64,000 nt of DNA from Silvimonas terrae (lineage in GTDB: Bacteria; Pseudomonadota; Gammaproteobacteria; Burkholderiales; Chitinibacteraceae): assembly GCF_014202765.1 (NCBI RefSeq), contig NZ_JACHHN010000006.1, forward strand, positions 248,001 to 312,000, given 5' to 3'. The position numbers were made by a program, and so were the translations under genes. Numbering within the stretch: the first letter of the stretch is position 1; each line of letters starts with the position of its first letter. Of the stretch, positions 1 through 64,000 are shown one piece after another. The notes below the pieces were generated by a model. That model was not told where the DNA came from and searched no databases. It saw nothing but the letters and a program-made list of their open reading frames with translations.

Positions 1-180
1 AGCAAAGAAAGTAACGTGGGCCCGGCACTCCGGGTATGCAAACCCCGCGCCGCAGGCGCTAACAAGACTTTTCCTGGCACCCCGCGACGCACGCACTAGA
101 TGAAACATCCTCATCCGGGTTGTATTATCGATGTGCCGCCCGCATTTCTGGCTGACGCTGTTTTAGACGAGTGTTCTCCC
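1..180. other. Left edge, no gene called
   Basis: I see no convincing coding sequence here. A short hairpin (CCGGG-type arms at 21-25 and 30-34, loop CACT) lies in a GC-rich stretch. An in-frame ATG at 100 would extend gshA by 27 residues. That extension has no obvious ribosome binding site and does not resemble the family's start, so I treat it as leader. Confidence 0.4.
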
Positions 181-1479
181 ATGACCGTTCCGCACCTCAC
201 CACCGCGCTGTCTGGCCCCTTGCTGGATCTGGAGCGCCGCATTCTCTCGGCCCAGCCGGAAATCGAACACTGGTTCCGCAATCAGTGGCAAGAGTCCACG
301 CCGCCGTTCTACGGCTCGGTGGATTTGCGCAATGCCGGCTACAAACTGGCACCCGTGGACATGAACCTGTTCCCGGGCGGCTTCAACAACCTCAATCCGG
401 AATTCCACCCGCTGGGTGTCCAGGCCGTGATGACGGCGCTGGAAAACATGTGTCCGGATGCACGCCGCGTGCTGTTGATTCCGGAAAACCACACCCGCAA
501 CACCTTCTACCTGCAAAACGTCGCTGCGCTGACCCGCATCATGAAGATGGCCGGGCTGGTGGTGCGTCTGGGTACCTTCAACCCGGAAATCACTGAACCG
601 ACGACGTTTGATCTGCCGGATGGCCAGAAGCTGACGCTGGAGCCGCTGGTACGCAATGGCAACCGGGTGGGTCTGGCTGGATTCGATCCGTGTGCGGTGC
701 TGTTGAATAACGATCTTTCCGCCGGTATTCCAGACATTCTGGATGGCGTAGAGCAAATTGTGGTGCCGCCGCCGCACGCCGGCTGGGCTGTGCGCCGTAA
801 AACCACCCACTTTGCCGCCTATGACGGTGTGGCCGCAGACTTTGCCAAACTGATCGGCATTGATCCGTGGACCATCAATCCGTATTTCGCCCATGTCGAC
901 GGTCTGGATTTCCACGCCCGCGCTGGCGAAGAACAACTGGCCGATGCGGTGAACAGCACGCTGGCCAAAATCCGCGTCAAGTACAAGGAACATGGCATTG
1001 ATCACGAGCCGTTTGTGATCGTCAAAGCCAACGCCGGTACGTATGGCATGGGCATCATGAGCGTGAAGTCGGCAGATGAGGTGATTGGCCTCAATCGCAA
1101 GCAACGCAACAAGATGTCGGTCATCAAGGAAGGCCTGGAAGTGCACGATGTGATCGTGCAGGAAGGCGTGCCGACGTTTGAAAGCATCAACGACGCTGTG
1201 GCCGAACCTGTGGTGTACATGATCGACCGCTTTGTGGTCGGTGGTTTCTACCGCGTGCACACTGGCCGTGGCCCGGAAGAAAACCTGAATGCGCCTGGCA
1301 TGCATTTCGAGCCACTGGCCTTTGCCTCGCCGTGTACCACGCCAGATTGCGATGGCGCGCCGGATAGTGCCCCCAACCGCTTCTACTCTTACGGTGTGGT
1401 AGCGCGGCTGGCGCTGTTGGCGGCCTCGCATGAAATTGAAGCGACTGCGCCAGAGCCGCTGCTGTCATTTGCGGCCTGA
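181..1479 (+). CDS. gshA: Glutamate-cysteine ligase, ATP-grasp type
   Basis: First step of glutathione synthesis: ATP-dependent joining of glutamate and cysteine in the cytoplasm. The 432-residue protein matches the proteobacterial ATP-grasp GshA family and not the enterobacterial GshA fold. The N-terminal block FYGSVDLRNAGYKLAPVD is followed by NLFPGGFNNLNPEF, and the ATP-grasp segment KANAGTYGMGIM lies near residue 285. I chose the ATG at 181 because the protein then begins MTVPHL, as family members do; an upstream ATG at 100 is possible. gshB follows after about 80 bp with a strong hairpin in the gap, so the two pathway enzymes are probably co-transcribed. Confidence 0.9.
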   Translation: MTVPHLTTALSGPLLDLERRILSAQPEIEHWFRNQWQESTPPFYGSVDLRNAGYKLAPVDMNLFPGGFNNLNPEFHPLGVQAVMTALENMCPDARRVLLIPENHTRNTFYLQNVAALTRIMKMAGLVVRLGTFNPEITEPTTFDLPDGQKLTLEPLVRNGNRVGLAGFDPCAVLLNNDLSAGIPDILDGVEQIVVPPPHAGWAVRRKTTHFAAYDGVAADFAKLIGIDPWTINPYFAHVDGLDFHARAGEEQLADAVNSTLAKIRVKYKEHGIDHEPFVIVKANAGTYGMGIMSVKSADEVIGLNRKQRNKMSVIKEGLEVHDVIVQEGVPTFESINDAVAEPVVYMIDRFVVGGFYRVHTGRGPEENLNAPGMHFEPLAFASPCTTPDCDGAPDSAPNRFYSYGVVARLALLAASHEIEATAPEPLLSFAA

Positions 1480-1488
1480 TGTACTGAC

Positions 1489-1516
1489 ACAATGAGGCGG
1501 GAAACCGCCTCATTGT
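1489..1516 (+). other. 12-bp perfect hairpin with GAAA tetraloop between gshA and gshB
   Basis: Bases 1489-1500 (ACAATGAGGCGG) pair perfectly with 1505-1516 around a GAAA loop at 1501-1504. There is no run of T after the stem, so it is not a classical intrinsic terminator. It may stabilise the upstream mRNA end, act as a processing site or give partial termination. Confidence 0.7.
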
Positions 1517-1559
1517 CTATCGAACTGCCCTTTGTTATTACTTGTCTGGAACGCCGGAT

Positions 1560-2513
1560 ATGTCCACACGCCTGCTTGTCATTGCTGATCCCGTTGCCGG
1601 TTTCAAAATCCACAAAGATTCCACCTATGCCATGCTGCGTGAAGCCAACAAGCGCGGTTGGGAGTTGTGGATCACGCTGGCCGATGACATGCGCGTGCAG
1701 AACGGCATGGTGCAAACTGCCGCACAACGGCTGACATTCACGGCAACACAAGAATACAAACACTGGTTTGAGCTGGCCGAACCGCAGCATCTGGCGCTCA
1801 AAGACTTTAGCGCTGTGCTGATGCGCAAAGACCCGCCGTTTGATCAGCAATATCTGTATGCCACGCATCTGCTGACCCTGGCGGAAGCCCAAGGCGCGCG
1901 CGTGTTTAACCCGGGCCAGACACTGCGGGATTACAACGAAAAACTGGCTATCCTCAAACACCCGCAATTCACCGCGCCGACCCTGGTGACCCAACGTGCC
2001 GCCGATATCCGCGCGTTTCTGGCGGAACATGGCGATGTGATCCTCAAGCCGCTGGACGGGATGGGCGGCATGGGGATTTTCCGCATCCGGCCGGATGACG
2101 CCAATATTGGTTCGATCATTGAAATGCTCACCGCCAACGAAACCGCCACCATCATGGCGCAGCGCTATCTGCCAGCGATCAAGGACGGCGACAAGCGCGT
2201 GCTGATCATTGATGGCAAGCCGGTGGATTGGTGCCTGGCACGTATCCCCAAAGCGGGTGAAACGCGCGGCAATCTGGCCGCCGGGGGCACCGGCGTGGCG
2301 CGCCCGCTGACTGCCAAAGACCGGGAAATTGCTGAAACGCTGGGTCCGCAACTCGCCGCCAAGGGCTTGTTCCTGGTCGGGCTGGATGTGATTGGCGAAA
2401 ACGTCACCGAGATCAACGTGACCAGCCCGACGTGCTTCCAGGAAATCACCGACCAATCCGGCATTGACGTTGCGGCGCTGTTTATTGACGCGCTTGAACG
2501 CAAGCTGTCCTGA
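1560..2513 (+). CDS. gshB: Glutathione synthetase
   Basis: Second glutathione enzyme: ATP-dependent addition of glycine to gamma-glutamylcysteine. The 317-residue length is normal for bacterial GshB. N-terminal MSTRLLVIADPVAGFKIHKD and the motif DPPFDQQYLYATHLL (about residue 90) are typical, followed by the ATP-grasp stretch KPLDGMGGMGIFRI and the C-terminal NVTSPTCFQEI. I chose the ATG at 1560; an in-frame ATG at 1542 would add six residues that do not fit the family. The stop codon overlaps the ATG of apbE by one base, so translation is probably coupled. Confidence 0.95.
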   Translation: MSTRLLVIADPVAGFKIHKDSTYAMLREANKRGWELWITLADDMRVQNGMVQTAAQRLTFTATQEYKHWFELAEPQHLALKDFSAVLMRKDPPFDQQYLYATHLLTLAEAQGARVFNPGQTLRDYNEKLAILKHPQFTAPTLVTQRAADIRAFLAEHGDVILKPLDGMGGMGIFRIRPDDANIGSIIEMLTANETATIMAQRYLPAIKDGDKRVLIIDGKPVDWCLARIPKAGETRGNLAAGGTGVARPLTAKDREIAETLGPQLAAKGLFLVGLDVIGENVTEINVTSPTCFQEITDQSGIDVAALFIDALERKLS

Positions 2514-3562
2514 TGCGCGCGGTGCTGTTTGGGCGCTTGCGCCTGTGGGTATGGGTGACCGCGACGCTGTTGCTGGCTGCCTGTGGCAAGCCACCGGTCT
2601 ACCAGCAAGAGAGCTTTGTCTTTGGCACCAGCGTGCAGATCACCATCTATGGCACGCCTGAGGCGGATGCCAAAGCCGCCACGGCCGCCGTACTGGCTGA
2701 CCTGGACCGGTTGCATACGCGGCTGCACGCCTGGCACCCCTCTGATATTACCCGGCTGAATCAGGCGTTTGCTGCCGGTCAGAGTGCCCAGGCAGATCCA
2801 GAGATGATGGGCATCTTGCAGCAAGCCAAAGGGTATGCCGAACGTGCCGATCAATTATTTGATCCGGCCATTGGTGACCTCGTGGCGGCCTGGGGCTTCC
2901 ACAACGATACATTTGCGCCCGTGCTGCCCGATCCAGACAAGATCAAGGCCTTGGTTGCCGCCCACCCCACCCTGGATGACCTGCGTTTTGATGGCCCCAA
3001 TGTCTCCAGCACCAATCCGGAGGTGAACATTGATCTGGGCGGTTTCAAGGGCTTTGCACTGGACCGTGCGGCCTCTTACTTGCGCAAACATCACATCTAT
3101 AACGCGCTCATCAATATCGGCGGCAATGTACTGGCGCTGGGTAAAAAGGGCGATGCACCGTGGAAAGTGGGGCTGCAGCATCCGCGCAAACCCGGTGCGA
3201 TGGCGGTGATTACGCTGGGCGACGGGGAGTCCATTGGCACCTCCGGCGACTACGAGCGTTATTTTGAGGTCGATGGCAAGCGTTATTGCCATCTGATTGA
3301 CCCGCGCACCGGCTGGCCGGCCCAGACCATGCAGGCGGCCACGGTGATTACACCGGCCTCTCGTGAAGCGGGGGCGATTTCGGACGCTCTGACCAAACCA
3401 GTGTTCATTGGCGGGATCGACAAAGCCGTGGGTTATGCCACCCGCTTTGGGGTGAAAGATGTATTGATTGTGGCCAATGATGGCAGCGTGTACCTGACAC
3501 CATCGATGCAGGCTCGGGTAGAGTGGCTGATTACCCCGCCGCATGTTTACCGTTTGCGCTGA
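2513..3562 (+). CDS. apbE: FAD:protein FMN transferase, lipoprotein
   Basis: Transfers FMN from FAD to threonine residues of periplasmic or membrane flavoproteins (for example RnfG or NqrC type). The 349-aa protein starts with a lipoprotein signal ending in the lipobox LLAAC, cysteine 24, so it is anchored at the inner membrane facing the periplasm. Family motifs include FGTSVQITIYG, the FDPAIGDLV segment, the NIDLGGFKGFALDRAA block and LINIGGN, followed by TSGDYERYFEVDGKRYCHLIDP (in parts), characteristic of ApbE. It overlaps gshB by one base. No flavoprotein target gene is visible nearby. Confidence 0.92.
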   Translation: MRAVLFGRLRLWVWVTATLLLAACGKPPVYQQESFVFGTSVQITIYGTPEADAKAATAAVLADLDRLHTRLHAWHPSDITRLNQAFAAGQSAQADPEMMGILQQAKGYAERADQLFDPAIGDLVAAWGFHNDTFAPVLPDPDKIKALVAAHPTLDDLRFDGPNVSSTNPEVNIDLGGFKGFALDRAASYLRKHHIYNALINIGGNVLALGKKGDAPWKVGLQHPRKPGAMAVITLGDGESIGTSGDYERYFEVDGKRYCHLIDPRTGWPAQTMQAATVITPASREAGAISDALTKPVFIGGIDKAVGYATRFGVKDVLIVANDGSVYLTPSMQARVEWLITPPHVYRLR

Positions 3563-3901
3563 GAATCTGCCCACGATCGATTGCGCATCGGCAGTACGGC
3601 GTTAAAAACAGGCTCAGAGTGCTCGTTTACGCTATGTAAACTGCGCTTCTTCGGCTATTTTTGCCTTGTGCTGCGCTAGCTCGCCTGAGCGTGAACAGAT
3701 TCGGAAACGCTGCGCTGCCATCGGGGGCGCTGTAATGCCCGGGGGAATTCGGTTAAATTTGCTTATAAAGTCAGAAAAAGAACGTCCGGCATGATCGGTT
3801 GCCTGCACCCCAGGTAACGGACAACGGACGTTTATATAAGCCCGGAACCGGCCGGTACAGGCAGCCAGGTTCGTTGTGGCCATGCACAAGGAATGCTCCG
3901 A
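3563..3901. other. Gene-free stretch with short inverted repeats, possible dispersed repeat
   Basis: No open frame here looks like a protein. The block from about 3590 to 3710 has the look of a non-coding repeat, with GTTTAC/GTAAAC arms at 3624-3640. A second pair, AACGTCCG (3781-3788) and CGGACGTT (3825-3832), lies just before the EIIA gene. A TATAAA at 3764-3769 could be a -10 element, but no good -35 box sits at the right distance. Confidence 0.4.
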
Positions 3902-4303
3902 ATGGTAGGTATCATCATCGTCACACACGTGTCGCTTGGGGAAGCGCTGATCTCGTGTGCCGAGCACATCATGGGTCGGCCGCTGACCAATGTCGGCCAG
4001 CTTTCGGTCAGCAAGACCGAAGACCCGGATGACGTTGTGCTCAAGGCGCATGACCTGATCGACATGCTGGATGATGGCTCAGGGATTTTGCTGCTCACCG
4101 ATATTTACGGCGGTACACCCTCCAATGTCTCTAACCGGCTGATCCAGCCGGGGCGGGTAGAGGCGGTGGCCGGGGTTAATCTGCCCATGCTGGTACGGGC
4201 GTTGACCTACTGTCAGCAGCCGCTGGAAGTCGTGGTCAGCAAGGCCATCACCGGCGGGCTTGAAGGTGTTTTGTATATGTTGCCCAATGCGGCGCAGGGT
4301 TGA
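3902..4303 (+). CDS. PTS EIIA component, mannose/fructose (EIIA-Man) family
   Basis: Phosphate acceptor from HPr. The 133-residue protein is a stand-alone EIIA-Man domain: N-terminal MVGIIIVTHVSLGEALI puts the phospho-histidine at His9, then GILLLTDIYGGTPSNVSNRL, typical of the family. Start at 3902 is favoured over 3893 because an AGGA lies about ten bases upstream. HPr and Enzyme I follow, with no EIIB or EIIC permease nearby. In betaproteobacteria this EIIA-HPr-EI set is known as an incomplete, probably regulatory PTS, so a regulatory job rather than sugar import is inferred. Confidence 0.9.
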   Translation: MVGIIIVTHVSLGEALISCAEHIMGRPLTNVGQLSVSKTEDPDDVVLKAHDLIDMLDDGSGILLLTDIYGGTPSNVSNRLIQPGRVEAVAGVNLPMLVRALTYCQQPLEVVVSKAITGGLEGVLYMLPNAAQG

Positions 4304-4321
4304 ATCAGGGGATCAGTGGTC

Positions 4322-4591
4322 ATGCCGGTAAAAGAACTCGAAATCGTGAACAAGCTGGGCCTGCACGCACGGGCCTCCAGCAAGCTGACGCAACTGGCCA
4401 GCCAGTTTCAAAGCGAAGTATGGATCAGCCGTAATCAAAAACGTGTCAACGCCAAGTCCATCATGGGCGTCATGATGCTGGCCGCCGGCAAGGGCAGCAT
4501 GGTGACGATTGAAACCACGGGTCCGGATGATCAGATGGCGCTGGATGCACTGGAAGCACTGATTGCCGATTATTTCGGTGAAGGCGAATAA
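4322..4591 (+). CDS. ptsH: Phosphocarrier protein HPr
   Basis: Relays phosphate from Enzyme I to EIIA. The 89-residue protein has the active-site motif GLHARA with His15 and retains the Ser46 context (AKSIMGVM), the site phosphorylated by HPr kinase in organisms that have it. ATG at 4322 is preceded by AGGGGA at a good distance; a GTG at 4316 is possible but less likely. It lies 18 bp after the EIIA gene and 108 bp before ptsI. No hprK gene is in the window. Confidence 0.95.
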   Translation: MPVKELEIVNKLGLHARASSKLTQLASQFQSEVWISRNQKRVNAKSIMGVMMLAAGKGSMVTIETTGPDDQMALDALEALIADYFGEGE

Positions 4592-4699
4592 GCGCGGTCA
4601 ACAATATGGCTGGCTGCATGGCCGGCACCGCTTCGCTGAGTTTGGTCAGCCGCGTTTGCGACCCAGGGTTGCAAAAAGGGCGGCGACACAGGAGTCCGA

Positions 4700-6427
4700 A
4701 TGAGTCTTGCCTTGCACGGGATCGGGATTGGCGGCGGCGTAGCCATCGGGCACGCCCACCTCATATCGCATACCGACATCGAAATTGCGCACTACACGGT
4801 GCGTCCGGAAGACATTGCCGGCGAAGTGGCGCGTTATGACTCTGCGGTCAAAACAGCGCGGCAAGAGCTGGAAATGCTCTGGGGCAGCATCCCGGAAAAT
4901 GCGCCGACAGAACTGGGCGCTTTTCTGAGCCTGCATATCATGCTGCTCAACGACCAGACGCTGTCGGTCGAACCCAAAGAAATCATTGAAAAGCGCAAGT
5001 GCAACGCGGAATGGGCGCTCAAGCTGCAGCTGGACACCTTGCTGGCCCAGTTTGACGAGATCGAAGAAGAATACCTGCGGGAGCGTCGTACCGACGTCAT
5101 TCAGGTCACCGAACGCATTTTCAAGACGCTGGCGGGCCACGATATGGCCATGCATACGCCCGCGCCGACCGACCGGGACTCCATCCTGGTTGCGCATGAC
5201 CTCTCGCCTGCCGACATGGTGCTGTTCAAGGACAGCGAATACCTGGCGTTCATTACCGATGTCGGAGGGCCAACCAGCCATACCGCCATTCTGGCGCGTA
5301 GTCTGGATTTGCCCTCTGTGCTGGCGCTGCGCCATGCGCGCTCGCTGATTCACGAAGATGAACTGATCATTGTCGATGGCGTGAACGGCGTGGTGATTGT
5401 CGACCCCGACGAGCGCACATTGACTGAATACCGTGCCCGCCAGGATGAATGGAGCGAACGCCAGGCGCGCTTGCAGGATATCCGCACCAGCAAGCCAATC
5501 ACCCAGGATGGGATTGAGATCGAACTCTTCGGTAATATCGAATTGCCGGAAGATACCGACCAGGTGCTGGAAAACAACGCCACCGGTATCGGGCTGTTTC
5601 GCTCCGAGTTTCTGTTTTTGTCCGAAGATGATCTGCCGACCGAACAAGAACAATACGAAGCCTACCGCGCGGTGGCGGAGCAAATGAATGGTCAGCCTGT
5701 CATTATCCGCACCATTGACCTTGGCAAAGACAAAATCCCCAAGTGGCAGGAAGAAACCGATGCGCCCAACCCGGCGCTGGGCTTGACGGGCATTCGCTTG
5801 TGCCTGGCCGAAGCGCAGTTATTCCGGACCCAGTTGCGCGCGTTGTTGCGGGCTTCGGCCCACGGCAAGATCAAGTTGCTGGTGCCCATGCTCTCGCACG
5901 TGGGCGAGGTGCGCCAGACGCGCCGGCATCTGGAAGAAGTTAAAACGCAGTTGCGGCTGGAAGGTATCCCGTTTGACGAGCATATTGAACTGGGCGGGAT
6001 GATTGAAGTGCCGGCGGCGGCGTTTACGGTGGAGCATTTCCTGCATCACCTGGACTTTGCCTCGATCGGCACCAACGACCTGATTCAGTACACGCTGGCA
6101 GTGGATCGCAACGATGATGCGGTGTCTCACTTGTATGACCCGGTGCACCCGGCGGTGATCCGGCTGTTGCATCACGTCATCAGTACCTGCAACCGGGTTG
6201 GCAAACCGATTTCCATGTGCGGGGAAATGGCTGGTGATCCGGCCTTGACGCGGCTGTTGCTGGGTCTGGGCTTGCGGCGCTTCTCCATGTTGCCGGCCCG
6301 CTTGTTGAAGGTCAAAGAGCAGGTGTTGTCGACTGATCTCTCCCGCATCAAGCCGCTGATTGTGCGTTTGCTGGAGGCCGATGACATCGAAACCTTGTGG
6401 CAAGTGATGGAAGAACTGCAGGCCTGA
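4700..6427 (+). CDS. ptsI: PTS Enzyme I (phosphoenolpyruvate-protein phosphotransferase)
   Basis: Autophosphorylates from PEP and passes phosphate to HPr. The 575-aa length is standard. The swivelling His domain carries GGPTSHTAIL with the active His at residue 194; the PEP-binding barrel has GIGLFRSEFLF, an ALGLTGIRLCL block and the C-terminal catalytic cysteine in SMCGEMAGDP. An AGGAG lies just upstream of the ATG. It is the last gene of the EIIA-ptsH-ptsI operon and is followed by a clear intrinsic terminator. Confidence 0.96.
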   Translation: MSLALHGIGIGGGVAIGHAHLISHTDIEIAHYTVRPEDIAGEVARYDSAVKTARQELEMLWGSIPENAPTELGAFLSLHIMLLNDQTLSVEPKEIIEKRKCNAEWALKLQLDTLLAQFDEIEEEYLRERRTDVIQVTERIFKTLAGHDMAMHTPAPTDRDSILVAHDLSPADMVLFKDSEYLAFITDVGGPTSHTAILARSLDLPSVLALRHARSLIHEDELIIVDGVNGVVIVDPDERTLTEYRARQDEWSERQARLQDIRTSKPITQDGIEIELFGNIELPEDTDQVLENNATGIGLFRSEFLFLSEDDLPTEQEQYEAYRAVAEQMNGQPVIIRTIDLGKDKIPKWQEETDAPNPALGLTGIRLCLAEAQLFRTQLRALLRASAHGKIKLLVPMLSHVGEVRQTRRHLEEVKTQLRLEGIPFDEHIELGGMIEVPAAAFTVEHFLHHLDFASIGTNDLIQYTLAVDRNDDAVSHLYDPVHPAVIRLLHHVISTCNRVGKPISMCGEMAGDPALTRLLLGLGLRRFSMLPARLLKVKEQVLSTDLSRIKPLIVRLLEADDIETLWQVMEELQA

Positions 6428-6456
6428 GTAGGCGGCTTTGCTTGATCTGGCGCATC

Positions 6457-6482
6457 AAAAGCCCGGCTTGCCGGGCTTTTTT
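6457..6482 (+). terminator. Intrinsic terminator after ptsI
   Basis: A GC-rich stem, AAAAGCCCGG paired with CCGGGCTTTT, is followed by a T run, 30 bp after the ptsI stop codon. Confidence 0.85.
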
Positions 6483-6587
6483 GTGTTTGCCGTACAGGAT
6501 TTCCTTTGAAAACCGGGCGTATGTTTCAAATACTGCAACAAGCCGCGCAGTCCACGGCCGCAAGTCAACCGGGCACAAGGAGTAGTC

Positions 6588-6917
6588 ATGTCAGGCAAAT
6601 TTCATCTGAAAACGGCCAAAGACGGCCAGTTTATGTTCAATCTGCATGCGGCCAATGGCCAGGTCATCCTCACCAGCGAGTTGTACACCGCCAAGGCTTC
6701 CGCGCTGAACGGGATTGAGTCCGTACGCAAGAACGCGCCAGAAGATGCACATTTTGAACGCAAAGAAAGCAAAGATGGTCATCCGTACTTTGTGCTCAAA
6801 GCGGTCAATCATCAGGTGATTGGCAAGAGCGAGATGTACAACAGCAAGGCAGCCATGGAAAACGGCATTGAGTCCGTCAAGAAAAACGGCCCGGAGGCCG
6901 TGTTGGTGGAAGACTAA
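6588..6917 (+). CDS. YegP family protein (DUF1508 tandem repeat)
   Basis: A 109-residue cytoplasmic protein made of two homologous halves of about 50 residues: FHLKTAKDGQFMFNLHAANG...LNGIESVRKNAP in the first and FERKESKDGHPYFVLKAVNH...MENGIESVKKNGP in the second. This is the DUF1508/YegP fold. Its biochemical role is not established; I do not assign one. An AAGGAG precedes the ATG by 5-6 bases. It stands alone between two terminators, so it is a monocistronic gene. Confidence 0.85.
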   Translation: MSGKFHLKTAKDGQFMFNLHAANGQVILTSELYTAKASALNGIESVRKNAPEDAHFERKESKDGHPYFVLKAVNHQVIGKSEMYNSKAAMENGIESVKKNGPEAVLVED

Positions 6918-6936
6918 GTACCACCGCGGACCCCAT

Positions 6937-6967
6937 AAAAAAGCCCCGGCATGCTCCGGGGCTTTTT
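6937..6967. terminator. Bidirectional intrinsic terminator
   Basis: An AAAAAAGCCCCGG stem pairs with CCGGGGCTTTTT across a short ATGCT-type loop. It sits between the plus-strand YegP gene and the end of minus-strand manB and has T runs on both strands. Confidence 0.85.
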
Positions 6968-6992
6968 CATGGGCGCTACTGTTCCTGCAAGA

Positions 6993-8387
6993 TCATGCCG
7001 TGCGGGCTTCTGGCGTAGTGGCAAAGTGATCGAGCACCTTGAGAATCTCATCAGTGCGTTGCTGCATCAGCGCCGGATTGCCACGCGACTCCACGTTCAG
7101 CCGGATCACCGGTTCGGTGTTGGACGAACGCAGGTTCATGCGCCACTCGGCAAACGCCAGGCTGATGCCATCGGTTTCATCCACGCTGAGGGCTTCCGGC
7201 TCATAGCGGCGGCGCACCTCTGCAATTGCACCTGGCGCATCGGCCAGCTTGCGGTTGATCTCGCCGGAGGAGGGAAACCGTGCGATCCGGTCGGCCACCA
7301 GTGCGGACAGGGGCTGGCCAGTGTGACTGAGCAACTGGCAGACCAGCAGCCACGGAATCATGCCGCTGTCGCAATAGGCAAAGTCGCGGAAGTAGTGATG
7401 CGCGCTCATTTCGCCGCCGTAGACGGCATCTTCCTGGCGCATGCGTTCCTTGATGAAGGCATGACCGGTTTTACTTTGCACCGGAATGCCGCCCGCCTGC
7501 TGCACGACATCGACGGTATTCCAGGTCAGGCGTGGGTCGTGAATGATGCGTGAGCCAGGCTGGAGGGCCAGGAAGGCGGCAGCAAGCAGACCGACGATGT
7601 AATAGCCTTCAATAAACTCGCCACGTTCATCAAACAAGAAGCAGCGGTCAAAGTCGCCATCCCAGGCAATCCCCATGTCGGCACCGTGTTCACGCACCGC
7701 ATTGGCGGTATCGGCGCGGCATTCCGGCAGCAGGGGGTTGGGGATGCCGTGCGGGAACGTGCCATCGGGCTCGTTGTGGATCTTGATGAAGGTGATCGGC
7801 ACCTGCATGCGCTGCAGAACGGCTTCCAGCGCGTTGACCACGTGACCCGCCGCACCGTTGCCCGCGTTGACCACCAGCTTGAGCGGGCGCAGCGCGGAGA
7901 GATCGACATAACCCAGCAAATGCTGGATATACGCATCCAGAATGCTCTGTCGGGCCAGGCCACCGCGCTGGATGGCCGGCGCAAAGTTGCGCGACTCTGC
8001 CAGGGCCTGGATTTCCCGCAGGCCGGTATCGCCACTGATCGGGCGGGCACCGCGTCGTACCAGCTTCATGCCGTTGTAATCGATGGGGTTATGACTGGCA
8101 GTGACTTCAATGCCGCCATCCACATCCAGGTGGAATGCGGCAAAGTAGACTTCTTCCGTCCCGGTCATGCCGATATCGATGACGTCCGCACCCGCATCCA
8201 TCAGCCCGTTGGCCAACGCCGTTTTAAGGCCTGGCGTGGAGGTGCGCACGTCGCCGCCGATCACCACCCGCTTTGCCTGAAGGAACTGGGCGTAAGCACG
8301 GCCGATGGCGTAGGCGATGTCCTCGTTCAGTTCATCACCCAGCCGGCCACGGATGTCATACGCCTTGAAGCAGCGTAATGAGCTCAT
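6993..8387 (-). CDS. manB: Phosphomannomutase/phosphoglucomutase
   Basis: Interconverts mannose-6-P and mannose-1-P (and possibly the glucose phosphates) for GDP-mannose synthesis. The 464-aa protein shows the full alpha-D-phosphohexomutase set: N-terminal [12 protein letters not shown], the phosphoserine loop [11 protein letters not shown] (Ser98), the metal loop DGDFDRCF, sugar-binding [10 protein letters not shown] and the C-terminal phosphate loop [12 protein letters not shown]. Its ATG overlaps the stop codon of manC (ATGA), so the pair is translationally coupled. With manC it would feed mannose to the polysaccharide locus on the other side of thiC. Confidence 0.92.
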
Positions 8388-9830
8388 TTGACAACCTCGG
8401 GTTTGTCCACGCGACCGTAGGTGTCTTCAAAGCGCACGATATCGTCCTCGCCCAGATACGCGCCCGATTGCACTTCAATGAGTTCCAGCGGAATCTTGCC
8501 CGGATTCTTGAGGCGGTGGGTGGTGCCCAGCGGAATATAGGTGGACTGGTTTTCGGTCAGCAGCAGGTGTTGCTCACCATTGTCCACCAGCGCGGTGCCC
8601 TTCACCACGATCCAGTGCTCCGCCCGATGGTGATGCATCTGCAGACTCAGTTGGGAGCCCGGATTGACGATGATGCGCTTGACCTGGAAGCGCGCGCCGC
8701 TATCGATGCCTTCGTACGAGCCCCAAGGGCGATAGACCTTGCGGTGAGTGACGGATTCAGAACGCTTGGCGGCGTTCAGGCGCTCCACCATCTTTTTCAC
8801 GTCCTGCACTTTGTCTTTGTGTGCGACCAGAATCGCGTCAGCGGTTTCGACGATCACCACATCATCGAGGCCAATTGCTGCCACCATGCGATGCTCAGCG
8901 CGGATATAAGAACCATTGACCCGATCAGTCAGGACGTCGCCGACCAGGGTATTGCCTTGCTCATCCTTGTCCCCAATATCGGCCAGCGCATCCCAGGAGC
9001 CAATATCACTCCAGCCCAGACCGGCGGCCTCAATCACGGCGGCCTCGGTGGTTTTTTCCATGACGGCGTAGTCAATGGAGTCGGAAGGGCAAGCCAGGAA
9101 GGCGTCTTTGTTGAGGCGGGTGAAGTCGCCATCGCGCAGACTGCGTTCCAGTGACAATTCGGCCTTGACCAGCATGTCGGCATTCAAGCGACGCAATTCA
9201 GACAGATAGACCGAGGCCTTGAGCATGAACATGCCGCTGTTCCAGTAATAGCGGCCATCCCCGACGAAACGTTCTGCCGTAGCCAGGTCTGGCTTCTCGA
9301 CAAACGATTGCACCTTGTATGCGTTGGCTGAACCCAGGGCCTCACCGCGCAAGATGTAGCCGTAGCCAGTCTGCGGGGAAGCGGGTTTGATCCCGAAGGT
9401 CACCAGTTTGCCGGTAGCTGCCACCTGGGCGGCCTCGTTACATAACCGGGCAAACACATCGCTGTGGCGGATCACATGATCAGACGGCATGACCAGCAGC
9501 AGGGCATCCGGGTCTTTGGCCGCCAGAATCAGCGCCGCGATGGCCACCGCCGGGGCAGTATTGCGGCCAGCGGGTTCAAGCACGATGGTTTCTGCTTCGA
9601 TGCCCACTTTGCGAATCTGCTCGGCGACCAGAAAGCGCTGTTCTTCATGAGAAATCAGAATGGGGGGCTCTGCACCCTCGATCTGCTTGAGGCGCAGTAC
9701 GGTCTGCTGCAGCAAACTCTGCTCGCCAGCCAGGTTCAGATATTGTTTGGGATAGCCACCGCGGGACATGGGCCACAACCGCGAACCGCGAACCGCTACC
9801 ACCACACAAAACCACGGGATGAATGGACAT
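8384..9830 (-). CDS. manC: Mannose-1-phosphate guanylyltransferase/mannose-6-phosphate isomerase, frame broken by a 7-bp duplication
   Basis: Bifunctional enzyme making GDP-mannose: an N-terminal guanylyltransferase and a C-terminal cupin isomerase ([27 protein letters not shown]). Translation from the ATG at 9830 reads [15 protein letters not shown], the correct family start. It then loses frame at a tandem GGTTCGC repeat (coding strand) at 9794-9781 and would stop near 9645 after about 62 residues. Removing one 7-bp copy restores [18 protein letters not shown] and a 479-residue protein, the normal length. As it stands, only a GTG at 9805 opens the rest, and that product lacks most of the nucleotide-binding loop. 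An AGGA lies 9 bases before the 9830 ATG. A reversible switch, a true null or a sequencing error are all possible. Confidence 0.88.
9781..9794 (-). repeat. Tandem 7-bp duplication inside manC
   Basis: On the plus strand the bases read GCGAACC twice (GGTTCGC twice on the coding strand), followed by a partial third unit. The extra copy shifts the manC frame within the sequence coding for the Gly-rich nucleotide-binding loop. Confidence 0.95.
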
Positions 9831-10131
9831 GATGTTGTTCCTGCTCAACGGGATCGGCACAAAGAGGTGCCCGGCACATGATTACTATAGATGAAAACTT
9901 AATCGTCATGAATAGTAATTTTGTGAACAGAACTACATCAGCATTTACTGTAAAAGGTATTGAATAATCAGCGTAAATGGCTAGAAATGGCGATTTTAGT
10001 CGTTTTCATGGTTTCTGCTTTGTCACGTTAACTGTTTTGAGAAAGCACTTAACTTACGTCCGTTTGTCAAAAAGTGTTGCCGTAAACCTTTGTTGTAAAA
10101 GCATTTTTGTGCATTGCGGCAAAGTCGGGCA
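9831..10131. other. AT-rich gene-free stretch upstream of manC
   Basis: About 300 bp, much more AT-rich than its surroundings and without a credible gene. It should hold the manC-manB promoter on the minus strand. An inverted repeat ATTACTAT (9881-9888) / ATAGTAAT (9912-9919) with a 23-bp gap could be a regulator site. I cannot place a convincing -35/-10 pair. Confidence 0.45.
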
Positions 10132-10162
10132 CAAAAAAACGGACACCTGCAGGTGTCCGTTG
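10132..10162 (-). terminator. Intrinsic terminator after thiC
   Basis: The perfect palindrome ACGGACACCTGCAGGTGTCCGT is followed on the minus strand by a run of seven T. It lies about 30 bp past the thiC stop codon. Confidence 0.85.
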
Positions 10163-10191
10163 TGTGTTTGCCGCAGTCACTGACGGGCTGT

Positions 10192-12259
<2,068 letters not shown>

Positions 12260-12270
12260 ACTCTGCTGTG

Positions 12271-12299
12271 ACGTTACGCAGTTTATGAGATAATCGCAA
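12271..12299 (-). promoter_or_regulatory. Possible thiC promoter
   Basis: On the minus strand TTGCGA (12299-12294) and TAACGT (12276-12271) are spaced by 17 bp. Transcription would start around 12264, just before the TPP aptamer. This is a pattern match only. Confidence 0.4.
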
Positions 12300-12419
12300 G
12301 TTAATTTACAACCTGACCGGGCAAATGACGTGGTCGCTGTCAGCCTGCATTCCCGGTCCGGGCCATCTGTTGCATTGGTCGACGCCGCCGCCTGGCGCCC
12401 GTTTTTTAAGGTGATACGC

Positions 12420-13073
12420 ATGGATTGGGAACACGCCCGCTATCTGCTGGTAGAGCAGCAAATTCGCCCTTGGGATGTGCTGGATCAGAAAGTGCTGGAC
12501 CGCGTTTTGACGGTCAAGCGTGAGGACTTCGTCCCCGCTGACAAAAAGGCCCTGGCCTTTGTTGATTCCGAGCTGCCTATCGGTCACGAAGCCACCATGC
12601 TGGCGCCCAAGGTCGAAGCGCGTTTCCTGCAGGACGTGGAAGTGCAGCCATCTGACAAGGTGCTGATTGCCGGTGCCGGTACGGGTTACCTGATGGCGCT
12701 GGCCGCAGGATTGTCCAGCCAGGTTTATGGTGTGGAAATCGAACCGGAACTGGCTTCCCAGGCCGAAGCCAACCTGGCGCGTGCCGGCATTCGTAATGCC
12801 CGTGTCATTGTCGGTGACGCAGTGCGTGGCTTTGCTGAACAGGCCCCGTTTGATGTCATCATCGTCACTGGCTCGTTTGCCAGCGTACCTGCTACGCTGA
12901 AAGAGCAGTTGGCTGTGGGTGGTCGCCTGATTGCCATCGTGGGTGAGTTGCCTATCATGAGTGCCACGTTGATCCGCCGCGTGGATCACAACGCCTACAG
13001 CGAAGAAAAGCTGTTTGAATACAACCTCCCGCGCATGAAGAACGCGCCGGCGGTATCGGCCTTTACGTTCTAA
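12420..13073 (+). CDS. Protein-L-isoaspartate O-methyltransferase-like SAM methyltransferase
   Basis: A 217-residue PCMT-family protein with the SAM motif VLIAGAGTGYLMALAAGL near residue 80, then GVEIEPEL and a conserved PFDVIIVTGS. The N-terminus MDWEHARYLLVEQQIRPWDV is typical of the betaproteobacterial branch. The sequence before the SAM motif reads LPIGHEATMLAP, in place of the Q-T-I/V-S-Q/P motif of true repair enzymes, so isoaspartate repair activity is doubtful. I chose the ATG at 12420 after AAGGTGATA. An intrinsic terminator follows, then a rhodanese gene, a pairing common in betaproteobacteria. Confidence 0.85.
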   Translation: MDWEHARYLLVEQQIRPWDVLDQKVLDRVLTVKREDFVPADKKALAFVDSELPIGHEATMLAPKVEARFLQDVEVQPSDKVLIAGAGTGYLMALAAGLSSQVYGVEIEPELASQAEANLARAGIRNARVIVGDAVRGFAEQAPFDVIIVTGSFASVPATLKEQLAVGGRLIAIVGELPIMSATLIRRVDHNAYSEEKLFEYNLPRMKNAPAVSAFTF

Positions 13074-13097
13074 GCAGAACGTAAGCCGGTCGACGTG

Positions 13098-13127
13098 AAG
13101 GCGCGGCTGAGAGCCGCGCCTTTTTTG
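13098..13127 (+). terminator. Intrinsic terminator after the PCMT-like gene
   Basis: The stem AGGCGCGGCT / AGCCGCGCCT has a very short loop and is followed by TTTTTT, 25 bp past the stop codon. Confidence 0.85.
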
Positions 13128-13156
13128 TAACACTCGATGTATCAGGATACTTACAG

Positions 13157-13480
13157 ATGCGGCAACTTTCCGCACAAGAGCTGGCAGCCTGGCTGCAAGA
13201 CGAATCCCGCCCGAAACCGGTTTTGCTGGACGTGCGGGAAAATTGGGAATACGCGCTCTGCCATCTGGAAGGCAGCGTCCAGCTTCCCATGAACGAAATC
13301 CCGCAGCGCTTCACCGAACTGGATGAAGGCGCAGAGATTGTGGTGATCTGTCACCACGGCATGCGCAGCTATCAGGTGGGGGTGTTCCTGGAGCGCCAGG
13401 GCTTTGGTCACGTTAACAACCTGGCCGGTGGTGTGGATGCCTGGGCTGGAGCGGTTGATCCGGCGATGGCGCGGTATTGA
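13157..13480 (+). CDS. Single-domain rhodanese-like sulfurtransferase
   Basis: A 107-residue cytoplasmic rhodanese domain. It has LLDVRENWEYALCHLEGS (substrate-fold start), the active-site loop ICHHGMRS with the catalytic cysteine, and NLAGGVDAW near the end. Such single-domain proteins move sulfane sulfur to thiols; the physiological acceptor is unknown. The gene lies between a terminator and the AT-rich leader of the polysaccharide locus. In related bacteria it often precedes tolC, which is absent here. Confidence 0.9.
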   Translation: MRQLSAQELAAWLQDESRPKPVLLDVRENWEYALCHLEGSVQLPMNEIPQRFTELDEGAEIVVICHHGMRSYQVGVFLERQGFGHVNNLAGGVDAWAGAVDPAMARY

Positions 13481-13706
13481 ATGTGCCATTGTTACCAGTG
13501 CATGCGGGATGTTGTTGTTATGCTGCGTATGCAGACGAAAGGGTCGATTTTCGCGACAGTTAAATAGTAAGATGCTGTGTTGATTTTGTTTGAGTTAATG
13601 TAAGGTTTTGATTGGAATTGCATTCCCTTGTTTTCATGCGACACGTTGCTCGAACCGCCGTATGCGCCACACGGTTTGCTTTTATCTGTAGCTGGAGATG
13701 CAGCTG
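13481..13706. other. AT-rich leader of the polysaccharide locus
   Basis: Roughly 225 bp, noticeably AT-rich, without a gene. It should contain the promoter of the 13.7-34.8 kb operon. I see no JUMPstart/ops element and no clear sigma-70 promoter pair. Confidence 0.4.
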
Positions 13707-14525
13707 ATGGTTGTGCTTCAGGAGCATGTAAAACGGACTGGGCCAGCGCTGCGCGCTACGACAAATGTCGCTTTGGTGGTATACCGCACCCCTGTCGCAG
13801 AGCTGAGGTCCCTGTTCGATTTGCTCGAACGCACGCCTGAAGTTGCCGCAATTGCTATTTTTGATAATGGTATAGATCCGGCGCTTGAGGTGGAGGTGCT
13901 TGGCCGGGGCTGGATCTATCAAACTGCCGGCCGCAATATTGGATTTGGCTCAGCCCATAACCGGCTATTTGAAGCCCTGCGCAGCCAGAGCGATGCAGCT
14001 TTTCATTTGTTGCTTAATCCCGATATCGGCTGGACAGTCAATCCTGTAACCGGATTGACGGCTTATCTAGTGGCCCATGCGCGTACCGGGGCCGTTATGC
14101 CGGATGTGATCTCTCCGACGGGGGAGCGGCAGTTCCTGGCAAAACGGCTGCCAACGCCGTTGGGATTGATCTGTCGGCGCTTCCTGCCGGCAAAGTGGAC
14201 TCGTAAAACCATGGCCCACTACGAGTTGCGCGACTGGAGCTTTGAAGGGTCCCGCACCGTGCCAATTGTCTCCGGCTGCTTCATGCTGCTTCGCAGCGAG
14301 GCATTCCTCGAAGTCGGTGGATTTGATGAAGGGTACTTTCTCTATCTCGAGGATTACGATCTCTGTCGCAGGCTGACGCATCGACAGTGGGATCTGGCAA
14401 TTGAAACAGCCGCGCAGGTTGTTCACGCGCACAATCGCACCTCCTATTCCTTGGGGCGACCGCTGTGGTGGCACATTCGCTCTGCAATCCGGTATTTCCG
14501 GCGTTGGGGTATTAACGGACTTTAG
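13707..14525 (+). CDS. Glycosyltransferase family 2, rhamnosyltransferase-like
   Basis: A 272-residue GT-A fold enzyme likely adding rhamnose to the growing chain. Visible motifs are the early VALVVYRTPVAELRSL, IAIFDNG, NIGFGSAHN, the metal-site region LLLNPDIGW and the acceptor/base motif GYFLYLEDYDLCRRL, the pattern of WbbL-type rhamnosyltransferases. Start at 13707 is chosen because a GGAG lies about nine bases upstream; an ATG at 13698 sits too close to it. It is the first gene of the locus. Rhamnose as donor is inferred from the family and the nearby rmlBDAC genes. Confidence 0.82.
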   Translation: MVVLQEHVKRTGPALRATTNVALVVYRTPVAELRSLFDLLERTPEVAAIAIFDNGIDPALEVEVLGRGWIYQTAGRNIGFGSAHNRLFEALRSQSDAAFHLLLNPDIGWTVNPVTGLTAYLVAHARTGAVMPDVISPTGERQFLAKRLPTPLGLICRRFLPAKWTRKTMAHYELRDWSFEGSRTVPIVSGCFMLLRSEAFLEVGGFDEGYFLYLEDYDLCRRLTHRQWDLAIETAAQVVHAHNRTSYSLGRPLWWHIRSAIRYFRRWGINGL

Positions 14526-14614
14526 GTCATTGCCAAGAATTATAACCGGCTGCTGGCTGGTGTGGTCAGGCAGTCGGTGTTCGAAGCCATACACCAGTCA
14601 ATGGGGAATTACAG

Positions 14615-15727
14615 TTGTCGTTGCTTTATCTTTTCATCGCGCTGCTTGTCAGCTTCATCGTGTGCATGCTCTTGGTGCATTATGCTCACGCTCATGCGCA
14701 TGTAACGGGAGATCACGATACGACTGGTGTACAGAAGTTTCATGACTCCCCGGTGCCCCGGGTCGGTGGGCTTGCGCTGTTTGCCGGTATGTTGTCTACG
14801 CTCCCGGCGATGTTTGTGCTGGAAAATGGATATGACGCCCATGGCGCGCTCTGTTTCATGCTCACCGCAGCGGCGCCGCTGGCAGGCGGAGTTGCGGAAG
14901 ATGTACTCAAGCGCGGATTTATCAAGCTTCGCTTGGCGGCAATGATCGCCGGCACGTTGCTCATGATTGCGTTGCTCGGATGGCGGGTTGTTCGCCTCGA
15001 CATTTCCAGTGTAGACCATTGGCTAACGTTGATGCCTTTGTTGTCAGTCTGTCTGACGGTATTCGCTGTTACCGGGGTTACGAACGCCATCAATATTATT
15101 GATGGCTATAACGGGTTGGCCAGTGCAGTCAGCATGATTATCCTGACGTCAATCGTCTATATCGCACTTAAGGTCGGGGATCGGCAGATCGCGATTCTGG
15201 CTATTAGTTTGCTGGGGGCTTGTGCCGGTTTCATTTTCTGGAATTGGCCACGAGGTTTGATCTTTCTTGGGGATGGCGGCGCGTATATCCTGGGGTTTGT
15301 AGCCTCCAGCCTTGCTGTCGCTCTCGTGATGCGTAACCCTGCCGTGTCGGCCTGGTATGCGCTGGTATTAATGTTGTATCCCATTGTTGAAACGGTTTTT
15401 ACAATTAACCGGCGGGTTTTTCGCAAGGACAATCCAGGATTTCCGGATGCAGCTCATCTGCATCAATTGATTTACAAACGCATGATGCGCTGGGCCGTGG
15501 GAAGTTGCGACGTTGCCGACCGAAAAATGCGAAATTCAATGACATCGCCATATTTGTGGCTGTTTTCTTCATTGTCGGTGATTCCGGCCAGTATTTTCTG
15601 GCAGCACGGACACTTGTTGCAACTATTCACGCTGGCATTCGTGCTTGCTTATTTGTGGCTCTATCGCCGCCTTGCGCGTTTTCGTACGCCTAAATGGCTT
15701 ATTTTTCGTAAACCTACAAAACCCTGA
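14615..15727 (+). CDS. Undecaprenyl-phosphate sugar-1-phosphate transferase, WecA/MraY family
   Basis: Polytopic membrane enzyme that starts the polysaccharide by transferring a sugar phosphate (GlcNAc-1-P in WecA) to undecaprenyl phosphate. The 370-residue sequence has the cytoplasmic DSPVPRVGGLALF loop, the catalytic NAINIIDGYNGLASAVS motif, LIFLGDGGAYILGF and the C-terminal HLHQL, as in WecA/WbpL. The start is a TTG at 14615 with GGGGA seven bases upstream; the first ATG would remove the first helix. WbpL-type enzymes can use other N-acetyl sugars, so the substrate is open. Confidence 0.88.
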   Translation: MSLLYLFIALLVSFIVCMLLVHYAHAHAHVTGDHDTTGVQKFHDSPVPRVGGLALFAGMLSTLPAMFVLENGYDAHGALCFMLTAAAPLAGGVAEDVLKRGFIKLRLAAMIAGTLLMIALLGWRVVRLDISSVDHWLTLMPLLSVCLTVFAVTGVTNAINIIDGYNGLASAVSMIILTSIVYIALKVGDRQIAILAISLLGACAGFIFWNWPRGLIFLGDGGAYILGFVASSLAVALVMRNPAVSAWYALVLMLYPIVETVFTINRRVFRKDNPGFPDAAHLHQLIYKRMMRWAVGSCDVADRKMRNSMTSPYLWLFSSLSVIPASIFWQHGHLLQLFTLAFVLAYLWLYRRLARFRTPKWLIFRKPTKP

Positions 15728-15754
15728 TTTTGTGAAAAGAAAGGTTTTAGTTTC

Positions 15755-16813
15755 ATGATTCTCGTAACTGGCGGCGCAGGCTTTATTGGTGGCAATTTTG
15801 TACTTGATTGGCTTGCCGGTAGCAATGAGCCTGTCGTCAATCTGGACAAGCTGACCTATGCCGGCAATCTGGATACGTTGTCTCCCTTGGCGCAAGACAA
15901 GCGGCATGTTTTTGTCCGTGGCGATATCGGTGATCGTGATCTGGTCGTAAAGTTGCTGGCCACGCATCAGCCGCGTGCCGTGATCAATTTTGCGGCTGAG
16001 TCGCATGTTGACCGTTCCATTCATGGTCCCGGTGAATTCATCCAGACCAATGTGGTGGGGACCTTCAATCTGCTGGACGCTGTGCACGAATACTGGAGAG
16101 CGCTTTCCGGTACTGCGCGTAGCGAGTTCCGTTTTTTGCACGTCTCGACCGACGAAGTTTATGGTTCGCTGGCTGCAGATGATCTGCCTTTCCGCGAAAG
16201 CAACCCGTATGAACCCAATAGCCCGTATTCGGCCAGCAAGGCCGCATCGGACCATCTGGTGCGGGCATGGCACCACACCTATGGCTTGCCGGTGCTGACC
16301 ACCAATTGTTCCAACAATTATGGGCCATACCATTTCCCGGAAAAGCTGATCCCGCTGGTGATTCTGAATGCTTTGGCAGGCAAGCCATTGCCGATTTACG
16401 GGGATGGGCAACAGATCCGTGACTGGTTGTTTGTCACAGACCATTGTGCGGCGATCCGGCGGGTACTGGCAGATGGCACGCCGGGCGAAACCTATAATGT
16501 CGGCGGCTGGAATGAAAAAGCCAATATTGATGTGGTCAATATCATCTGCAGCATTCTTGATGAAATCAAGCCGCGCGGGGACGGGAAGGCTTACGCAAGC
16601 CAGATCACCTATGTGCAGGATCGGCCGGGGCATGATCGCCGTTATGCCATTGATGCGGGAAAGATTGAGCAGGGGCTTGGCTGGCGGCCGGCTGAGACCT
16701 TTGAAACCGGTATTCGCAAAACGGTTCAATGGTATCTGGATAACCCGCAATGGGTAGAGAATGTCACTAGCGGTACCTATCGCGAATGGGTCGAGCTGCA
16801 ATATGGTCAATGA
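15755..16813 (+). CDS. rfbB: dTDP-glucose 4,6-dehydratase
   Basis: Second step of dTDP-L-rhamnose synthesis: NAD-dependent dehydration to dTDP-4-keto-6-deoxyglucose. The 352-residue extended SDR has the N-terminal [20 protein letters not shown], the catalytic [10 protein letters not shown] and [25 protein letters not shown] precedes the ATG by a good distance. It overlaps rfbD by 11 bp, and the order rfbB-rfbD-rfbA-rfbC forms a compact block. Confidence 0.96.
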
Positions 16814-17714
16814 GGTGCCTGTAATCCTGGTTACCGGCAAAGGCGGCCAGGTAGGATTTGAGTTGCAGCGTAGTCTGGCAGTGCTTGGCCGTGTTGTGGC
16901 TCTTGACCGCACTGAGTGCGATCTGTCGCAACCAGAATCCATTCGTGCTGCGGTACAACGGATTCGACCTGACGTGATTGTGAATCCGGCGGCCTATACC
17001 GCTGTCGACAAGGCTGAGTCTGATCAGCTTGCTGCATTGGCCGTGAATGGCACTGCGCCTGGGATTCTGGCGCAAGAGGCCGCGCAACTCGGGTCGCTGC
17101 TGGTACATTACTCTACGGACTATGTGTTTGCCGGAGATGACCAGCCTGAAGCATATAACGAAGCCGCAAAACCCGCCCCTCGTTCGGTTTACGGTCAAAC
17201 CAAACTTGTGGGGGAACAGTCCATCCTGGCCGCACATGAGCGCCATCTGATTTTGCGGACCAGTTGGGTTTACGGGGCGTATGGTGCCAACTTTCTCAAA
17301 ACGGTGTTGCGGCTGCTTGAGGAGCGTGACGAACTGAAAATTGTGGCGGACCAGATTGGCGCACCCACCGCAGCCAGCTTGATTGCAGATGTGACAGCTC
17401 AACTTGTGGCCCGATATCTGCGCGCGGGTGATACCGACTACCCCTATGGGACTTATCACTTGTCTGCGTCCGGAGAAACCAGCTGGTACGGTTATGCTTA
17501 CTATGTTGCGCAGCAGGCCCATCTGGCTGGTCTACCGCTGAAAACAGCCTTGGAACGGATTCTGCCGATACCCACTAGCGCTTATCCACTCCCGGCACCC
17601 CGACCTGCTAATTCACGGCTGGATACACACAAATTACGAGCCACTTTTGGTCTCTCGCTGCCGGAATGGCAAGCGGGTATTGACCAGGCGCTGGCGCTGT
17701 TGCTGCGTCGCTAA
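16803..17714 (+). CDS. rfbD: dTDP-4-dehydrorhamnose reductase
   Basis: Last step of dTDP-L-rhamnose synthesis. The 303-residue SDR reads [18 protein letters not shown] at the N-terminus, then [24 protein letters not shown] and the catalytic YGQTKLVGE. The start at ATG 16803 lies inside the end of rfbB; an upstream ATG at 16761 would overlap too far and does not fit the family. Confidence 0.95.
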
Positions 17715-17732
17715 GGAAAGGAATATCGCATT

Positions 17733-18614
17733 ATGAATCGCAAGGGGATCATTCTGGCTGGAGGCTCAGGTACCCGTCTGTATCCGGCCACACTCGCCGT
17801 GTCCAAGCAACTGCTGCCCATTTATGACAAACCGATGGTGTATTACCCCCTTAGCACACTGATGCTGGCGGGGATACGTGAGATCTTGCTGATTTCGACA
17901 CCCCAAGACACGCCACGCTTTGAGCAATTGCTGGGTGATGGCAGTCAGTGGGGAGTCAAACTGCAATATGCTGTACAGGAAAGCCCGGACGGGCTGGCCC
18001 AGGCATTTATCATCGGTGAGGAGTTCATTGGTGATGAAGATTGCGCACTTGTGCTGGGTGATAACATTTTCTACGGCCATGACTTTGCTGATTTACTGCA
18101 ACGGGCCTCGACCAAAGCGCAGGGTGCTACAGTATTCGCTTACCGTGTCACCGATCCCGAGCGCTATGGTGTCGTTGAATTTGATACGGAAGGCCGGGCG
18201 CTGAGTCTGGAAGAAAAGCCTGCTCAACCCAAGTCCAATTACGCGGTCACGGGTTTGTACTTTTATGACAATAAAGTGGTCGAGATTGCTCGCTCTATCA
18301 AGCCGTCCGCTCGGGGCGAGTTGGAAATTACCGATGTCAATGCGGCCTACCTGGCTCGGGGTGAGCTGGATGTGCAAACAATGGGACGCGGTTATGCGTG
18401 GCTTGATACCGGTACGCACGAATCGATGCTTGAAGCCAGCCAGTTTATTCAAACCATCGAATCACGCCAGGGTTTGAAGGTATGTTGTCCTGAAGAAATT
18501 GCATATCGCTCTGGCTGGGTCAGTGCCTCAGATATCGAGCGTCTGGCCCAACCCCTAAAAAAGAATGGTTATGGCCAGTATCTGCTGGGAATGCTCAAAG
18601 AGAAGGTTTTTTAA
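17733..18614 (+). CDS. rfbA: Glucose-1-phosphate thymidylyltransferase
   Basis: First step of dTDP-rhamnose synthesis: glucose-1-P plus dTTP to dTDP-glucose. The 293-residue enzyme has the nucleotidyltransferase signature [20 protein letters not shown], then [17 protein letters not shown] and [19 protein letters not shown] precedes the start. Its stop overlaps the start of rfbC by one base (TAATG). Confidence 0.97.
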
Positions 18615-19159
18615 TGAAAGTGATTGATACCGCGATTCCGGACGTCAAGATTATCGAGCCGCAAGTGTTTGGTGACGACCGGGGCTTCTTTTACGAAAGT
18701 TTTAACCAGCAACGCTTTGAAGCCGCGGTGGGCCGGTCGGTTGAGTTTGTCCAAGACAACCATTCTCGTTCGGTGAAAGGCGTTCTGCGCGGTCTGCACT
18801 ATCAGATCGAACATGCCCAGGGCAAGCTCGTTCGCGTGATTGGCGGCGAGGTATTTGACGTCGCTGTGGATATGCGCAAATCATCGCCGACCTTTGGCAA
18901 GTGGGTCGGTGTGACTCTTAGCAGTGAAAACAAGCGTCTGTTATGGGTGCCGGAAGGCTTTGCTCATGGTTTTATCGTGACTTCAGAGTCCGCTGAGTTC
19001 CTGTACAAGACGACGGATTACTGGTTCAAGGAGCATGAGCGCAGCATCCTCTGGAGTGATCCTGAGTTGGCGATTGCCTGGCCGCTGGATGGCGCACCGC
19101 AATTGTCCCCTAAAGACCAGGATGCCCCGTTGCTGTCTCGCGCCCAGGTTTATGAGTGA
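18614..19159 (+). CDS. rfbC: dTDP-4-dehydrorhamnose 3,5-epimerase
   Basis: Third step of dTDP-L-rhamnose synthesis, a double epimerisation. The 181-residue cupin has DDRGFFYESFNQ, QDNHSRSVKGVLRGLHYQ with the catalytic histidine, GEVFDVAVDMRKSSPTFG and VPEGFAHGF, all family hallmarks. It completes the rml set, so dTDP-L-rhamnose supply is intact. Confidence 0.97.
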   Translation: MKVIDTAIPDVKIIEPQVFGDDRGFFYESFNQQRFEAAVGRSVEFVQDNHSRSVKGVLRGLHYQIEHAQGKLVRVIGGEVFDVAVDMRKSSPTFGKWVGVTLSSENKRLLWVPEGFAHGFIVTSESAEFLYKTTDYWFKEHERSILWSDPELAIAWPLDGAPQLSPKDQDAPLLSRAQVYE

Positions 19160-19206
19160 TTTGTCAGTATGACTCGTAGTCAAGCAATTCTGGAACAATA
19201 ACCATA

Positions 19207-20040
19207 ATGGGTCGTCTTGTTGTAACGCGAAAACCGGCCACCCTTTTGAGTGGCCTGCGTAGTATCTGGTTGCATCGCAGCTTGCTGATGGACCTGGTTC
19301 GCCGCGATATTGCCAGTCGCTACCGTGGGGCTTGGGCTGGGGTTCTTTGGTCTTTGCTCAATCCATTGTTGATGCTGGCGGTGTATACCTTTGTATTTAG
19401 CGTGGTATTCAAGGCGCGCTGGCAAGGTGGCGGGGGCAGCAAAGTGGAGTTTGCCCTGGTGTTGTTTGCAGGCTTGCTGATCTTCAATTTGTATGCCGAG
19501 TGCGTGAACAGAGCACCAGGGCTTGTGCTTGCCAACGTCAACTTCGTCAAGAAAATTGTTTTTCCGCTGGAGTTACTACCGTTGGTCTCCATTGGTTCAG
19601 CGCTTTTTCACCTGGTGATCGGGTTGCTGGTCTGGTTGGGTTTTTACTGCCTCTTTTTTGGTGTACCGCATCTGACCGTCATTTTGTTGCCGCTGGTTAT
19701 TCTCCCGGTCTTGCTGATTGTTGCTGGTGTGAGCTGGTTTCTGGCTGCACTTGCGGTGTATTTGCGCGATATTGCCCAACTGGTTGGGGTGCTGACAACG
19801 GTGCTGATGTTCCTTTCCCCGATTTTTTACCCACTTGCGGCGTTGCCCGAACGCTATAGGCAACTGGCGGAGATCAATCCTTTGGCATTTGCGGTGGAGC
19901 AAGCGCGTGCGGTGCTAATGTGGGGTGATCGTCTGGCTTGGGGTAGTTGGCTCGTTTATCTGTTGGGTTCTTTGATGGTGGCGCTTGCAGGGCTGTTCTG
20001 GTTTCAACGCACGAAGGTAGGCTTTGCCGATGTCCTCTGA
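19207..20040 (+). CDS. wzm: ABC transporter permease for polysaccharide export (Wzm)
   Basis: Inner-membrane subunit of an ABC-2 polysaccharide exporter that flips the finished undecaprenyl-linked chain. The 277-residue protein starts with the cytoplasmic stretch LVRRDIASRYRGAWAGVLW, typical of Wzm/KpsM-like permeases, followed by about six hydrophobic segments. The C-terminal LAEINPLAFAVEQAR is also characteristic. Its end overlaps the ATPase gene, so the two subunits are made together. Confidence 0.92.
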   Translation: MGRLVVTRKPATLLSGLRSIWLHRSLLMDLVRRDIASRYRGAWAGVLWSLLNPLLMLAVYTFVFSVVFKARWQGGGGSKVEFALVLFAGLLIFNLYAECVNRAPGLVLANVNFVKKIVFPLELLPLVSIGSALFHLVIGLLVWLGFYCLFFGVPHLTVILLPLVILPVLLIVAGVSWFLAALAVYLRDIAQLVGVLTTVLMFLSPIFYPLAALPERYRQLAEINPLAFAVEQARAVLMWGDRLAWGSWLVYLLGSLMVALAGLFWFQRTKVGFADVL

Positions 20041-21367
20041 GAATGTGGTCATTGCGCTTGATCGTGTTGGCAAGTGCTACGAAATTTATGCTGCTCCCCA
20101 TGATCGACTCAAACAGTTTCTGTTGCCCCGTCTCCGGCGGCTGACCGGACGCGCTGCGAGTAAATACTTTCGCGAGTTCTGGGCCGTACGCGATGTGTCG
20201 TTCTGTATTGAGAAGGGAGAGACGGTCGCGCTGGTTGGCCGCAATGGCTCTGGCAAGTCCACATTGTTGCAAATGATCTGCGGGACGGTCGCGCCCACCA
20301 TTGGCCAAATCTCGGTGCATGGTCGAATTGCCGCCTTGCTCGAGTTGGGCGCGGGGTTCAACCCAGATTTTTCCGGGCGCGAAAACATTGCGCTGAATGC
20401 GGCCATCCTTGGTCTGAGCCGCAAAGAGATTGAATCCCGACTCGATAGCATCATTGCATTCTCTGAACTGGGTGAGTTTATAGACCAGCCGGTGAAAACC
20501 TATTCCAGTGGCATGTATGTCCGGCTTGGTTTTTCCATTGCCATTCATGTTGAGCCGGATATCCTGATTGTGGATGAAGCGCTGGCTGTCGGCGATAGCC
20601 GCTTCCAGGCGAAATGCATGCGCAAGATCAAGGAAATCCAGGAGCGCGGCGCAACCATCCTGTTTGTTAGCCACGATGTCAGTTCAGTGCGCACCTTGTG
20701 TGACCGGGCTATCTGGCTGGATCGGGGCCAGGTAGCCATGGATGGTGACGTGTTTCCGGTGACTGGGCGATTCATGGAGTTTCTCTTCAAGGATGAGGAA
20801 GAGCAGACGAAATCGCAGGCAACGATGGCGCAGCCCATTCCACCCTCTGAAGCGGATGATGGCACTGCAGTTGGCGCACATAGCGCTGCCGCAGCCGGTG
20901 CTCAGGACCTTGACCGCCGGCCGGTTACCCATTGGGGGTCGCATCAAGGTATCATCCGCGCCGCCTGTGTGCAGGATCGCCACGGTGAAAAAAAAGATGT
21001 GCTGGGGTGGGGCGAGGCCATTGAGGTCATGGTGTCCGTCAACTTGCCCGCAAACTTTCACCCCCACACGCTCAGCGTGGCGATTTCCATCAAGGATTTG
21101 CGCGGGACGGACCTGTTTGTTGCCACAACCCACGACGCAGGGGTGACTCTGCCGCATGGCGGGGGCTTTACACTGCGCTTTAGTTGCCCGAACCTGCTGG
21201 TGGAAGGCAAGTATCTTCTGGTTGCTGCGGTCGAAGACCGCGAGCAGCGTGACATTCATTATTACGAATATGTGGAAGGCGCTCATTATTTCAGTGTGCT
21301 GAGCCAGCGGCGCCTGTTTGGCGTGTTCCACCCCCAAGTTAACGTAGAGCTTCAGGCTGATGAATAA
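20030..21367 (+). CDS. wzt: ABC transporter ATPase with C-terminal carbohydrate-binding-like domain (Wzt)
   Basis: Energises Wzm. The 445-residue protein has Walker A GRNGSGKST (70-78), the signature YSSGMYVRLGF near 158 and Walker B ILIVDEALA (178-186). Beyond about residue 260 a linker leads to a C-terminal beta-rich domain of roughly 150 residues. In O8/O9-type Wzt proteins this domain recognises the capped non-reducing end of the glycan before export. I chose the ATG at 20030; a TTG two codons upstream is possible. It overlaps the next gene by 8 bp. Confidence 0.93.
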   Translation: MSSENVVIALDRVGKCYEIYAAPHDRLKQFLLPRLRRLTGRAASKYFREFWAVRDVSFCIEKGETVALVGRNGSGKSTLLQMICGTVAPTIGQISVHGRIAALLELGAGFNPDFSGRENIALNAAILGLSRKEIESRLDSIIAFSELGEFIDQPVKTYSSGMYVRLGFSIAIHVEPDILIVDEALAVGDSRFQAKCMRKIKEIQERGATILFVSHDVSSVRTLCDRAIWLDRGQVAMDGDVFPVTGRFMEFLFKDEEEQTKSQATMAQPIPPSEADDGTAVGAHSAAAAGAQDLDRRPVTHWGSHQGIIRAACVQDRHGEKKDVLGWGEAIEVMVSVNLPANFHPHTLSVAISIKDLRGTDLFVATTHDAGVTLPHGGGFTLRFSCPNLLVEGKYLLVAAVEDREQRDIHYYEYVEGAHYFSVLSQRRLFGVFHPQVNVELQADE

Positions 21368-24300
21368 TTCGGTTATCAATAGTGCAGATTACTGGGACAC
21401 CCGTTTCGCTGAGGATTGGGATGCGCATGGGGGCACAGAGCAGTCTCGCTATTTCGCTGATCTGGCCGTCAAGCAGCTACCGCCATGGCTGAAGGTAGCC
21501 CAGCGCCTTGAAAATATGTCTGTCTGCGATTGGGGCTGCGCTCAGGGCGACGGCACCGATGTCCTCGCTCGTGTGTTTGATCCAGAGCGTCTGGTCGGTG
21601 TCGATTTCTCCGAAACGGCAATCGCTCAGGCAAAAGCGCGTTACCCGCAAGTTGGCTTCAAGACTGAAGACTGGACGGTATCCGGCGCAACTGAGCCAGA
21701 GTACGACATTGTTTTTTCCTCCAATACGCTTGAGCATTTTCATCATCCGTTCGAAACGCTCGATGTCGTGGCGCAGCACGCCAGGAAACTGCTGGTGCTG
21801 ATTCTGCCGTACCGCGAACTCAATCGGATTGACGAGCATTACTTTACGTTTGCTCCCGATAATCTCCCCGCCACCCTGACTGGCAATTGGGTGCCGTTGT
21901 TCTGCAAGGTCATCGATTGCAAGCATAACTCGCCCTGCTATTGGCCCGGGGAGCAGGTATTCCTGATCTATGGTCGTCAAGAGTGGGTGCTGCAGGCAAA
22001 GTTGACGATGGGGGATCTGCGAATCGATGCGGATGTTGAAATGGATCTGGCTCGAGGTGAGCTGAACCGGCGCGTTGATATCCTTCAAGCTCAGCTTGAG
22101 CACCATGTTGCTGAGTGGGATGCCGTAGAGTCTGCCTGTAACGAATTGGAAATACGCCGGGCGGAAGAAGCGCTGCAAGTGCTACAAACTCGTGTGACTG
22201 CGGAGTCCCATCTGCTTGAAGAAGCGCGCCAGGAACTCGAGGCTCGCCTGGCCGACGAAGCAAAGCTGATAGAAGATGCCCGGCAGTTGCTGGAAGCCCG
22301 GATGGTAGAAAAAGCCTACCAGGCAGAAAAGAAACGGCTGACCGAAAAAGCCCGACTCGCTGAAGAAGCACACCAGATTGAAAAATATAATCTGATCGAA
22401 GCTGCCCGCCAGGCTGAAGGAGTTCACCAGAATGAAAGAGCCCGCCTGACTGAGGAGGTGCGCCAGGTCGGCGGGAAGTTGTCAGATAAAACGGCCGAAG
22501 TGGCACAATTGAACAAGGTTATCGAACAACTGCGTGAGCAGTATCGAGACCGCGAACAACAATTTCTGCTCTCCACGTCCTGGCGCATTACCCGCCCCCT
22601 GCGGGTGATTGCGCGTAGTGCCTCGCGTGACGGGATGGCCAGTCTTGTCCGCCAGACTTATGCGGTCTTGCCTCCCAACACCCGGCAACAACTGGTAAAG
22701 CTACCTTTTGTGCGCCGGGTCAAGTCCTGGGTGGCCAAATCGGCCGCAGCGCCGTTGCCGACAGGGATGATTGGTGTTGATCAAACGCGCCTGCCGGCCA
22801 ATTTGCCTGTTTTGCCCGCACCTACGCAGCCGGATGTGATTGTCTGGGGGGTAATTGACTGGCATTTCCGCATTCAACGTCCGCAACAACTGGCCCGTGG
22901 TTTTGCCCGCGCCGGGCATCGGGTGTTCTATATCAGCTCCGAACTGATCGATACACCTGCTCCGGGCTTCGCGGTTGAACGCATCGAAGGTGAAGAGGGC
23001 GTTGTTTTCCAGTTGCGCCTGAATGTGGCTGGCGGGGCTCCCATTTATGGCGCATTGCCCGGGCAGGCCGCAGCGGCTCAGTTGCGGGCTTCGACAGCCA
23101 TACTCAAGCGCTGGCTTAATCTCAATTCCACCATCTCGGTGGTTCAGCATCCGTATTGGTCATCGACCGCGTTTGCGCTGCCGGATAACCAGGTGGTGTA
23201 TGACTGCATGGACCATCATGAAGGATTTGGCACCACGGCCGATGAGATGATCCGCGCTGAGCACCAGTTGATGGATCTGGCAGACCTGGTGGTCGTCACG
23301 TCCGACTGGCTGTATGACGTGGTGAAGCCGCGCAATGCCAACGTGCATATCGTGCGCAACGCTTGTGAGTTCGAGCATTTCAACACCCCGCCTGCAACGC
23401 GCTGGCTTGACCCTGCCGGTCGCAAGGTCATCGGATACTATGGGGCGATTGCGGAATGGTTTGACCTGGATCTGGTCAGGGCGGTTGCCAATGCCTATCC
23501 GCAGCATAGTGTCTTGCTGATCGGGGGCGACACGACCGGGGCAGCCGCAGCGCTGCGCGATCTTCCTAACGTGACATTCACCGGGGAGGTCCGCTATGGC
23601 GACTTGCCGCACTATTTATACGGAATTGATGTTTGCCTGCTGCCTTTCCGGGTGATCGATCTGACCCTGGCCACTAATCCGGTCAAGGTTTACGAATATC
23701 TCTGCCCGGGTAAGCCGGTTGTGTCAGTGGACCTGCCGGAAATGAAGCAATTTGGCGACATGGTTTACACCGCGACCGGACATGGCGCTTTTATTGAAGC
23801 CTGCGGTAAAGCGCTGGCCGAAAACGATGCGGCGTTGGTACAGCGCAGAATCGAGTTTGCTTCCCGTCAGACCTGGGTTCATCGCGCGCATGAATTTCAG
23901 GCCGCACTGCTGGCAAGCACAAAGCCGCGCATGTCGGTGATCGTCGTTACATATAACAATCTGGACCTGACCCAGAAATGCCTGGCGAGTGTTGAGAAGT
24001 ACACAACCGGCGTCGAGCTGGAACTCATTATTATTGACAATGCCTCTGCTGACGGCAGCCCGCAGTGGCTGGGCGACTACGCCAGCACGCGCAGCTTTGT
24101 CAAATTGCAGCTCAATGAGGATAACCGAGGATTCTCCGCTGCCAATAACCAGGGCCTGGCTATGGCGACGGGTGAGTATCTGGTTATCCTGAATAATGAC
24201 ACCGTGGTCACCCCAGGGTGGGCAACCGGTTTTATCCGTCATTTGCGCACAGATAAGAGCGTGGGCTTGATCGGCCCGGTGACCAATAACATCGGGAACG

Positions 24301-24680
24301 AGGCCCGTATTCCGGTGAGCTACCCTTCCCTGGAAGAAATGCCTGCAGCAGCGGCCCAATATACCGTTCACCATATGGGCGAGTTGTTTGATATCTATAC
24401 CCTTGCCTTCTTCTGCGTGGTCTTGCCCAGAAGGGTATACGAGCAGATCGGCGGGCTGGACGAGGCCTTTGGCATCGGTTTCTTTGAAGACGATGATTAC
24501 TGCCGCCGCGTTCAGCAACTCGGCTTGCGTTGCGTATGCGCAGAGGACGTATTTGTTCACCATAATCTTTCCGCTTCATTCAATAAAATGGCTCAGGAAA
24601 AGCGCCAGGCATTGATGGATAAGAACAGAAAAATCTATGAAGCGAAGTGGGGTAAATGGTCTCCTCACTGCTATCGCTGA
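21360..24680 (+). CDS. Methyltransferase / coiled coil / double glycosyltransferase fusion
   Basis: A 1106-residue multidomain protein. Residues about 1-200 are a SAM methyltransferase (DWGCAQGDGTDVLA from residue 57, then VGVDFSETAIAQAKARYP). Residues about 235-400 form a long charged coiled coil with repeating ARQ/LEAR/EEA units. After the linker STSWRITRPLRV, residues about 490-850 are a GT-B type glycosyltransferase (RIQRPQQLARGFARAGH, VIGYYGAIAEWFDLDLV). From about 858 a GT-A/GT2 domain follows (MSVIVVTYNNLDLTQKCL, LNNDTVV, GFFEDDDYCRR). It overlaps wzt by 8 bp. The methyltransferase-plus-coiled-coil layout next to a Wzt with C-terminal domain recalls WbdD-type chain-length control, but no kinase domain is seen, so that role is inference. 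Confidence 0.85.
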   Translation: MNNSVINSADYWDTRFAEDWDAHGGTEQSRYFADLAVKQLPPWLKVAQRLENMSVCDWGCAQGDGTDVLARVFDPERLVGVDFSETAIAQAKARYPQVGFKTEDWTVSGATEPEYDIVFSSNTLEHFHHPFETLDVVAQHARKLLVLILPYRELNRIDEHYFTFAPDNLPATLTGNWVPLFCKVIDCKHNSPCYWPGEQVFLIYGRQEWVLQAKLTMGDLRIDADVEMDLARGELNRRVDILQAQLEHHVAEWDAVESACNELEIRRAEEALQVLQTRVTAESHLLEEARQELEARLADEAKLIEDARQLLEARMVEKAYQAEKKRLTEKARLAEEAHQIEKYNLIEAARQAEGVHQNERARLTEEVRQVGGKLSDKTAEVAQLNKVIEQLREQYRDREQQFLLSTSWRITRPLRVIARSASRDGMASLVRQTYAVLPPNTRQQLVKLPFVRRVKSWVAKSAAAPLPTGMIGVDQTRLPANLPVLPAPTQPDVIVWGVIDWHFRIQRPQQLARGFARAGHRVFYISSELIDTPAPGFAVERIEGEEGVVFQLRLNVAGGAPIYGALPGQAAAAQLRASTAILKRWLNLNSTISVVQHPYWSSTAFALPDNQVVYDCMDHHEGFGTTADEMIRAEHQLMDLADLVVVTSDWLYDVVKPRNANVHIVRNACEFEHFNTPPATRWLDPAGRKVIGYYGAIAEWFDLDLVRAVANAYPQHSVLLIGGDTTGAAAALRDLPNVTFTGEVRYGDLPHYLYGIDVCLLPFRVIDLTLATNPVKVYEYLCPGKPVVSVDLPEMKQFGDMVYTATGHGAFIEACGKALAENDAALVQRRIEFASRQTWVHRAHEFQAALLASTKPRMSVIVVTYNNLDLTQKCLASVEKYTTGVELELIIIDNASADGSPQWLGDYASTRSFVKLQLNEDNRGFSAANNQGLAMATGEYLVILNNDTVVTPGWATGFIRHLRTDKSVGLIGPVTNNIGNEARIPVSYPSLEEMPAAAAQYTVHHMGELFDIYTLAFFCVVLPRRVYEQIGGLDEAFGIGFFEDDDYCRRVQQLGLRCVCAEDVFVHHNLSASFNKMAQEKRQALMDKNRKIYEAKWGKWSPHCYR

Positions 24681-24730
24681 TTCCGGTCGCGCGCGATCCT
24701 GAGATAACCAGAAACTGGAAATAAATAAAA

Positions 24731-25831
24731 ATGAAGCAAAAAATCCTTTGCGTAGTGGGGACTCGCCCCGAGGCCATCAAGATGGCGCCGGTGATTAACT
24801 TGCTCAAACAACAGGAATGGGTTGATTGCCGTGTGCTGGCGACCGCACAACATCGGCAGATGCTCGATCAGGTGCTGGACGTTTTTGATATCACACCCGA
24901 TATTGACCTTAATATCATGCGTCCCAACCAGACTTTGCCGGAGTTGACGGCCAGATTATTGCTGGAACTGGATCAAGTCTTGGCTGCAGAGACTCCGGCG
25001 GCAGTGCTTGCCCAAGGCGATACCACGACAGTGATGGCCGTCGCGATGGCCTGCTTTTATCGCAGGATTCCCTTTGGGCATATCGAAGCCGGCTTGCGCA
25101 CCGGGGACATGTCCAACCCGTTTCCGGAAGAAATGAATCGCGTCGTGGCAGGTAATCTGGCGCGCTGGCACTTTGCTCCGACAGAGGGTTCGCGGGCCAA
25201 TTTGTTGCGTGAGTCCTTTGCGGCAGAGGCTATACACATGACCGGCAATACGGTGATTGACGCCCTGCTGGACGTGGTCGACCGTTGTGGTCCTTCGCCA
25301 TATACCCCGGCCGCTGGCCGTCGACTGATTCTGATGACCTCGCATCGTCGCGAAAACTTTGGTGCGCCATTTGAAGAGGTTTGCCGGGCAGTGCGTGATC
25401 TTGTGGACCGCAATCCCGATGTGGAGTTGCTGTATCCGGTTCACCCCAATCCCAATGTTCGTGATACCGCTCATCGTATGCTCGGTGGCCATGACCGCAT
25501 CAAACTCTGTGATCCGCTGGACTACCTGCCGTTTGTTGCCGCGATGAAACAAGCTTATTTCATCCTCAGTGATTCCGGTGGCGTGCAGGAAGAAGCGCCG
25601 GCCCTGGGCAAACCGGTGCTTGTCCTGCGCCACGAAACAGAACGGCCAGAAGCTGTGCAGGAAGGGGTAGTGCGTCTGGTTGGCACCAACTATGACCACA
25701 TCATTACCACGGCCCAGCGTTTGCTTGATGACAAGCAAGAATATGCCGCCATGGCCAAAGGTGTTTCTCCCTATGGCGATGGCAAGGCCAGTGAACGCAT
25801 CGTCCAGATTCTGCGTGCCACATTGAGCTAA
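24731..25831 (+). CDS. wecB: UDP-N-acetylglucosamine 2-epimerase
   Basis: Converts UDP-GlcNAc to UDP-ManNAc. The 366-residue non-hydrolysing enzyme shows GTRPEAIKMAPVI at the N-terminus, GDTTTVMAVAMA, GHIEAGLRTGD, the HRREN motif and SDSGGVQEEAP. No UDP-ManNAc dehydrogenase (wecC) lies nearby, so ManNAc itself is the likely product used, unless the next enzyme is encoded elsewhere. Confidence 0.95.
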   Translation: MKQKILCVVGTRPEAIKMAPVINLLKQQEWVDCRVLATAQHRQMLDQVLDVFDITPDIDLNIMRPNQTLPELTARLLLELDQVLAAETPAAVLAQGDTTTVMAVAMACFYRRIPFGHIEAGLRTGDMSNPFPEEMNRVVAGNLARWHFAPTEGSRANLLRESFAAEAIHMTGNTVIDALLDVVDRCGPSPYTPAAGRRLILMTSHRRENFGAPFEEVCRAVRDLVDRNPDVELLYPVHPNPNVRDTAHRMLGGHDRIKLCDPLDYLPFVAAMKQAYFILSDSGGVQEEAPALGKPVLVLRHETERPEAVQEGVVRLVGTNYDHIITTAQRLLDDKQEYAAMAKGVSPYGDGKASERIVQILRATLS

Positions 25832-25834
25832 CCT

Positions 25835-26953
25835 GTGAAGCTGATTTATTTTGCGCCCGTGCCGTTTGACAGTTACTGGCAACGGCCGCATTACATGGTG
25901 CGCTATCTGCTGGAAAACGGGTTTGATCAGGTCACTTGGGTCAACCCGTATCCGACCCGTTTGCCCGTACTTTCAGATTTGAAGGCACGTACCGGCAAGA
26001 AGGGCGGTGGTTTGGCCCTCGCGGGGGTGCAAGTATTGCGCCCACGCGCGCTCCCTGTAGAACCGCTGCCACTCATGAACCAGACCAATCGTTTGCTCTG
26101 GCGGGCTTTTCTCAAGCGGTTGACTGGCGAACTGGATCGTCACACCGTCATTGGCGTAGGGCGGCCCAGTCGCCTTGCACTCACCGCATTGCGGGCCGCG
26201 CCCGCCGCGACCACCACGTTTCTGGACGTGATGGACGACTTCTCTGCGTTTTATCGCGGCCTCTCCCGGCGCTCAATGCGTCATGTCGAGGCGGCGGTAG
26301 CGCATGAAGTGCAGCATATCTGGTGTTCGGCTCCCGGCTTGCTGGACAAGTACCGCTCAATGGTGGGAAGGCAAGATATCGAACTGGTTCCCAATGGTTA
26401 TGACATGAGGCGCTTGCCCGCCCCGCTCAGGGCGGGGGATGGCCGCCCGGTCATCGGTTTTGTGGGCAGTATTGCTTCCTGGTTTGACTGGGAACTGGTG
26501 ATCGCCATGGCCAAGGCTTTGCCAGAGACTACTATCAGGCTGATTGGTCCGGTTTTTGGGCATCTACCCTATCCCTTGCCAGCCAATATCGAAATGCTGG
26601 GCGAATGTAATGTGGATGAGGCCATTGGCCACATCAGGCAGTTTCACGTGGGGATCATTCCCTTTCGCCGGAACCAGCTGACCCATTCCGTTGATCCCAT
26701 CAAGTTCTATGAAATGCGCGCGATGGGGGTGCCGGTATGGTCCACTGACTTTGGCACCATGTCGGCACGCTTGCAGCATGGTGAGGCGCTGACCATGAGT
26801 GAAGATGCCGACTGGCCTGCCTTGCTGACCCAATCCCTGGCAAGCGTGCTGGACGAGGCTGCGATTGAGCAGTTCCGGCATGAGCATGACTGGGCTCACC
26901 GCTTTGCACACATGGGCTCAAGGTTGACGGCTGCGGCGGGCCGCGTAAGGTAA
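25835..26953 (+). CDS. Glycosyltransferase, GT4/TuaH-like
   Basis: A 372-residue GT-B fold glycosyltransferase. The N-terminus FAPVPFDSYWQRPHYMVRYL matches the 'WQRPH' start of TuaH-type enzymes; VPNGYDMRRLP and IGFVGSIASWFDWELV mark the inter-domain and C-terminal regions, and DPIKFYEMRAMGVPVWST the donor site. Its C-terminal half resembles the middle domain of the 1106-aa protein. The start is a GTG at 25835, three bases after the wecB stop. The sugar transferred cannot be told. Confidence 0.8.
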   Translation: MKLIYFAPVPFDSYWQRPHYMVRYLLENGFDQVTWVNPYPTRLPVLSDLKARTGKKGGGLALAGVQVLRPRALPVEPLPLMNQTNRLLWRAFLKRLTGELDRHTVIGVGRPSRLALTALRAAPAATTTFLDVMDDFSAFYRGLSRRSMRHVEAAVAHEVQHIWCSAPGLLDKYRSMVGRQDIELVPNGYDMRRLPAPLRAGDGRPVIGFVGSIASWFDWELVIAMAKALPETTIRLIGPVFGHLPYPLPANIEMLGECNVDEAIGHIRQFHVGIIPFRRNQLTHSVDPIKFYEMRAMGVPVWSTDFGTMSARLQHGEALTMSEDADWPALLTQSLASVLDEAAIEQFRHEHDWAHRFAHMGSRLTAAAGRVR

Positions 26954-27002
26954 AGCTGGCATAAAGTCACTGATTGTTTCGGGTATCATGCAGGGTTTAA
27001 TG

Positions 27003-27033
27003 ACGCGCCGGATCAAACCGGCGCGTTTCTTTA
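27003..27033 (+). terminator. Intrinsic terminator inside the locus
   Basis: ACGCGCCGG (27003-27011) pairs with CCGGCGCGT (27018-27026) around a six-base loop, followed by a T-rich TTTCTTTA. It lies between the TuaH-like gene and gtrA, so downstream genes may depend on read-through or on their own promoter. Confidence 0.75.
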
Positions 27034-27065
27034 CACTTTTCACGTCATCCCTGAACGTACATCGT

Positions 27066-27443
27066 ATGCATTTGATCATGTTTGGACTCACCTCCGGCAT
27101 CGGCTGGCTTATCGATTTTGGTGTGTTCAGTTTACTTGTACACCTTTCGCTGAGACCCGGATTCGCCAATCTGATCTCTGCCAGCCTGGCCGTGACCTTT
27201 GTCTATTTCACGTCGGTACGCCGCATTTTCAGCACTAGCCAGACCAAGGGTGTGGCTAACAAATTTGTGGTTTACCTGATTTATCAGGCCATGGCGGTGC
27301 CACTGGCATCGATTGTTGTCGACCTGCTGGTGTCTTGGCACACCACGCCCTTGGTCGCCAAAATCGCAGTCGTACCCTTTACCTGCTACAGCAATTTTGT
27401 CTTTACCTCTTACCTGCTAACCGGCCGGGCACGCTGGTACTAA
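27066..27443 (+). CDS. GtrA family small membrane protein
   Basis: A 125-residue protein with about four membrane segments, of the GtrA family, which helps flip undecaprenyl-phosphate-linked sugars across the inner membrane. It reads MFGLTSGIGWLIDFGVFSLL at the N-terminus and ends VPFTCYSNFVFTSYLL, typical of the family. I chose the ATG at 27066 because the frame upstream contains an intrinsic terminator. The resulting length equals that of the second GtrA at 40338-40715. A GT2 enzyme follows at once, as in glucosylation cassettes. Confidence 0.8.
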   Translation: MHLIMFGLTSGIGWLIDFGVFSLLVHLSLRPGFANLISASLAVTFVYFTSVRRIFSTSQTKGVANKFVVYLIYQAMAVPLASIVVDLLVSWHTTPLVAKIAVVPFTCYSNFVFTSYLLTGRARWY

Positions 27444-27462
27444 GCACAGTCACGGAATCAAT

Positions 27463-28305
27463 ATGGGCCAATCCAGCCTCGAACAGAAAACGGGCAGCAG
27501 CGTGCGCAATTTGCTGTTTGTTCCGATGTATAACTGCGAGCGTCAAATTCCGCGCGTCATTGAACAGCTTGCAGACGTTCCGCCGGGCTTTATCTCTGAA
27601 ATGATTGTGGTGGATAACCGCAGTCCGGATGGGGGGGTGGCCGCTGCCAAAGCGGCGTTGGGTCGCTTCCCGGACGTTCCCGCGAAAGTGATGGTCAATG
27701 ACGGTAACTATGGTCTGGGTGGCTCGCACAAAGTCGCGTTCAACTATGCCATTGAGCATGGCTTTGACAACGTCATTGTGTTGCACGGGGATGACCAAGG
27801 CGCCATTGCAGATCTGTTGCCCTTTTTTGAGCCATTCAGAAACAGCGACGCAGATTGCCTCTTGGGAGCGCGTTTCATGAAAGGTGCGAGACTCCAGAAC
27901 TACTCGCTGTTTCGTACATTCGGCAACTACGTATTCAATACCCTGTTTTCTGTCGCTGGCGGACAAAAGTTGTACGACCTGGGTTCAGGGCTGAATCTGT
28001 ATCGCGTCAAATCCCTGACCAAGGTTGATTATCTGCGCAACGCAAATGATCTGACCTTTAACTACTACATGATTTTGAACACGCTGGCTGCGGGCTGGAA
28101 ACTGCGTTTCTTCCCGATCTCCTGGCGTGAGGATGATCAGGTTTCCAACGTCAAATTGTTTAAACAGGCGCGCCGTACGCTGGGTCTGGTCCTGCAGTTC
28201 ATGGTCCAGCGCCAACATTTTCTGGGTACTGATCATAGTGGTAAGCCTGATCGCCAATATCCTTCAACCGTCGTGTATCAACAGCCGGCAGGACAGACCA
28301 GATAA
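27463..28305 (+). CDS. Glycosyltransferase family 2, polyprenyl-phosphate sugar transferase type
   Basis: A 280-residue GT-A enzyme. It has LLFVPMYNCERQIPRVIEQL, MIVVDNRSPDGG, NYGLGGSHKVAFNYA and VLHGDDQGAI with the acidic donor-site motif. This pattern is that of enzymes that load a sugar onto a polyprenyl phosphate or a lipid carrier. Lying between GtrA and a flippase-like membrane protein, it probably makes the donor for periplasmic decoration of the polysaccharide. The codons for VDNRSPDGG contain a G7 run. Confidence 0.82.
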   Translation: MGQSSLEQKTGSSVRNLLFVPMYNCERQIPRVIEQLADVPPGFISEMIVVDNRSPDGGVAAAKAALGRFPDVPAKVMVNDGNYGLGGSHKVAFNYAIEHGFDNVIVLHGDDQGAIADLLPFFEPFRNSDADCLLGARFMKGARLQNYSLFRTFGNYVFNTLFSVAGGQKLYDLGSGLNLYRVKSLTKVDYLRNANDLTFNYYMILNTLAAGWKLRFFPISWREDDQVSNVKLFKQARRTLGLVLQFMVQRQHFLGTDHSGKPDRQYPSTVVYQQPAGQTR

Positions 28306-29315
28306 TGGCCTGGAATGAACTGTCGCGATCCGGGGCAAAAATGGATATGTCTGGATCTGGATACAAGGCACGGCGGGTTCTTGATGGCTGTGCCCTGGCT
28401 TTCTGGATATTGGCCATCTCCTTGCTGGTTAGGCTCGGTTTTCTCTGGCGGGGACAAGGCGACCTGGGGGCTGGCGTATCCAGTTTGCTCGCAGCGGGGG
28501 GCCTCTACCTGATTGGCCACGGATTCCGGGCTGCCCGGCTGATGTTGCTGATCGGGGACTATCGGGTTGGCATCAAGAAAATTGCGCTGGTGCATTTCTT
28601 TACCGCCGGGGTCAGCGTATTGCTCCCATTCAAGCTGGGCGAGATTTACAGGGTCGCGGAACTCAGCAATCTTTTGAATGACATGCAAAAAGCAGTTCTT
28701 GGCGTCTGGATAGAGCGGGCGTACGACATTGCCATCCTGTGCGTACTGTTGGGTGTAGTTGCATTTGGCGGCGGCCCCTGGAGCAACAGCTTGGGACTGC
28801 TGCTGGTCATTTCGACTATTTTTGTCGTTGGAACGGTCGTTGTTTTTGGCATTTTGCCGTACAACGTGAACGAACTTGCACTTTATATGGTGAGACGTTA
28901 CCGCTCCCCGGGCAGTGTGCGCGTTCTGCAAGGCATCAGTTTGTTCAAGGAATTTACAGATGCTGCATCCAGAATGTTGAGTCGCAAGAAAACGATTCTG
29001 TTATTGATTACAGCGCTGATCTGGGCTTGTGAAACGTTTGCAATCGTGATCGTGTTCCATCACGCGGACTGGAATGTTGCTGCGGCAGTTGCCCAGATGC
29101 TGGGGAGCATTTCTGATGCCGCATCCAGCATTAATATGCTGCACGTGACCCAGACCCTGACCGCGCTTTCTACGCTGGAACGCGAATATTTTCTTGTTCT
29201 TCTCAGTAGTTTGTTATTGGCAGCGGTCATTGCCGGTGCAAAATATATTCCCCCCAGGATTCATTCGACGTTGAATGGTCCAAAAACCGCTTTGAGTGGC
29301 AAGCCGAACCGATGA
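28305..29315 (+). CDS. Polytopic membrane protein, LPG-synthase-TM/AglD-like
   Basis: A 336-residue integral membrane protein with several hydrophobic helices. The segment ALVHFFTAGVSVLLPFKLGE followed by YRVAELS resembles the lysylphosphatidylglycerol synthase transmembrane family (UPF0104), whose members are often found in glycolipid and glycan loci. It shares a base with the preceding GT2 gene (TAATG) and overlaps the next gene by 4 bp. A lipid-linked sugar transport role is inferred from context only. Confidence 0.65.
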   Translation: MAWNELSRSGAKMDMSGSGYKARRVLDGCALAFWILAISLLVRLGFLWRGQGDLGAGVSSLLAAGGLYLIGHGFRAARLMLLIGDYRVGIKKIALVHFFTAGVSVLLPFKLGEIYRVAELSNLLNDMQKAVLGVWIERAYDIAILCVLLGVVAFGGGPWSNSLGLLLVISTIFVVGTVVVFGILPYNVNELALYMVRRYRSPGSVRVLQGISLFKEFTDAASRMLSRKKTILLLITALIWACETFAIVIVFHHADWNVAAAVAQMLGSISDAASSINMLHVTQTLTALSTLEREYFLVLLSSLLLAAVIAGAKYIPPRIHSTLNGPKTALSGKPNR

Positions 29316-30775
29316 CTTTGCAAATCTTGATTGACGATACCGTACGGGTACCAGATGACGTATTTGCGCTTACAGGTGTAAGTCGCTTTGGCGATATCCT
29401 GTACCGTCGCCGTTCGCTTGCACAGCATCTGAAAGACGCTGCGGCAGCGGCCGACCTGCCTGAGCCGCAGTTGCTTTCGGGCGTCCAGTCCATGTTGGAC
29501 CTGCAACAAAAGCTGTCGCATCCGGTTCCGGCTGGTCGCTATCTGATTATTCCGACCAATATCGTCGCGCAGACCAGCAAAAGTGCGTTTGCCATCTTTC
29601 TCAGGCAGCTGCGCTATTTACCGTCAAACTTACTGATTTCAGTGACCTCGGGGGCGGAGTGGTCCGGCCTTGTGCTTGGCGATGCTCGAATTGTCTCTGA
29701 GTATCTTGCGACCCTGTCCGCCACGGGAACACCAGCGGAGTTTGCCCGCAACTGGCAAGGCGAAATTCCGGAGCTGAAAAATGAGCTGAACCTTGTCGAT
29801 TTACGTGACCAAGCCAGTTTCCTGGTCTTTCTGACCAGCAATTTTGACGTTCGCCACTTCAATGCCATTGAGAACCAGAACTTCACGATTGTGAAGCGCT
29901 CGACCGACAAAAAGAAGCTCAAGCGGGAATACGATTTCTACAGTTGGCTGCCGGCTGAAGTACAGACATTCTTTGTTCAGCCGTTTGATTTTCAGGAAAG
30001 CGCGGATAGTGCCAGCTATCGCATGGAGCGGTTTTTCCTGCCGGATATGGCCATCCAGTGGGTGCACGGCGCATTTTCCGAGGCGGAATTTGAACGACTG
30101 CTGGACCGGCTTTTCCACTATATCAATATCCGTCCGAGAAAACCGGTCGCCCGCGATGCTGCTCTGGCAGAAATGGACCGTCTTTATGCAGACAAATTGT
30201 CCGCACGTATAGAGCAACTGGAGGCCCTGCCGGAGTACGCGGATCTCCTGCCTTTTGTGAACAGGGCCGTTGGTGATCTGGGGGCCGTAGTCAAACGCTA
30301 CCAACGTATTTATCAGAAGCACCGTGCAAAGTTCCCGGCAAACTACCTGGCAATCGGGCATGGGGACTTGTGTTTCTCGAACATGCTGTACAGCAAAGCG
30401 ACCCAGATACTGCGCTTTATCGATCCCCGGGGCGCGTCCACGCCGGACGAGATGTATTTTGACCCTTACTACGATGTTGCCAAACTCTCTCATTCCATCC
30501 TGGGTGGGTATGACTTCATCAACAGCGGCCGATTTGATATTCAACTCGATGCGGATCTGAAGATGGAGCTGCAGACCGATGAAGGCGATCGCAAATGGGC
30601 CCGCAAGATATTCGAGCGCAAACTGCGTGATCACGGATTTGATCCGCTGCTGGTCCGCATATGCGAAGCGTCTTTATTTATCAGTATGCTGCCGCTGCAT
30701 ATTGATATCCCCAAGAAAGTGCTTGGGCTTTTGATTAATGCGGACATGATTTTGAACGAAATAGAAGCTCTGTGA
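29312..30775 (+). CDS. Protein with C-terminal APH/choline-kinase-like domain
   Basis: A 487-residue cytoplasmic protein. The C-terminal part carries the kinase catalytic loop AIGHGDLCFSNML (residues about 348-359, HGDxxxxN) and the metal motif FIDPRG about 12 residues on, as in aminoglycoside/choline kinase-like enzymes. The N-terminal 200 residues are not recognised. It overlaps the flippase-like gene by 4 bp and precedes an HAD phosphatase and a nucleotidyltransferase. Together they look like a kinase-phosphatase-nucleotidyltransferase set for activating a small substituent. The substrate is unknown. Confidence 0.7.
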   Translation: MTLQILIDDTVRVPDDVFALTGVSRFGDILYRRRSLAQHLKDAAAAADLPEPQLLSGVQSMLDLQQKLSHPVPAGRYLIIPTNIVAQTSKSAFAIFLRQLRYLPSNLLISVTSGAEWSGLVLGDARIVSEYLATLSATGTPAEFARNWQGEIPELKNELNLVDLRDQASFLVFLTSNFDVRHFNAIENQNFTIVKRSTDKKKLKREYDFYSWLPAEVQTFFVQPFDFQESADSASYRMERFFLPDMAIQWVHGAFSEAEFERLLDRLFHYINIRPRKPVARDAALAEMDRLYADKLSARIEQLEALPEYADLLPFVNRAVGDLGAVVKRYQRIYQKHRAKFPANYLAIGHGDLCFSNMLYSKATQILRFIDPRGASTPDEMYFDPYYDVAKLSHSILGGYDFINSGRFDIQLDADLKMELQTDEGDRKWARKIFERKLRDHGFDPLLVRICEASLFISMLPLHIDIPKKVLGLLINADMILNEIEAL

Positions 30776-30782
30776 GGCCATC

Positions 30783-31181
30783 ATGATTAATCAAAAGCGA
30801 AATCTTGTGCTGGATGTGGATGGCACCCTGGTCCCGTCTAAAAAAAGTGGCGAATCCTATGCTGATCTTGTGCCGTTCCCGGACATGATCGAGAAAGTTC
30901 GCGAGTATCGCGAAGCAGGCTTTTATATCATCCTGTACTCGGCCCGGAACATGCGGACCTATGATGGCAATGTTGGCTTGATTAATGCCAATACAGCCAA
31001 GACGCTGATGCAGTGGCTGGATAAGCACCAGATTCCCTACGATGAGATTCATCTTGGCAAACCATGGCCGGGAGAGGGTGGCTTTTATGTTGATGACAAG
31101 GCGATCCGTCCCAACGAATTTCTGTCGCTGACCTACGACGAAATCATGGAACTGGTTTGTGCAGAGGAAAGTGGCGCATGA
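30783..31181 (+). CDS. HAD-superfamily phosphatase, capsule biosynthesis type
   Basis: A 132-residue minimal HAD hydrolase. The nucleophile motif LVLDVDGTLVPS (Asp11, Asp13), ILYSARNMRTYDGN for motif II and FYVDDKAIRP for motif IV are clear. Small HAD proteins of this type occur in capsule loci (for example in Campylobacter). It lies 7 bp after the kinase-like gene and overlaps the nucleotidyltransferase by 4 bp (ATGA). The substrate is unknown but probably a sugar or polyol phosphate. Confidence 0.82.
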   Translation: MINQKRNLVLDVDGTLVPSKKSGESYADLVPFPDMIEKVREYREAGFYIILYSARNMRTYDGNVGLINANTAKTLMQWLDKHQIPYDEIHLGKPWPGEGGFYVDDKAIRPNEFLSLTYDEIMELVCAEESGA

Positions 31182-31912
31182 GAACCCCTGAAGTTGTGAT
31201 CACCATGGCTGGATTCGGTAGTCGGTTCCGCAATGCGGGGTACGATTTGCCGAAATACGAGATTGTGGTCAAGGGCAAAACGTTGTTTGCCTGGTCCATG
31301 GAAAGTCTCGCCCATTTCACGCGGTTGGGGGCGCCCTTCATCTTCGTCGTGCGCGCGGCGGATGACGCTGCCGGGTTTATCGAGAAAGAATGTCAGGCGC
31401 TTGGGATACAGCGTTTTTCGATCATTGAGCTTGACCAGCCCACGGACGGCCAGGCCACCAGCGCCTTGCTGGCCGGTACGAAAATCAGCGACCCGGACGC
31501 GCCCATGCTGATCTACAACATCGACACCTACGTCAACCCGGACGCGCTTCCGGCAGAGGCTGTTCACGGTGATGGCTGGCTGCCCTGTTTCCCTGGTGAA
31601 GGGAGTGCCTGGAGCTTCGCTGAACTGGACGACCAGGGGCGTGTGGTACGTCTCGCCGAAAAAGAACGCATTTCCCCCCATGCAACGGTCGGGCTGTACT
31701 GGTTCTCATCGTTTAATTTGTTCCGGGACACCTACCACGACTTCTTTGCTGAAGCGAGCAGTGTGGCCAAGGGTGAGCGCTATATTGCGCCCATGTACAA
31801 CGCACTGATCCGCCATGGCCATCCCGTGTATATCCATTCATTGCAATTGCAGGATGTCGTGCCATTGGGTACGCCGGCAGATGTAGAAACCTTTATCAAG
31901 GCTAATAGCTGA
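31178..31912 (+). CDS. Nucleotidyltransferase (NTP_transferase family)
   Basis: A 244-residue GT-A-like nucleotidyltransferase. The N-terminus VVITMAGFGSRFRNAGYDLPK matches the G-x-G-S-R-F/L...P-K signature of sugar-phosphate or small-alcohol-phosphate nucleotidyltransferases (in parts), and MLIYNIDTYV is the acidic metal region. The start at ATG 31178 overlaps the HAD stop. It probably makes the NDP-activated form of whatever the kinase and phosphatase process. Donor nucleotide and substrate are not decidable from sequence. Confidence 0.78.
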   Translation: MRTPEVVITMAGFGSRFRNAGYDLPKYEIVVKGKTLFAWSMESLAHFTRLGAPFIFVVRAADDAAGFIEKECQALGIQRFSIIELDQPTDGQATSALLAGTKISDPDAPMLIYNIDTYVNPDALPAEAVHGDGWLPCFPGEGSAWSFAELDDQGRVVRLAEKERISPHATVGLYWFSSFNLFRDTYHDFFAEASSVAKGERYIAPMYNALIRHGHPVYIHSLQLQDVVPLGTPADVETFIKANS

Positions 31913-33663
31913 TGGTTGCTCGTTTCATTGCCTGGCAGGCCAACCGTAAAACCTTGCTGGTATTGTTGCTACTGCTGGCGATCTATCTGGTTGCCGCTTG
32001 CCTGTATTTGCATGTTCCTGGCACGTATATGGATGGTGTGAATCCGGACTATATGGCGGTGACCATGACCCACCCTCGGGGCATGATTCCGCTGTGGGCT
32101 TACCCGGATAACTTGCTGTCGAAAGGCTACCGGTTTCCGTTGTTGACGTCGCTGTACGGCGGTAATCCGTCTGCATACGCCGGTGCCTTGTTCTGGGGCG
32201 TTTTTGGCTACAGTGCAGCCAAGGTTTTTCTATTACATCAACTGTATGGTGCTGTCGTCATCATCCTGATGTTCTTCTTTATGAAGAACATGACGGGTAA
32301 TTTGCTTTTCGCGTTTCTGACGTCGGTTGCCCTTGCGGTAGAGCCCTCATTCTTGTTTGCCTGGCGCACGCAATATTATTTGCAGCTTTTCCCTCTGCTC
32401 GGTTTTATTGCTGGCTTGGGCTTGCTGGCCCGCAACCTCACCACGCAAAACTATCAGGAGCAAGCATGGCGGCGCTCCCTTTTCCTGGCGGCGGTGCTTC
32501 TGGGATTGAGTGCTTGGGGTTACTTCATTTATGCCATTTATGGCTTTGCAATATTCCTGGTCTCCGTCGTTCTGCAAAGCCGTGAGCCAGAACGCCGTCA
32601 GCAGTTTATCCCGTTGTTCGCCAAGGGGTTTGTGATCGGCTGGGGCCCCTATTTGTATGCGCATTTTTCCATGCTGTTGCGCCTGCGTCTCTCCGGCTAT
32701 ATCGATAACTTGCATTCCTTGCAGTCGACCTATGGCGTGATGAATGGTCAGTCCACAGCCATGAAGGAAAAGTTTCTTTATGCCCTGCGCCAGATTCTGG
32801 GCGTGACGGGGGGGGCTAACGTAGAAACCTTGTTCTACGGAAGAGGCCTGAGCGCACCAGTGGCGCTGTATGGCACCGCCATCGTCATTGCCGGTGTCGC
32901 CGGTTTGGTGTTGTCCTGCGTGCTGGCAGGACGCCAGGGGCAAGACAAGCTGCCGCTACGGTCTGATGTAGCCCGGACGGCCGGGCTGTTGTTGCTGGGC
33001 GTACTGGTCATGCACCTGTTGTTTGGCACATATGTGGGCATGCCACTGAACAATCAGCACTACGTAATGCTGTTGTTTGTGACTTATGCCGGCCTTGGGC
33101 TGGGCGCGGCAGCAGTGGGACGGCTCATTTTGCGCAACGGCTGGCGGAAAGCCTGGGCCGCGCTGGTCTCGGTGTGTTTTATCGGGCTGATTGCCGTGCA
33201 TGGCTTTCGCGATACCGGGATTTTTCGCTTACTTGAGACCACGGGCGGGCAGGGTTATTACTCCGACGCGATCAACAAACTGGCTTACGATGCTGCGGCT
33301 GTGCCGCCAGATACTATGTATTTGTTCCCGCAATGGGGTTACTGGATGGGCTTTGCCACCAGCAACGGGGGCAAGCACGCGATACAGCAGGCACCCGATA
33401 TTGAGGGATTGATCGGCAAGATAAACAGCTACGCCGCCCATAACGACGACCCGCTGCCTGTTAACTTCATGCTGCTGCTGACAGGGGCCAATACCCAAGC
33501 AGTTGCAACCGACTTTGCCACGAGAACGGGTATGCAGTTGAAAGGCCTGGTTCAGTATAACGAGCGCAACGGAGCGCCCGCATTCACCATGTACAAATTG
33601 ACTCGGATTGTTCCAGCCGCAGCATTGCAACAGCCGGCTGGGCAAGTGGCAGGTAGCAAATAA
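31912..33663 (+). CDS. Polytopic membrane protein, GT-C glycosyltransferase-like
   Basis: A 583-residue protein with many hydrophobic helices and a C-terminal soluble part of about 110 residues, the layout of GT-C enzymes that use polyprenyl-phosphate sugars at the periplasmic face. An early loop with the acidic motif YMDGVNPDYMAV follows the first helix, where GT-C enzymes hold catalytic acids. It would pair with GtrA and the GT2 at 27.1-28.3 kb. It contains a G8 run at 32808-32815. It overlaps the genes on each side by one base. Confidence 0.65.
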   Translation: MVARFIAWQANRKTLLVLLLLLAIYLVAACLYLHVPGTYMDGVNPDYMAVTMTHPRGMIPLWAYPDNLLSKGYRFPLLTSLYGGNPSAYAGALFWGVFGYSAAKVFLLHQLYGAVVIILMFFFMKNMTGNLLFAFLTSVALAVEPSFLFAWRTQYYLQLFPLLGFIAGLGLLARNLTTQNYQEQAWRRSLFLAAVLLGLSAWGYFIYAIYGFAIFLVSVVLQSREPERRQQFIPLFAKGFVIGWGPYLYAHFSMLLRLRLSGYIDNLHSLQSTYGVMNGQSTAMKEKFLYALRQILGVTGGANVETLFYGRGLSAPVALYGTAIVIAGVAGLVLSCVLAGRQGQDKLPLRSDVARTAGLLLLGVLVMHLLFGTYVGMPLNNQHYVMLLFVTYAGLGLGAAAVGRLILRNGWRKAWAALVSVCFIGLIAVHGFRDTGIFRLLETTGGQGYYSDAINKLAYDAAAVPPDTMYLFPQWGYWMGFATSNGGKHAIQQAPDIEGLIGKINSYAAHNDDPLPVNFMLLLTGANTQAVATDFATRTGMQLKGLVQYNERNGAPAFTMYKLTRIVPAAALQQPAGQVAGSK

Positions 33664-34757
33664 TGTCAGGTTCTTTTCTCGATCGAGACCGCAACAATTA
33701 CGACTTGGTCCGGTTGATGGCTGCATCTGCAGTCATTTACGCCCATAGCTATGCAATTGCCCCGCGCCCGGGACAGGTGAATGCAGATTTGATTTTGCGC
33801 TGGACTGGCGTGACGCATTTGGGTGAACTGGCTGTTTCTGTCTTCTTTTTTCTTAGCGGCGTCTTTGTTACCAAAAGCTATTTTGAATCCAGCAGCATAT
33901 CGGACTTTATCCTTAAACGGGTTTTGCGGATTTACCCGGGCTTAATGGTCAGCGTTCTGCTCAATGTATTGCTGATCGTCCCGCTGTTTGGGGGCGTTAG
34001 CTTGATGAATTATCTGGTAGAACCGCAAACCTGGCATTACATGATCAAAAACATGATCTGTTTTACCAATGAACATTTCATTCCGGGTGCATATCAAAAT
34101 CATCCGACGCCTGCGCTGAATGGTTCTTTGTGGTCAATTACGCTGGAATTGCGGCTTTATTTTGTCTGGGCATTGGTTGGTCTGATCGGGTTTCGCAAAT
34201 CGCCGCTGGCTGGAACATGTATCTGTTTGCTCGGGATTATCCTGGGTATGGCCACCCATGACGTATTACCCCTGCTGGGATCTAACCCGGATACCTACGG
34301 AGCCAACGCGTTCCCGACGTTCTCCCTGATTTTCACAATGGGGGCGCTGGTTTACATACACCGGGCTGAAATTCATTCACTCGGGGCTGCGGTGATCATG
34401 AGCGGTCTGTTTTTGTACCTGGGCTGGCATACGGGCTTGCTGCTGTGGTTGCTGTTTGCTTTTGCCATTGCGGTGGCGACCTGGTTCGGTACGACCAAAG
34501 TGGCCAGAAAAATAGGATTGCCAGGTGATTATTCTTTTGGCGTTTATTTGTATGGTTGGCCTTCCCAGCAGATCATTGTTTCTATCTGGCCCGATGCACC
34601 GACATTGGTCAGTGCGGCGCTCGCGCTTGTTGTCGCGGTCAGTTTTGCCATTTTTTCATGGCATTGCGTTGAAAAGCCCGCTATGAACTGGGGCAAACGG
34701 CTGTTGAAAGCACGCCTGACCAGACCCTTGCGGGAAAGCGCAGCATTGGCTAACTGA
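33663..34757 (+). CDS. Acyltransferase family 3 (OafA-like) membrane protein
   Basis: A 364-residue integral membrane O-acyltransferase. The N-terminal motif NNYDLVRLMAASAVIYAHSY has the conserved R and H of the family; FFFLSGVFVTKSYFES and the cytoplasmic RVLRIYPGL follow, and about ten helices are apparent. It is likely to O-acetylate the polysaccharide. It is the last plus-strand gene of the locus, sharing one base with the upstream stop. Confidence 0.88.
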   Translation: MSGSFLDRDRNNYDLVRLMAASAVIYAHSYAIAPRPGQVNADLILRWTGVTHLGELAVSVFFFLSGVFVTKSYFESSSISDFILKRVLRIYPGLMVSVLLNVLLIVPLFGGVSLMNYLVEPQTWHYMIKNMICFTNEHFIPGAYQNHPTPALNGSLWSITLELRLYFVWALVGLIGFRKSPLAGTCICLLGIILGMATHDVLPLLGSNPDTYGANAFPTFSLIFTMGALVYIHRAEIHSLGAAVIMSGLFLYLGWHTGLLLWLLFAFAIAVATWFGTTKVARKIGLPGDYSFGVYLYGWPSQQIIVSIWPDAPTLVSAALALVVAVSFAIFSWHCVEKPAMNWGKRLLKARLTRPLRESAALAN

Positions 34758-34767
34758 CCACGTGCGG

Positions 34768-34789
34768 AGCACCTGCTACAGCAGGTGCT
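34768..34789. other. Hairpin at the convergent junction
   Basis: AGCACCTGC pairs with GCAGGTGCT around a TACA loop, ten bases after the acyltransferase stop. No T run follows, so termination strength is uncertain. It separates the plus-strand locus from the minus-strand cassette. Confidence 0.6.
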
Positions 34790-34877
34790 TCCCACTAGTA
34801 TTGTTTGCGCAGGAATGCTTTTGCGGTCAGGACGGTCTCCTTCCGCGGGTGTTTTTCTCCCGACGAAGGCACCGCGC

Positions 34878-35288
34878 TTAGCCGGTGCTTCTTTTCCGGG
34901 TTAGTTCGGCCTTTGCAATACGATCTGCATTGGCCATGATGGTGAGCGTATGTGACTTCTCTGGCAGCGTGCTTAACGATGCCCCATCGACGATGTACAC
35001 CCCCGGCAAGCGGGCCAGTTGCCCCAACGGGTCCGTTTCCATGTCGGAGGGGTTGGCGCGCATTGGAAAAGTGGCGGCGTAGTGAATGCAGCTTCCCAGT
35101 GCGCCCGGTTTGAAACTGCCCGGAATCATCAGCACGCCAAGCTGGCGGAAGAAACCTGCCAGATTTTGCCGGGCATGTTGCAACAACGCGGGTGTCTGCT
35201 CACCTTCATGTCCCTTGATAAGCAGGGTGCCATTCGTTTTGCGCTGAACTGTTACGCCAGAAACTACCCCGGCTTTCAGGTTATTCAA
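34878..35288 (-). pseudogene. C-terminal remnant of a second GMC oxidoreductase
   Basis: The 136 residues align with the C-terminal quarter of the neighbouring GMC oxidoreductase: LGVLMIPGSFKPG against LGAFMLPMSFTPG, IHYAATFPM against IHYAGSLPM, and the shared LPEKSHTLTIMANADRI. The N-terminal FAD-binding part, about 400 residues, is missing. The frame opens only at a TTG right after a stop. At the DNA level the two copies have clearly diverged, so this is an old paralogue reduced by deletion, not a recent duplication. Confidence 0.85.
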
Positions 35289-35315
35289 TCAGATGGAAGA
35301 GCTGGAATACTTGTT

Positions 35316-36902
35316 CTAGCTAGCGGCTGCGTACCCATCTCTGGCCCCGAGCAGTTTTCCGATCCGGTCAGCATTGGCCATGATAGTCAGGGTATGAGAT
35401 TTTTCAGGTAGTGTCGTCAAGCAGGCACCGTCGGCCACGAAGACCCCTGGGGCGCCAATGAGTTCTCCTGTGACAGTCGTCTCTCCCAATGCGGGGGTAT
35501 TGCGCATCGGCAATGAGCCCGCATAGTGGATATCGCTGCCGGGTCGGCCCGGTGTGAAGCTCATTGGAAGCATGAATGCTCCGAGTGAACGATAGGCCCG
35601 GGACAATTGCCTTTTCGCCTCCAATAGCAACTGCGGTACCCGCTCACTATAGTTGCCTTGTACGTGCAACTGAGAGCCCGTCCAGCGTACTTTGTTTTCC
35701 GAGAGATGCCCGGGTAGGAATAAATTTCCAACGACACATGAACTGAGCAAGGTACGAGCGACATCTACCGCTTGCGGGCGCCTCAAGGGGAGGTGTTTGA
35801 CAAACTCGGACATGGGAAGGCCGCTGGTCGAAAATGTCGAGCCAAACGCTTTGACGTCACTGGCGAGTGTCTGCACAAACGCAAGTTGCCCATAGCCGAA
35901 AGAGGCGCGGCGAGCGCTTCCAAAGAAAGAGGGTAGCCACAGCACAAAGGCTGCAGTAGGGCAGGAAAGAACTCTGCCCTCCGTTTTGAGCCCAAGCATT
36001 TGATACGCAAGTTTTGTTGTGGCTAAAGTACCCGCGGCTAAAACTACACGAGCCGCCGCGTAGCTACGCAGGGCCGCAGTCGTATGTTCTTGCCCCTCCA
36101 CCTGCCAGAGGTTCCCGTCCCGGTACAATCTGTTTACAACCAGGTTCGCATAGTTAAAGCGAGGGTGTTGTCGCAGCTGCTGCAAATCAAATTTCGCGTT
36201 GTACAGTGCACCGCGAGAGCAACCGTAGAGACAGTTGCCAGATTGATTGCAAGCGTGTCGGCTGCCAGCGTCCTGGCTTAACGCTGCAACTGGAAACCGT
36301 CCCAGCGCGAAGCCAAGTTTGCGTAGTTGATGTCCGCGCAGACGATAACGCTGTTCCAGCGAGTTATGCATGGCATCAAGGGCAATGGCCGGGAGCGCGC
36401 TATCGGCTAGCCCGAAATAGCCTGCCAATTCATCTTGCGTGTCCCCGCTAACGCCAATCCGGCGAGTGACTTCGCGGTATGACGCATCAAGATCTGCTGG
36501 ATTAAAAGGATAACTTGCCAACTCGTCTGCTGAGAGTCTGGCTACGCCGCACCCCCAAGCGTTTGAAAGCCCGCCTGGCGCCAGTGAACCGACAGCTACA
36601 AAATTATCAGAGATGATACTGTTTGCTTCGCCAAAGTTGCGAAATACATATTCATGGCCAGGAATTCGCAATTTGGGCGAAATTGCGGCTGAATTTTTCA
36701 GCGCATAAAAATCTGAACCGACCATCCATTGCCACTGCTTCGGATCTTTTACCCGGCCTTCCAGAAAAGGCAGCTCTGGGGTGATCTCTTGCTGTGCTTC
36801 CCCCCCATCCAGCATCAGTACGCGCAATCCTTGTTCCAGCAAGGGAAATGCGGCAGAGACACCAGCCGGCCCACTACCTACGATGATGATATCGAAATCC
36901 AT
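35316..36902 (-). CDS. GMC-type FAD-dependent oxidoreductase
   Basis: A 528-residue flavoprotein. The N-terminal dinucleotide fold DFDIIIVGSGPAGVSAA, a cysteine-containing CNQSGNCLYGCSRGALY segment, and the C-terminal catalytic-histidine block DIHYAGSLPM with LPEKSHTLTIMANADRIGK place it in the GMC group. It may oxidise a sugar hydroxyl of the glycan or its precursor; the substrate is unknown. I chose ATG 36902, two bases after the upstream gene's stop, so translation is probably coupled to that gene and would be affected by its G10 tract. Confidence 0.87.
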   Translation of the reverse strand: MDFDIIIVGSGPAGVSAAFPLLEQGLRVLMLDGGEAQQEITPELPFLEGRVKDPKQWQWMVGSDFYALKNSAAISPKLRIPGHEYVFRNFGEANSIISDNFVAVGSLAPGGLSNAWGCGVARLSADELASYPFNPADLDASYREVTRRIGVSGDTQDELAGYFGLADSALPAIALDAMHNSLEQRYRLRGHQLRKLGFALGRFPVAALSQDAGSRHACNQSGNCLYGCSRGALYNAKFDLQQLRQHPRFNYANLVVNRLYRDGNLWQVEGQEHTTAALRSYAAARVVLAAGTLATTKLAYQMLGLKTEGRVLSCPTAAFVLWLPSFFGSARRASFGYGQLAFVQTLASDVKAFGSTFSTSGLPMSEFVKHLPLRRPQAVDVARTLLSSCVVGNLFLPGHLSENKVRWTGSQLHVQGNYSERVPQLLLEAKRQLSRAYRSLGAFMLPMSFTPGRPGSDIHYAGSLPMRNTPALGETTVTGELIGAPGVFVADGACLTTLPEKSHTLTIMANADRIGKLLGARDGYAAAS

Positions 36903-36904
36903 AA

Positions 36905-38215
36905 TTAGCCGTTTGCCCTGACGAGGAGACGTCGCAGAATCGGTCTGGTGCAAATGCGTAATAGAAAGCTTGCTGATTCACGGCACAGTGCACCTATCAT
37001 CTGTACCCCGTAAGCAATCATGCCATGTTTGTGGCCTAAGCCAATAAATTGTCTGGCTCCTGCCGGTGAGGCCTCTGCCATCACTGTTGCTGCATCCAGA
37101 CGCCAGAAGAATTCGCGTCGTTGAGTTTCGTTTCTCGCCCCCATCAAGCTCGGGTCATCGATAAAGGGGAGCCAAATTGATAAAGCCTCGCCCTGCCAGG
37201 GTAAATCAAGAGGCCTGCCATCTCGTAGTTGCTCAATGGCACGAACATAATGCCTCCCTGCTACAGGGGCACAGTGTTTGCGCATTACATAACCCAGTAT
37301 TGCGGTAGCCTCAATCAATAGGGCACGCCGGTCTTGATGGTGCTTTGCCCCCCCCCCACTTACACCTCCACCTTTGAGCCCCCGCCGCAAAGGTCTTGGG
37401 CGCACCATAACCGATGCAAGATGCGATGCCGACTCCATGAAGGGCAGATCAAACAGGGATAAAAGTCTCCCTATGCCGAGGCGGGTGCTCAGCGAGTTGC
37501 CGAGGCAGCCTGCGGCAAAACGAACCAGTAGTGTCGGTACCGGAATGAATAGAATTCTTCGCTCAGGTGCTTTTACTGCGGCAATTTGGGACAAGAAGTA
37601 TGTGAATGAGACAGGCTTGGCTTGTGCAATCTGGAGAATCTTTGATTGCGGCCTTATCGAGATGAGATTGACTAGCGCTTCACACAAGTCTTCCAGATGG
37701 ATGGGCTGAATCAATGGGGAAGGCAGAAATGCAGGCAGGACAACTGACTTGCGCGCAACGCTGGTCAATTGCCCATACAGGCCCTGCTCTGTTCCACCAT
37801 AGACTTGGCCGGGTCTGACTACATATCCCCCTGCTTCGAGCACAATCGATTCTATGGCTGCTTTGGAGCGGCCATACAGCGTAGGGGCATCTGCTCTTGC
37901 AGTCTGGCTGGAAACGAAGATGAAAAGCGCGCCGGCGTTGGTGGCTGCTGTGATTAATTTCTCGGTAGCCTCGACTTCTTGCTGGGCCATGGCTGGAGAA
38001 CTCAATTGACCGGCGGTGGCCAAATGTACAACAGCGCTAATTCCGGATGGAAGAACGGGGGGCTCTTGTTGCTGCAGGTTATACGGGATCCATTCCTGAG
38101 CCGTAAACGAGTTTTGGGTTCGGGACAGGGATAGGACTTTCATGCCGCGCTTGCGGGCATAATTAGCCAACCCCTTACCGATATATCCGGTTGCACCGGT
38201 TATTGCAATTCTCAT
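36905..38215 (-). CDS. SDR (NAD-dependent epimerase/dehydratase) fused to a C-terminal domain across a G10 tract
   Basis: A 436-residue protein. Residues 1 to about 285 are an extended or atypical SDR: RIAITGATGYIGKGLANYA, AVVHLATAG, FIFVSSQTARADAPTLYGRSK (in parts) with Y-x-x-x-K. Residues about 290-436 form a helical domain of unknown function. The join is a low-complexity stretch GGGVSGGGAKHH whose glycine codons contain ten consecutive G (coding strand) at 37357-37348. With nine or eleven G, translation would stop within about 17 codons, removing the C-terminal domain. A phase-variable switch is therefore plausible. It overlaps the PIG-L gene by one base. Confidence 0.8.
   Translation of the reverse strand: MRIAITGATGYIGKGLANYARKRGMKVLSLSRTQNSFTAQEWIPYNLQQQEPPVLPSGISAVVHLATAGQLSSPAMAQQEVEATEKLITAATNAGALFIFVSSQTARADAPTLYGRSKAAIESIVLEAGGYVVRPGQVYGGTEQGLYGQLTSVARKSVVLPAFLPSPLIQPIHLEDLCEALVNLISIRPQSKILQIAQAKPVSFTYFLSQIAAVKAPERRILFIPVPTLLVRFAAGCLGNSLSTRLGIGRLLSLFDLPFMESASHLASVMVRPRPLRRGLKGGGVSGGGAKHHQDRRALLIEATAILGYVMRKHCAPVAGRHYVRAIEQLRDGRPLDLPWQGEALSIWLPFIDDPSLMGARNETQRREFFWRLDAATVMAEASPAGARQFIGLGHKHGMIAYGVQMIGALCRESASFLLRICTRPILRRLLVRANG
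37348..37357 (-). repeat. Homopolymeric G10 tract (C10 on the plus strand)
   Basis: Ten consecutive C on the plus strand, codons 287-290 of the SDR fusion gene. Tracts of this length are prone to slipped-strand mispairing. The present length keeps the frame open. Confidence 0.95.
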
Positions 38216-38982
38216 TACTGCCTCTGCCGGAGAAACTGGGTGGCGTGCTGGGAAAAATCAATACGGCGGTAAAAGCCGCGGCGCTCATACAAAAGTGAGC
38301 CCGGGTGAGGCGCTTCATTTAGCCGATCAAGCGAAACCGGTTGTAGCACCTGCGTGCCGCGGAACAGGTAGTGGAACAGGAAAAACGGAAAAAGCCCCAT
38401 CCAGGTCTTGACCTGGGATGGATACATCAACACAAACTGCAAATGGCACCAGCGCTTTTGCCAGGGTATGCGAGTGACATGCAGGGGACCATTGGCGGGG
38501 TCTGGAGCGAACAGGCGGAAAAGGCTGCCGGCAAGGCCTCTGCCGGTGTACAGGCAAAACTGATGGCAGCGGGCAAGGATGCCATGGCATGAAGCCAAGG
38601 CCACCCCCAGTAAATGAGCCGCGTCATGATCCTGGTGACCGCCTTCCCAAGCAAGCACATACAAATCGTCAACGCCGCCAAGTTGGTGCCATAGATCCTG
38701 CAAGGCGCGCCACGCTGGATCAAGATATTCCACCAACTTGCCATCTGGAATTGCAAGCGTGCTACCGAGAAAGAAAATATCCCGCTCCTGCACGCCCATT
38801 CGCTTTAATATGCGCAAGCTCTCGGCATCTCGTCGGGGGGTACCTGCGCCAGTAGGGCCTCCACTGGTCAAATAGAGGATAAATACGCGTTCATTTCCCT
38901 GGATCTTCCGTTCAATCTCGGAGAAAACGCCGAATTCATCATCCTGGTGAGCGAATATGAATAGAGATTGCTTAGAACGCAT
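38215..38982 (-). CDS. PIG-L family deacetylase
   Basis: A 255-residue zinc-dependent N-deacetylase-like enzyme. It has the N-terminal metal motif FIFAHQDDE and the downstream GGHQDHDAAH, which supply the zinc ligands and catalytic Asp. Relatives remove acetyl from N-acetylglucosaminyl groups of lipids or glycoconjugates. I chose the ATG at 38982, which puts the HxDDE motif near the N-terminus as usual; an upstream start at 39036 is possible but overlaps the GNAT gene further. With the GNAT next to it, it could exchange one N-acyl group for another. Confidence 0.88.
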   Translation of the reverse strand: MRSKQSLFIFAHQDDEFGVFSEIERKIQGNERVFILYLTSGGPTGAGTPRRDAESLRILKRMGVQERDIFFLGSTLAIPDGKLVEYLDPAWRALQDLWHQLGGVDDLYVLAWEGGHQDHDAAHLLGVALASCHGILARCHQFCLYTGRGLAGSLFRLFAPDPANGPLHVTRIPWQKRWCHLQFVLMYPSQVKTWMGLFPFFLFHYLFRGTQVLQPVSLDRLNEAPHPGSLLYERRGFYRRIDFSQHATQFLRQRQ

Positions 38983-39829
38983 CGAAATCGAGGAAGCTGA
39001 TAAAGCAACTGGTGAGATCAATTCGGTCCCCGGCATTGAGCAAATTCTTGTAGATCAGGTTTAGTGGCGAGGGCCTTGCTTTGTCGGGAATGGCCACAAA
39101 TCTGCGTGTGTATGTATATCCAGGCAACAGGCCGATAAACACGCTGGGTTGAACGGTATCAAGCAAAGTAGGCCGCGTTGGAGTAAAGCCCTCGACGGGT
39201 GAAAGTGGCGCAATGGCTCGAAGTAATGGCTTGCCCGCAGAAGTCGATACCTCCCATCTGTTCTCGGCTTTCTGATCTACCCTTACCCGGTTTAGCGGAT
39301 TGGTCGTGCGCCACGCGAGAGTCTCCGGCCGCCAGAGGCCACTGAATTCACTGCCTGCCTGTATATCCTGCAAATCTGCAGGGCCCACACGCCCCACACC
39401 TATAAGCGCGTCAAGCGGACCCACTAGTTGAAACCCCATCTGTCGAACCCAGCCGGGCGTTGCTGCTGCATTGGCAACACCAATAACAGCTTCATATCCC
39501 GCTGCAGCTGCGATGTCGCACATCTTGAGTCCTAACCGTTTGAAAAGACGCCGGCCTTGACAAGATGGATGCACAGCTACATTGACTGCGACGACACCTT
39601 TGATCACTTTGCCTTTTAGCGTGAATTCCCGAGGGACAGAGATCACCTGACCGACCAACTTTCCATCCAGGAAAGCGTCTGCTCCGATTGCGGGGCCTAC
39701 AGGGTTATGGTTATAGAGCCAATCCAGATAAACATGCCGGAATTTGTCCGCATGAGGAAAGCAGGCGTTATACAACTCAATATATTGAGCAACACGATTG
39801 CCCGATGACTCGACGAGTTCAAATTCCAT
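38972..39829 (-). CDS. GNAT-family acyltransferase
   Basis: A 285-residue protein whose N-terminal half has GNAT features: ELYNACFPHADKFRHVYLDW and the acetyl-CoA motif VAVHPSCQGRRLFKRLGLKM (motif A with Q-G-R-R). The C-terminal half is not recognised. I chose the ATG at 39829 over a TTG at 39856. It is the first gene of a minus-strand run (GNAT, PIG-L, SDR fusion, GMC) with overlapping ends, which suggests one transcript. Confidence 0.78.
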   Translation of the reverse strand: MEFELVESSGNRVAQYIELYNACFPHADKFRHVYLDWLYNHNPVGPAIGADAFLDGKLVGQVISVPREFTLKGKVIKGVVAVNVAVHPSCQGRRLFKRLGLKMCDIAAAAGYEAVIGVANAAATPGWVRQMGFQLVGPLDALIGVGRVGPADLQDIQAGSEFSGLWRPETLAWRTTNPLNRVRVDQKAENRWEVSTSAGKPLLRAIAPLSPVEGFTPTRPTLLDTVQPSVFIGLLPGYTYTRRFVAIPDKARPSPLNLIYKNLLNAGDRIDLTSCFISFLDFDAF

Positions 39830-39856
39830 ATCGATATATTTGTGGGGTAATAACAA

Positions 39857-40337
39857 GTCAATACATGCGTAGTGGTCTACTACGCCCGTTTAAGATTACA
39901 AAGAGTGATTCTGATCACTCCGCTATTGCTCGCCAGACGCAGCATCTTGTTCGCCAAGGGTAAAACTGCACGACGCTTGGGAAATTGTGCACGGAGATCA
40001 CTCCGAATAAGTTGACCAGGGCCGATGCCGGTGAGTATACGATAATGGACAGTTATGTTGTTCAGACGATGCATCCGGGTAGAAAAAATCAGGCCGAGCT
40101 GCCCAGTAGCATTACGCCCAATACATAGGGTACTACTGCCCGACTACAGGGAAACATGATTAAAACAGGGGTTTGCCCCGGTTTTCCTGCCGGGACGAGC
40201 GCCGTCGCGCAGGTCTTGGCTCGTCAAGCACCGCAATCTCTTTGGTTGTCACGATGCACAAACACCAGGCGGCAAAATGGAGACTTGACGACGCAACTCG
40301 CCGGGACGAACCCATTTATATTAAGACTTAATAAAAA
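39857..40337. other. Gene-free stretch between two minus-strand cassettes
   Basis: About 480 bp with no credible gene. A minus-strand frame of 64 codons (39880-40074) has protein-like composition but matches nothing I know; it may be a decayed fragment. A small hairpin GAGTGAT-TCTG-ATCACTC lies at 39903-39920, near the likely promoter of the GNAT operon. The right half (40250-40337) becomes AT-rich. Confidence 0.45.
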
Positions 40338-40715
40338 TCAATTTCTCAAGAAGACAAATTTCGATGTGATGAAATAAGTTATCAGGAATAACAATACGTC
40401 AGCACCGAATTTGGCAATGGCAACGTTGGAGATAAATTGGGTCATTATTAGCAGAACCATCGTCGACGCTGGTGTATAGATGAAAGCTATCCCAAAATAT
40501 TTTGCCGCGTGAGCCCATGCACCACCATAGCCCTTAATACGGTAGGTAAACTTGCGGTGCACAAAGAAGCCGAAGATAGCTGCAGCAATCTTGACCGCGA
40601 CGTTAGCCCAGACCAGCGGCAGACCTGCGTGAAGAAGAACGAAAAAACCACCGAAATCAATCAGGTATGCCAACACCGCCACAATGACATACCGGACAAT
40701 CTGTCTTTCAAACAT
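40338..40715 (-). CDS. GtrA family small membrane protein
   Basis: A 125-residue four-helix membrane protein: FERQIVRYVIVAVLAYLIDF, then VHRKFTYRIKGYGG and the C-terminal FLITYFITSKFVFLRN, all typical of GtrA. It is presumed to help flip undecaprenyl-phosphate sugar for glycan decoration. It overlaps the acetyltransferase gene by 8 bp and belongs to a cassette with the GT2 and the large membrane protein upstream. It is the second GtrA gene in the window. Confidence 0.88.
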   Translation of the reverse strand: MFERQIVRYVIVAVLAYLIDFGGFFVLLHAGLPLVWANVAVKIAAAIFGFFVHRKFTYRIKGYGGAWAHAAKYFGIAFIYTPASTMVLLIMTQFISNVAIAKFGADVLLFLITYFITSKFVFLRN

Positions 40716-41274
40716 GCTTGTTTCTCAACCTCAGAAGACGGGCGGGGGCTCCGGCCATGACCGCATATTCTTCGGTGTCGCCGGTCACAACGGCATTGGC
40801 GCCAATGATGGTGCCTTTGCGCAAGCGTACGCCTGGCATAATGATGGCACCGGCGCCAATCCAGACGTCATCTTCTATGACTATCTTTTTGGGAACAGCG
40901 GGTCTGCTGAATACGGGGATGTTTACGTTATCAATGGGGTGCATACCCGAGGAAATGGTGACGTTATTGCCGATCAGCACATAGTCGCCAAACTCGATGC
41001 CCCCAACTCCGTTGATATACGCACCGGTATTCACGCCAAAATTCTTGCCAAACGTGATGCGGTCCATATGTACGAACGTTGCGCGCTGTTGTAGCCACGC
41101 GAACCCACCGCAACGTTGGGCGAATGCCTTGAGTGCGATGGCGCGCAGGATAACACCAAACGTCGTGGGAACATGAGTCAGGATGCCAAACACCAGCGAC
41201 TCGGTTTCAAGAAACAGCAAGTCCTTGAAGGAATAGCTTTTGATTTTCTCTTTCAGGAACGCGAGATATTTCAT
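40708..41274 (-). CDS. Left-handed beta-helix acetyltransferase (hexapeptide repeat)
   Basis: A 188-residue sugar O-acetyltransferase-like protein. The C-terminal half shows hexapeptide repeats (IEFGDYVLIGNNVTI, IEDDVWIGAGAIIMPGV, GTIIGANAVVTGDT) and ends VMAGAPARLLR, as in the WcaF/Maa group. It likely acetylates a sugar of the glycan or its lipid-linked donor. It overlaps gtrA by 8 bp and the GT2 gene by one base. Confidence 0.9.
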   Translation of the reverse strand: MKYLAFLKEKIKSYSFKDLLFLETESLVFGILTHVPTTFGVILRAIALKAFAQRCGGFAWLQQRATFVHMDRITFGKNFGVNTGAYINGVGGIEFGDYVLIGNNVTISSGMHPIDNVNIPVFSRPAVPKKIVIEDDVWIGAGAIIMPGVRLRKGTIIGANAVVTGDTEEYAVMAGAPARLLRLRNKHV

Positions 41275-42254
41275 TAATGCTTTTTCCGGTGAATGATCCG
41301 GTGCGGAATTGACCGGATATCGTAGGCCAGGAAGGCCAGTACGAACTGCACGCCCAGAATGATGGACAGCGCGGGCAGCATGACAACTCCACTGGCCGCT
41401 GGCATATCAAGATGGATGGACTGGATCCAGTGATAGCCTCCGTAGCACAAGCCAAAGGCGATCATGGTCAAGCCGGCCGGTAGCTCAATCGATGCGACCG
41501 ACATGTCGCGCAGGTAATAGTTATAGAAAATGCGCTTGAACGTGTTACGGATATTGGACGCAAGAAACGTCTTGAAGACGTGCGTGATCTTGAGGTTGCT
41601 GACTTCATCGCCGTAACGGGCGTTCATGGGGACATCTACGACAACAGCGCGGATGGCGTTGAGCCTGAAAAGAAGATCAGTTTCAAAGAAATAGCGTTTG
41701 CTGATCTTGCCGAGCGGCAGGCGCTTGACGACATCGGCCGCAATGGCGGTATAGCCATTGGTAGGGTCAAACAGGTCCCAGTAGCCGGTGGACAGTTTGG
41801 ACAGGAAAGAGAGGGCTGCATTGCCGAAAATGCGGACTGCCGGCATCTGGTGGATTTGTTCCAGATCGTAAAAGCGGTTCCCCTTGGTGTAGTCCGCTTC
41901 ACCGTCCATGATGGGCTGAACAAAATCTTGCAGGATTGCCGGGTCCATCTGGCCATCCCCATCCAGTTTGACGATGATATCAGCGCCGTCTTCAACTGCT
42001 TTGCGATAGCCGGTCATGACTGCCCCGCCCACGCCTTGGTTAATCTCGTTGTAAAGCACGGTCACCCGCGGGTCGCTGCAGTTTTCTGCGACGTATTGAC
42101 CGGAGCCATGCGGGCAGCAGTCATCCACCACGTAGATAAGGTGGACGTTGTCTTCTATCGCAGCCAGCAACGTCAGAATATGGATTTTCACCTTGTAGCT
42201 TGGAATGACTGCAGCCACGATATGGACGGGGCGTGCGGACATGGATTGGCTCAT
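41274..42254 (-). CDS. Glycosyltransferase family 2, DPM1/GtrB-like
   Basis: A 326-residue polyprenyl-phosphate sugar transferase. The N-terminal AAVIPSYKVKIHILTLL, YVVDDCCPHGSG, NQGVGGAVMTGYRKA and the DxD motif VKLDGDGQMD are those of dolichyl-phosphate mannosyltransferase relatives; two hydrophobic segments near the C-terminus anchor it in the membrane. With GtrA and the GT-C-like protein it forms a complete three-part decoration system. It overlaps both neighbours by one base. Confidence 0.9.
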   Translation of the reverse strand: MSQSMSARPVHIVAAVIPSYKVKIHILTLLAAIEDNVHLIYVVDDCCPHGSGQYVAENCSDPRVTVLYNEINQGVGGAVMTGYRKAVEDGADIIVKLDGDGQMDPAILQDFVQPIMDGEADYTKGNRFYDLEQIHQMPAVRIFGNAALSFLSKLSTGYWDLFDPTNGYTAIAADVVKRLPLGKISKRYFFETDLLFRLNAIRAVVVDVPMNARYGDEVSNLKITHVFKTFLASNIRNTFKRIFYNYYLRDMSVASIELPAGLTMIAFGLCYGGYHWIQSIHLDMPAASGVVMLPALSIILGVQFVLAFLAYDIRSIPHRIIHRKKH

Positions 42255-44734
42255 TATTTCAGCTCGATTTTCAATGCTTTAACGAACACCGGGTTAACAT
42301 CATCGGTTTGTGAGACATAAACATATCCTGCTGAGGTGCCATTCGGGATCACCCCGGCATCAACAAAGTGCAGCAAAGGTTGGTCGCACGATATCTGGCG
42401 GTAATAGGGGGGCTGGTCTCGCCAGTTGATCTGGGCGATATAGGTGGCACCGGCCGCGGGACACAAAAGATCCAGTGTATAGCGGAATGTGGTCTGGCCC
42501 GCCACCGGAACTACTGTGACGATCTTGGGCTGCTTGCGTGCAACGAGGGCGCCATCGTGTTTTAAGATGGCCTGAATATCAGGCAACAGCGCACTGGCCT
42601 GGCCTGCAAAATTGAAAACTGGAGCCGGATAGCTGACCGGGTGGTCATGTAATCGGTACAAGACCGTACCACCGACTTGCTGTAGAACCTCGCCGTATGT
42701 GGTCACGTACCGGGATAAAATCGAGCCATAGCTGATTACAAACCGTTGCTTGCGGGGATGATCAACGCTTTGCCAGAGCGTATTGGAGTTGGTATAGGCG
42801 AAATGAATCGGGTGGCGTTGTACCAGGGTCTTGAGGTCCCCCACCGTTTTTACATTCTGGATGGCGGTGCCCATTTCTGGGGAGTACCAATTGGTGTACC
42901 AGGCTCTTGCGGCCAGCGTGGCGCCAAATGGACGGCCGGGCTCAAACAAGACCCCTTCGCCGGGGAAACGTTGATTCATGAAGGTGTTGAGCGTTTGCTC
43001 TGGTGCAATGTTCTCGATCAAGCTTTGCTTGTCTTGCAGAGTCATCTGCTGCTCAGGGGCTTTACTAAAGTACCAGCAGATGCCAGGTGCCATCAGTAGG
43101 TTGATGATTGCAAACCCGCCGGCGAGTACCCACGCTACAGGCAGTGCGAGCGGAGCGCGTCGTTCAAACCAGAGAAACAGTCCTCCAATCATGAATGAGC
43201 AGCTCAATAGGATTGGTGCCAGATACCGGTAATACTGAAGCGAGCTGTACATGACCGCGCCAAATAATGCAGCAGGAATCAGTACCCATTTGAAGTGACG
43301 GGCCCCAGGTAGAAAGGCAATGCAAAACAATGACACAGGTGTCAGAAATAAATATTGAAAGCCTGCCACATAGTTGGCAGATTCGTAATAGTCTCCGGTA
43401 TTGAAAAACATCCCGTACAGATTTTTGAGTGTCGCACCTTTCACATAGTGAGAATCAAAAAAATTGATTGAGGGAAACCACGGAGATTTGAAATATCCAT
43501 TGTAGAGCGGAAATAGCGGATTACCGCTTTTTATCCAGCTGAATCCATATGGGAAAACAGCAAAGAAAATCAACACAATTAAATATGTGGCCGTAACTGG
43601 ATTTTTGAACTGCGATTTCAGCAGGTTCCAGACATCCAGACGGAAATGCGCAACGAGGGTCAGAAAGAGAAATGCTACAATCACTACCCCGGTCAGCTTT
43701 GTTGCCGCCAGCAACGAGAGTATGGCGATAAACGCCAGCAAGCGGGACGCATTGAGACTGTCTGCGGCAATCACGGTAGAAGCGGCGCCAAGCAAGGCCA
43801 GGAACAGCAACTCCGTCTGCATGCCACCCAACAATGCGATCAGTATAGGTGTTGTCAGGAACAGGCAAACCATGAGATGGCTGCTGGATTTACCCATACT
43901 GGTTATCGCTGCAAGCCGGTAAAGGGCGGCGATCGCAACGAGGAGCAGCGCAATATTCAGTGCGGGACGGCTATCGTAACCGGCCAACACGGAGATGACG
44001 CCGTGAAGCAAATCAGATGTGAACGGCGATGCAGACCAGATCTGATTGTAAAGATCGACAGTGCGCGTATGGTTGTAGAGCAGATCTGTCCAGGTCTTAA
44101 GATGCAGCGCGTTGTCGTCATAGCCCACCGTTGGAAAGAACGCGTAGCGGGCTGTGAAAAAGAATAAAAAGCAGACGAGCAGGGCGATGACACTGTTGTC
44201 ACGCGGGCTGATCCACCAGTTGCGGATGTTAGCTCTGAATGTGTGTAGAGCGGCCGGGATCGTATAAACCACGGGAACTGCCAGTACGACCATATAGATG
44301 GCGCGCCGGTTATAGTGGGTCAGGCTCAACAGGTAAAAGCAAGCCAGCCAGATGGTCAGGCCAGCCAGCCCCTGGAGCAGGGGGTCCTCTACCTGAACTG
44401 ATCGCTTCCGTTTGTTACCGAGTATGGTTGCGCCCAGTGTATAGCTTGAATACGCAAAGAAAGCGGTAGCAAGGCCCGCTTTAGCTCCCACACCATAGGT
44501 CAAGTAGATCAGCATGAGTCCGCAGACAGCCATATTTCTGCGGCTTGGTATAAACAGCTGGGTCAGCAGTGCAGAAACAATAAAAATAATGGCAAATTGC
44601 AGTGAGTTCGACCCGACTGGTTCGTTCCAACGGGAAAGCCATTGAAAGTGGGTTGCGCTAATTGTGCAATAAGTAAATAGATGGCTTGCAGCAATTGCTC
44701 CGAGTATCAGAACTGCATTGATTTTGTTTTTCAT
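42254..44734 (-). CDS. Large polytopic membrane protein, GT-C glycosyltransferase-like
   Basis: An 826-residue protein with many hydrophobic helices in the first 580 residues and a soluble C-terminal region of about 230 residues, presumably periplasmic. An acidic pair in the first large loop after the N-terminal helices (FPTVGYDDNALHLK) fits GT-C enzymes using polyprenyl-phosphate sugars. I chose the ATG at 44734, giving a short positively charged start MKNKINAV. I cannot identify the family further. It heads a minus-strand cassette with GT2, acetyltransferase and GtrA. Confidence 0.65.
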   Translation of the reverse strand: MKNKINAVLILGAIAASHLFTYCTISATHFQWLSRWNEPVGSNSLQFAIIFIVSALLTQLFIPSRRNMAVCGLMLIYLTYGVGAKAGLATAFFAYSSYTLGATILGNKRKRSVQVEDPLLQGLAGLTIWLACFYLLSLTHYNRRAIYMVVLAVPVVYTIPAALHTFRANIRNWWISPRDNSVIALLVCFLFFFTARYAFFPTVGYDDNALHLKTWTDLLYNHTRTVDLYNQIWSASPFTSDLLHGVISVLAGYDSRPALNIALLLVAIAALYRLAAITSMGKSSSHLMVCLFLTTPILIALLGGMQTELLFLALLGAASTVIAADSLNASRLLAFIAILSLLAATKLTGVVIVAFLFLTLVAHFRLDVWNLLKSQFKNPVTATYLIVLIFFAVFPYGFSWIKSGNPLFPLYNGYFKSPWFPSINFFDSHYVKGATLKNLYGMFFNTGDYYESANYVAGFQYLFLTPVSLFCIAFLPGARHFKWVLIPAALFGAVMYSSLQYYRYLAPILLSCSFMIGGLFLWFERRAPLALPVAWVLAGGFAIINLLMAPGICWYFSKAPEQQMTLQDKQSLIENIAPEQTLNTFMNQRFPGEGVLFEPGRPFGATLAARAWYTNWYSPEMGTAIQNVKTVGDLKTLVQRHPIHFAYTNSNTLWQSVDHPRKQRFVISYGSILSRYVTTYGEVLQQVGGTVLYRLHDHPVSYPAPVFNFAGQASALLPDIQAILKHDGALVARKQPKIVTVVPVAGQTTFRYTLDLLCPAAGATYIAQINWRDQPPYYRQISCDQPLLHFVDAGVIPNGTSAGYVYVSQTDDVNPVFVKALKIELK

Positions 44735-45084
44735 TTGTGTGCTGGCTCGTTTCAGCTTTTCTACTTGCAGGGATTTGGTCACGCCGCCGGACGTAATGGG
44801 ACGACCGTTGCGCGGAGGGGAACTCAACCCTCGGGGTTTAACGATTGGATGACTTGAAAAGTGTTCGGATTAGAACAGAATTCTCGCCAAAAAAAAACAA
44901 TAACTACCAACGCAAAACGCGAAACGGACACTGGTCGACAAGTGTGTCCAAGGGAAACTGAAGGGCGAGGTGGGGATGCCGACTATAGGCGGCTGATACT
45001 GTTGTAGCGTGAAGCCGCCTGTTGCACTTGATAATAAGGCCAGCTGCGGCGATTTACACAGCCCATGCCCACCTTGGGTCATGG
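44735..45084. other. Gene-free stretch between rng and the decoration cassette
   Basis: No gene seen. It holds an A9 run at 44889-44897, an inverted repeat AGGCGGCT (44987-44994) / AGCCGCCT (45013-45020) and a smaller CCATGCCC/GGGTCATGG pair at 45063-45084 right after the rng stop. One of the pairs may end rng transcription, but neither has a T run. The promoter of the 44.7 kb cassette should lie here. Confidence 0.45.
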
Positions 45085-46536
45085 TTACATCAGCACCACA
45101 TCAAACTGTTCCTGCGTATACGCCGTCTCTACCTGCAGATAGATAGGCTTGGCGATAAAGTCCACCAGTTGCGCCAGGCTGGCGGATTCTTCATCCAGAA
45201 ACATGTCGATCACGTTCTGTGAGGCCAGGATGCGGTATTCGCGAGCCTTGAACTGGCGTTCTTCGCGCAGGATTTCCCGCAGGATTTCATAGCAGACCGT
45301 GGCCGCCGTGCGGATCTGGCCGCGGCCCTGGCAGGTGGGGCAGGGTTCGCACAATACATGTGCGAGGCTCTCGCGGGTGCGTTTGCGGGTGATTTCCACC
45401 AGTCCAAGACTGGTGAAGTTGGAGACTGTGACCTTGGTGCGATCGCGGGAGAGTGCTTTTTGCAACTCTTCCAGGACCGCGTGTTTGTGGGCTTCGTTGT
45501 CCATGTCGATGAAGTCGACGATGATGATGCCGCCCAGATTGCGCAACCGCAGTTGCCGCGCGATAACATGCGTGGCTTCCAGGTTGGTCTTGAAAATGGT
45601 GTCGTCAAACGAACGATGACCAACAAAACCACCCGTGTTGACGTCGATGGTGGTCATGGCCTCGGTCTGATCAATGATCAGGTACCCGCCAAACTTGAGG
45701 TTCACGCGCCGGGCCATGGCGCGTTCAATTTCCGCCTCGACGCCGTACAGTTCAAACAGCGGGCGCTCGCCGCTGTAGTGCTGCACGCGCGGGAAGACAT
45801 CGGCCACAAATGACTGCGCAAACTCGCGCATCTTGGCGACGTTTTCGCGGGAGTCCACCAGCACTTCCTGCGTGTCGGTGTTGACCATGTCGCGCAAGGT
45901 GCGCAGTTGCAGCGAGAGGTCCTGAAATAGCAGGGATTTGGGTGGCAGTGTTTGTGATTTCTGGCGGATATCGGCCCAGATCAGGTTCAGGTAGTCGATA
46001 TCGGCCAGTAGTTCCTGGTCGGTCGCGTGATCGGCGGAAGTCCGGATGATGTACCCCAGGTGGTCCTGGGTTAACAAGCTTTCCAGACGCGAACGCAGGC
46101 GGTCGCGTTCTTCGTTGTTTTCAATGCGCTGGCTGATGCCAATGTGGGTTTCCTGGGGCAAAAACACCAGAAATCGCCCGGCAATGCTGATCTGGGTCGA
46201 GAGCCGCGCGCCTTTGGTGCCGATGGGGTCTTTGATGACCTGAACCAGAATCGGCTGGCCTTCGTGCACCAGGCGTTCAATACGCAACTCTTCGTTAGGG
46301 TGCTGGCGTTGTTCGATGACGTCGGCAATATGCAGGAACGCAGCGCGCTCCAGGCCGATTTCGATAAATGCACTTTGCATGCCGGGGAGCACGCGTTTGA
46401 CCACGCCCAGATAGATATTGCCGACCAGCCCGCGTTGCGAGCTGCGTTCGATATGGATGTCTTGCACCACCCCGTCTTCAACGGTGGCTACGCGGGTTTC
46501 CTGCGGGGTGATGTTGACCAGAATCTGTTCTTTCAT
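45085..46536 (-). CDS. rng: Ribonuclease G
   Basis: Endoribonuclease of the RNase E/G family that matures the 5' end of 16S rRNA and degrades mRNA. The 483-residue length fits RNase G, with no long RNase E tail. It has the S1-like N-terminus (QRGLVGNIYLGVVKRVLPGM), the catalytic GGYLIIDQTEAMTTIDVN with active-site aspartates and the zinc-link CEPCPTCQGRG. I chose ATG 46536; the upstream in-frame sequence would run into holA. It is the last gene of the leuS-lptE-holA-rng run. Confidence 0.95.
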   Translation of the reverse strand: MKEQILVNITPQETRVATVEDGVVQDIHIERSSQRGLVGNIYLGVVKRVLPGMQSAFIEIGLERAAFLHIADVIEQRQHPNEELRIERLVHEGQPILVQVIKDPIGTKGARLSTQISIAGRFLVFLPQETHIGISQRIENNEERDRLRSRLESLLTQDHLGYIIRTSADHATDQELLADIDYLNLIWADIRQKSQTLPPKSLLFQDLSLQLRTLRDMVNTDTQEVLVDSRENVAKMREFAQSFVADVFPRVQHYSGERPLFELYGVEAEIERAMARRVNLKFGGYLIIDQTEAMTTIDVNTGGFVGHRSFDDTIFKTNLEATHVIARQLRLRNLGGIIIVDFIDMDNEAHKHAVLEELQKALSRDRTKVTVSNFTSLGLVEITRKRTRESLAHVLCEPCPTCQGRGQIRTAATVCYEILREILREERQFKAREYRILASQNVIDMFLDEESASLAQLVDFIAKPIYLQVETAYTQEQFDVVLM

Positions 46537-46610
46537 CGTCGGCTTGCTCGCGTATCTGTGTTGTTGTGCGCCGTTGCAGCGGATTATTGGCAGTGTAACG
46601 GGTCTGGCGA

Positions 46611-47630
46611 TCAGCGTCCCTGACGTGTTGCGGTCGGCTTGAGAAGTGGCAGGCACATATTCAGGAGTTCGTCCCAGGCATCGCCCTGCCCGACGCCTTT
46701 GTTGATCTGGTCAATGCGGGCGGCCAAGGTCAGGGCTTGCCGTAGTTGCGGGCCACTGACCCGGTCCAGCGCTTTGTCCACCAGGCCCTGTTTGGCCCCC
46801 CAGACCCGGTTTTCTTTATAGAGTTGTGCCATGTTGGCGCCATTGGCACGGCCCTGCGCCAGTCGCCACAAGGCGCGGACTTCTTCAGAGAGTGCCCACA
46901 AGACCAGATGGGGTGCTTCACCTTCTGCACGCAGGCCGTCAAGCATACGAATAAAACGAGGCGCGTCACCAGCCAGCAATGCTTCGCCCATCTGGAACAC
47001 ATCGTAGCGCGCCACATTCGCTACGGCCTCGCGCACCTGATCGAGTGACAGCGTGCCAGCGGGGTGGAGCAAACCGAGTTTGAGGACTTCCTGGTGTGCG
47101 GCGAACAGGTTGCCTTCGACCCGATCCACCAGAAAACGCATGGCGTCGGCATCAAGCTGCTGTTGCTGGGCGGTCAGGCGCAGCCCAATCCAGGCGGGCA
47201 GGGCGGTGCGCTCAATTGGCCTGGCTTCGATCACTTCGCCGTGCTGCGAGAGCGCCTGAAACCATTTGGCGTTCTGCGCGGTGCGATCAATCTTGGGCAT
47301 CTGCACCACGGTGACGGTGTCTTCTGGCAGGCGAGCCGCGTAGCTTTCCAGCGCCTTGGCGCCTTCCACGCCGGGCTTGCCGGTCGGGATACGCAATTCG
47401 ACCAGTTTTTTCTCGGCGAACAGGCTGAAGGAGTTCCCGGAGGCGGTGAGCTGGCTCCAGGAAAAACCGCTTTCCACGGTGAGTACTTCACGCTCGCCAT
47501 AGCCATGCCGCAACGCCGCCTCGCGAATGGCGTGTGCGGACTCCAGCGTCAGGAAGCCTTCTTCGCCATGCAACACATAAAGGGGAGCCATCCCGCCCTT
47601 AAGGTGGCGGGCCAGGTCTTCAGTGCGCAT
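46611..47630 (-). CDS. holA: DNA polymerase III subunit delta
   Basis: Clamp-loader subunit that opens the beta clamp. The 339-residue protein matches the HolA layout: LHGEEGFLTLESAHAIREAA at the N-terminus, EKKLVELRIPTGKPGVEG, LPEDTVTVVQMPKIDR and the C-terminal helical collar. Start at ATG 47630 overlaps the end of lptE by 11 bp. The lptE-holA order is conserved in betaproteobacteria. Confidence 0.93.
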   Translation of the reverse strand: MRTEDLARHLKGGMAPLYVLHGEEGFLTLESAHAIREAALRHGYGEREVLTVESGFSWSQLTASGNSFSLFAEKKLVELRIPTGKPGVEGAKALESYAARLPEDTVTVVQMPKIDRTAQNAKWFQALSQHGEVIEARPIERTALPAWIGLRLTAQQQQLDADAMRFLVDRVEGNLFAAHQEVLKLGLLHPAGTLSLDQVREAVANVARYDVFQMGEALLAGDAPRFIRMLDGLRAEGEAPHLVLWALSEEVRALWRLAQGRANGANMAQLYKENRVWGAKQGLVDKALDRVSGPQLRQALTLAARIDQINKGVGQGDAWDELLNMCLPLLKPTATRQGR

Positions 47631-48135
47631 CCTGACCGTGCGTCGCGACCGCGTTGATCCGGCGCAGGATAAGCTGCGAGGCATCCTGTTGCATATCTTT
47701 AACGAGGCGGTTGGATTCACCCGTCATGGCGATCGGATTGTTGGGGTCGTAGGAGTAACTGCGTGACAAGGTGACCTGCTGGCCTTCCATGATGGCTGTG
47801 CCGTCCGGGCGCCATGCGCTGAACGTTACCACCAGCGAGGTCAGGTATTCGGTTGCCTGGCCTGAGCTATTGATGGTCAGCACGGTACTGTTGGTTGCCT
47901 CACCGGCGATGCTGATTTTAGCGACGCCCTTGGTCGTGGCATCCTTGACCAGCTTCACGTTGGGCAGCAGCGGCAGGTAAAGCCGCAGCTGCTGCGCTAC
48001 GCCACCGTTGCCGTCGACATAGGCCTCAGGAAAGGCAAAGCCCGAATTCGGGCCCTGCCCGCGCAGATGAAAGCCGCAGGCCGCCAGCAGGCTGATCAGG
48101 AGAAGTGCCGTCAGGCGGCGCAGCAGTGCAGTCAT
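47620..48135 (-). CDS. lptE: LPS-assembly lipoprotein LptE
   Basis: Outer-membrane lipoprotein that plugs the LptD barrel and inserts LPS. The 171-residue precursor has a signal peptide with lipobox SLLAACGFHLRG, then the conserved GFAFPEAYV region. AAGGG lies 7 bases before ATG 48135; an ATG at 48159 is less likely. It lies between leuS and holA, its usual place. Confidence 0.92.
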   Translation of the reverse strand: MTALLRRLTALLLISLLAACGFHLRGQGPNSGFAFPEAYVDGNGGVAQQLRLYLPLLPNVKLVKDATTKGVAKISIAGEATNSTVLTINSSGQATEYLTSLVVTFSAWRPDGTAIMEGQQVTLSRSYSYDPNNPIAMTGESNRLVKDMQQDASQLILRRINAVATHGQDAH

Positions 48136-48161
48136 TGCAGAACCCTTGGTATTGGTCATGT

Positions 48162-50801
<2,640 letters not shown>

Positions 50802-50985
50802 TCAAAAGGGACTAATTATACGGGGAGAGGGGCGGGGGCGTCACGGCATGCACGATGCACTGCAGTATCAGGCCGGCAAACCAGGCTGGATGTGGCCATT
50901 GGCTGTGGTAATCGGCGCAATGCATAGCAATGTTACGTTTTTACGCTTGAGGCTTTTTTGTTGGTCAGGCATTATTCGCTATAAA

Positions 50986-51000
50986 TGAGAACGTTTCTCA
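50986..51000 (+). promoter_or_regulatory. Fur-box-like palindrome upstream of ftrA
   Basis: TGAGAA-CGT-TTCTCA, a 15-bp perfect-arm palindrome in an AT-rich stretch 76 bp before the ATG. It matches 10 of 14 fixed positions of the TGATAATnATTATCA core, with G/C at the two variable positions. Iron regulation is inferred. Confidence 0.55.
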
Positions 51001-51075
51001 ATTCTCAAATTAATATCACAAATATCAACAACCGCACCTGCGCTGATACTCAACTTCTGACGAGGTAACTACATA

Positions 51076-51615
51076 ATGCGTGTTTCGATTCTGGCTGGCG
51101 CCGTTGCCGCGCTGACTCTGACTGCTTCGGCCTGGGCGGCTGAATACCCGATTGGCAAGCCGCTGCTCAAGGGCGGCATGGAAATCGGTGCGGTCTATCT
51201 GCAGCCGATCAAAATGGATCCGGAAGGCATGATGCGCAAGGCGGAAGAATCGGACATTCACCTTGAGGCCGATATCCACGCGCTGAAAAACAATCCCAAC
51301 GGTTTTGCCGAAGGGGAATGGATGCCGGCGCTGCTGGTGAAGTATGAAGTCACCAAGGTGGGCACCAACCAGAAAGTGTCGGGCGACATGATGGCCATGG
51401 TTGCCAATGATGGCCCGCATTATGGCGACAACGTCAAACTGTTTGGCCCGGGCAAATACAAGCTGCACCTGACCATTCTGCCGCCATCCAGGAACCCGAT
51501 GGGCCATTTTGGCCGTCACGTGGATAAAGAAACCGGCGTGGGTCCGTGGTTTGACACCATCACCAACGACTATGAATTTACCTTCGCCGGCACCGGCAAG
51601 AAGGGCGGCTACTGA
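51076..51615 (+). CDS. ftrA: Periplasmic P19/Tp34-type iron-uptake protein (FtrA-like)
   Basis: A 179-residue periplasmic metal-binding protein of the P19 family, which handles ferrous iron (with copper) before membrane transport. The signal peptide MRVSILAGAVAALTLTASAWA is followed by mature EYPIGKPLLKGGMEIGAVYL, and the metal-site residues of the family (Met/Glu early, HYGDNVKL, HLTILPP, GHFGRHVDKETGVGPW) are present. Genes for a cupredoxin and a polyferredoxin follow, as in Bordetella ftrABCD. The name follows that comparison. Confidence 0.88.
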   Translation: MRVSILAGAVAALTLTASAWAAEYPIGKPLLKGGMEIGAVYLQPIKMDPEGMMRKAEESDIHLEADIHALKNNPNGFAEGEWMPALLVKYEVTKVGTNQKVSGDMMAMVANDGPHYGDNVKLFGPGKYKLHLTILPPSRNPMGHFGRHVDKETGVGPWFDTITNDYEFTFAGTGKKGGY

Positions 51616-51645
51616 TCGATCGGTAGGCTCGACCGAAAACACACT

Positions 51646-51674
51646 GGGCGTGCGGCACGGCTGCGCGCCCTTTT
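51646..51674 (+). terminator. Possible terminator between ftrA and ftrB
   Basis: GGGCGTGC (51646-51653) can pair with GCGCGCCC (51663-51670), one G-U pair, followed by TTTT. It may reduce expression of the downstream genes. Confidence 0.5.
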
Positions 51675-51754
51675 GTGCTTGAAGCGGCAGCATTATGCTG
51701 TTGTCATCTCGCCCGCAACAAGGCGACCTGAATGTTGTAAAAGGAACGAGACCA

Positions 51755-52087
51755 ATGCGTAAGACCCTGTTTGCGCTGACCCTGGCGCTGGCGTCCCTGA
51801 GCGGGACCGTGCTGGCTGATGACACGCATGAAGTCAAAATCGAATTCAAGGACGGCAAGGCAAACCCGACCGTGCTTAATGTGCCCGCTGGCAAGAAAAT
51901 CCGCGTGGTATTGAGCAATACCGGGACGCAGGCGGCCGAGTTCGAAAGCACGCAGCTGCGCAAGGAAAAAGTGCTGGGCCCTGGCGTGACCTCGTTTGTG
52001 ATCCTGGCACCGCTCTCTCCGGGCGAATACACCTGGTTTGATGATTTTCATCAAGCCACCGCCAAGGGCAAGATCATCGCGAAATGA
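51755..52087 (+). CDS. ftrB: Periplasmic cupredoxin-like protein (FtrB-like)
   Basis: A 110-residue secreted cupredoxin-fold protein. The signal peptide MRKTLFALTLALASLSGTVLA is followed by a beta-sandwich with the core LNVPAGKKIRVVLSNTGTQA and the C-terminal LSPGEYTWFDDFHQATAKG. In Bordetella the equivalent FtrB probably oxidises ferrous iron for the FTR1-type permease FtrC. AAAGGAACG lies upstream of ATG 51755. I do not see the full set of type-1 copper ligands, so copper binding is uncertain. Confidence 0.82.
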   Translation: MRKTLFALTLALASLSGTVLADDTHEVKIEFKDGKANPTVLNVPAGKKIRVVLSNTGTQAAEFESTQLRKEKVLGPGVTSFVILAPLSPGEYTWFDDFHQATAKGKIIAK

Positions 52088-52163
52088 GTGTTTGCCGCGA
52101 ACGGGCCAGTTGGCGTGTTCGCGGTGCTGAATCAGATGAATCACGTAATACCGGCAGTTTCTG

Positions 52164-52182
52164 GAGAATGCTAAGCATTCTC
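52164..52182 (+). promoter_or_regulatory. Fur-box-like palindrome upstream of ftrD
   Basis: The 19-bp sequence GAGAATGCTAAGCATTCTC matches 15 of 19 positions of the Fur-box consensus GATAATGATAATCATTATC. It lies 16 bp before the first possible ftrD start, so it could overlap a promoter. Confidence 0.6.
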
Positions 52183-52197
52183 ACCAGGTAAGCCGTT

Positions 52198-53631
52198 ATG
52201 ATGTGCGGCATGACGGCAGGAAAGAAGGCGGCAGCAATGCAGCAAATGAGTAGTATCCAGGCAAAGAAAACGGTACTGGCCAGCGCAGGCGACTGGCTGG
52301 CGCGGCACCGTGGCGCCATCATTGCGGCCCAGTGGGTGGTGGTGGTGTTTTATGTCTCGCTGCTGGTGTTGCCGGTGTTGCAGCCTCTGCCGGATTCGGA
52401 CGCGCGCATCCTCAATAATCTGACGGTGTTTGCGCAGTTCCTGTTCTGGGGGATCTGGTGGCCGTTCGTGCTGCTGTCCATGGTGCTGTTTGGCCGCTTA
52501 TGGTGTGGTGTGCTGTGCCCGGAGGGGGCGCTCTCTGAATGGAGTAGCCGCTTTGGCCTGAACCTGCCGCTGCCACGCTGGATGCGCTGGTCCGGTTGGC
52601 CGTTTGTGGCCTTTGCCGGGACCACCATCTACGGCCAGATGGTCAGCGTGTATCAGTATCCCAAAGCGGTGATTGTGGTGTTGGGCGGCTCTACCGTAGC
52701 GGCCATGATCATTGGCTTTGTCTATGCGCGCGATCGCCGCGCCTGGTGCAAGTATCTGTGCCCGGTGAATGGCGTGTTCAACATGCTCTCACGCCTGGCG
52801 CCCATCCACTTCAAGGTGGATAAAGCGGCCTGGAAACAGTCTTATCACAGCCATAAAGTGATCCCGATTGTCTGTGCGCCGATGGTGCCGATGCGCGATA
52901 TGCAAGGTAATGCCGACTGCCATATGTGTGGCCGCTGCAGTAGCCATCGCGACGCGATTACGCTGTCCGTACGTCCCCCCAATGATGAAGTCGTGCGCGT
53001 GGGCCCGCCCAAAGATGCGCGCTGGCAAACCGTGCTGGTGTTGTTTGGCATGCTCGGTCTGGCGATTGGCGCGTTCCAGTGGACGGTGAGCCCGTGGATG
53101 GTCGCCATCAAGCAGAGCCTGGCGGAATGGCTGATCAACCAGAACATCATGTGGCCGCTGGAACAATCCCTGCCCTGGTTCATCTTCACCAATTATCCCA
53201 AGCAAAACGACGTGTTCACCTTGCTGGATGGCACGCTCGTAGTGACGTGGATTGTCGCGGTCGGCCTGATCATGGGCTCGGCGCTCAGTGTGTTGCTGGC
53301 GCTGGCGAACCGCCTGTTGGGCGCGTGGCAGACCCGGCGCTTCCATCACCTGGTGCTGGGGCTGATCCCGCTGGCGGGCTGTGGCTTGTTCCTGGGGTTG
53401 TCGGCGACCTCAATCACCATTCTCAAGCCGGAAGGGGTCTCGCTGGTCTGGGTGAGCCCGGTCCGGATCACCATGCTGGTGCTGGCTAATCTGTGGAGTC
53501 TGGGGCTGGTCAGCGGGATTGTGCGGCAGTACGCCGCGCCGCTGTGGCGCAAGGTTTCCGCCTGTGTGATGTTTGCTGGCGCGCTGGCACTGATTGACCT
53601 GACCTGGTGGTTGATGTTCTGGGGTTGGTGA
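52198..53631 (+). CDS. ftrD: Membrane-bound polyferredoxin (FtrD-like, NapH/CcoG type)
   Basis: A 477-residue inner-membrane iron-sulfur protein, with about six to ten hydrophobic segments. Cysteine motifs CGVLCPEGAL, RRAWCKYLCPVNG and DCHMCGRCSSH are typical of membrane ferredoxins that pass electrons. In Bordetella FtrD is thought to accept electrons from iron oxidation. The start is ambiguous: a strong GGAAAGAAGG points to the ATG at 52237, whereas ATG 52198 gives the longest frame. No FTR1-type permease gene lies between it and ftrB. A bidirectional terminator follows. Confidence 0.87.
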   Translation: MMCGMTAGKKAAAMQQMSSIQAKKTVLASAGDWLARHRGAIIAAQWVVVVFYVSLLVLPVLQPLPDSDARILNNLTVFAQFLFWGIWWPFVLLSMVLFGRLWCGVLCPEGALSEWSSRFGLNLPLPRWMRWSGWPFVAFAGTTIYGQMVSVYQYPKAVIVVLGGSTVAAMIIGFVYARDRRAWCKYLCPVNGVFNMLSRLAPIHFKVDKAAWKQSYHSHKVIPIVCAPMVPMRDMQGNADCHMCGRCSSHRDAITLSVRPPNDEVVRVGPPKDARWQTVLVLFGMLGLAIGAFQWTVSPWMVAIKQSLAEWLINQNIMWPLEQSLPWFIFTNYPKQNDVFTLLDGTLVVTWIVAVGLIMGSALSVLLALANRLLGAWQTRRFHHLVLGLIPLAGCGLFLGLSATSITILKPEGVSLVWVSPVRITMLVLANLWSLGLVSGIVRQYAAPLWRKVSACVMFAGALALIDLTWWLMFWGW

Positions 53632-53650
53632 GCGGCATCATCTGGATCGA

Positions 53651-53681
53651 AAAAAAGCCCGTCGCAGTGACGGGCTTTTTT
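53651..53681. terminator. Bidirectional intrinsic terminator
   Basis: The stem AAAAAGCCCGTC / GACGGGCTTTTT has a short GCAGT loop and T runs on both strands, between ftrD and the minus-strand membrane gene. Confidence 0.88.
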
Positions 53682-53692
53682 TGTGGGTGCCC

Positions 53693-54355
53693 TCAGGCTG
53701 TCGGGGCGGCTTGCCCGACAATGCCGCGGCCATTGCGGCGTAGTTGCTGGCGATACCACCACGTCCAGCCCCCCAGCGCGGCATAGATGCCGTAGCTCAG
53801 CCACGGTGCGATTAGCAGAAACTGGGCGACCGGGATGAGTTTGATCAACCACAGACGCAGCAGTGCCTCGGCCAGCAGGCCAATGCCCCACACCAGCGTC
53901 ATCAACGTCATCCAGCCGGCCACGCGCCCATTGGCATCAATAAACAGCTGCTCGAACCGTGCCTGGCTAAAGCCCGACTCGCGGGCCAGTGTGGCTTGGG
54001 CCAGGTAGTACGTGAGCGGCCGACGCAGCAGCGCGGACACCAGAAAAGCCAGGCCGATCGCCCCGGTGATCAGGGACTCGCGCATCAGCATCAAGGTGGG
54101 GCTGCCGCCCAGCAACACCGCACCCAGCGACAATAAAATACCGGCGACCACCAGCAGGCTCATCGCATCAACGCGCCGATTGCGAATGAGTTCGATGATG
54201 CTCCAGATGACCGGTGGCGCGGCGGAAGCCAGCAAGGCATTGTGCTCGCCCCAACGCGGCTGCACTTGCTGATAAACCAGCCAGGGCAACACAAAATTGA
54301 CGATGATCTCCAGCACAAAGGCCGGCTTGAGTCGACGCAGCAGGTTGATGATCAT
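53693..54355 (-). CDS. VC0807-like integral membrane protein
   Basis: A 220-residue membrane protein with about six helices. The segment PPVIWSIIELIRNRRVDAMS, followed by GAVLLGGSPTLMLMRES, resembles the VC0807 family of uncharacterised inner-membrane proteins. Function is unknown. It is transcribed away from the PAP2 gene's terminus and ends just before the bidirectional terminator. Confidence 0.7.
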   Translation of the reverse strand: MIINLLRRLKPAFVLEIIVNFVLPWLVYQQVQPRWGEHNALLASAAPPVIWSIIELIRNRRVDAMSLLVVAGILLSLGAVLLGGSPTLMLMRESLITGAIGLAFLVSALLRRPLTYYLAQATLARESGFSQARFEQLFIDANGRVAGWMTLMTLVWGIGLLAEALLRLWLIKLIPVAQFLLIAPWLSYGIYAALGGWTWWYRQQLRRNGRGIVGQAAPTA

Positions 54356-54448
54356 GATGATTGCCTGGTGAGCGGTGGGAATGGCGTTCAGTATGCGGGC
54401 CGCTAGCGGGCGTGTCGGCCTGTGCGACGAACTGCCGGAAAAGCCGGA

Positions 54449-55102
54449 TCAAACGCCCCAGGGGTCGATGTAGCGCAATTTGCGATAGGGACTATTGGGC
54501 CAGGCGGTATAGCGGTTGTACGCCACGGGCCGGCCGGACATGGCAATCGCCCAGTGCGCAATGGCGCTTTGCGTCGGAGCGCGTTCGCCATGCAGACCGC
54601 ACATCACCATGATCACAATGGCGCTTGCCAGCACAAAGTGATGTGTTGGGCGTGAATCGAGCGCGGATAACCAGGTCCAGGTCATGCTGACCAGGGAGCC
54701 GAGCGCCACGCCCGCCACAACTTCGGAGCTAGAGTGCTTGTGCAGGACCAGCCGGGAAATGCCAATCAGCAGGGCAAATAACCAGCCCAGTAGCCAGGCC
54801 CACGCATGATTGCGCGGCGGCATGCGCTGCACAATCCACACCGCCAGCGTGGGATACACCGCCATCGACAGGGTGGTGTGCCCGCTGGGGCCAGTGAAGT
54901 CCAGCGCCTCAATGCCAATACCCCAGCCCAGGAAGGCCAGTTTGGCCCCCAGTACGACGGCAAGGGTGGGGATAAACAGCAACAGCCAGATCGTGGCGCA
55001 GCGCCAGGCTTTTTCGTACAACATCCAGCCCACCAGTACGGCCGCCACGGGCAGCAACAGTGCCGAATCGCCAAAGTTGGTCACGATCTGCCAGGCGTTC
55101 AT
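54449..55102 (-). CDS. PAP2-family phosphatase
   Basis: A 217-residue membrane phosphatase of the PAP2/type 2 phosphatidic acid family, which includes undecaprenyl-pyrophosphate recycling enzymes. Motif FTGPSGHTTLSM and the third motif SRLVLHKHSSSEVVAG with catalytic His are clear. Start at ATG 55102, with AGGA upstream. A carrier-recycling role next to a polysaccharide-rich genome region is plausible but not shown. Confidence 0.85.
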   Translation of the reverse strand: MNAWQIVTNFGDSALLLPVAAVLVGWMLYEKAWRCATIWLLLFIPTLAVVLGAKLAFLGWGIGIEALDFTGPSGHTTLSMAVYPTLAVWIVQRMPPRNHAWAWLLGWLFALLIGISRLVLHKHSSSEVVAGVALGSLVSMTWTWLSALDSRPTHHFVLASAIVIMVMCGLHGERAPTQSAIAHWAIAMSGRPVAYNRYTAWPNSPYRKLRYIDPWGV

Positions 55103-55230
55103 GAAAGTCCTGTGAGTGGGTCTGCTGAGGGTCTGACTGTCTTTATCTGTAATTGTTGCAGTGCAACTGTGAGAATAGCCAGAAAATCGATGTGCCTCTG
55201 GTGGCATTGTGAACCATCTTGAGCGCAAAC

Positions 55231-55269
55231 GAAAAAGCCGGATCAGCATGTGCTGAATCCGGCTTTTTC
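55231..55269 (-). terminator. Intrinsic terminator after tRNA-Pro
   Basis: A long stem, GAAAAAGCCGGAT paired with ATCCGGCTTTTTC with inner CAGCA/TGCTG arms, lies just beyond the tRNA 3' end on the minus strand. Confidence 0.88.
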
Positions 55270-55277
55270 GTGAAATC

Positions 55278-55354
55278 TGGTCGGGGTGAGAGGATTCGAA
55301 CCTCCGGCCTCTACGTCCCGAACGTAGCGCTCTACCAGGCTAAGCTACACCCCG
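55278..55354 (-). tRNA. tRNA-Pro (anticodon CGG)
   Basis: A 77-nt cloverleaf on the minus strand, with acceptor CGGGGTG/CACCCCG, D-loop AGCCTGGTAGAGC, anticodon arm with CGG in the loop TTCGGGA, T-arm GGTTCGAATCC and an encoded CCA end. CGG reads the CCG proline codon. It stands alone, followed by a strong terminator. Confidence 0.95.
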
Positions 55355-55420
55355 ATTTCTGGCCTTCGCAGGCGCGTGGGCTGCGAAGAACGGCGATTAT
55401 GTCTGCGGTCAGAAAAGCTG

Positions 55421-56383
55421 TCAACTGTTTCGATTGATGGCCAGATCAGCCAATGCAATCAGCGCACGACGGGCCGGGCTGTCAGGTACGCCTTCCAGTT
55501 CAGCCTTGGCGCGCTCCGATTCTGCGGTCGCAATTTTGCGGGCGTAATCGAGTGCGCCGGTGGCGTGGATGGCACGGCTGACATCATCAAAACGGTCGCG
55601 GCTGGCATGAGTCAGCGCCTCTCGCACGGCGGTGGCGTGTTCCGGGCTGCCGTTGCGCATGACATAAATCAGCGGCAGTGTCGGCTTGCCCTCGGCCAGA
55701 TCGTCGCCCAGATTCTTGCCGATTTCTTCCGTATGACCGGAGTAATCGAGCACATCGTCGATAATCTGGAAGGCGGTGCCAAGATGCATGCCATAACGGG
55801 CAAACGCGGCTTCCGTGGCCGTATCTGCGTCAGCCAGGATGGCGCCAAGGCGCGATGCCGCTTCAAACAGTTTGGCTGTCTTGTACTGGATCACACGCAG
55901 GTAGCCGGCTTCGTCGATATCCACGTTGCCGATATTCATCAGTTGCAGGACTTCACCTTCTGCAATGATGTTGGTGGCCTCAGCCAGTACTTCCATGACG
56001 CGCATGGAGCCGACAGAGACCATCATCTGGAACGAGCGGGTATAGACGAAATCCCCGACCAGCACGCTGGCGGCATTGCCGAACAGGGCGTTGGCGGTTT
56101 CCCGGCCGCGCCGCAGTTCAGATTCATCCACCACATCGTCATGCAGCAAGGTGGCGGTATGGATGAACTCGATCACCGCCGCCAGGGTCAGATGATGCTC
56201 GCCCTGATAGCCCAGTGCTTTGGCGGTGAGCAGCACCATGATGGGGCGCAGCCGCTTGCCGCCGGAAGAAACAATGTACTCACCGACCTGGCGCACCAGC
56301 ACGACATCTGAATAGAGCTGTTTGCGAATCAGGGCGTCAACCGCCGTCATGTCCTGGTCGACGACCGATTTGACCAACTCCAT
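55421..56383 (-). CDS. ispB: Octaprenyl diphosphate synthase (polyprenyl synthase)
   Basis: Builds the isoprenoid side chain of ubiquinone. The 320-residue trans-prenyltransferase has GGKRLRPIMVLL, the first aspartate motif LLHDDVVDESELRRG, and the second FQIIDDVLDYSG. Start at ATG 56383. It is divergent from rplU, the usual arrangement in betaproteobacteria. Confidence 0.95.
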   Translation of the reverse strand: MELVKSVVDQDMTAVDALIRKQLYSDVVLVRQVGEYIVSSGGKRLRPIMVLLTAKALGYQGEHHLTLAAVIEFIHTATLLHDDVVDESELRRGRETANALFGNAASVLVGDFVYTRSFQMMVSVGSMRVMEVLAEATNIIAEGEVLQLMNIGNVDIDEAGYLRVIQYKTAKLFEAASRLGAILADADTATEAAFARYGMHLGTAFQIIDDVLDYSGHTEEIGKNLGDDLAEGKPTLPLIYVMRNGSPEHATAVREALTHASRDRFDDVSRAIHATGALDYARKIATAESERAKAELEGVPDSPARRALIALADLAINRNS

Positions 56384-56562
56384 TGCCACGAGCGCCTCGC
56401 TTGAACTGGTATTGAATAAACACGCAATTTTAGCATGGAACGGCCGCATTCTTCGATCGCGTTTGTGCCAGAGCAAGGAGTTCCGCAAACAAACGGCTTT
56501 TTGGCAGGGTGCGGCCGGGGCTACCCGCGCGGTTTGTGCGTGGGTTTGAAATGGGTTAAGTG

Positions 56563-56592
56563 TTTGACGTGTAAAGAAGATCAGCGTATAGT
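56563..56592 (+). promoter_or_regulatory. rplU-rpmA promoter
   Basis: TTGACG (56563-56568) and TATAGT (56587-56592) with an 18-bp spacer, a good sigma-70 match. Transcription would begin about 77 bp before the rplU start. Confidence 0.7.
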
Positions 56593-56621
56593 CGCCGATT
56601 CTTTCCGCACGGGCGGGAAGG

Positions 56622-56648
56622 CTGCGCCCTTCAAAGGCGCGGTTTTTT
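56622..56648 (+). promoter_or_regulatory. Terminator-like hairpin in the rplU leader
   Basis: CTGCGCC (56622-56628) pairs with GGCGCGG (56636-56642), followed by TTTTTT, between the promoter and the rplU ATG. It has the form of an intrinsic terminator within a 5' leader, so attenuation of the L21-L27 operon is possible. Confidence 0.55.
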
Positions 56649-56675
56649 GGGTGCAAACTCTTTGGAGCTTGTTAA

Positions 56676-56987
56676 ATGTATGCAGTCGTAAAAACCGGTG
56701 GCAAGCAGTACAAAGTTGTCGTCGGCGAAAAACTTAAAGTAGAACAGATTGCTGCAGACATCGACAGCCAGATCGTACTGAATGAAGTATTGATGGTGGC
56801 AAACGGTGATGCAGTGACGATCGGGACCCCTGTGGTTGCCGGCGCCGCCATCAAGGCAACTGTCGTGTCGCATGGTCGTGGTGAGAAGGTTCGCATTTTC
56901 AAGATGCGTCGCCGTAAGCACTACCAGAAGCACGGCGGTCATCGCCAGAACTACACTGAAATCCGCATCGATTCCATCGACGCGTAA
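56676..56987 (+). CDS. rplU: 50S ribosomal protein L21
   Basis: A 103-residue L21: [20 protein letters not shown] at the N-terminus and the basic [16 protein letters not shown] near the C-terminus. It starts 21 bp before rpmA, the universal rplU-rpmA pair. Confidence 0.98.
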
Positions 56988-57008
56988 TCTATCAGGAGCT
57001 AACTTACC

Positions 57009-57290
57009 ATGGCACACAAAAAAGCTGGCGGTAGTTCCCGTAACGGCCGCGACTCGCATGCCAAACGTCTGGGCGTCAAAGCCTACGGTGGCGAGCTGAT
57101 CAACGCTGGTTCGATCATCGTGCGTCAACGCGGTACCGAATTCCATCCTGGTACCAATGTTGGTATGGGCAAGGATCACACCCTGTTCGCGCTGGTCGAT
57201 GGTTACGTGAAGTTCATGATCAAGGGCGCGCAAAAGCGTCGCACCGTGTTCATCGAGCCGTACGAAGGTGAAGTAATCGAAGTTGCTTGA
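57009..57290 (+). CDS. rpmA: 50S ribosomal protein L27
   Basis: A 93-residue L27 beginning directly [20 protein letters not shown], i.e. without the cleaved N-terminal extension seen in some Firmicutes. AGGAG lies upstream of the ATG. A hairpin with T run follows, before obgE. Confidence 0.98.
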
Positions 57291-57312
57291 AGCAACATTG
57301 ATGACTGAACAC

Positions 57313-57341
57313 AAAAGCCCTGTCTAGTGATGGGGCTTTTT
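57313..57341 (+). terminator. Intrinsic terminator after rpmA
   Basis: AAAAGCCC pairs with GGGGCTTTT around a loop of about ten bases and leads into a T run, about 25 bp past the rpmA stop. Confidence 0.75.
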
Positions 57342-57454
57342 GTTTATGGGCAGACTTTTTTGTCTGCTCTCCGGCTAACTGGACAGTGTATCCGGCGGGC
57401 CGAACCAGATTGTTTGATATTTGCCGTTGTTGCGCTCTGAAACGGCACTATTTA

Positions 57455-59624
<2,170 letters not shown>

Positions 59625-59694
59625 TCTGCCTGGTTACTGCCATAAAACGTGTGCAAACGCGTAAAATGCGCCCTTTCCGAATACAACGCGCCGC

Positions 59695-60963
59695 ATGTCC
59701 ATGACGGAATCTCCGCTTGCCGAATTTTTCCAGCCCGGTTTCAACCCGGCTGATCTGGCGCCGCTGGCGAGCCTTTTGCGCGCGCGCGAATCCCTCGGTG
59801 CATTGATCACTTTGTTTCGCGGTGGCGAAGATGAAGTGATGGTGCGGCTGTTGATCCTGCGCGTGATCGGTTCACGTGCCGATGCGCCGCGCTGGCGTCC
59901 GCAAGAACTGGAAACGCATTTCTCCTACATCAACCCGATCAAGCGCGACACCGTGCTCAAGCGCCTGCGTGAAAACGGTTTGCTGGTGTGGGATAGCGAC
60001 GAAGGCTTGTATAGCCTGTCCGAATCCGCCCGCATTGCGCTCGCCGCGATTGCCACACTGACCCAGTTTGCAGATGGAGATGCCGAACTGGGTTATCTGA
60101 CCGCACAAGTCGCGGCCGGGCAGGCGGTGGGCAATGTCTCGCCAGAAGCCCTCCAGCATCTGCATGCACGCCTGAACGAATTGCATACGGACTTTGAGGA
60201 GGCGCTGGAGTCTCAGTCCGAGTTCCAGATCCGCAAGGCGCGCGCCAAACTGCAAAGTGTGTGGAGCTGGGTAGAGAAGGGCACGGAGGTGGTTCGCACG
60301 GTGCTCGAAGACGAATCCGGCGAGCGGCACGTCCAGCAGGTGGCACAGGCGATTGCGCTGGCGCAGGGGCGCATGTTGCGCATGACCAGCGTATTCCAGC
60401 GACGGCTGGCCGAACTGGGTGCACAGCGTGTGCATCTTGGGCAGTCCGGGCTGACTTCGACCAACGTGGCGGACTGGCTGCGCGAGCGCTCGCAAGAAGA
60501 ACTGGCCGGGCTGGGGCGCGATCTGCTCAGTTTCCACCCGGAGCCGGGCTTTGTGGTGTCTGATATCTTGCTGGACGTCACCGAATTTGAATTGCTGGAA
60601 CGCGAACGCGACCAGATCACGGACTCAGCCCTGCCTTCATCCGAGTTCTCTCCGTCAGTGACCGCGCTGGAGGCAGAGCGGCTGGTGCATGCCGAAGAAC
60701 TGTTTGCCCTCTTGCAGGGGATTGATCTGGAAACGCCGCTGGCCAACGCTGTGCTGGCGGATACGTACCCGGAAACCGCCTACCGGCTCTCGCTGTTATC
60801 CCTGTTGGGTGATCAGGAGGCCGCGCTGGAACAAAGCGTGGTGGCAGACCTTGTGAAGCTGCCGCTGGCGTTTGTGACTGAAGATGCTGTGGATGAAATA
60901 GATCACCCAGATGTCGCCACGCTGACGCGTGGCAGTCTGCGGCCGTTAGGCGGTGTAAAATGA
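59695..60963 (+). CDS. Winged-helix kleisin-like protein (MukF/MksF/JetA-type candidate)
   Basis: A 422-residue protein. Residues about 45-115 look like a winged-helix domain (MVRLLILRVIGSR, RDTVLKRLRENGLLVWD, LYSLSESARIAL). A long, mostly helical part follows, with ELHTDFEEALESQSEFQIRK and LAQGRMLRMTSVFQRRL. That combination recalls the kleisin subunits of MukBEF/MksBEF/Wadjet complexes, and the operon ends in an SMC ATPase. I cannot assign it to a named family by motif alone. A 7-bp-stem hairpin covers its stop codon. The next gene starts 28 bp on. Confidence 0.6.
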   Translation: MSMTESPLAEFFQPGFNPADLAPLASLLRARESLGALITLFRGGEDEVMVRLLILRVIGSRADAPRWRPQELETHFSYINPIKRDTVLKRLRENGLLVWDSDEGLYSLSESARIALAAIATLTQFADGDAELGYLTAQVAAGQAVGNVSPEALQHLHARLNELHTDFEEALESQSEFQIRKARAKLQSVWSWVEKGTEVVRTVLEDESGERHVQQVAQAIALAQGRMLRMTSVFQRRLAELGAQRVHLGQSGLTSTNVADWLRERSQEELAGLGRDLLSFHPEPGFVVSDILLDVTEFELLERERDQITDSALPSSEFSPSVTALEAERLVHAEELFALLQGIDLETPLANAVLADTYPETAYRLSLLSLLGDQEAALEQSVVADLVKLPLAFVTEDAVDEIDHPDVATLTRGSLRPLGGVK

Positions 60964-60982
60964 TTGCAGTTAATCGCAATCA
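60961..60982 (+). other. Hairpin overlapping the first stop codon of the SMC operon
   Basis: TGATTGC (60961-60967) pairs with GCAATCA (60976-60982). It includes the TGA of the kleisin-like gene and lies nine bases before the next ATG, so it could tune translation between the two. Confidence 0.5.
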
Positions 60983-60991
60983 GGTCTGAAC

Positions 60992-61642
60992 ATGAGTCTG
61001 CTGGATGATTTGAAAAAACAGGCACAGTCCCGCGCCGTGGATGACGCTCAGGTGCGTGCTGAGCGTGAGCAGCGCGTTACTGCCGTTGATGAAGCGTTGC
61101 GGCGCGCTTTTGCCTGGCTGTATGAACTGACCGAACAACTGAAAGTGCTGCGCCCGGACAATCCGCGTCGTTATCTGATCTGGGGTGTGGGGGAATGGCA
61201 AGGTCTCACCTTCGACAAGGCAGCGGTAGATATGCGCATGACGCGTATTGAGGCCGTTGATCGTGCCAGTTCGATTGAATTTGCAGTGATCTGGCATGCA
61301 CCGCAACCGCTGATGGCCAGTTATACCTCGCAGTCTGAAGCGGGTTATCTCAAGGACAAGTTGTGGCAACTGGGTTGCCGGCTGGAAGAGAAAATCATCC
61401 GCAATGCAGAGAACCGCTTTGTGCGGGCAGTGCTTGAGATCGAACCCGTATTGCCCACCCGCTGGCGCTTTGAAGGCCTGCATGAAGAGGGTCAGATCAG
61501 ACTGACCGTGCGCAATCTGGATGAATTGCGTGAAGACACCGTTTTGATTGCGCCCGATGCATGCGGCCCGGCGCTGTGCGAGGAGCTGGCCTGTGCGCTC
61601 CTTGGCAAGCCCAACCAAGTGGCCGCGCTGCTCAAACGCTAA
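60992..61642 (+). CDS. Unknown 216-residue protein in the SMC operon
   Basis: A cytoplasmic protein of mixed charge. A short N-terminal helix (LLDDLKKQAQSRAVDDAQVRAERE) precedes a globular part with RRYLIWGVGEWQGLTFDKAA, IWHAPQPLMASYTSQSEAGY and MRMTRIEAVDRASSIEFAV. I recognise no family. Its tight position between the kleisin-like and MksE-like genes suggests that it is a subunit or accessory factor of the SMC complex. Confidence 0.6.
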   Translation: MSLLDDLKKQAQSRAVDDAQVRAEREQRVTAVDEALRRAFAWLYELTEQLKVLRPDNPRRYLIWGVGEWQGLTFDKAAVDMRMTRIEAVDRASSIEFAVIWHAPQPLMASYTSQSEAGYLKDKLWQLGCRLEEKIIRNAENRFVRAVLEIEPVLPTRWRFEGLHEEGQIRLTVRNLDELREDTVLIAPDACGPALCEELACALLGKPNQVAALLKR

Positions 61643-61653
61643 CCCGGATTTAC

Positions 61654-62364
61654 ATGGATCAAGCCCTTAATATTCTTGTGGCGCGGCTGTTGGCGCACCG
61701 TTTTCTCCCCCGCAAAGACCCACTGGCGCGCCGCGCGCTGGTCGACGAAGTATTCCGCGAGAGCCTGGAGCGCCGTCTGGAAGAATGCGGCCTGCAACTG
61801 CTGGAGAACCCCTACGCCGAGCATATTGCTGTCGGCCTCAAACCCGAAATGGAAGAGTGGGTGTTTGGCGAGGGAGAGAACTGGTTATCCAATAATATGG
61901 GCCTGCCACGTGATGCCATTGCCCTGTTGGTTGTGGTCTGGGCATTGATCATTCTGCCCAAGCGGGAGCGTCAGATTGCACGGGCCTCCACCGCCGGGGA
62001 TACCCAGACGGATATGTTTGGCACCGAAAAGCCCATTGCCCGAGGTGAAGAGGTGGCACCCGGCGTGCCGGAAGACGCGGTATACGCTGACTTTGGCAAG
62101 AAACTGGGCGGCAAATCACGGTTCTCCATGAACCTGGGGCAACTGGCCAAGCTGGGGTTTGTGATACGCCGCAACAAGATGATCCATGAAGGCCCGTTGC
62201 TGGACTTGATGATCGACTACGCCAGACTCGCGCCGCGCATTATTGAAGGCGCACTGGCTGAAGTCCTCAAGCTCACCGGCACGCGTATCGCTGTAGATGA
62301 TGACGCTAGCGGTGAGGATGATCCCGAAAACACCACCGAAACCGCCGCGGGGGAAGAAGTCTAA
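61654..62364 (+). CDS. MksE/KITE-like subunit candidate
   Basis: A 236-residue protein. The segment LVDEVFRESLERRLEECGLQ followed by NPYAEHIAVGLK, then VWALIILPKRERQ and MNLGQLAKLGFVIRR, resembles the winged-helix MksE/JetB accessory subunits of SMC complexes. An acidic, low-complexity C-terminal tail follows. The start at ATG 61654 lies 11 bp after the previous stop, and the stop overlaps the SMC start by one base (TAATG). The identity is inferred from layout and size. Confidence 0.6.
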   Translation: MDQALNILVARLLAHRFLPRKDPLARRALVDEVFRESLERRLEECGLQLLENPYAEHIAVGLKPEMEEWVFGEGENWLSNNMGLPRDAIALLVVVWALIILPKRERQIARASTAGDTQTDMFGTEKPIARGEEVAPGVPEDAVYADFGKKLGGKSRFSMNLGQLAKLGFVIRRNKMIHEGPLLDLMIDYARLAPRIIEGALAEVLKLTGTRIAVDDDASGEDDPENTTETAAGEEV

Positions 62365-64000
62365 TGTTCCAGATCCGCGAACTTGAAATGATCCACTGGG
62401 ACTTCTGGCGCGCCATCCGCGTGCCGCTGGATGCCCAGATTGTCACCATCGTTGGCCCCAATGGTTCGGGCAAAACCACCTTGCTGGATGCCCTGCGCAC
62501 GCTGCTGGCGCTCAAATGCTCCGGCCGGCGTGACTACAAGCGTTATGTGCGCAACAACCGGGAGAACTACGCCTGGTTGCGCGGCGTGGTCTCCAACCCG
62601 CGTCGCGAAGCGGGCGGCTTGTTTCCGACGCTGTTTTTCCCCGCGACGAGCGAGGTGGTCACGCTGTTTTGCCGTATCCGCAAGCAAGGCGGAGACTGGG
62701 TGCGCCAGTACGCTATTGCCGAAGGCGACGTCACGCTCGATGCCCAGACTGAAAGTGCGCTGCAGTGGCTCGGCGTAAATGAATACAAGCGCCGGCTGGA
62801 ACAAGCCGGTTTGACACCGGCCATTGCCGAAGTGCTGGCACTGGAGCAGGGCGACACCGACAAATTGTGTGAGTACTCGCCCAAGGGCTTGCTGGAACTG
62901 GTGTTCCAGGTGTTTGGTGACAAGCAAGTGCTGGACCACTACGCCGAAGCCAAGTTGCGTCTGAAAGAGGCCGAAGGCGAGTTGTCCAAGATGGAACAGC
63001 AACTCAGTCAGGTCGGCCTGGATGTTGAGCGGCTGAAATTGCGAGCCAACAATTATCTGGAATGGCGTGCGCTGCAGGGCGATATCGAAAAGCTGGAACA
63101 GCAGGCGGTGCCCGCGCTCAAGTATGTGGAGCAGTGGGAAAGCCTGCGCGGGTATATCAATCAGTTCCGTGGCGCGCGCAAAACCCTGCGTCTGAAACAA
63201 GATGAACTCGACACCCTGGACGAACAGTATCGTGCCATTGCGACAGGACAGGAGTCCGCCCAGTCGCAAGAAGAAGCCGCTCGCAAAGAGCATGACGAGG
63301 CCTACGCCACTTTCCAGGTGACGCGTGACGCCGCTCGCGACAGCGAAAAGACCATGAAAGAGGCCGAGCGCCTGCGGCAATTGGCCGAGGCGGAGCACGG
63401 CGCGGACGGCGTGGCGCTGAATGACAAGCTGGCGCAACAGCGCGAAGCCGTCGGCAGGCTTAAACAAACCATCAAGCTGATGAAGGACGAGCGCCAGGAA
63501 CTGGCGCAAGCGCAGTTTGCCTTGCAGCAAGGGCGGCAACCGCATCCGGATTTTGTAAACCGCATGCGCGCCGCGCTGGATGAAGCTGGCATTGCGCATC
63601 AACTACTGACCGAAATCGTGGAAGTGCGCGATCACACCTGGCAAGACGCGGTGGAAGCGCTGCTGGCACCGTACCGTCATATCATTTTGCTGAACCGCGC
63701 CAGCGACCGGAAAGCGGCATTTGGCATTGGTCAGCAACTGAAATACCGTCATTTCATCGTGCCCGAACGGGAGCCGGTAGAGCGCGCCAGCCGCAACTCG
63801 ATTCTGGAAGTGGTCGATTTCAAGGCCGATGCGCCAGGCTGGCTGGTCAGCCTGTTGAACCGCACGCAGCGGGCCAAATCGGTTGCCGATGGCGACCATC
63901 TGGATGGCGACTGGATCACCCGCGACGCTTATCACAAGGAACGCCGCGGTGCGCGGGATATCTCCGCCCGCCCTGGGGATTACGCTTTCGGGGAGGCCGC
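62364..64000 (+). CDS. SMC/MukB-like ATPase, cut by the window end
   Basis: At least 545 residues, open to the window edge. The N-terminus MFQIRELEMIHWDFW is followed by Walker A GPNGSGKTT (31-39), then NRENYAWLRGVV, LEQGDTDKLCEYSPKGLLEL and a long coiled coil from about residue 190. Around residues 410-440 the sequence EIVEVRDHTWQDAVEALLAP looks like an SMC hinge start. This gene organisation, head-coil-hinge, marks a condensin-type ATPase rather than RecN or SbcC alone. The second head domain and any nuclease (JetD-like) would lie beyond 64000. Confidence 0.85.
   Translation, partial: MFQIRELEMIHWDFWRAIRVPLDAQIVTIVGPNGSGKTTLLDALRTLLALKCSGRRDYKRYVRNNRENYAWLRGVVSNPRREAGGLFPTLFFPATSEVVTLFCRIRKQGGDWVRQYAIAEGDVTLDAQTESALQWLGVNEYKRRLEQAGLTPAIAEVLALEQGDTDKLCEYSPKGLLELVFQVFGDKQVLDHYAEAKLRLKEAEGELSKMEQQLSQVGLDVERLKLRANNYLEWRALQGDIEKLEQQAVPALKYVEQWESLRGYINQFRGARKTLRLKQDELDTLDEQYRAIATGQESAQSQEEAARKEHDEAYATFQVTRDAARDSEKTMKEAERLRQLAEAEHGADGVALNDKLAQQREAVGRLKQTIKLMKDERQELAQAQFALQQGRQPHPDFVNRMRAALDEAGIAHQLLTEIVEVRDHTWQDAVEALLAPYRHIILLNRASDRKAAFGIGQQLKYRHFIVPEREPVERASRNSILEVVDFKADAPGWLVSLLNRTQRAKSVADGDHLDGDWITRDAYHKERRGARDISARPGDYAFGEA

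What the first reader, a model, noticed from the sequence alone, without database searches (positions are those of the whole stretch)
59695..64000. Four-gene SMC operon with kleisin-like and MksE-like genes plus an extra unknown subunit
Seen: overlapping or closely spaced genes, a winged-helix helical protein, a 216-aa unknown, an MksE-like protein and an SMC ATPase with P-loop and hinge-like segment. Known: MukBEF, MksBEF and Wadjet (JetABCD) use kleisin, KITE and SMC subunits, and Wadjet adds the nuclease JetD to remove plasmids. The 216-aa gene between kleisin and KITE candidates does not fit any layout I know. This could be a chromosome-organising complex or a variant plasmid-defence system.
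Basis: partly seen in the sequence, partly recalled or inferred. Interest (0 to 1): 0.75.

Follow-up and report, generated by a model that had tools for sequence, protein, structure and literature searches.

The report
Divergent SMC operon with optional nuclease
A bacterial chromosome carries a divergent set of genes for a ring-shaped DNA-handling machine, and just past the window's edge it has a DNA-cutting partner like that of plasmid-destroying Wadjet systems; related bacteria keep the machine but often lack the cutter, which makes it a useful natural case of a chromosome organiser and a plasmid-defence system shading into each other.

Summary
The operon is real but has five genes, not four. 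The window cuts the SMC gene; the contig gives A (422 aa), X (216), B (236), C (SMC, 937) and D (405), a JetD/MksG-like Toprim nuclease, then a YjbR gene. A-B-C is a tight core: 48 of 48 genomes with A also have B and C, C linked in 47. obg lies upstream in 33 of 48 loci. D is a dedicated but optional partner: 9 of 43 scorable sampled loci, at least 4 state changes on the core tree, 6 with three added loci. X does not look like a regular subunit: 4 of 45 sampled operons have it, it is not enriched in genomes with A (7 seen, 8.6 expected), its relatives are mostly stand-alone genes, and other lineages carry GNAT or HAD genes inside the operon. Best reading: a divergent Wadjet/MukBEF-group SMC complex, here armed with the nuclease. 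The type I marks DUF3375 and DUF4194 were tested and not met; kleisin and KITE roles for A and B rest on gene order, a winged-helix hint and weak profile signals.

The parts
59695..60963 (+). A: kleisin-position subunit (422 aa), N-terminal winged-helix-like region, then helical
   Evidence: ORF; 45 of 300 genomes of the order have a homologue; profile residues 41-110 weakly match a winged-helix regulator, 5zhc E=0.0086; no Pfam family over cut-off for the window protein
60992..61642 (+). X: 216-aa gene of a mostly stand-alone family, moved into the operon; probably an accessory or passenger gene
   Evidence: no Pfam family for it or, over cut-off, for 5 relatives tested; two-sequence AlphaFold2 model: long N-terminal helix plus beta strands, pLDDT 67
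61654..62364 (+). B: KITE-position (MukE/JetB-like) subunit, 236 aa
   Evidence: next gene after A in 48 of 48 loci, apart from X or other inserts; weak PADLOC JetB1/JetB3 matches, best 0.002
62364..64000 (+). C: SMC ATPase, N-terminal part; the full 937-aa gene is L002:5365-8178
   Evidence: SMC_N 2.1e-15; Walker A, SGGQ signature and Walker B conserved in 24 homologues; best PDB match JetC 8dk2 3e-9. The fifth gene D (JetD-like nuclease) lies outside the window at L002:8185-9402

Best explanation
A-B-C(-D) is a divergent SMC complex of the MukBEF/Wadjet group. A is the kleisin, B the KITE subunit and C the SMC motor, which by analogy entraps DNA and extrudes loops using ATP. D is a JetD/MksG-type Toprim nuclease that, by analogy with Wadjet, cuts small circular DNA once extrusion has run to completion on it. 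The A-B-C core behaves like a resident chromosomal complex, and D is a dedicated but optional weapon. In this genome the complex is armed, so it most likely restricts small plasmids. X is most likely a gene of another origin moved into the operon, not part of the shared machine. Shown: gene content, conservation, catalytic-type residues of D, distribution. Inferred: kleisin and KITE roles, loop extrusion, plasmid cutting.
For: D matches PADLOC JetD1 (1.5e-12) and Pfam DUF2399 (23.4 bits, equal to the cut-off). It aligns with canonical JetD at a Glu, the DxD and the C-terminal EQE; by motif these fit the metal-binding E236/D279 and proposed E349/E351 of MksG (PMC10123090, passages). All 8 genomes with a strong D hit (10 of 200 match) have D directly after C: 7 in A-B-C-D operons, 1 on a contig that begins at C. 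A, B and C co-occur in 48 of 48 genomes. Gene order as in jetABCD. The top PDB match of C is JetC. A-JetA and B-JetB profile scores are reached by 3 of 40 and 2 of 40 column shuffles, crossed pairs by 26 and 27 of 40.
Against: Neither A nor B is placed in JetA/JetB or MukF/MukE by a significant match; hhalign gives about 1% probability for both pairs, and in the global mode A-JetA does no better than shuffles (18 of 40). A's best PADLOC match is JukB, not JetA. The AlphaFold2 model of B failed (pLDDT 39) and A was not modelled. For C, PADLOC ranks mad3 above JetC1, and the best stretch against JetC in the PDB is only the Walker A region. D is missing from 34 of 43 scorable sampled loci, so plasmid cutting cannot be the general function of the core. 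D of G332 lacks one of the two C-terminal Glu and D of G169 the second Asp of DxD.
Confidence: 0.7

Rival explanations
1. The complex is purely a chromosome-organising condensin (MksBEF-like), and D has a chromosomal job such as topology control, not plasmid defence.
For: obg upstream in 33 of 48 loci in several families; amino-acid-changing differences of A, B, C are lower than those of rlmL in 4 of 5 genome pairs; A and X have no match in 72,556 plasmids; 34 of 43 scorable sampled loci lack D.
Against: D keeps JetD catalytic-type residues and differs 3 to 7 times more than the core at non-synonymous sites (pN 0.21-0.24 against 0.03-0.08), unlike a housekeeping enzyme. ScpA is found in 285 of 300 genomes, including this one, so a chromosome condensin already exists. 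By dN/dS the core is clearly more constrained than rlmL in only 2 of 5 pairs.
Confidence: 0.2
2. X is a true fifth subunit or regulator of the complex, for example setting nuclease activity or target choice.
For: X is fitted tightly between A and B, overlapping A in G139, in three genera, and looks under purifying selection (dN/dS 0.145, one pair, dS near saturation).
Against: 4 of 45 sampled operons have X; X occurs in 7 genomes with A against 8.6 expected by chance (45 and 57 of 300); two congeners, fetched because they have D, have A-B-C-D without X; GNAT and HAD genes lie in such slots elsewhere. X and D occur together in 1 of 12 D-bearing loci.
Confidence: 0.15
3. C is an SbcC/RecN/Lamassu-type repair or defence ATPase with unrelated partners, and A and B are not kleisin and KITE.
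For: PADLOC also lists mad3 (best), LmuB and AriA for C; A and B lack significant relatives of known function, and A's best PADLOC match is JukB.
Against: Both SMC heads and a conserved middle in 937 aa; JetC is the top PDB match; linked JetD-type nuclease.
Confidence: 0.06

Closest known systems
Wadjet type I (JetABCD; MksFEBG of Corynebacterium glutamicum)
   Same: Gene order kleisin-KITE-SMC-Toprim nuclease; D aligns with canonical JetD at the catalytic-type residues; JetC is the best PDB match of C.
   Different: No DUF3375 in A or in this genome and no DUF4194 in B; C is 937 aa against 1123-1145 in four canonical JetC of the same order; D often absent. DUF3375 systems are separate: 16 of 120 genomes over cut-off, of which G032, G056 and G077 also have A.
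MksBEF / MukBEF condensins
   Same: Three-gene core without nuclease in most relatives sampled; chromosomal; present beside SMC-ScpAB, as told for P. aeruginosa MksBEF (PMC7485682, passages).
   Different: No Pfam MukF/MukE match; a dedicated nuclease in a subset. Direct comparison with P. aeruginosa MksBEF was not made (no named sequence at hand).
Wadjet group as surveyed in PMC7617805 (passages)
   Same: That survey accepts MksB over 890 aa and an optional MksG, so it may already contain these operons.
   Different: Its operon list (Data S1) could not be opened; its rule of consecutive hits might miss operons with an insert such as X.

Membership tests
Wadjet type I | JetA with DUF3375 | tested here: not met
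   A and 23 homologues: no DUF3375; no DUF3375 match in G000; hhalign A against canonical JetA 1.3%
Wadjet type I | JetB with DUF4194 | tested here: not met
   B: no Pfam family at E up to 1; PADLOC JetB1 in 3 of 24 members, best 0.002; hhalign B against canonical JetB 1.4%
Wadjet type I | JetC, MukB-like SMC ATPase | tested here: inconclusive
   PADLOC JetC1 1.1e-18 with mad3 higher, 9e-21; PDB JetC 3e-9; shorter than four canonical JetC
Wadjet type I | JetD Toprim nuclease with Glu, DxD and C-terminal ExE | tested here: met
   PADLOC JetD1 1.5e-12, DUF2399 at cut-off, residue alignment
Wadjet type I | Restriction of small circular plasmids | not testable with these tools
   needs an experiment
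Wadjet types II and III | Match to their PADLOC Jet models | tested here: inconclusive
   only weak hits: JetB3 0.015-0.05, JetD2 0.0028
MukBEF | MukB/MukF/MukE Pfam families over cut-off | tested here: not met
   MukB N-terminal 0.0083, below cut-off; no MukF or MukE for A or B
P. aeruginosa-type MksBEF | Sequence relationship to MksB, MksE and MksF | not tested
   no named sequence available; the founding paper is not held
SMC-ScpAB | ScpA kleisin as partner | tested here: not met
   no ScpA match for A in Pfam; this genome has one ScpA hit, and A did not give it
Wadjet/MukBEF-group SMC complex (broad) | Co-directional kleisin-KITE-SMC genes with optional MksG/JetD | tested here: inconclusive
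   gene order, SMC and nuclease met; folds of A and B unproven

The most novel reading that the evidence does not exclude
One SMC complex lives two lives. A-B-C is a resident, strongly conserved chromosome organiser, and a fast-evolving, dedicated JetD-type nuclease is repeatedly gained or lost beside it, even within one genus, switching the same motor between chromosome upkeep and plasmid destruction, with accessory genes such as X inserted to tune it.
Probability: 0.3. Interest if true: 0.7.

Novelty: new variant of a known kind. Interest (0 to 1): 0.48.

Why it matters
It is a divergent SMC operon whose A and B find no significant relative of the expected kind in Pfam or PADLOC. [quoted passage not shown]

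Tried and rejected
X as a KITE or kleisin duplicate: its two-sequence model is a long helix plus beta strands, and the PDB comparison gave only low matches (best Z 5.3; no Foldseek hit at E 0.001); inconclusive, no family is excluded by it. X as plasmid cargo: no plasmid match. D remnants in D-less operons: none by tblastn at 1e-3; in G297 D is missing between C and YjbR, with about 130 bp in its place. A-B-C replacing SMC-ScpAB: rejected, ScpA is in 285 of 300 genomes. Viral copies: none for A; two short head-only matches for C. B model: pLDDT 39, unusable. The obg rows are out of frame and void. X beside scpA: 1 of 55 stand-alone places, taken as coincidence.

Profiles of A, B and C: 24 of 48 loci each; of D: 8 of 12. 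Core tree: 47 of 48 loci (the 48th has C on another contig). Loci L148-L150 were fetched because they carry D, and are left out of the unbiased counts.
Full report
Anatomy. The window ends inside the SMC gene. The same contig (L002) completes it: A 422 aa, X 216 aa, B 236 aa, C 937 aa, D 405 aa, then a YjbR gene overlapping the end of D, then a gene that reads as rlmL; upstream are a Core-2/I-branching glycosyltransferase and a gene that reads as obg. rlmL and obg were named by eye. The genes are spaced by 28, 11, -1 and 6 bp.

Identity of C and D. C has Walker A, the SGGQ signature and Walker B, conserved in 24 homologues, and its best PDB match is JetC (3e-9), though PADLOC ranks mad3 (9e-21) above JetC1 (1.1e-18). 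Conserved positions in the middle of C I read as a hinge; that label is recalled, not a tool result. D matches JetD1 in PADLOC (1.5e-12) and DUF2399 in Pfam at its cut-off. Aligned with three canonical JetD of the same order, D keeps the Toprim Glu, the DxD and a C-terminal E-x-E. The MksG paper reports E236 and D279 as metal ligands and E349/E351 as proposed nucleophiles (PMC10123090, passages); that these positions correspond is my inference from the motifs. Two relatives deviate: G169 (second Asp to His) and G332 (first Glu of ExE to Gly).

Identity of A and B. The window's A and B reach no Pfam cut-off; the A members show only scattered weak matches, best 0.0011. The A profile has one weak PDB match, to a winged-helix regulator over residues 41-110 (E=0.0086). 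In PADLOC, A members hit JukB (10 of 24, best 5.2e-5) and HTH_IX (7 of 24), not JetA. B hits JetB models weakly (best 0.002). Profile-profile comparison with canonical JetA and JetB gives about 1% probability. The local scores are reached by 3 and 2 of 40 column shuffles, crossed pairs by 26 and 27 of 40; in global mode B-JetB is reached by 0 of 40 but A-JetA by 18 of 40. The AlphaFold2 model of B from one sequence failed. Kleisin and KITE are therefore assigned by position, not proven.

Distribution. A occurs in 45 of 300 genomes of the order. Of 274 class genomes, at least three of them of the order, 2 match: the own one and G360, where A is in fragments. No match in 72,556 plasmids. B by profile: 1 of 252 class genomes, the own one. 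I fetched 48 A loci: the 45 plus three fetched because they carry D (G310, G331, G332). B follows A in 48 of 48, C is linked in 47 and lies on another contig in the last. obg is found upstream on the same strand in 33 of 48 fetched stretches and rlmL downstream in 20 of 48. The tree of A+B+C largely follows the family codes, with exceptions such as L110, which fits mainly vertical descent; it is a quick tree with some long branches.

D is optional but dedicated. In the sampled loci D is present in 9 of 43 that could be scored in the tree; with the three chosen loci, 12 of 46. At least 4 changes (sampled) or 6 (all) are needed on the core tree, which cannot tell gain from loss. In a profile search of 200 genomes, 10 match; the 8 strong ones have D directly after C, and the 2 weak ones have the canonical JetD motifs. 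In the window's family, 5 of 43 genomes match D, 4 strongly. Within the window's genus, G000 is A-X-B-C-D, G297 is A-X-B-C, and G331 and G332 are A-B-C-D. Among G000, G297 and G331 the core is 94-97% identical, while X is 73% (G000-G297) and D 67% (G000-G331).

Rates (five genome pairs, dS 0.8 to 3.1 and so near or past saturation). Among G000, G297 and G331, dN/dS is 0.02-0.05 for A, B and C, 0.03-0.08 for rlmL, 0.08-0.15 for the flanking glycosyltransferase, 0.145 for X and 0.149 for D (one pair each). In G297-G331 rlmL (0.032) is as constrained as the core, and in the two pairs with G332 the core (0.07-0.09) is not more constrained than rlmL (0.045-0.083). By non-synonymous differences the core is below rlmL in 4 of 5 pairs, and D is 3 to 7 times above the core in its three pairs.

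X. X homologues are in 57 of 300 genomes (59 places); 4 of the places lie in the A-B-C operon, and no A, B or C was found in the stretches fetched around the other 55. X and A are together in 7 genomes against 8.6 expected (45 and 57 of 300). In 26 of the 55 stand-alone places one gene family follows on the same strand; in L054 the next gene is a type II/IV secretion ATPase (T2SSE). Neighbours that read as dapD and dapE were named by eye. Operon copies of X are 50-73% identical to the window's, the stand-alone ones 21-28%. Other lineages have genes in such slots: GNAT between A and B (L121, L123), GNAT between B and C (L111-L113) and HAD between A and B (L119); Pfam was run on one of each, the rest were read by eye. 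X is thus best read as a gene moved into a permissive place in the operon, though its tight fit in three genera leaves room for a role.

Function. Wadjet JetABC is proposed to extrude loops, and JetABCD cuts circular DNA while plasmids over about 100 kb or linear ones escape (PMC10586767, passages). With D's residues intact here, anti-plasmid activity is the likeliest function in this strain. In relatives without D the same core must do something else, most simply chromosome organisation, as for P. aeruginosa MksBEF (PMC7485682, abstract start and passages). D matches three plasmids. On two Variovorax plasmids a C homologue is broken: in WDL1 its halves lie about 30 kb apart, each beside an IS1071; in RA8 only the C-terminal half is found, beside IS1071. 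This fits, but does not prove, that an active copy is harmful to a plasmid.

Novelty. Five searches of the open library (listings and abstract starts, plus passages of four papers) showed no description of this operon, but the Wadjet-group survey of PMC7617805 may contain it and its list could not be opened. I class it as a new variant of a known kind.

Noticed in passing
L154, L206, L207 (Variovorax plasmids NZ_LR594663, NZ_LR594690): C and D homologues on plasmids (about 38% and 33% identity) where the SMC gene is broken beside IS1071; xseA-xseB, ThiF and UvrD genes lie downstream of D and a DUF262 gene nearby in RA8, resembling a defence island.
   Followed up: partly
L125 (G195): A-B is followed directly by genes that read as lptE and holA, and C lies on another contig: the operon may be split in this draft genome.
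   Followed up: partly
L064:9679-11477 (G264): A stand-alone X gene lies next to scpA, another kleisin gene; 1 of 55 stand-alone places.
   Followed up: partly
L054, L038 and 24 other loci: Stand-alone X relatives share a downstream neighbour on the same strand, a T2SSE ATPase where tested (L054): an unnamed family with a conserved neighbourhood.
   Followed up: partly
L149:10490-10676: The A-B junction of G332 holds what looks by eye like an imperfect inverted repeat where G000 has X.
   Followed up: no
L196 (G360): The only A match outside the order is broken into frames beside a D fragment: a decayed or misassembled copy.
   Followed up: no
L194 (G192): An operon with the layout of canonical Wadjet I (480, 221, 1145 and 403 aa) is present in a genome that also has A-B-C-D.
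   Followed up: partly
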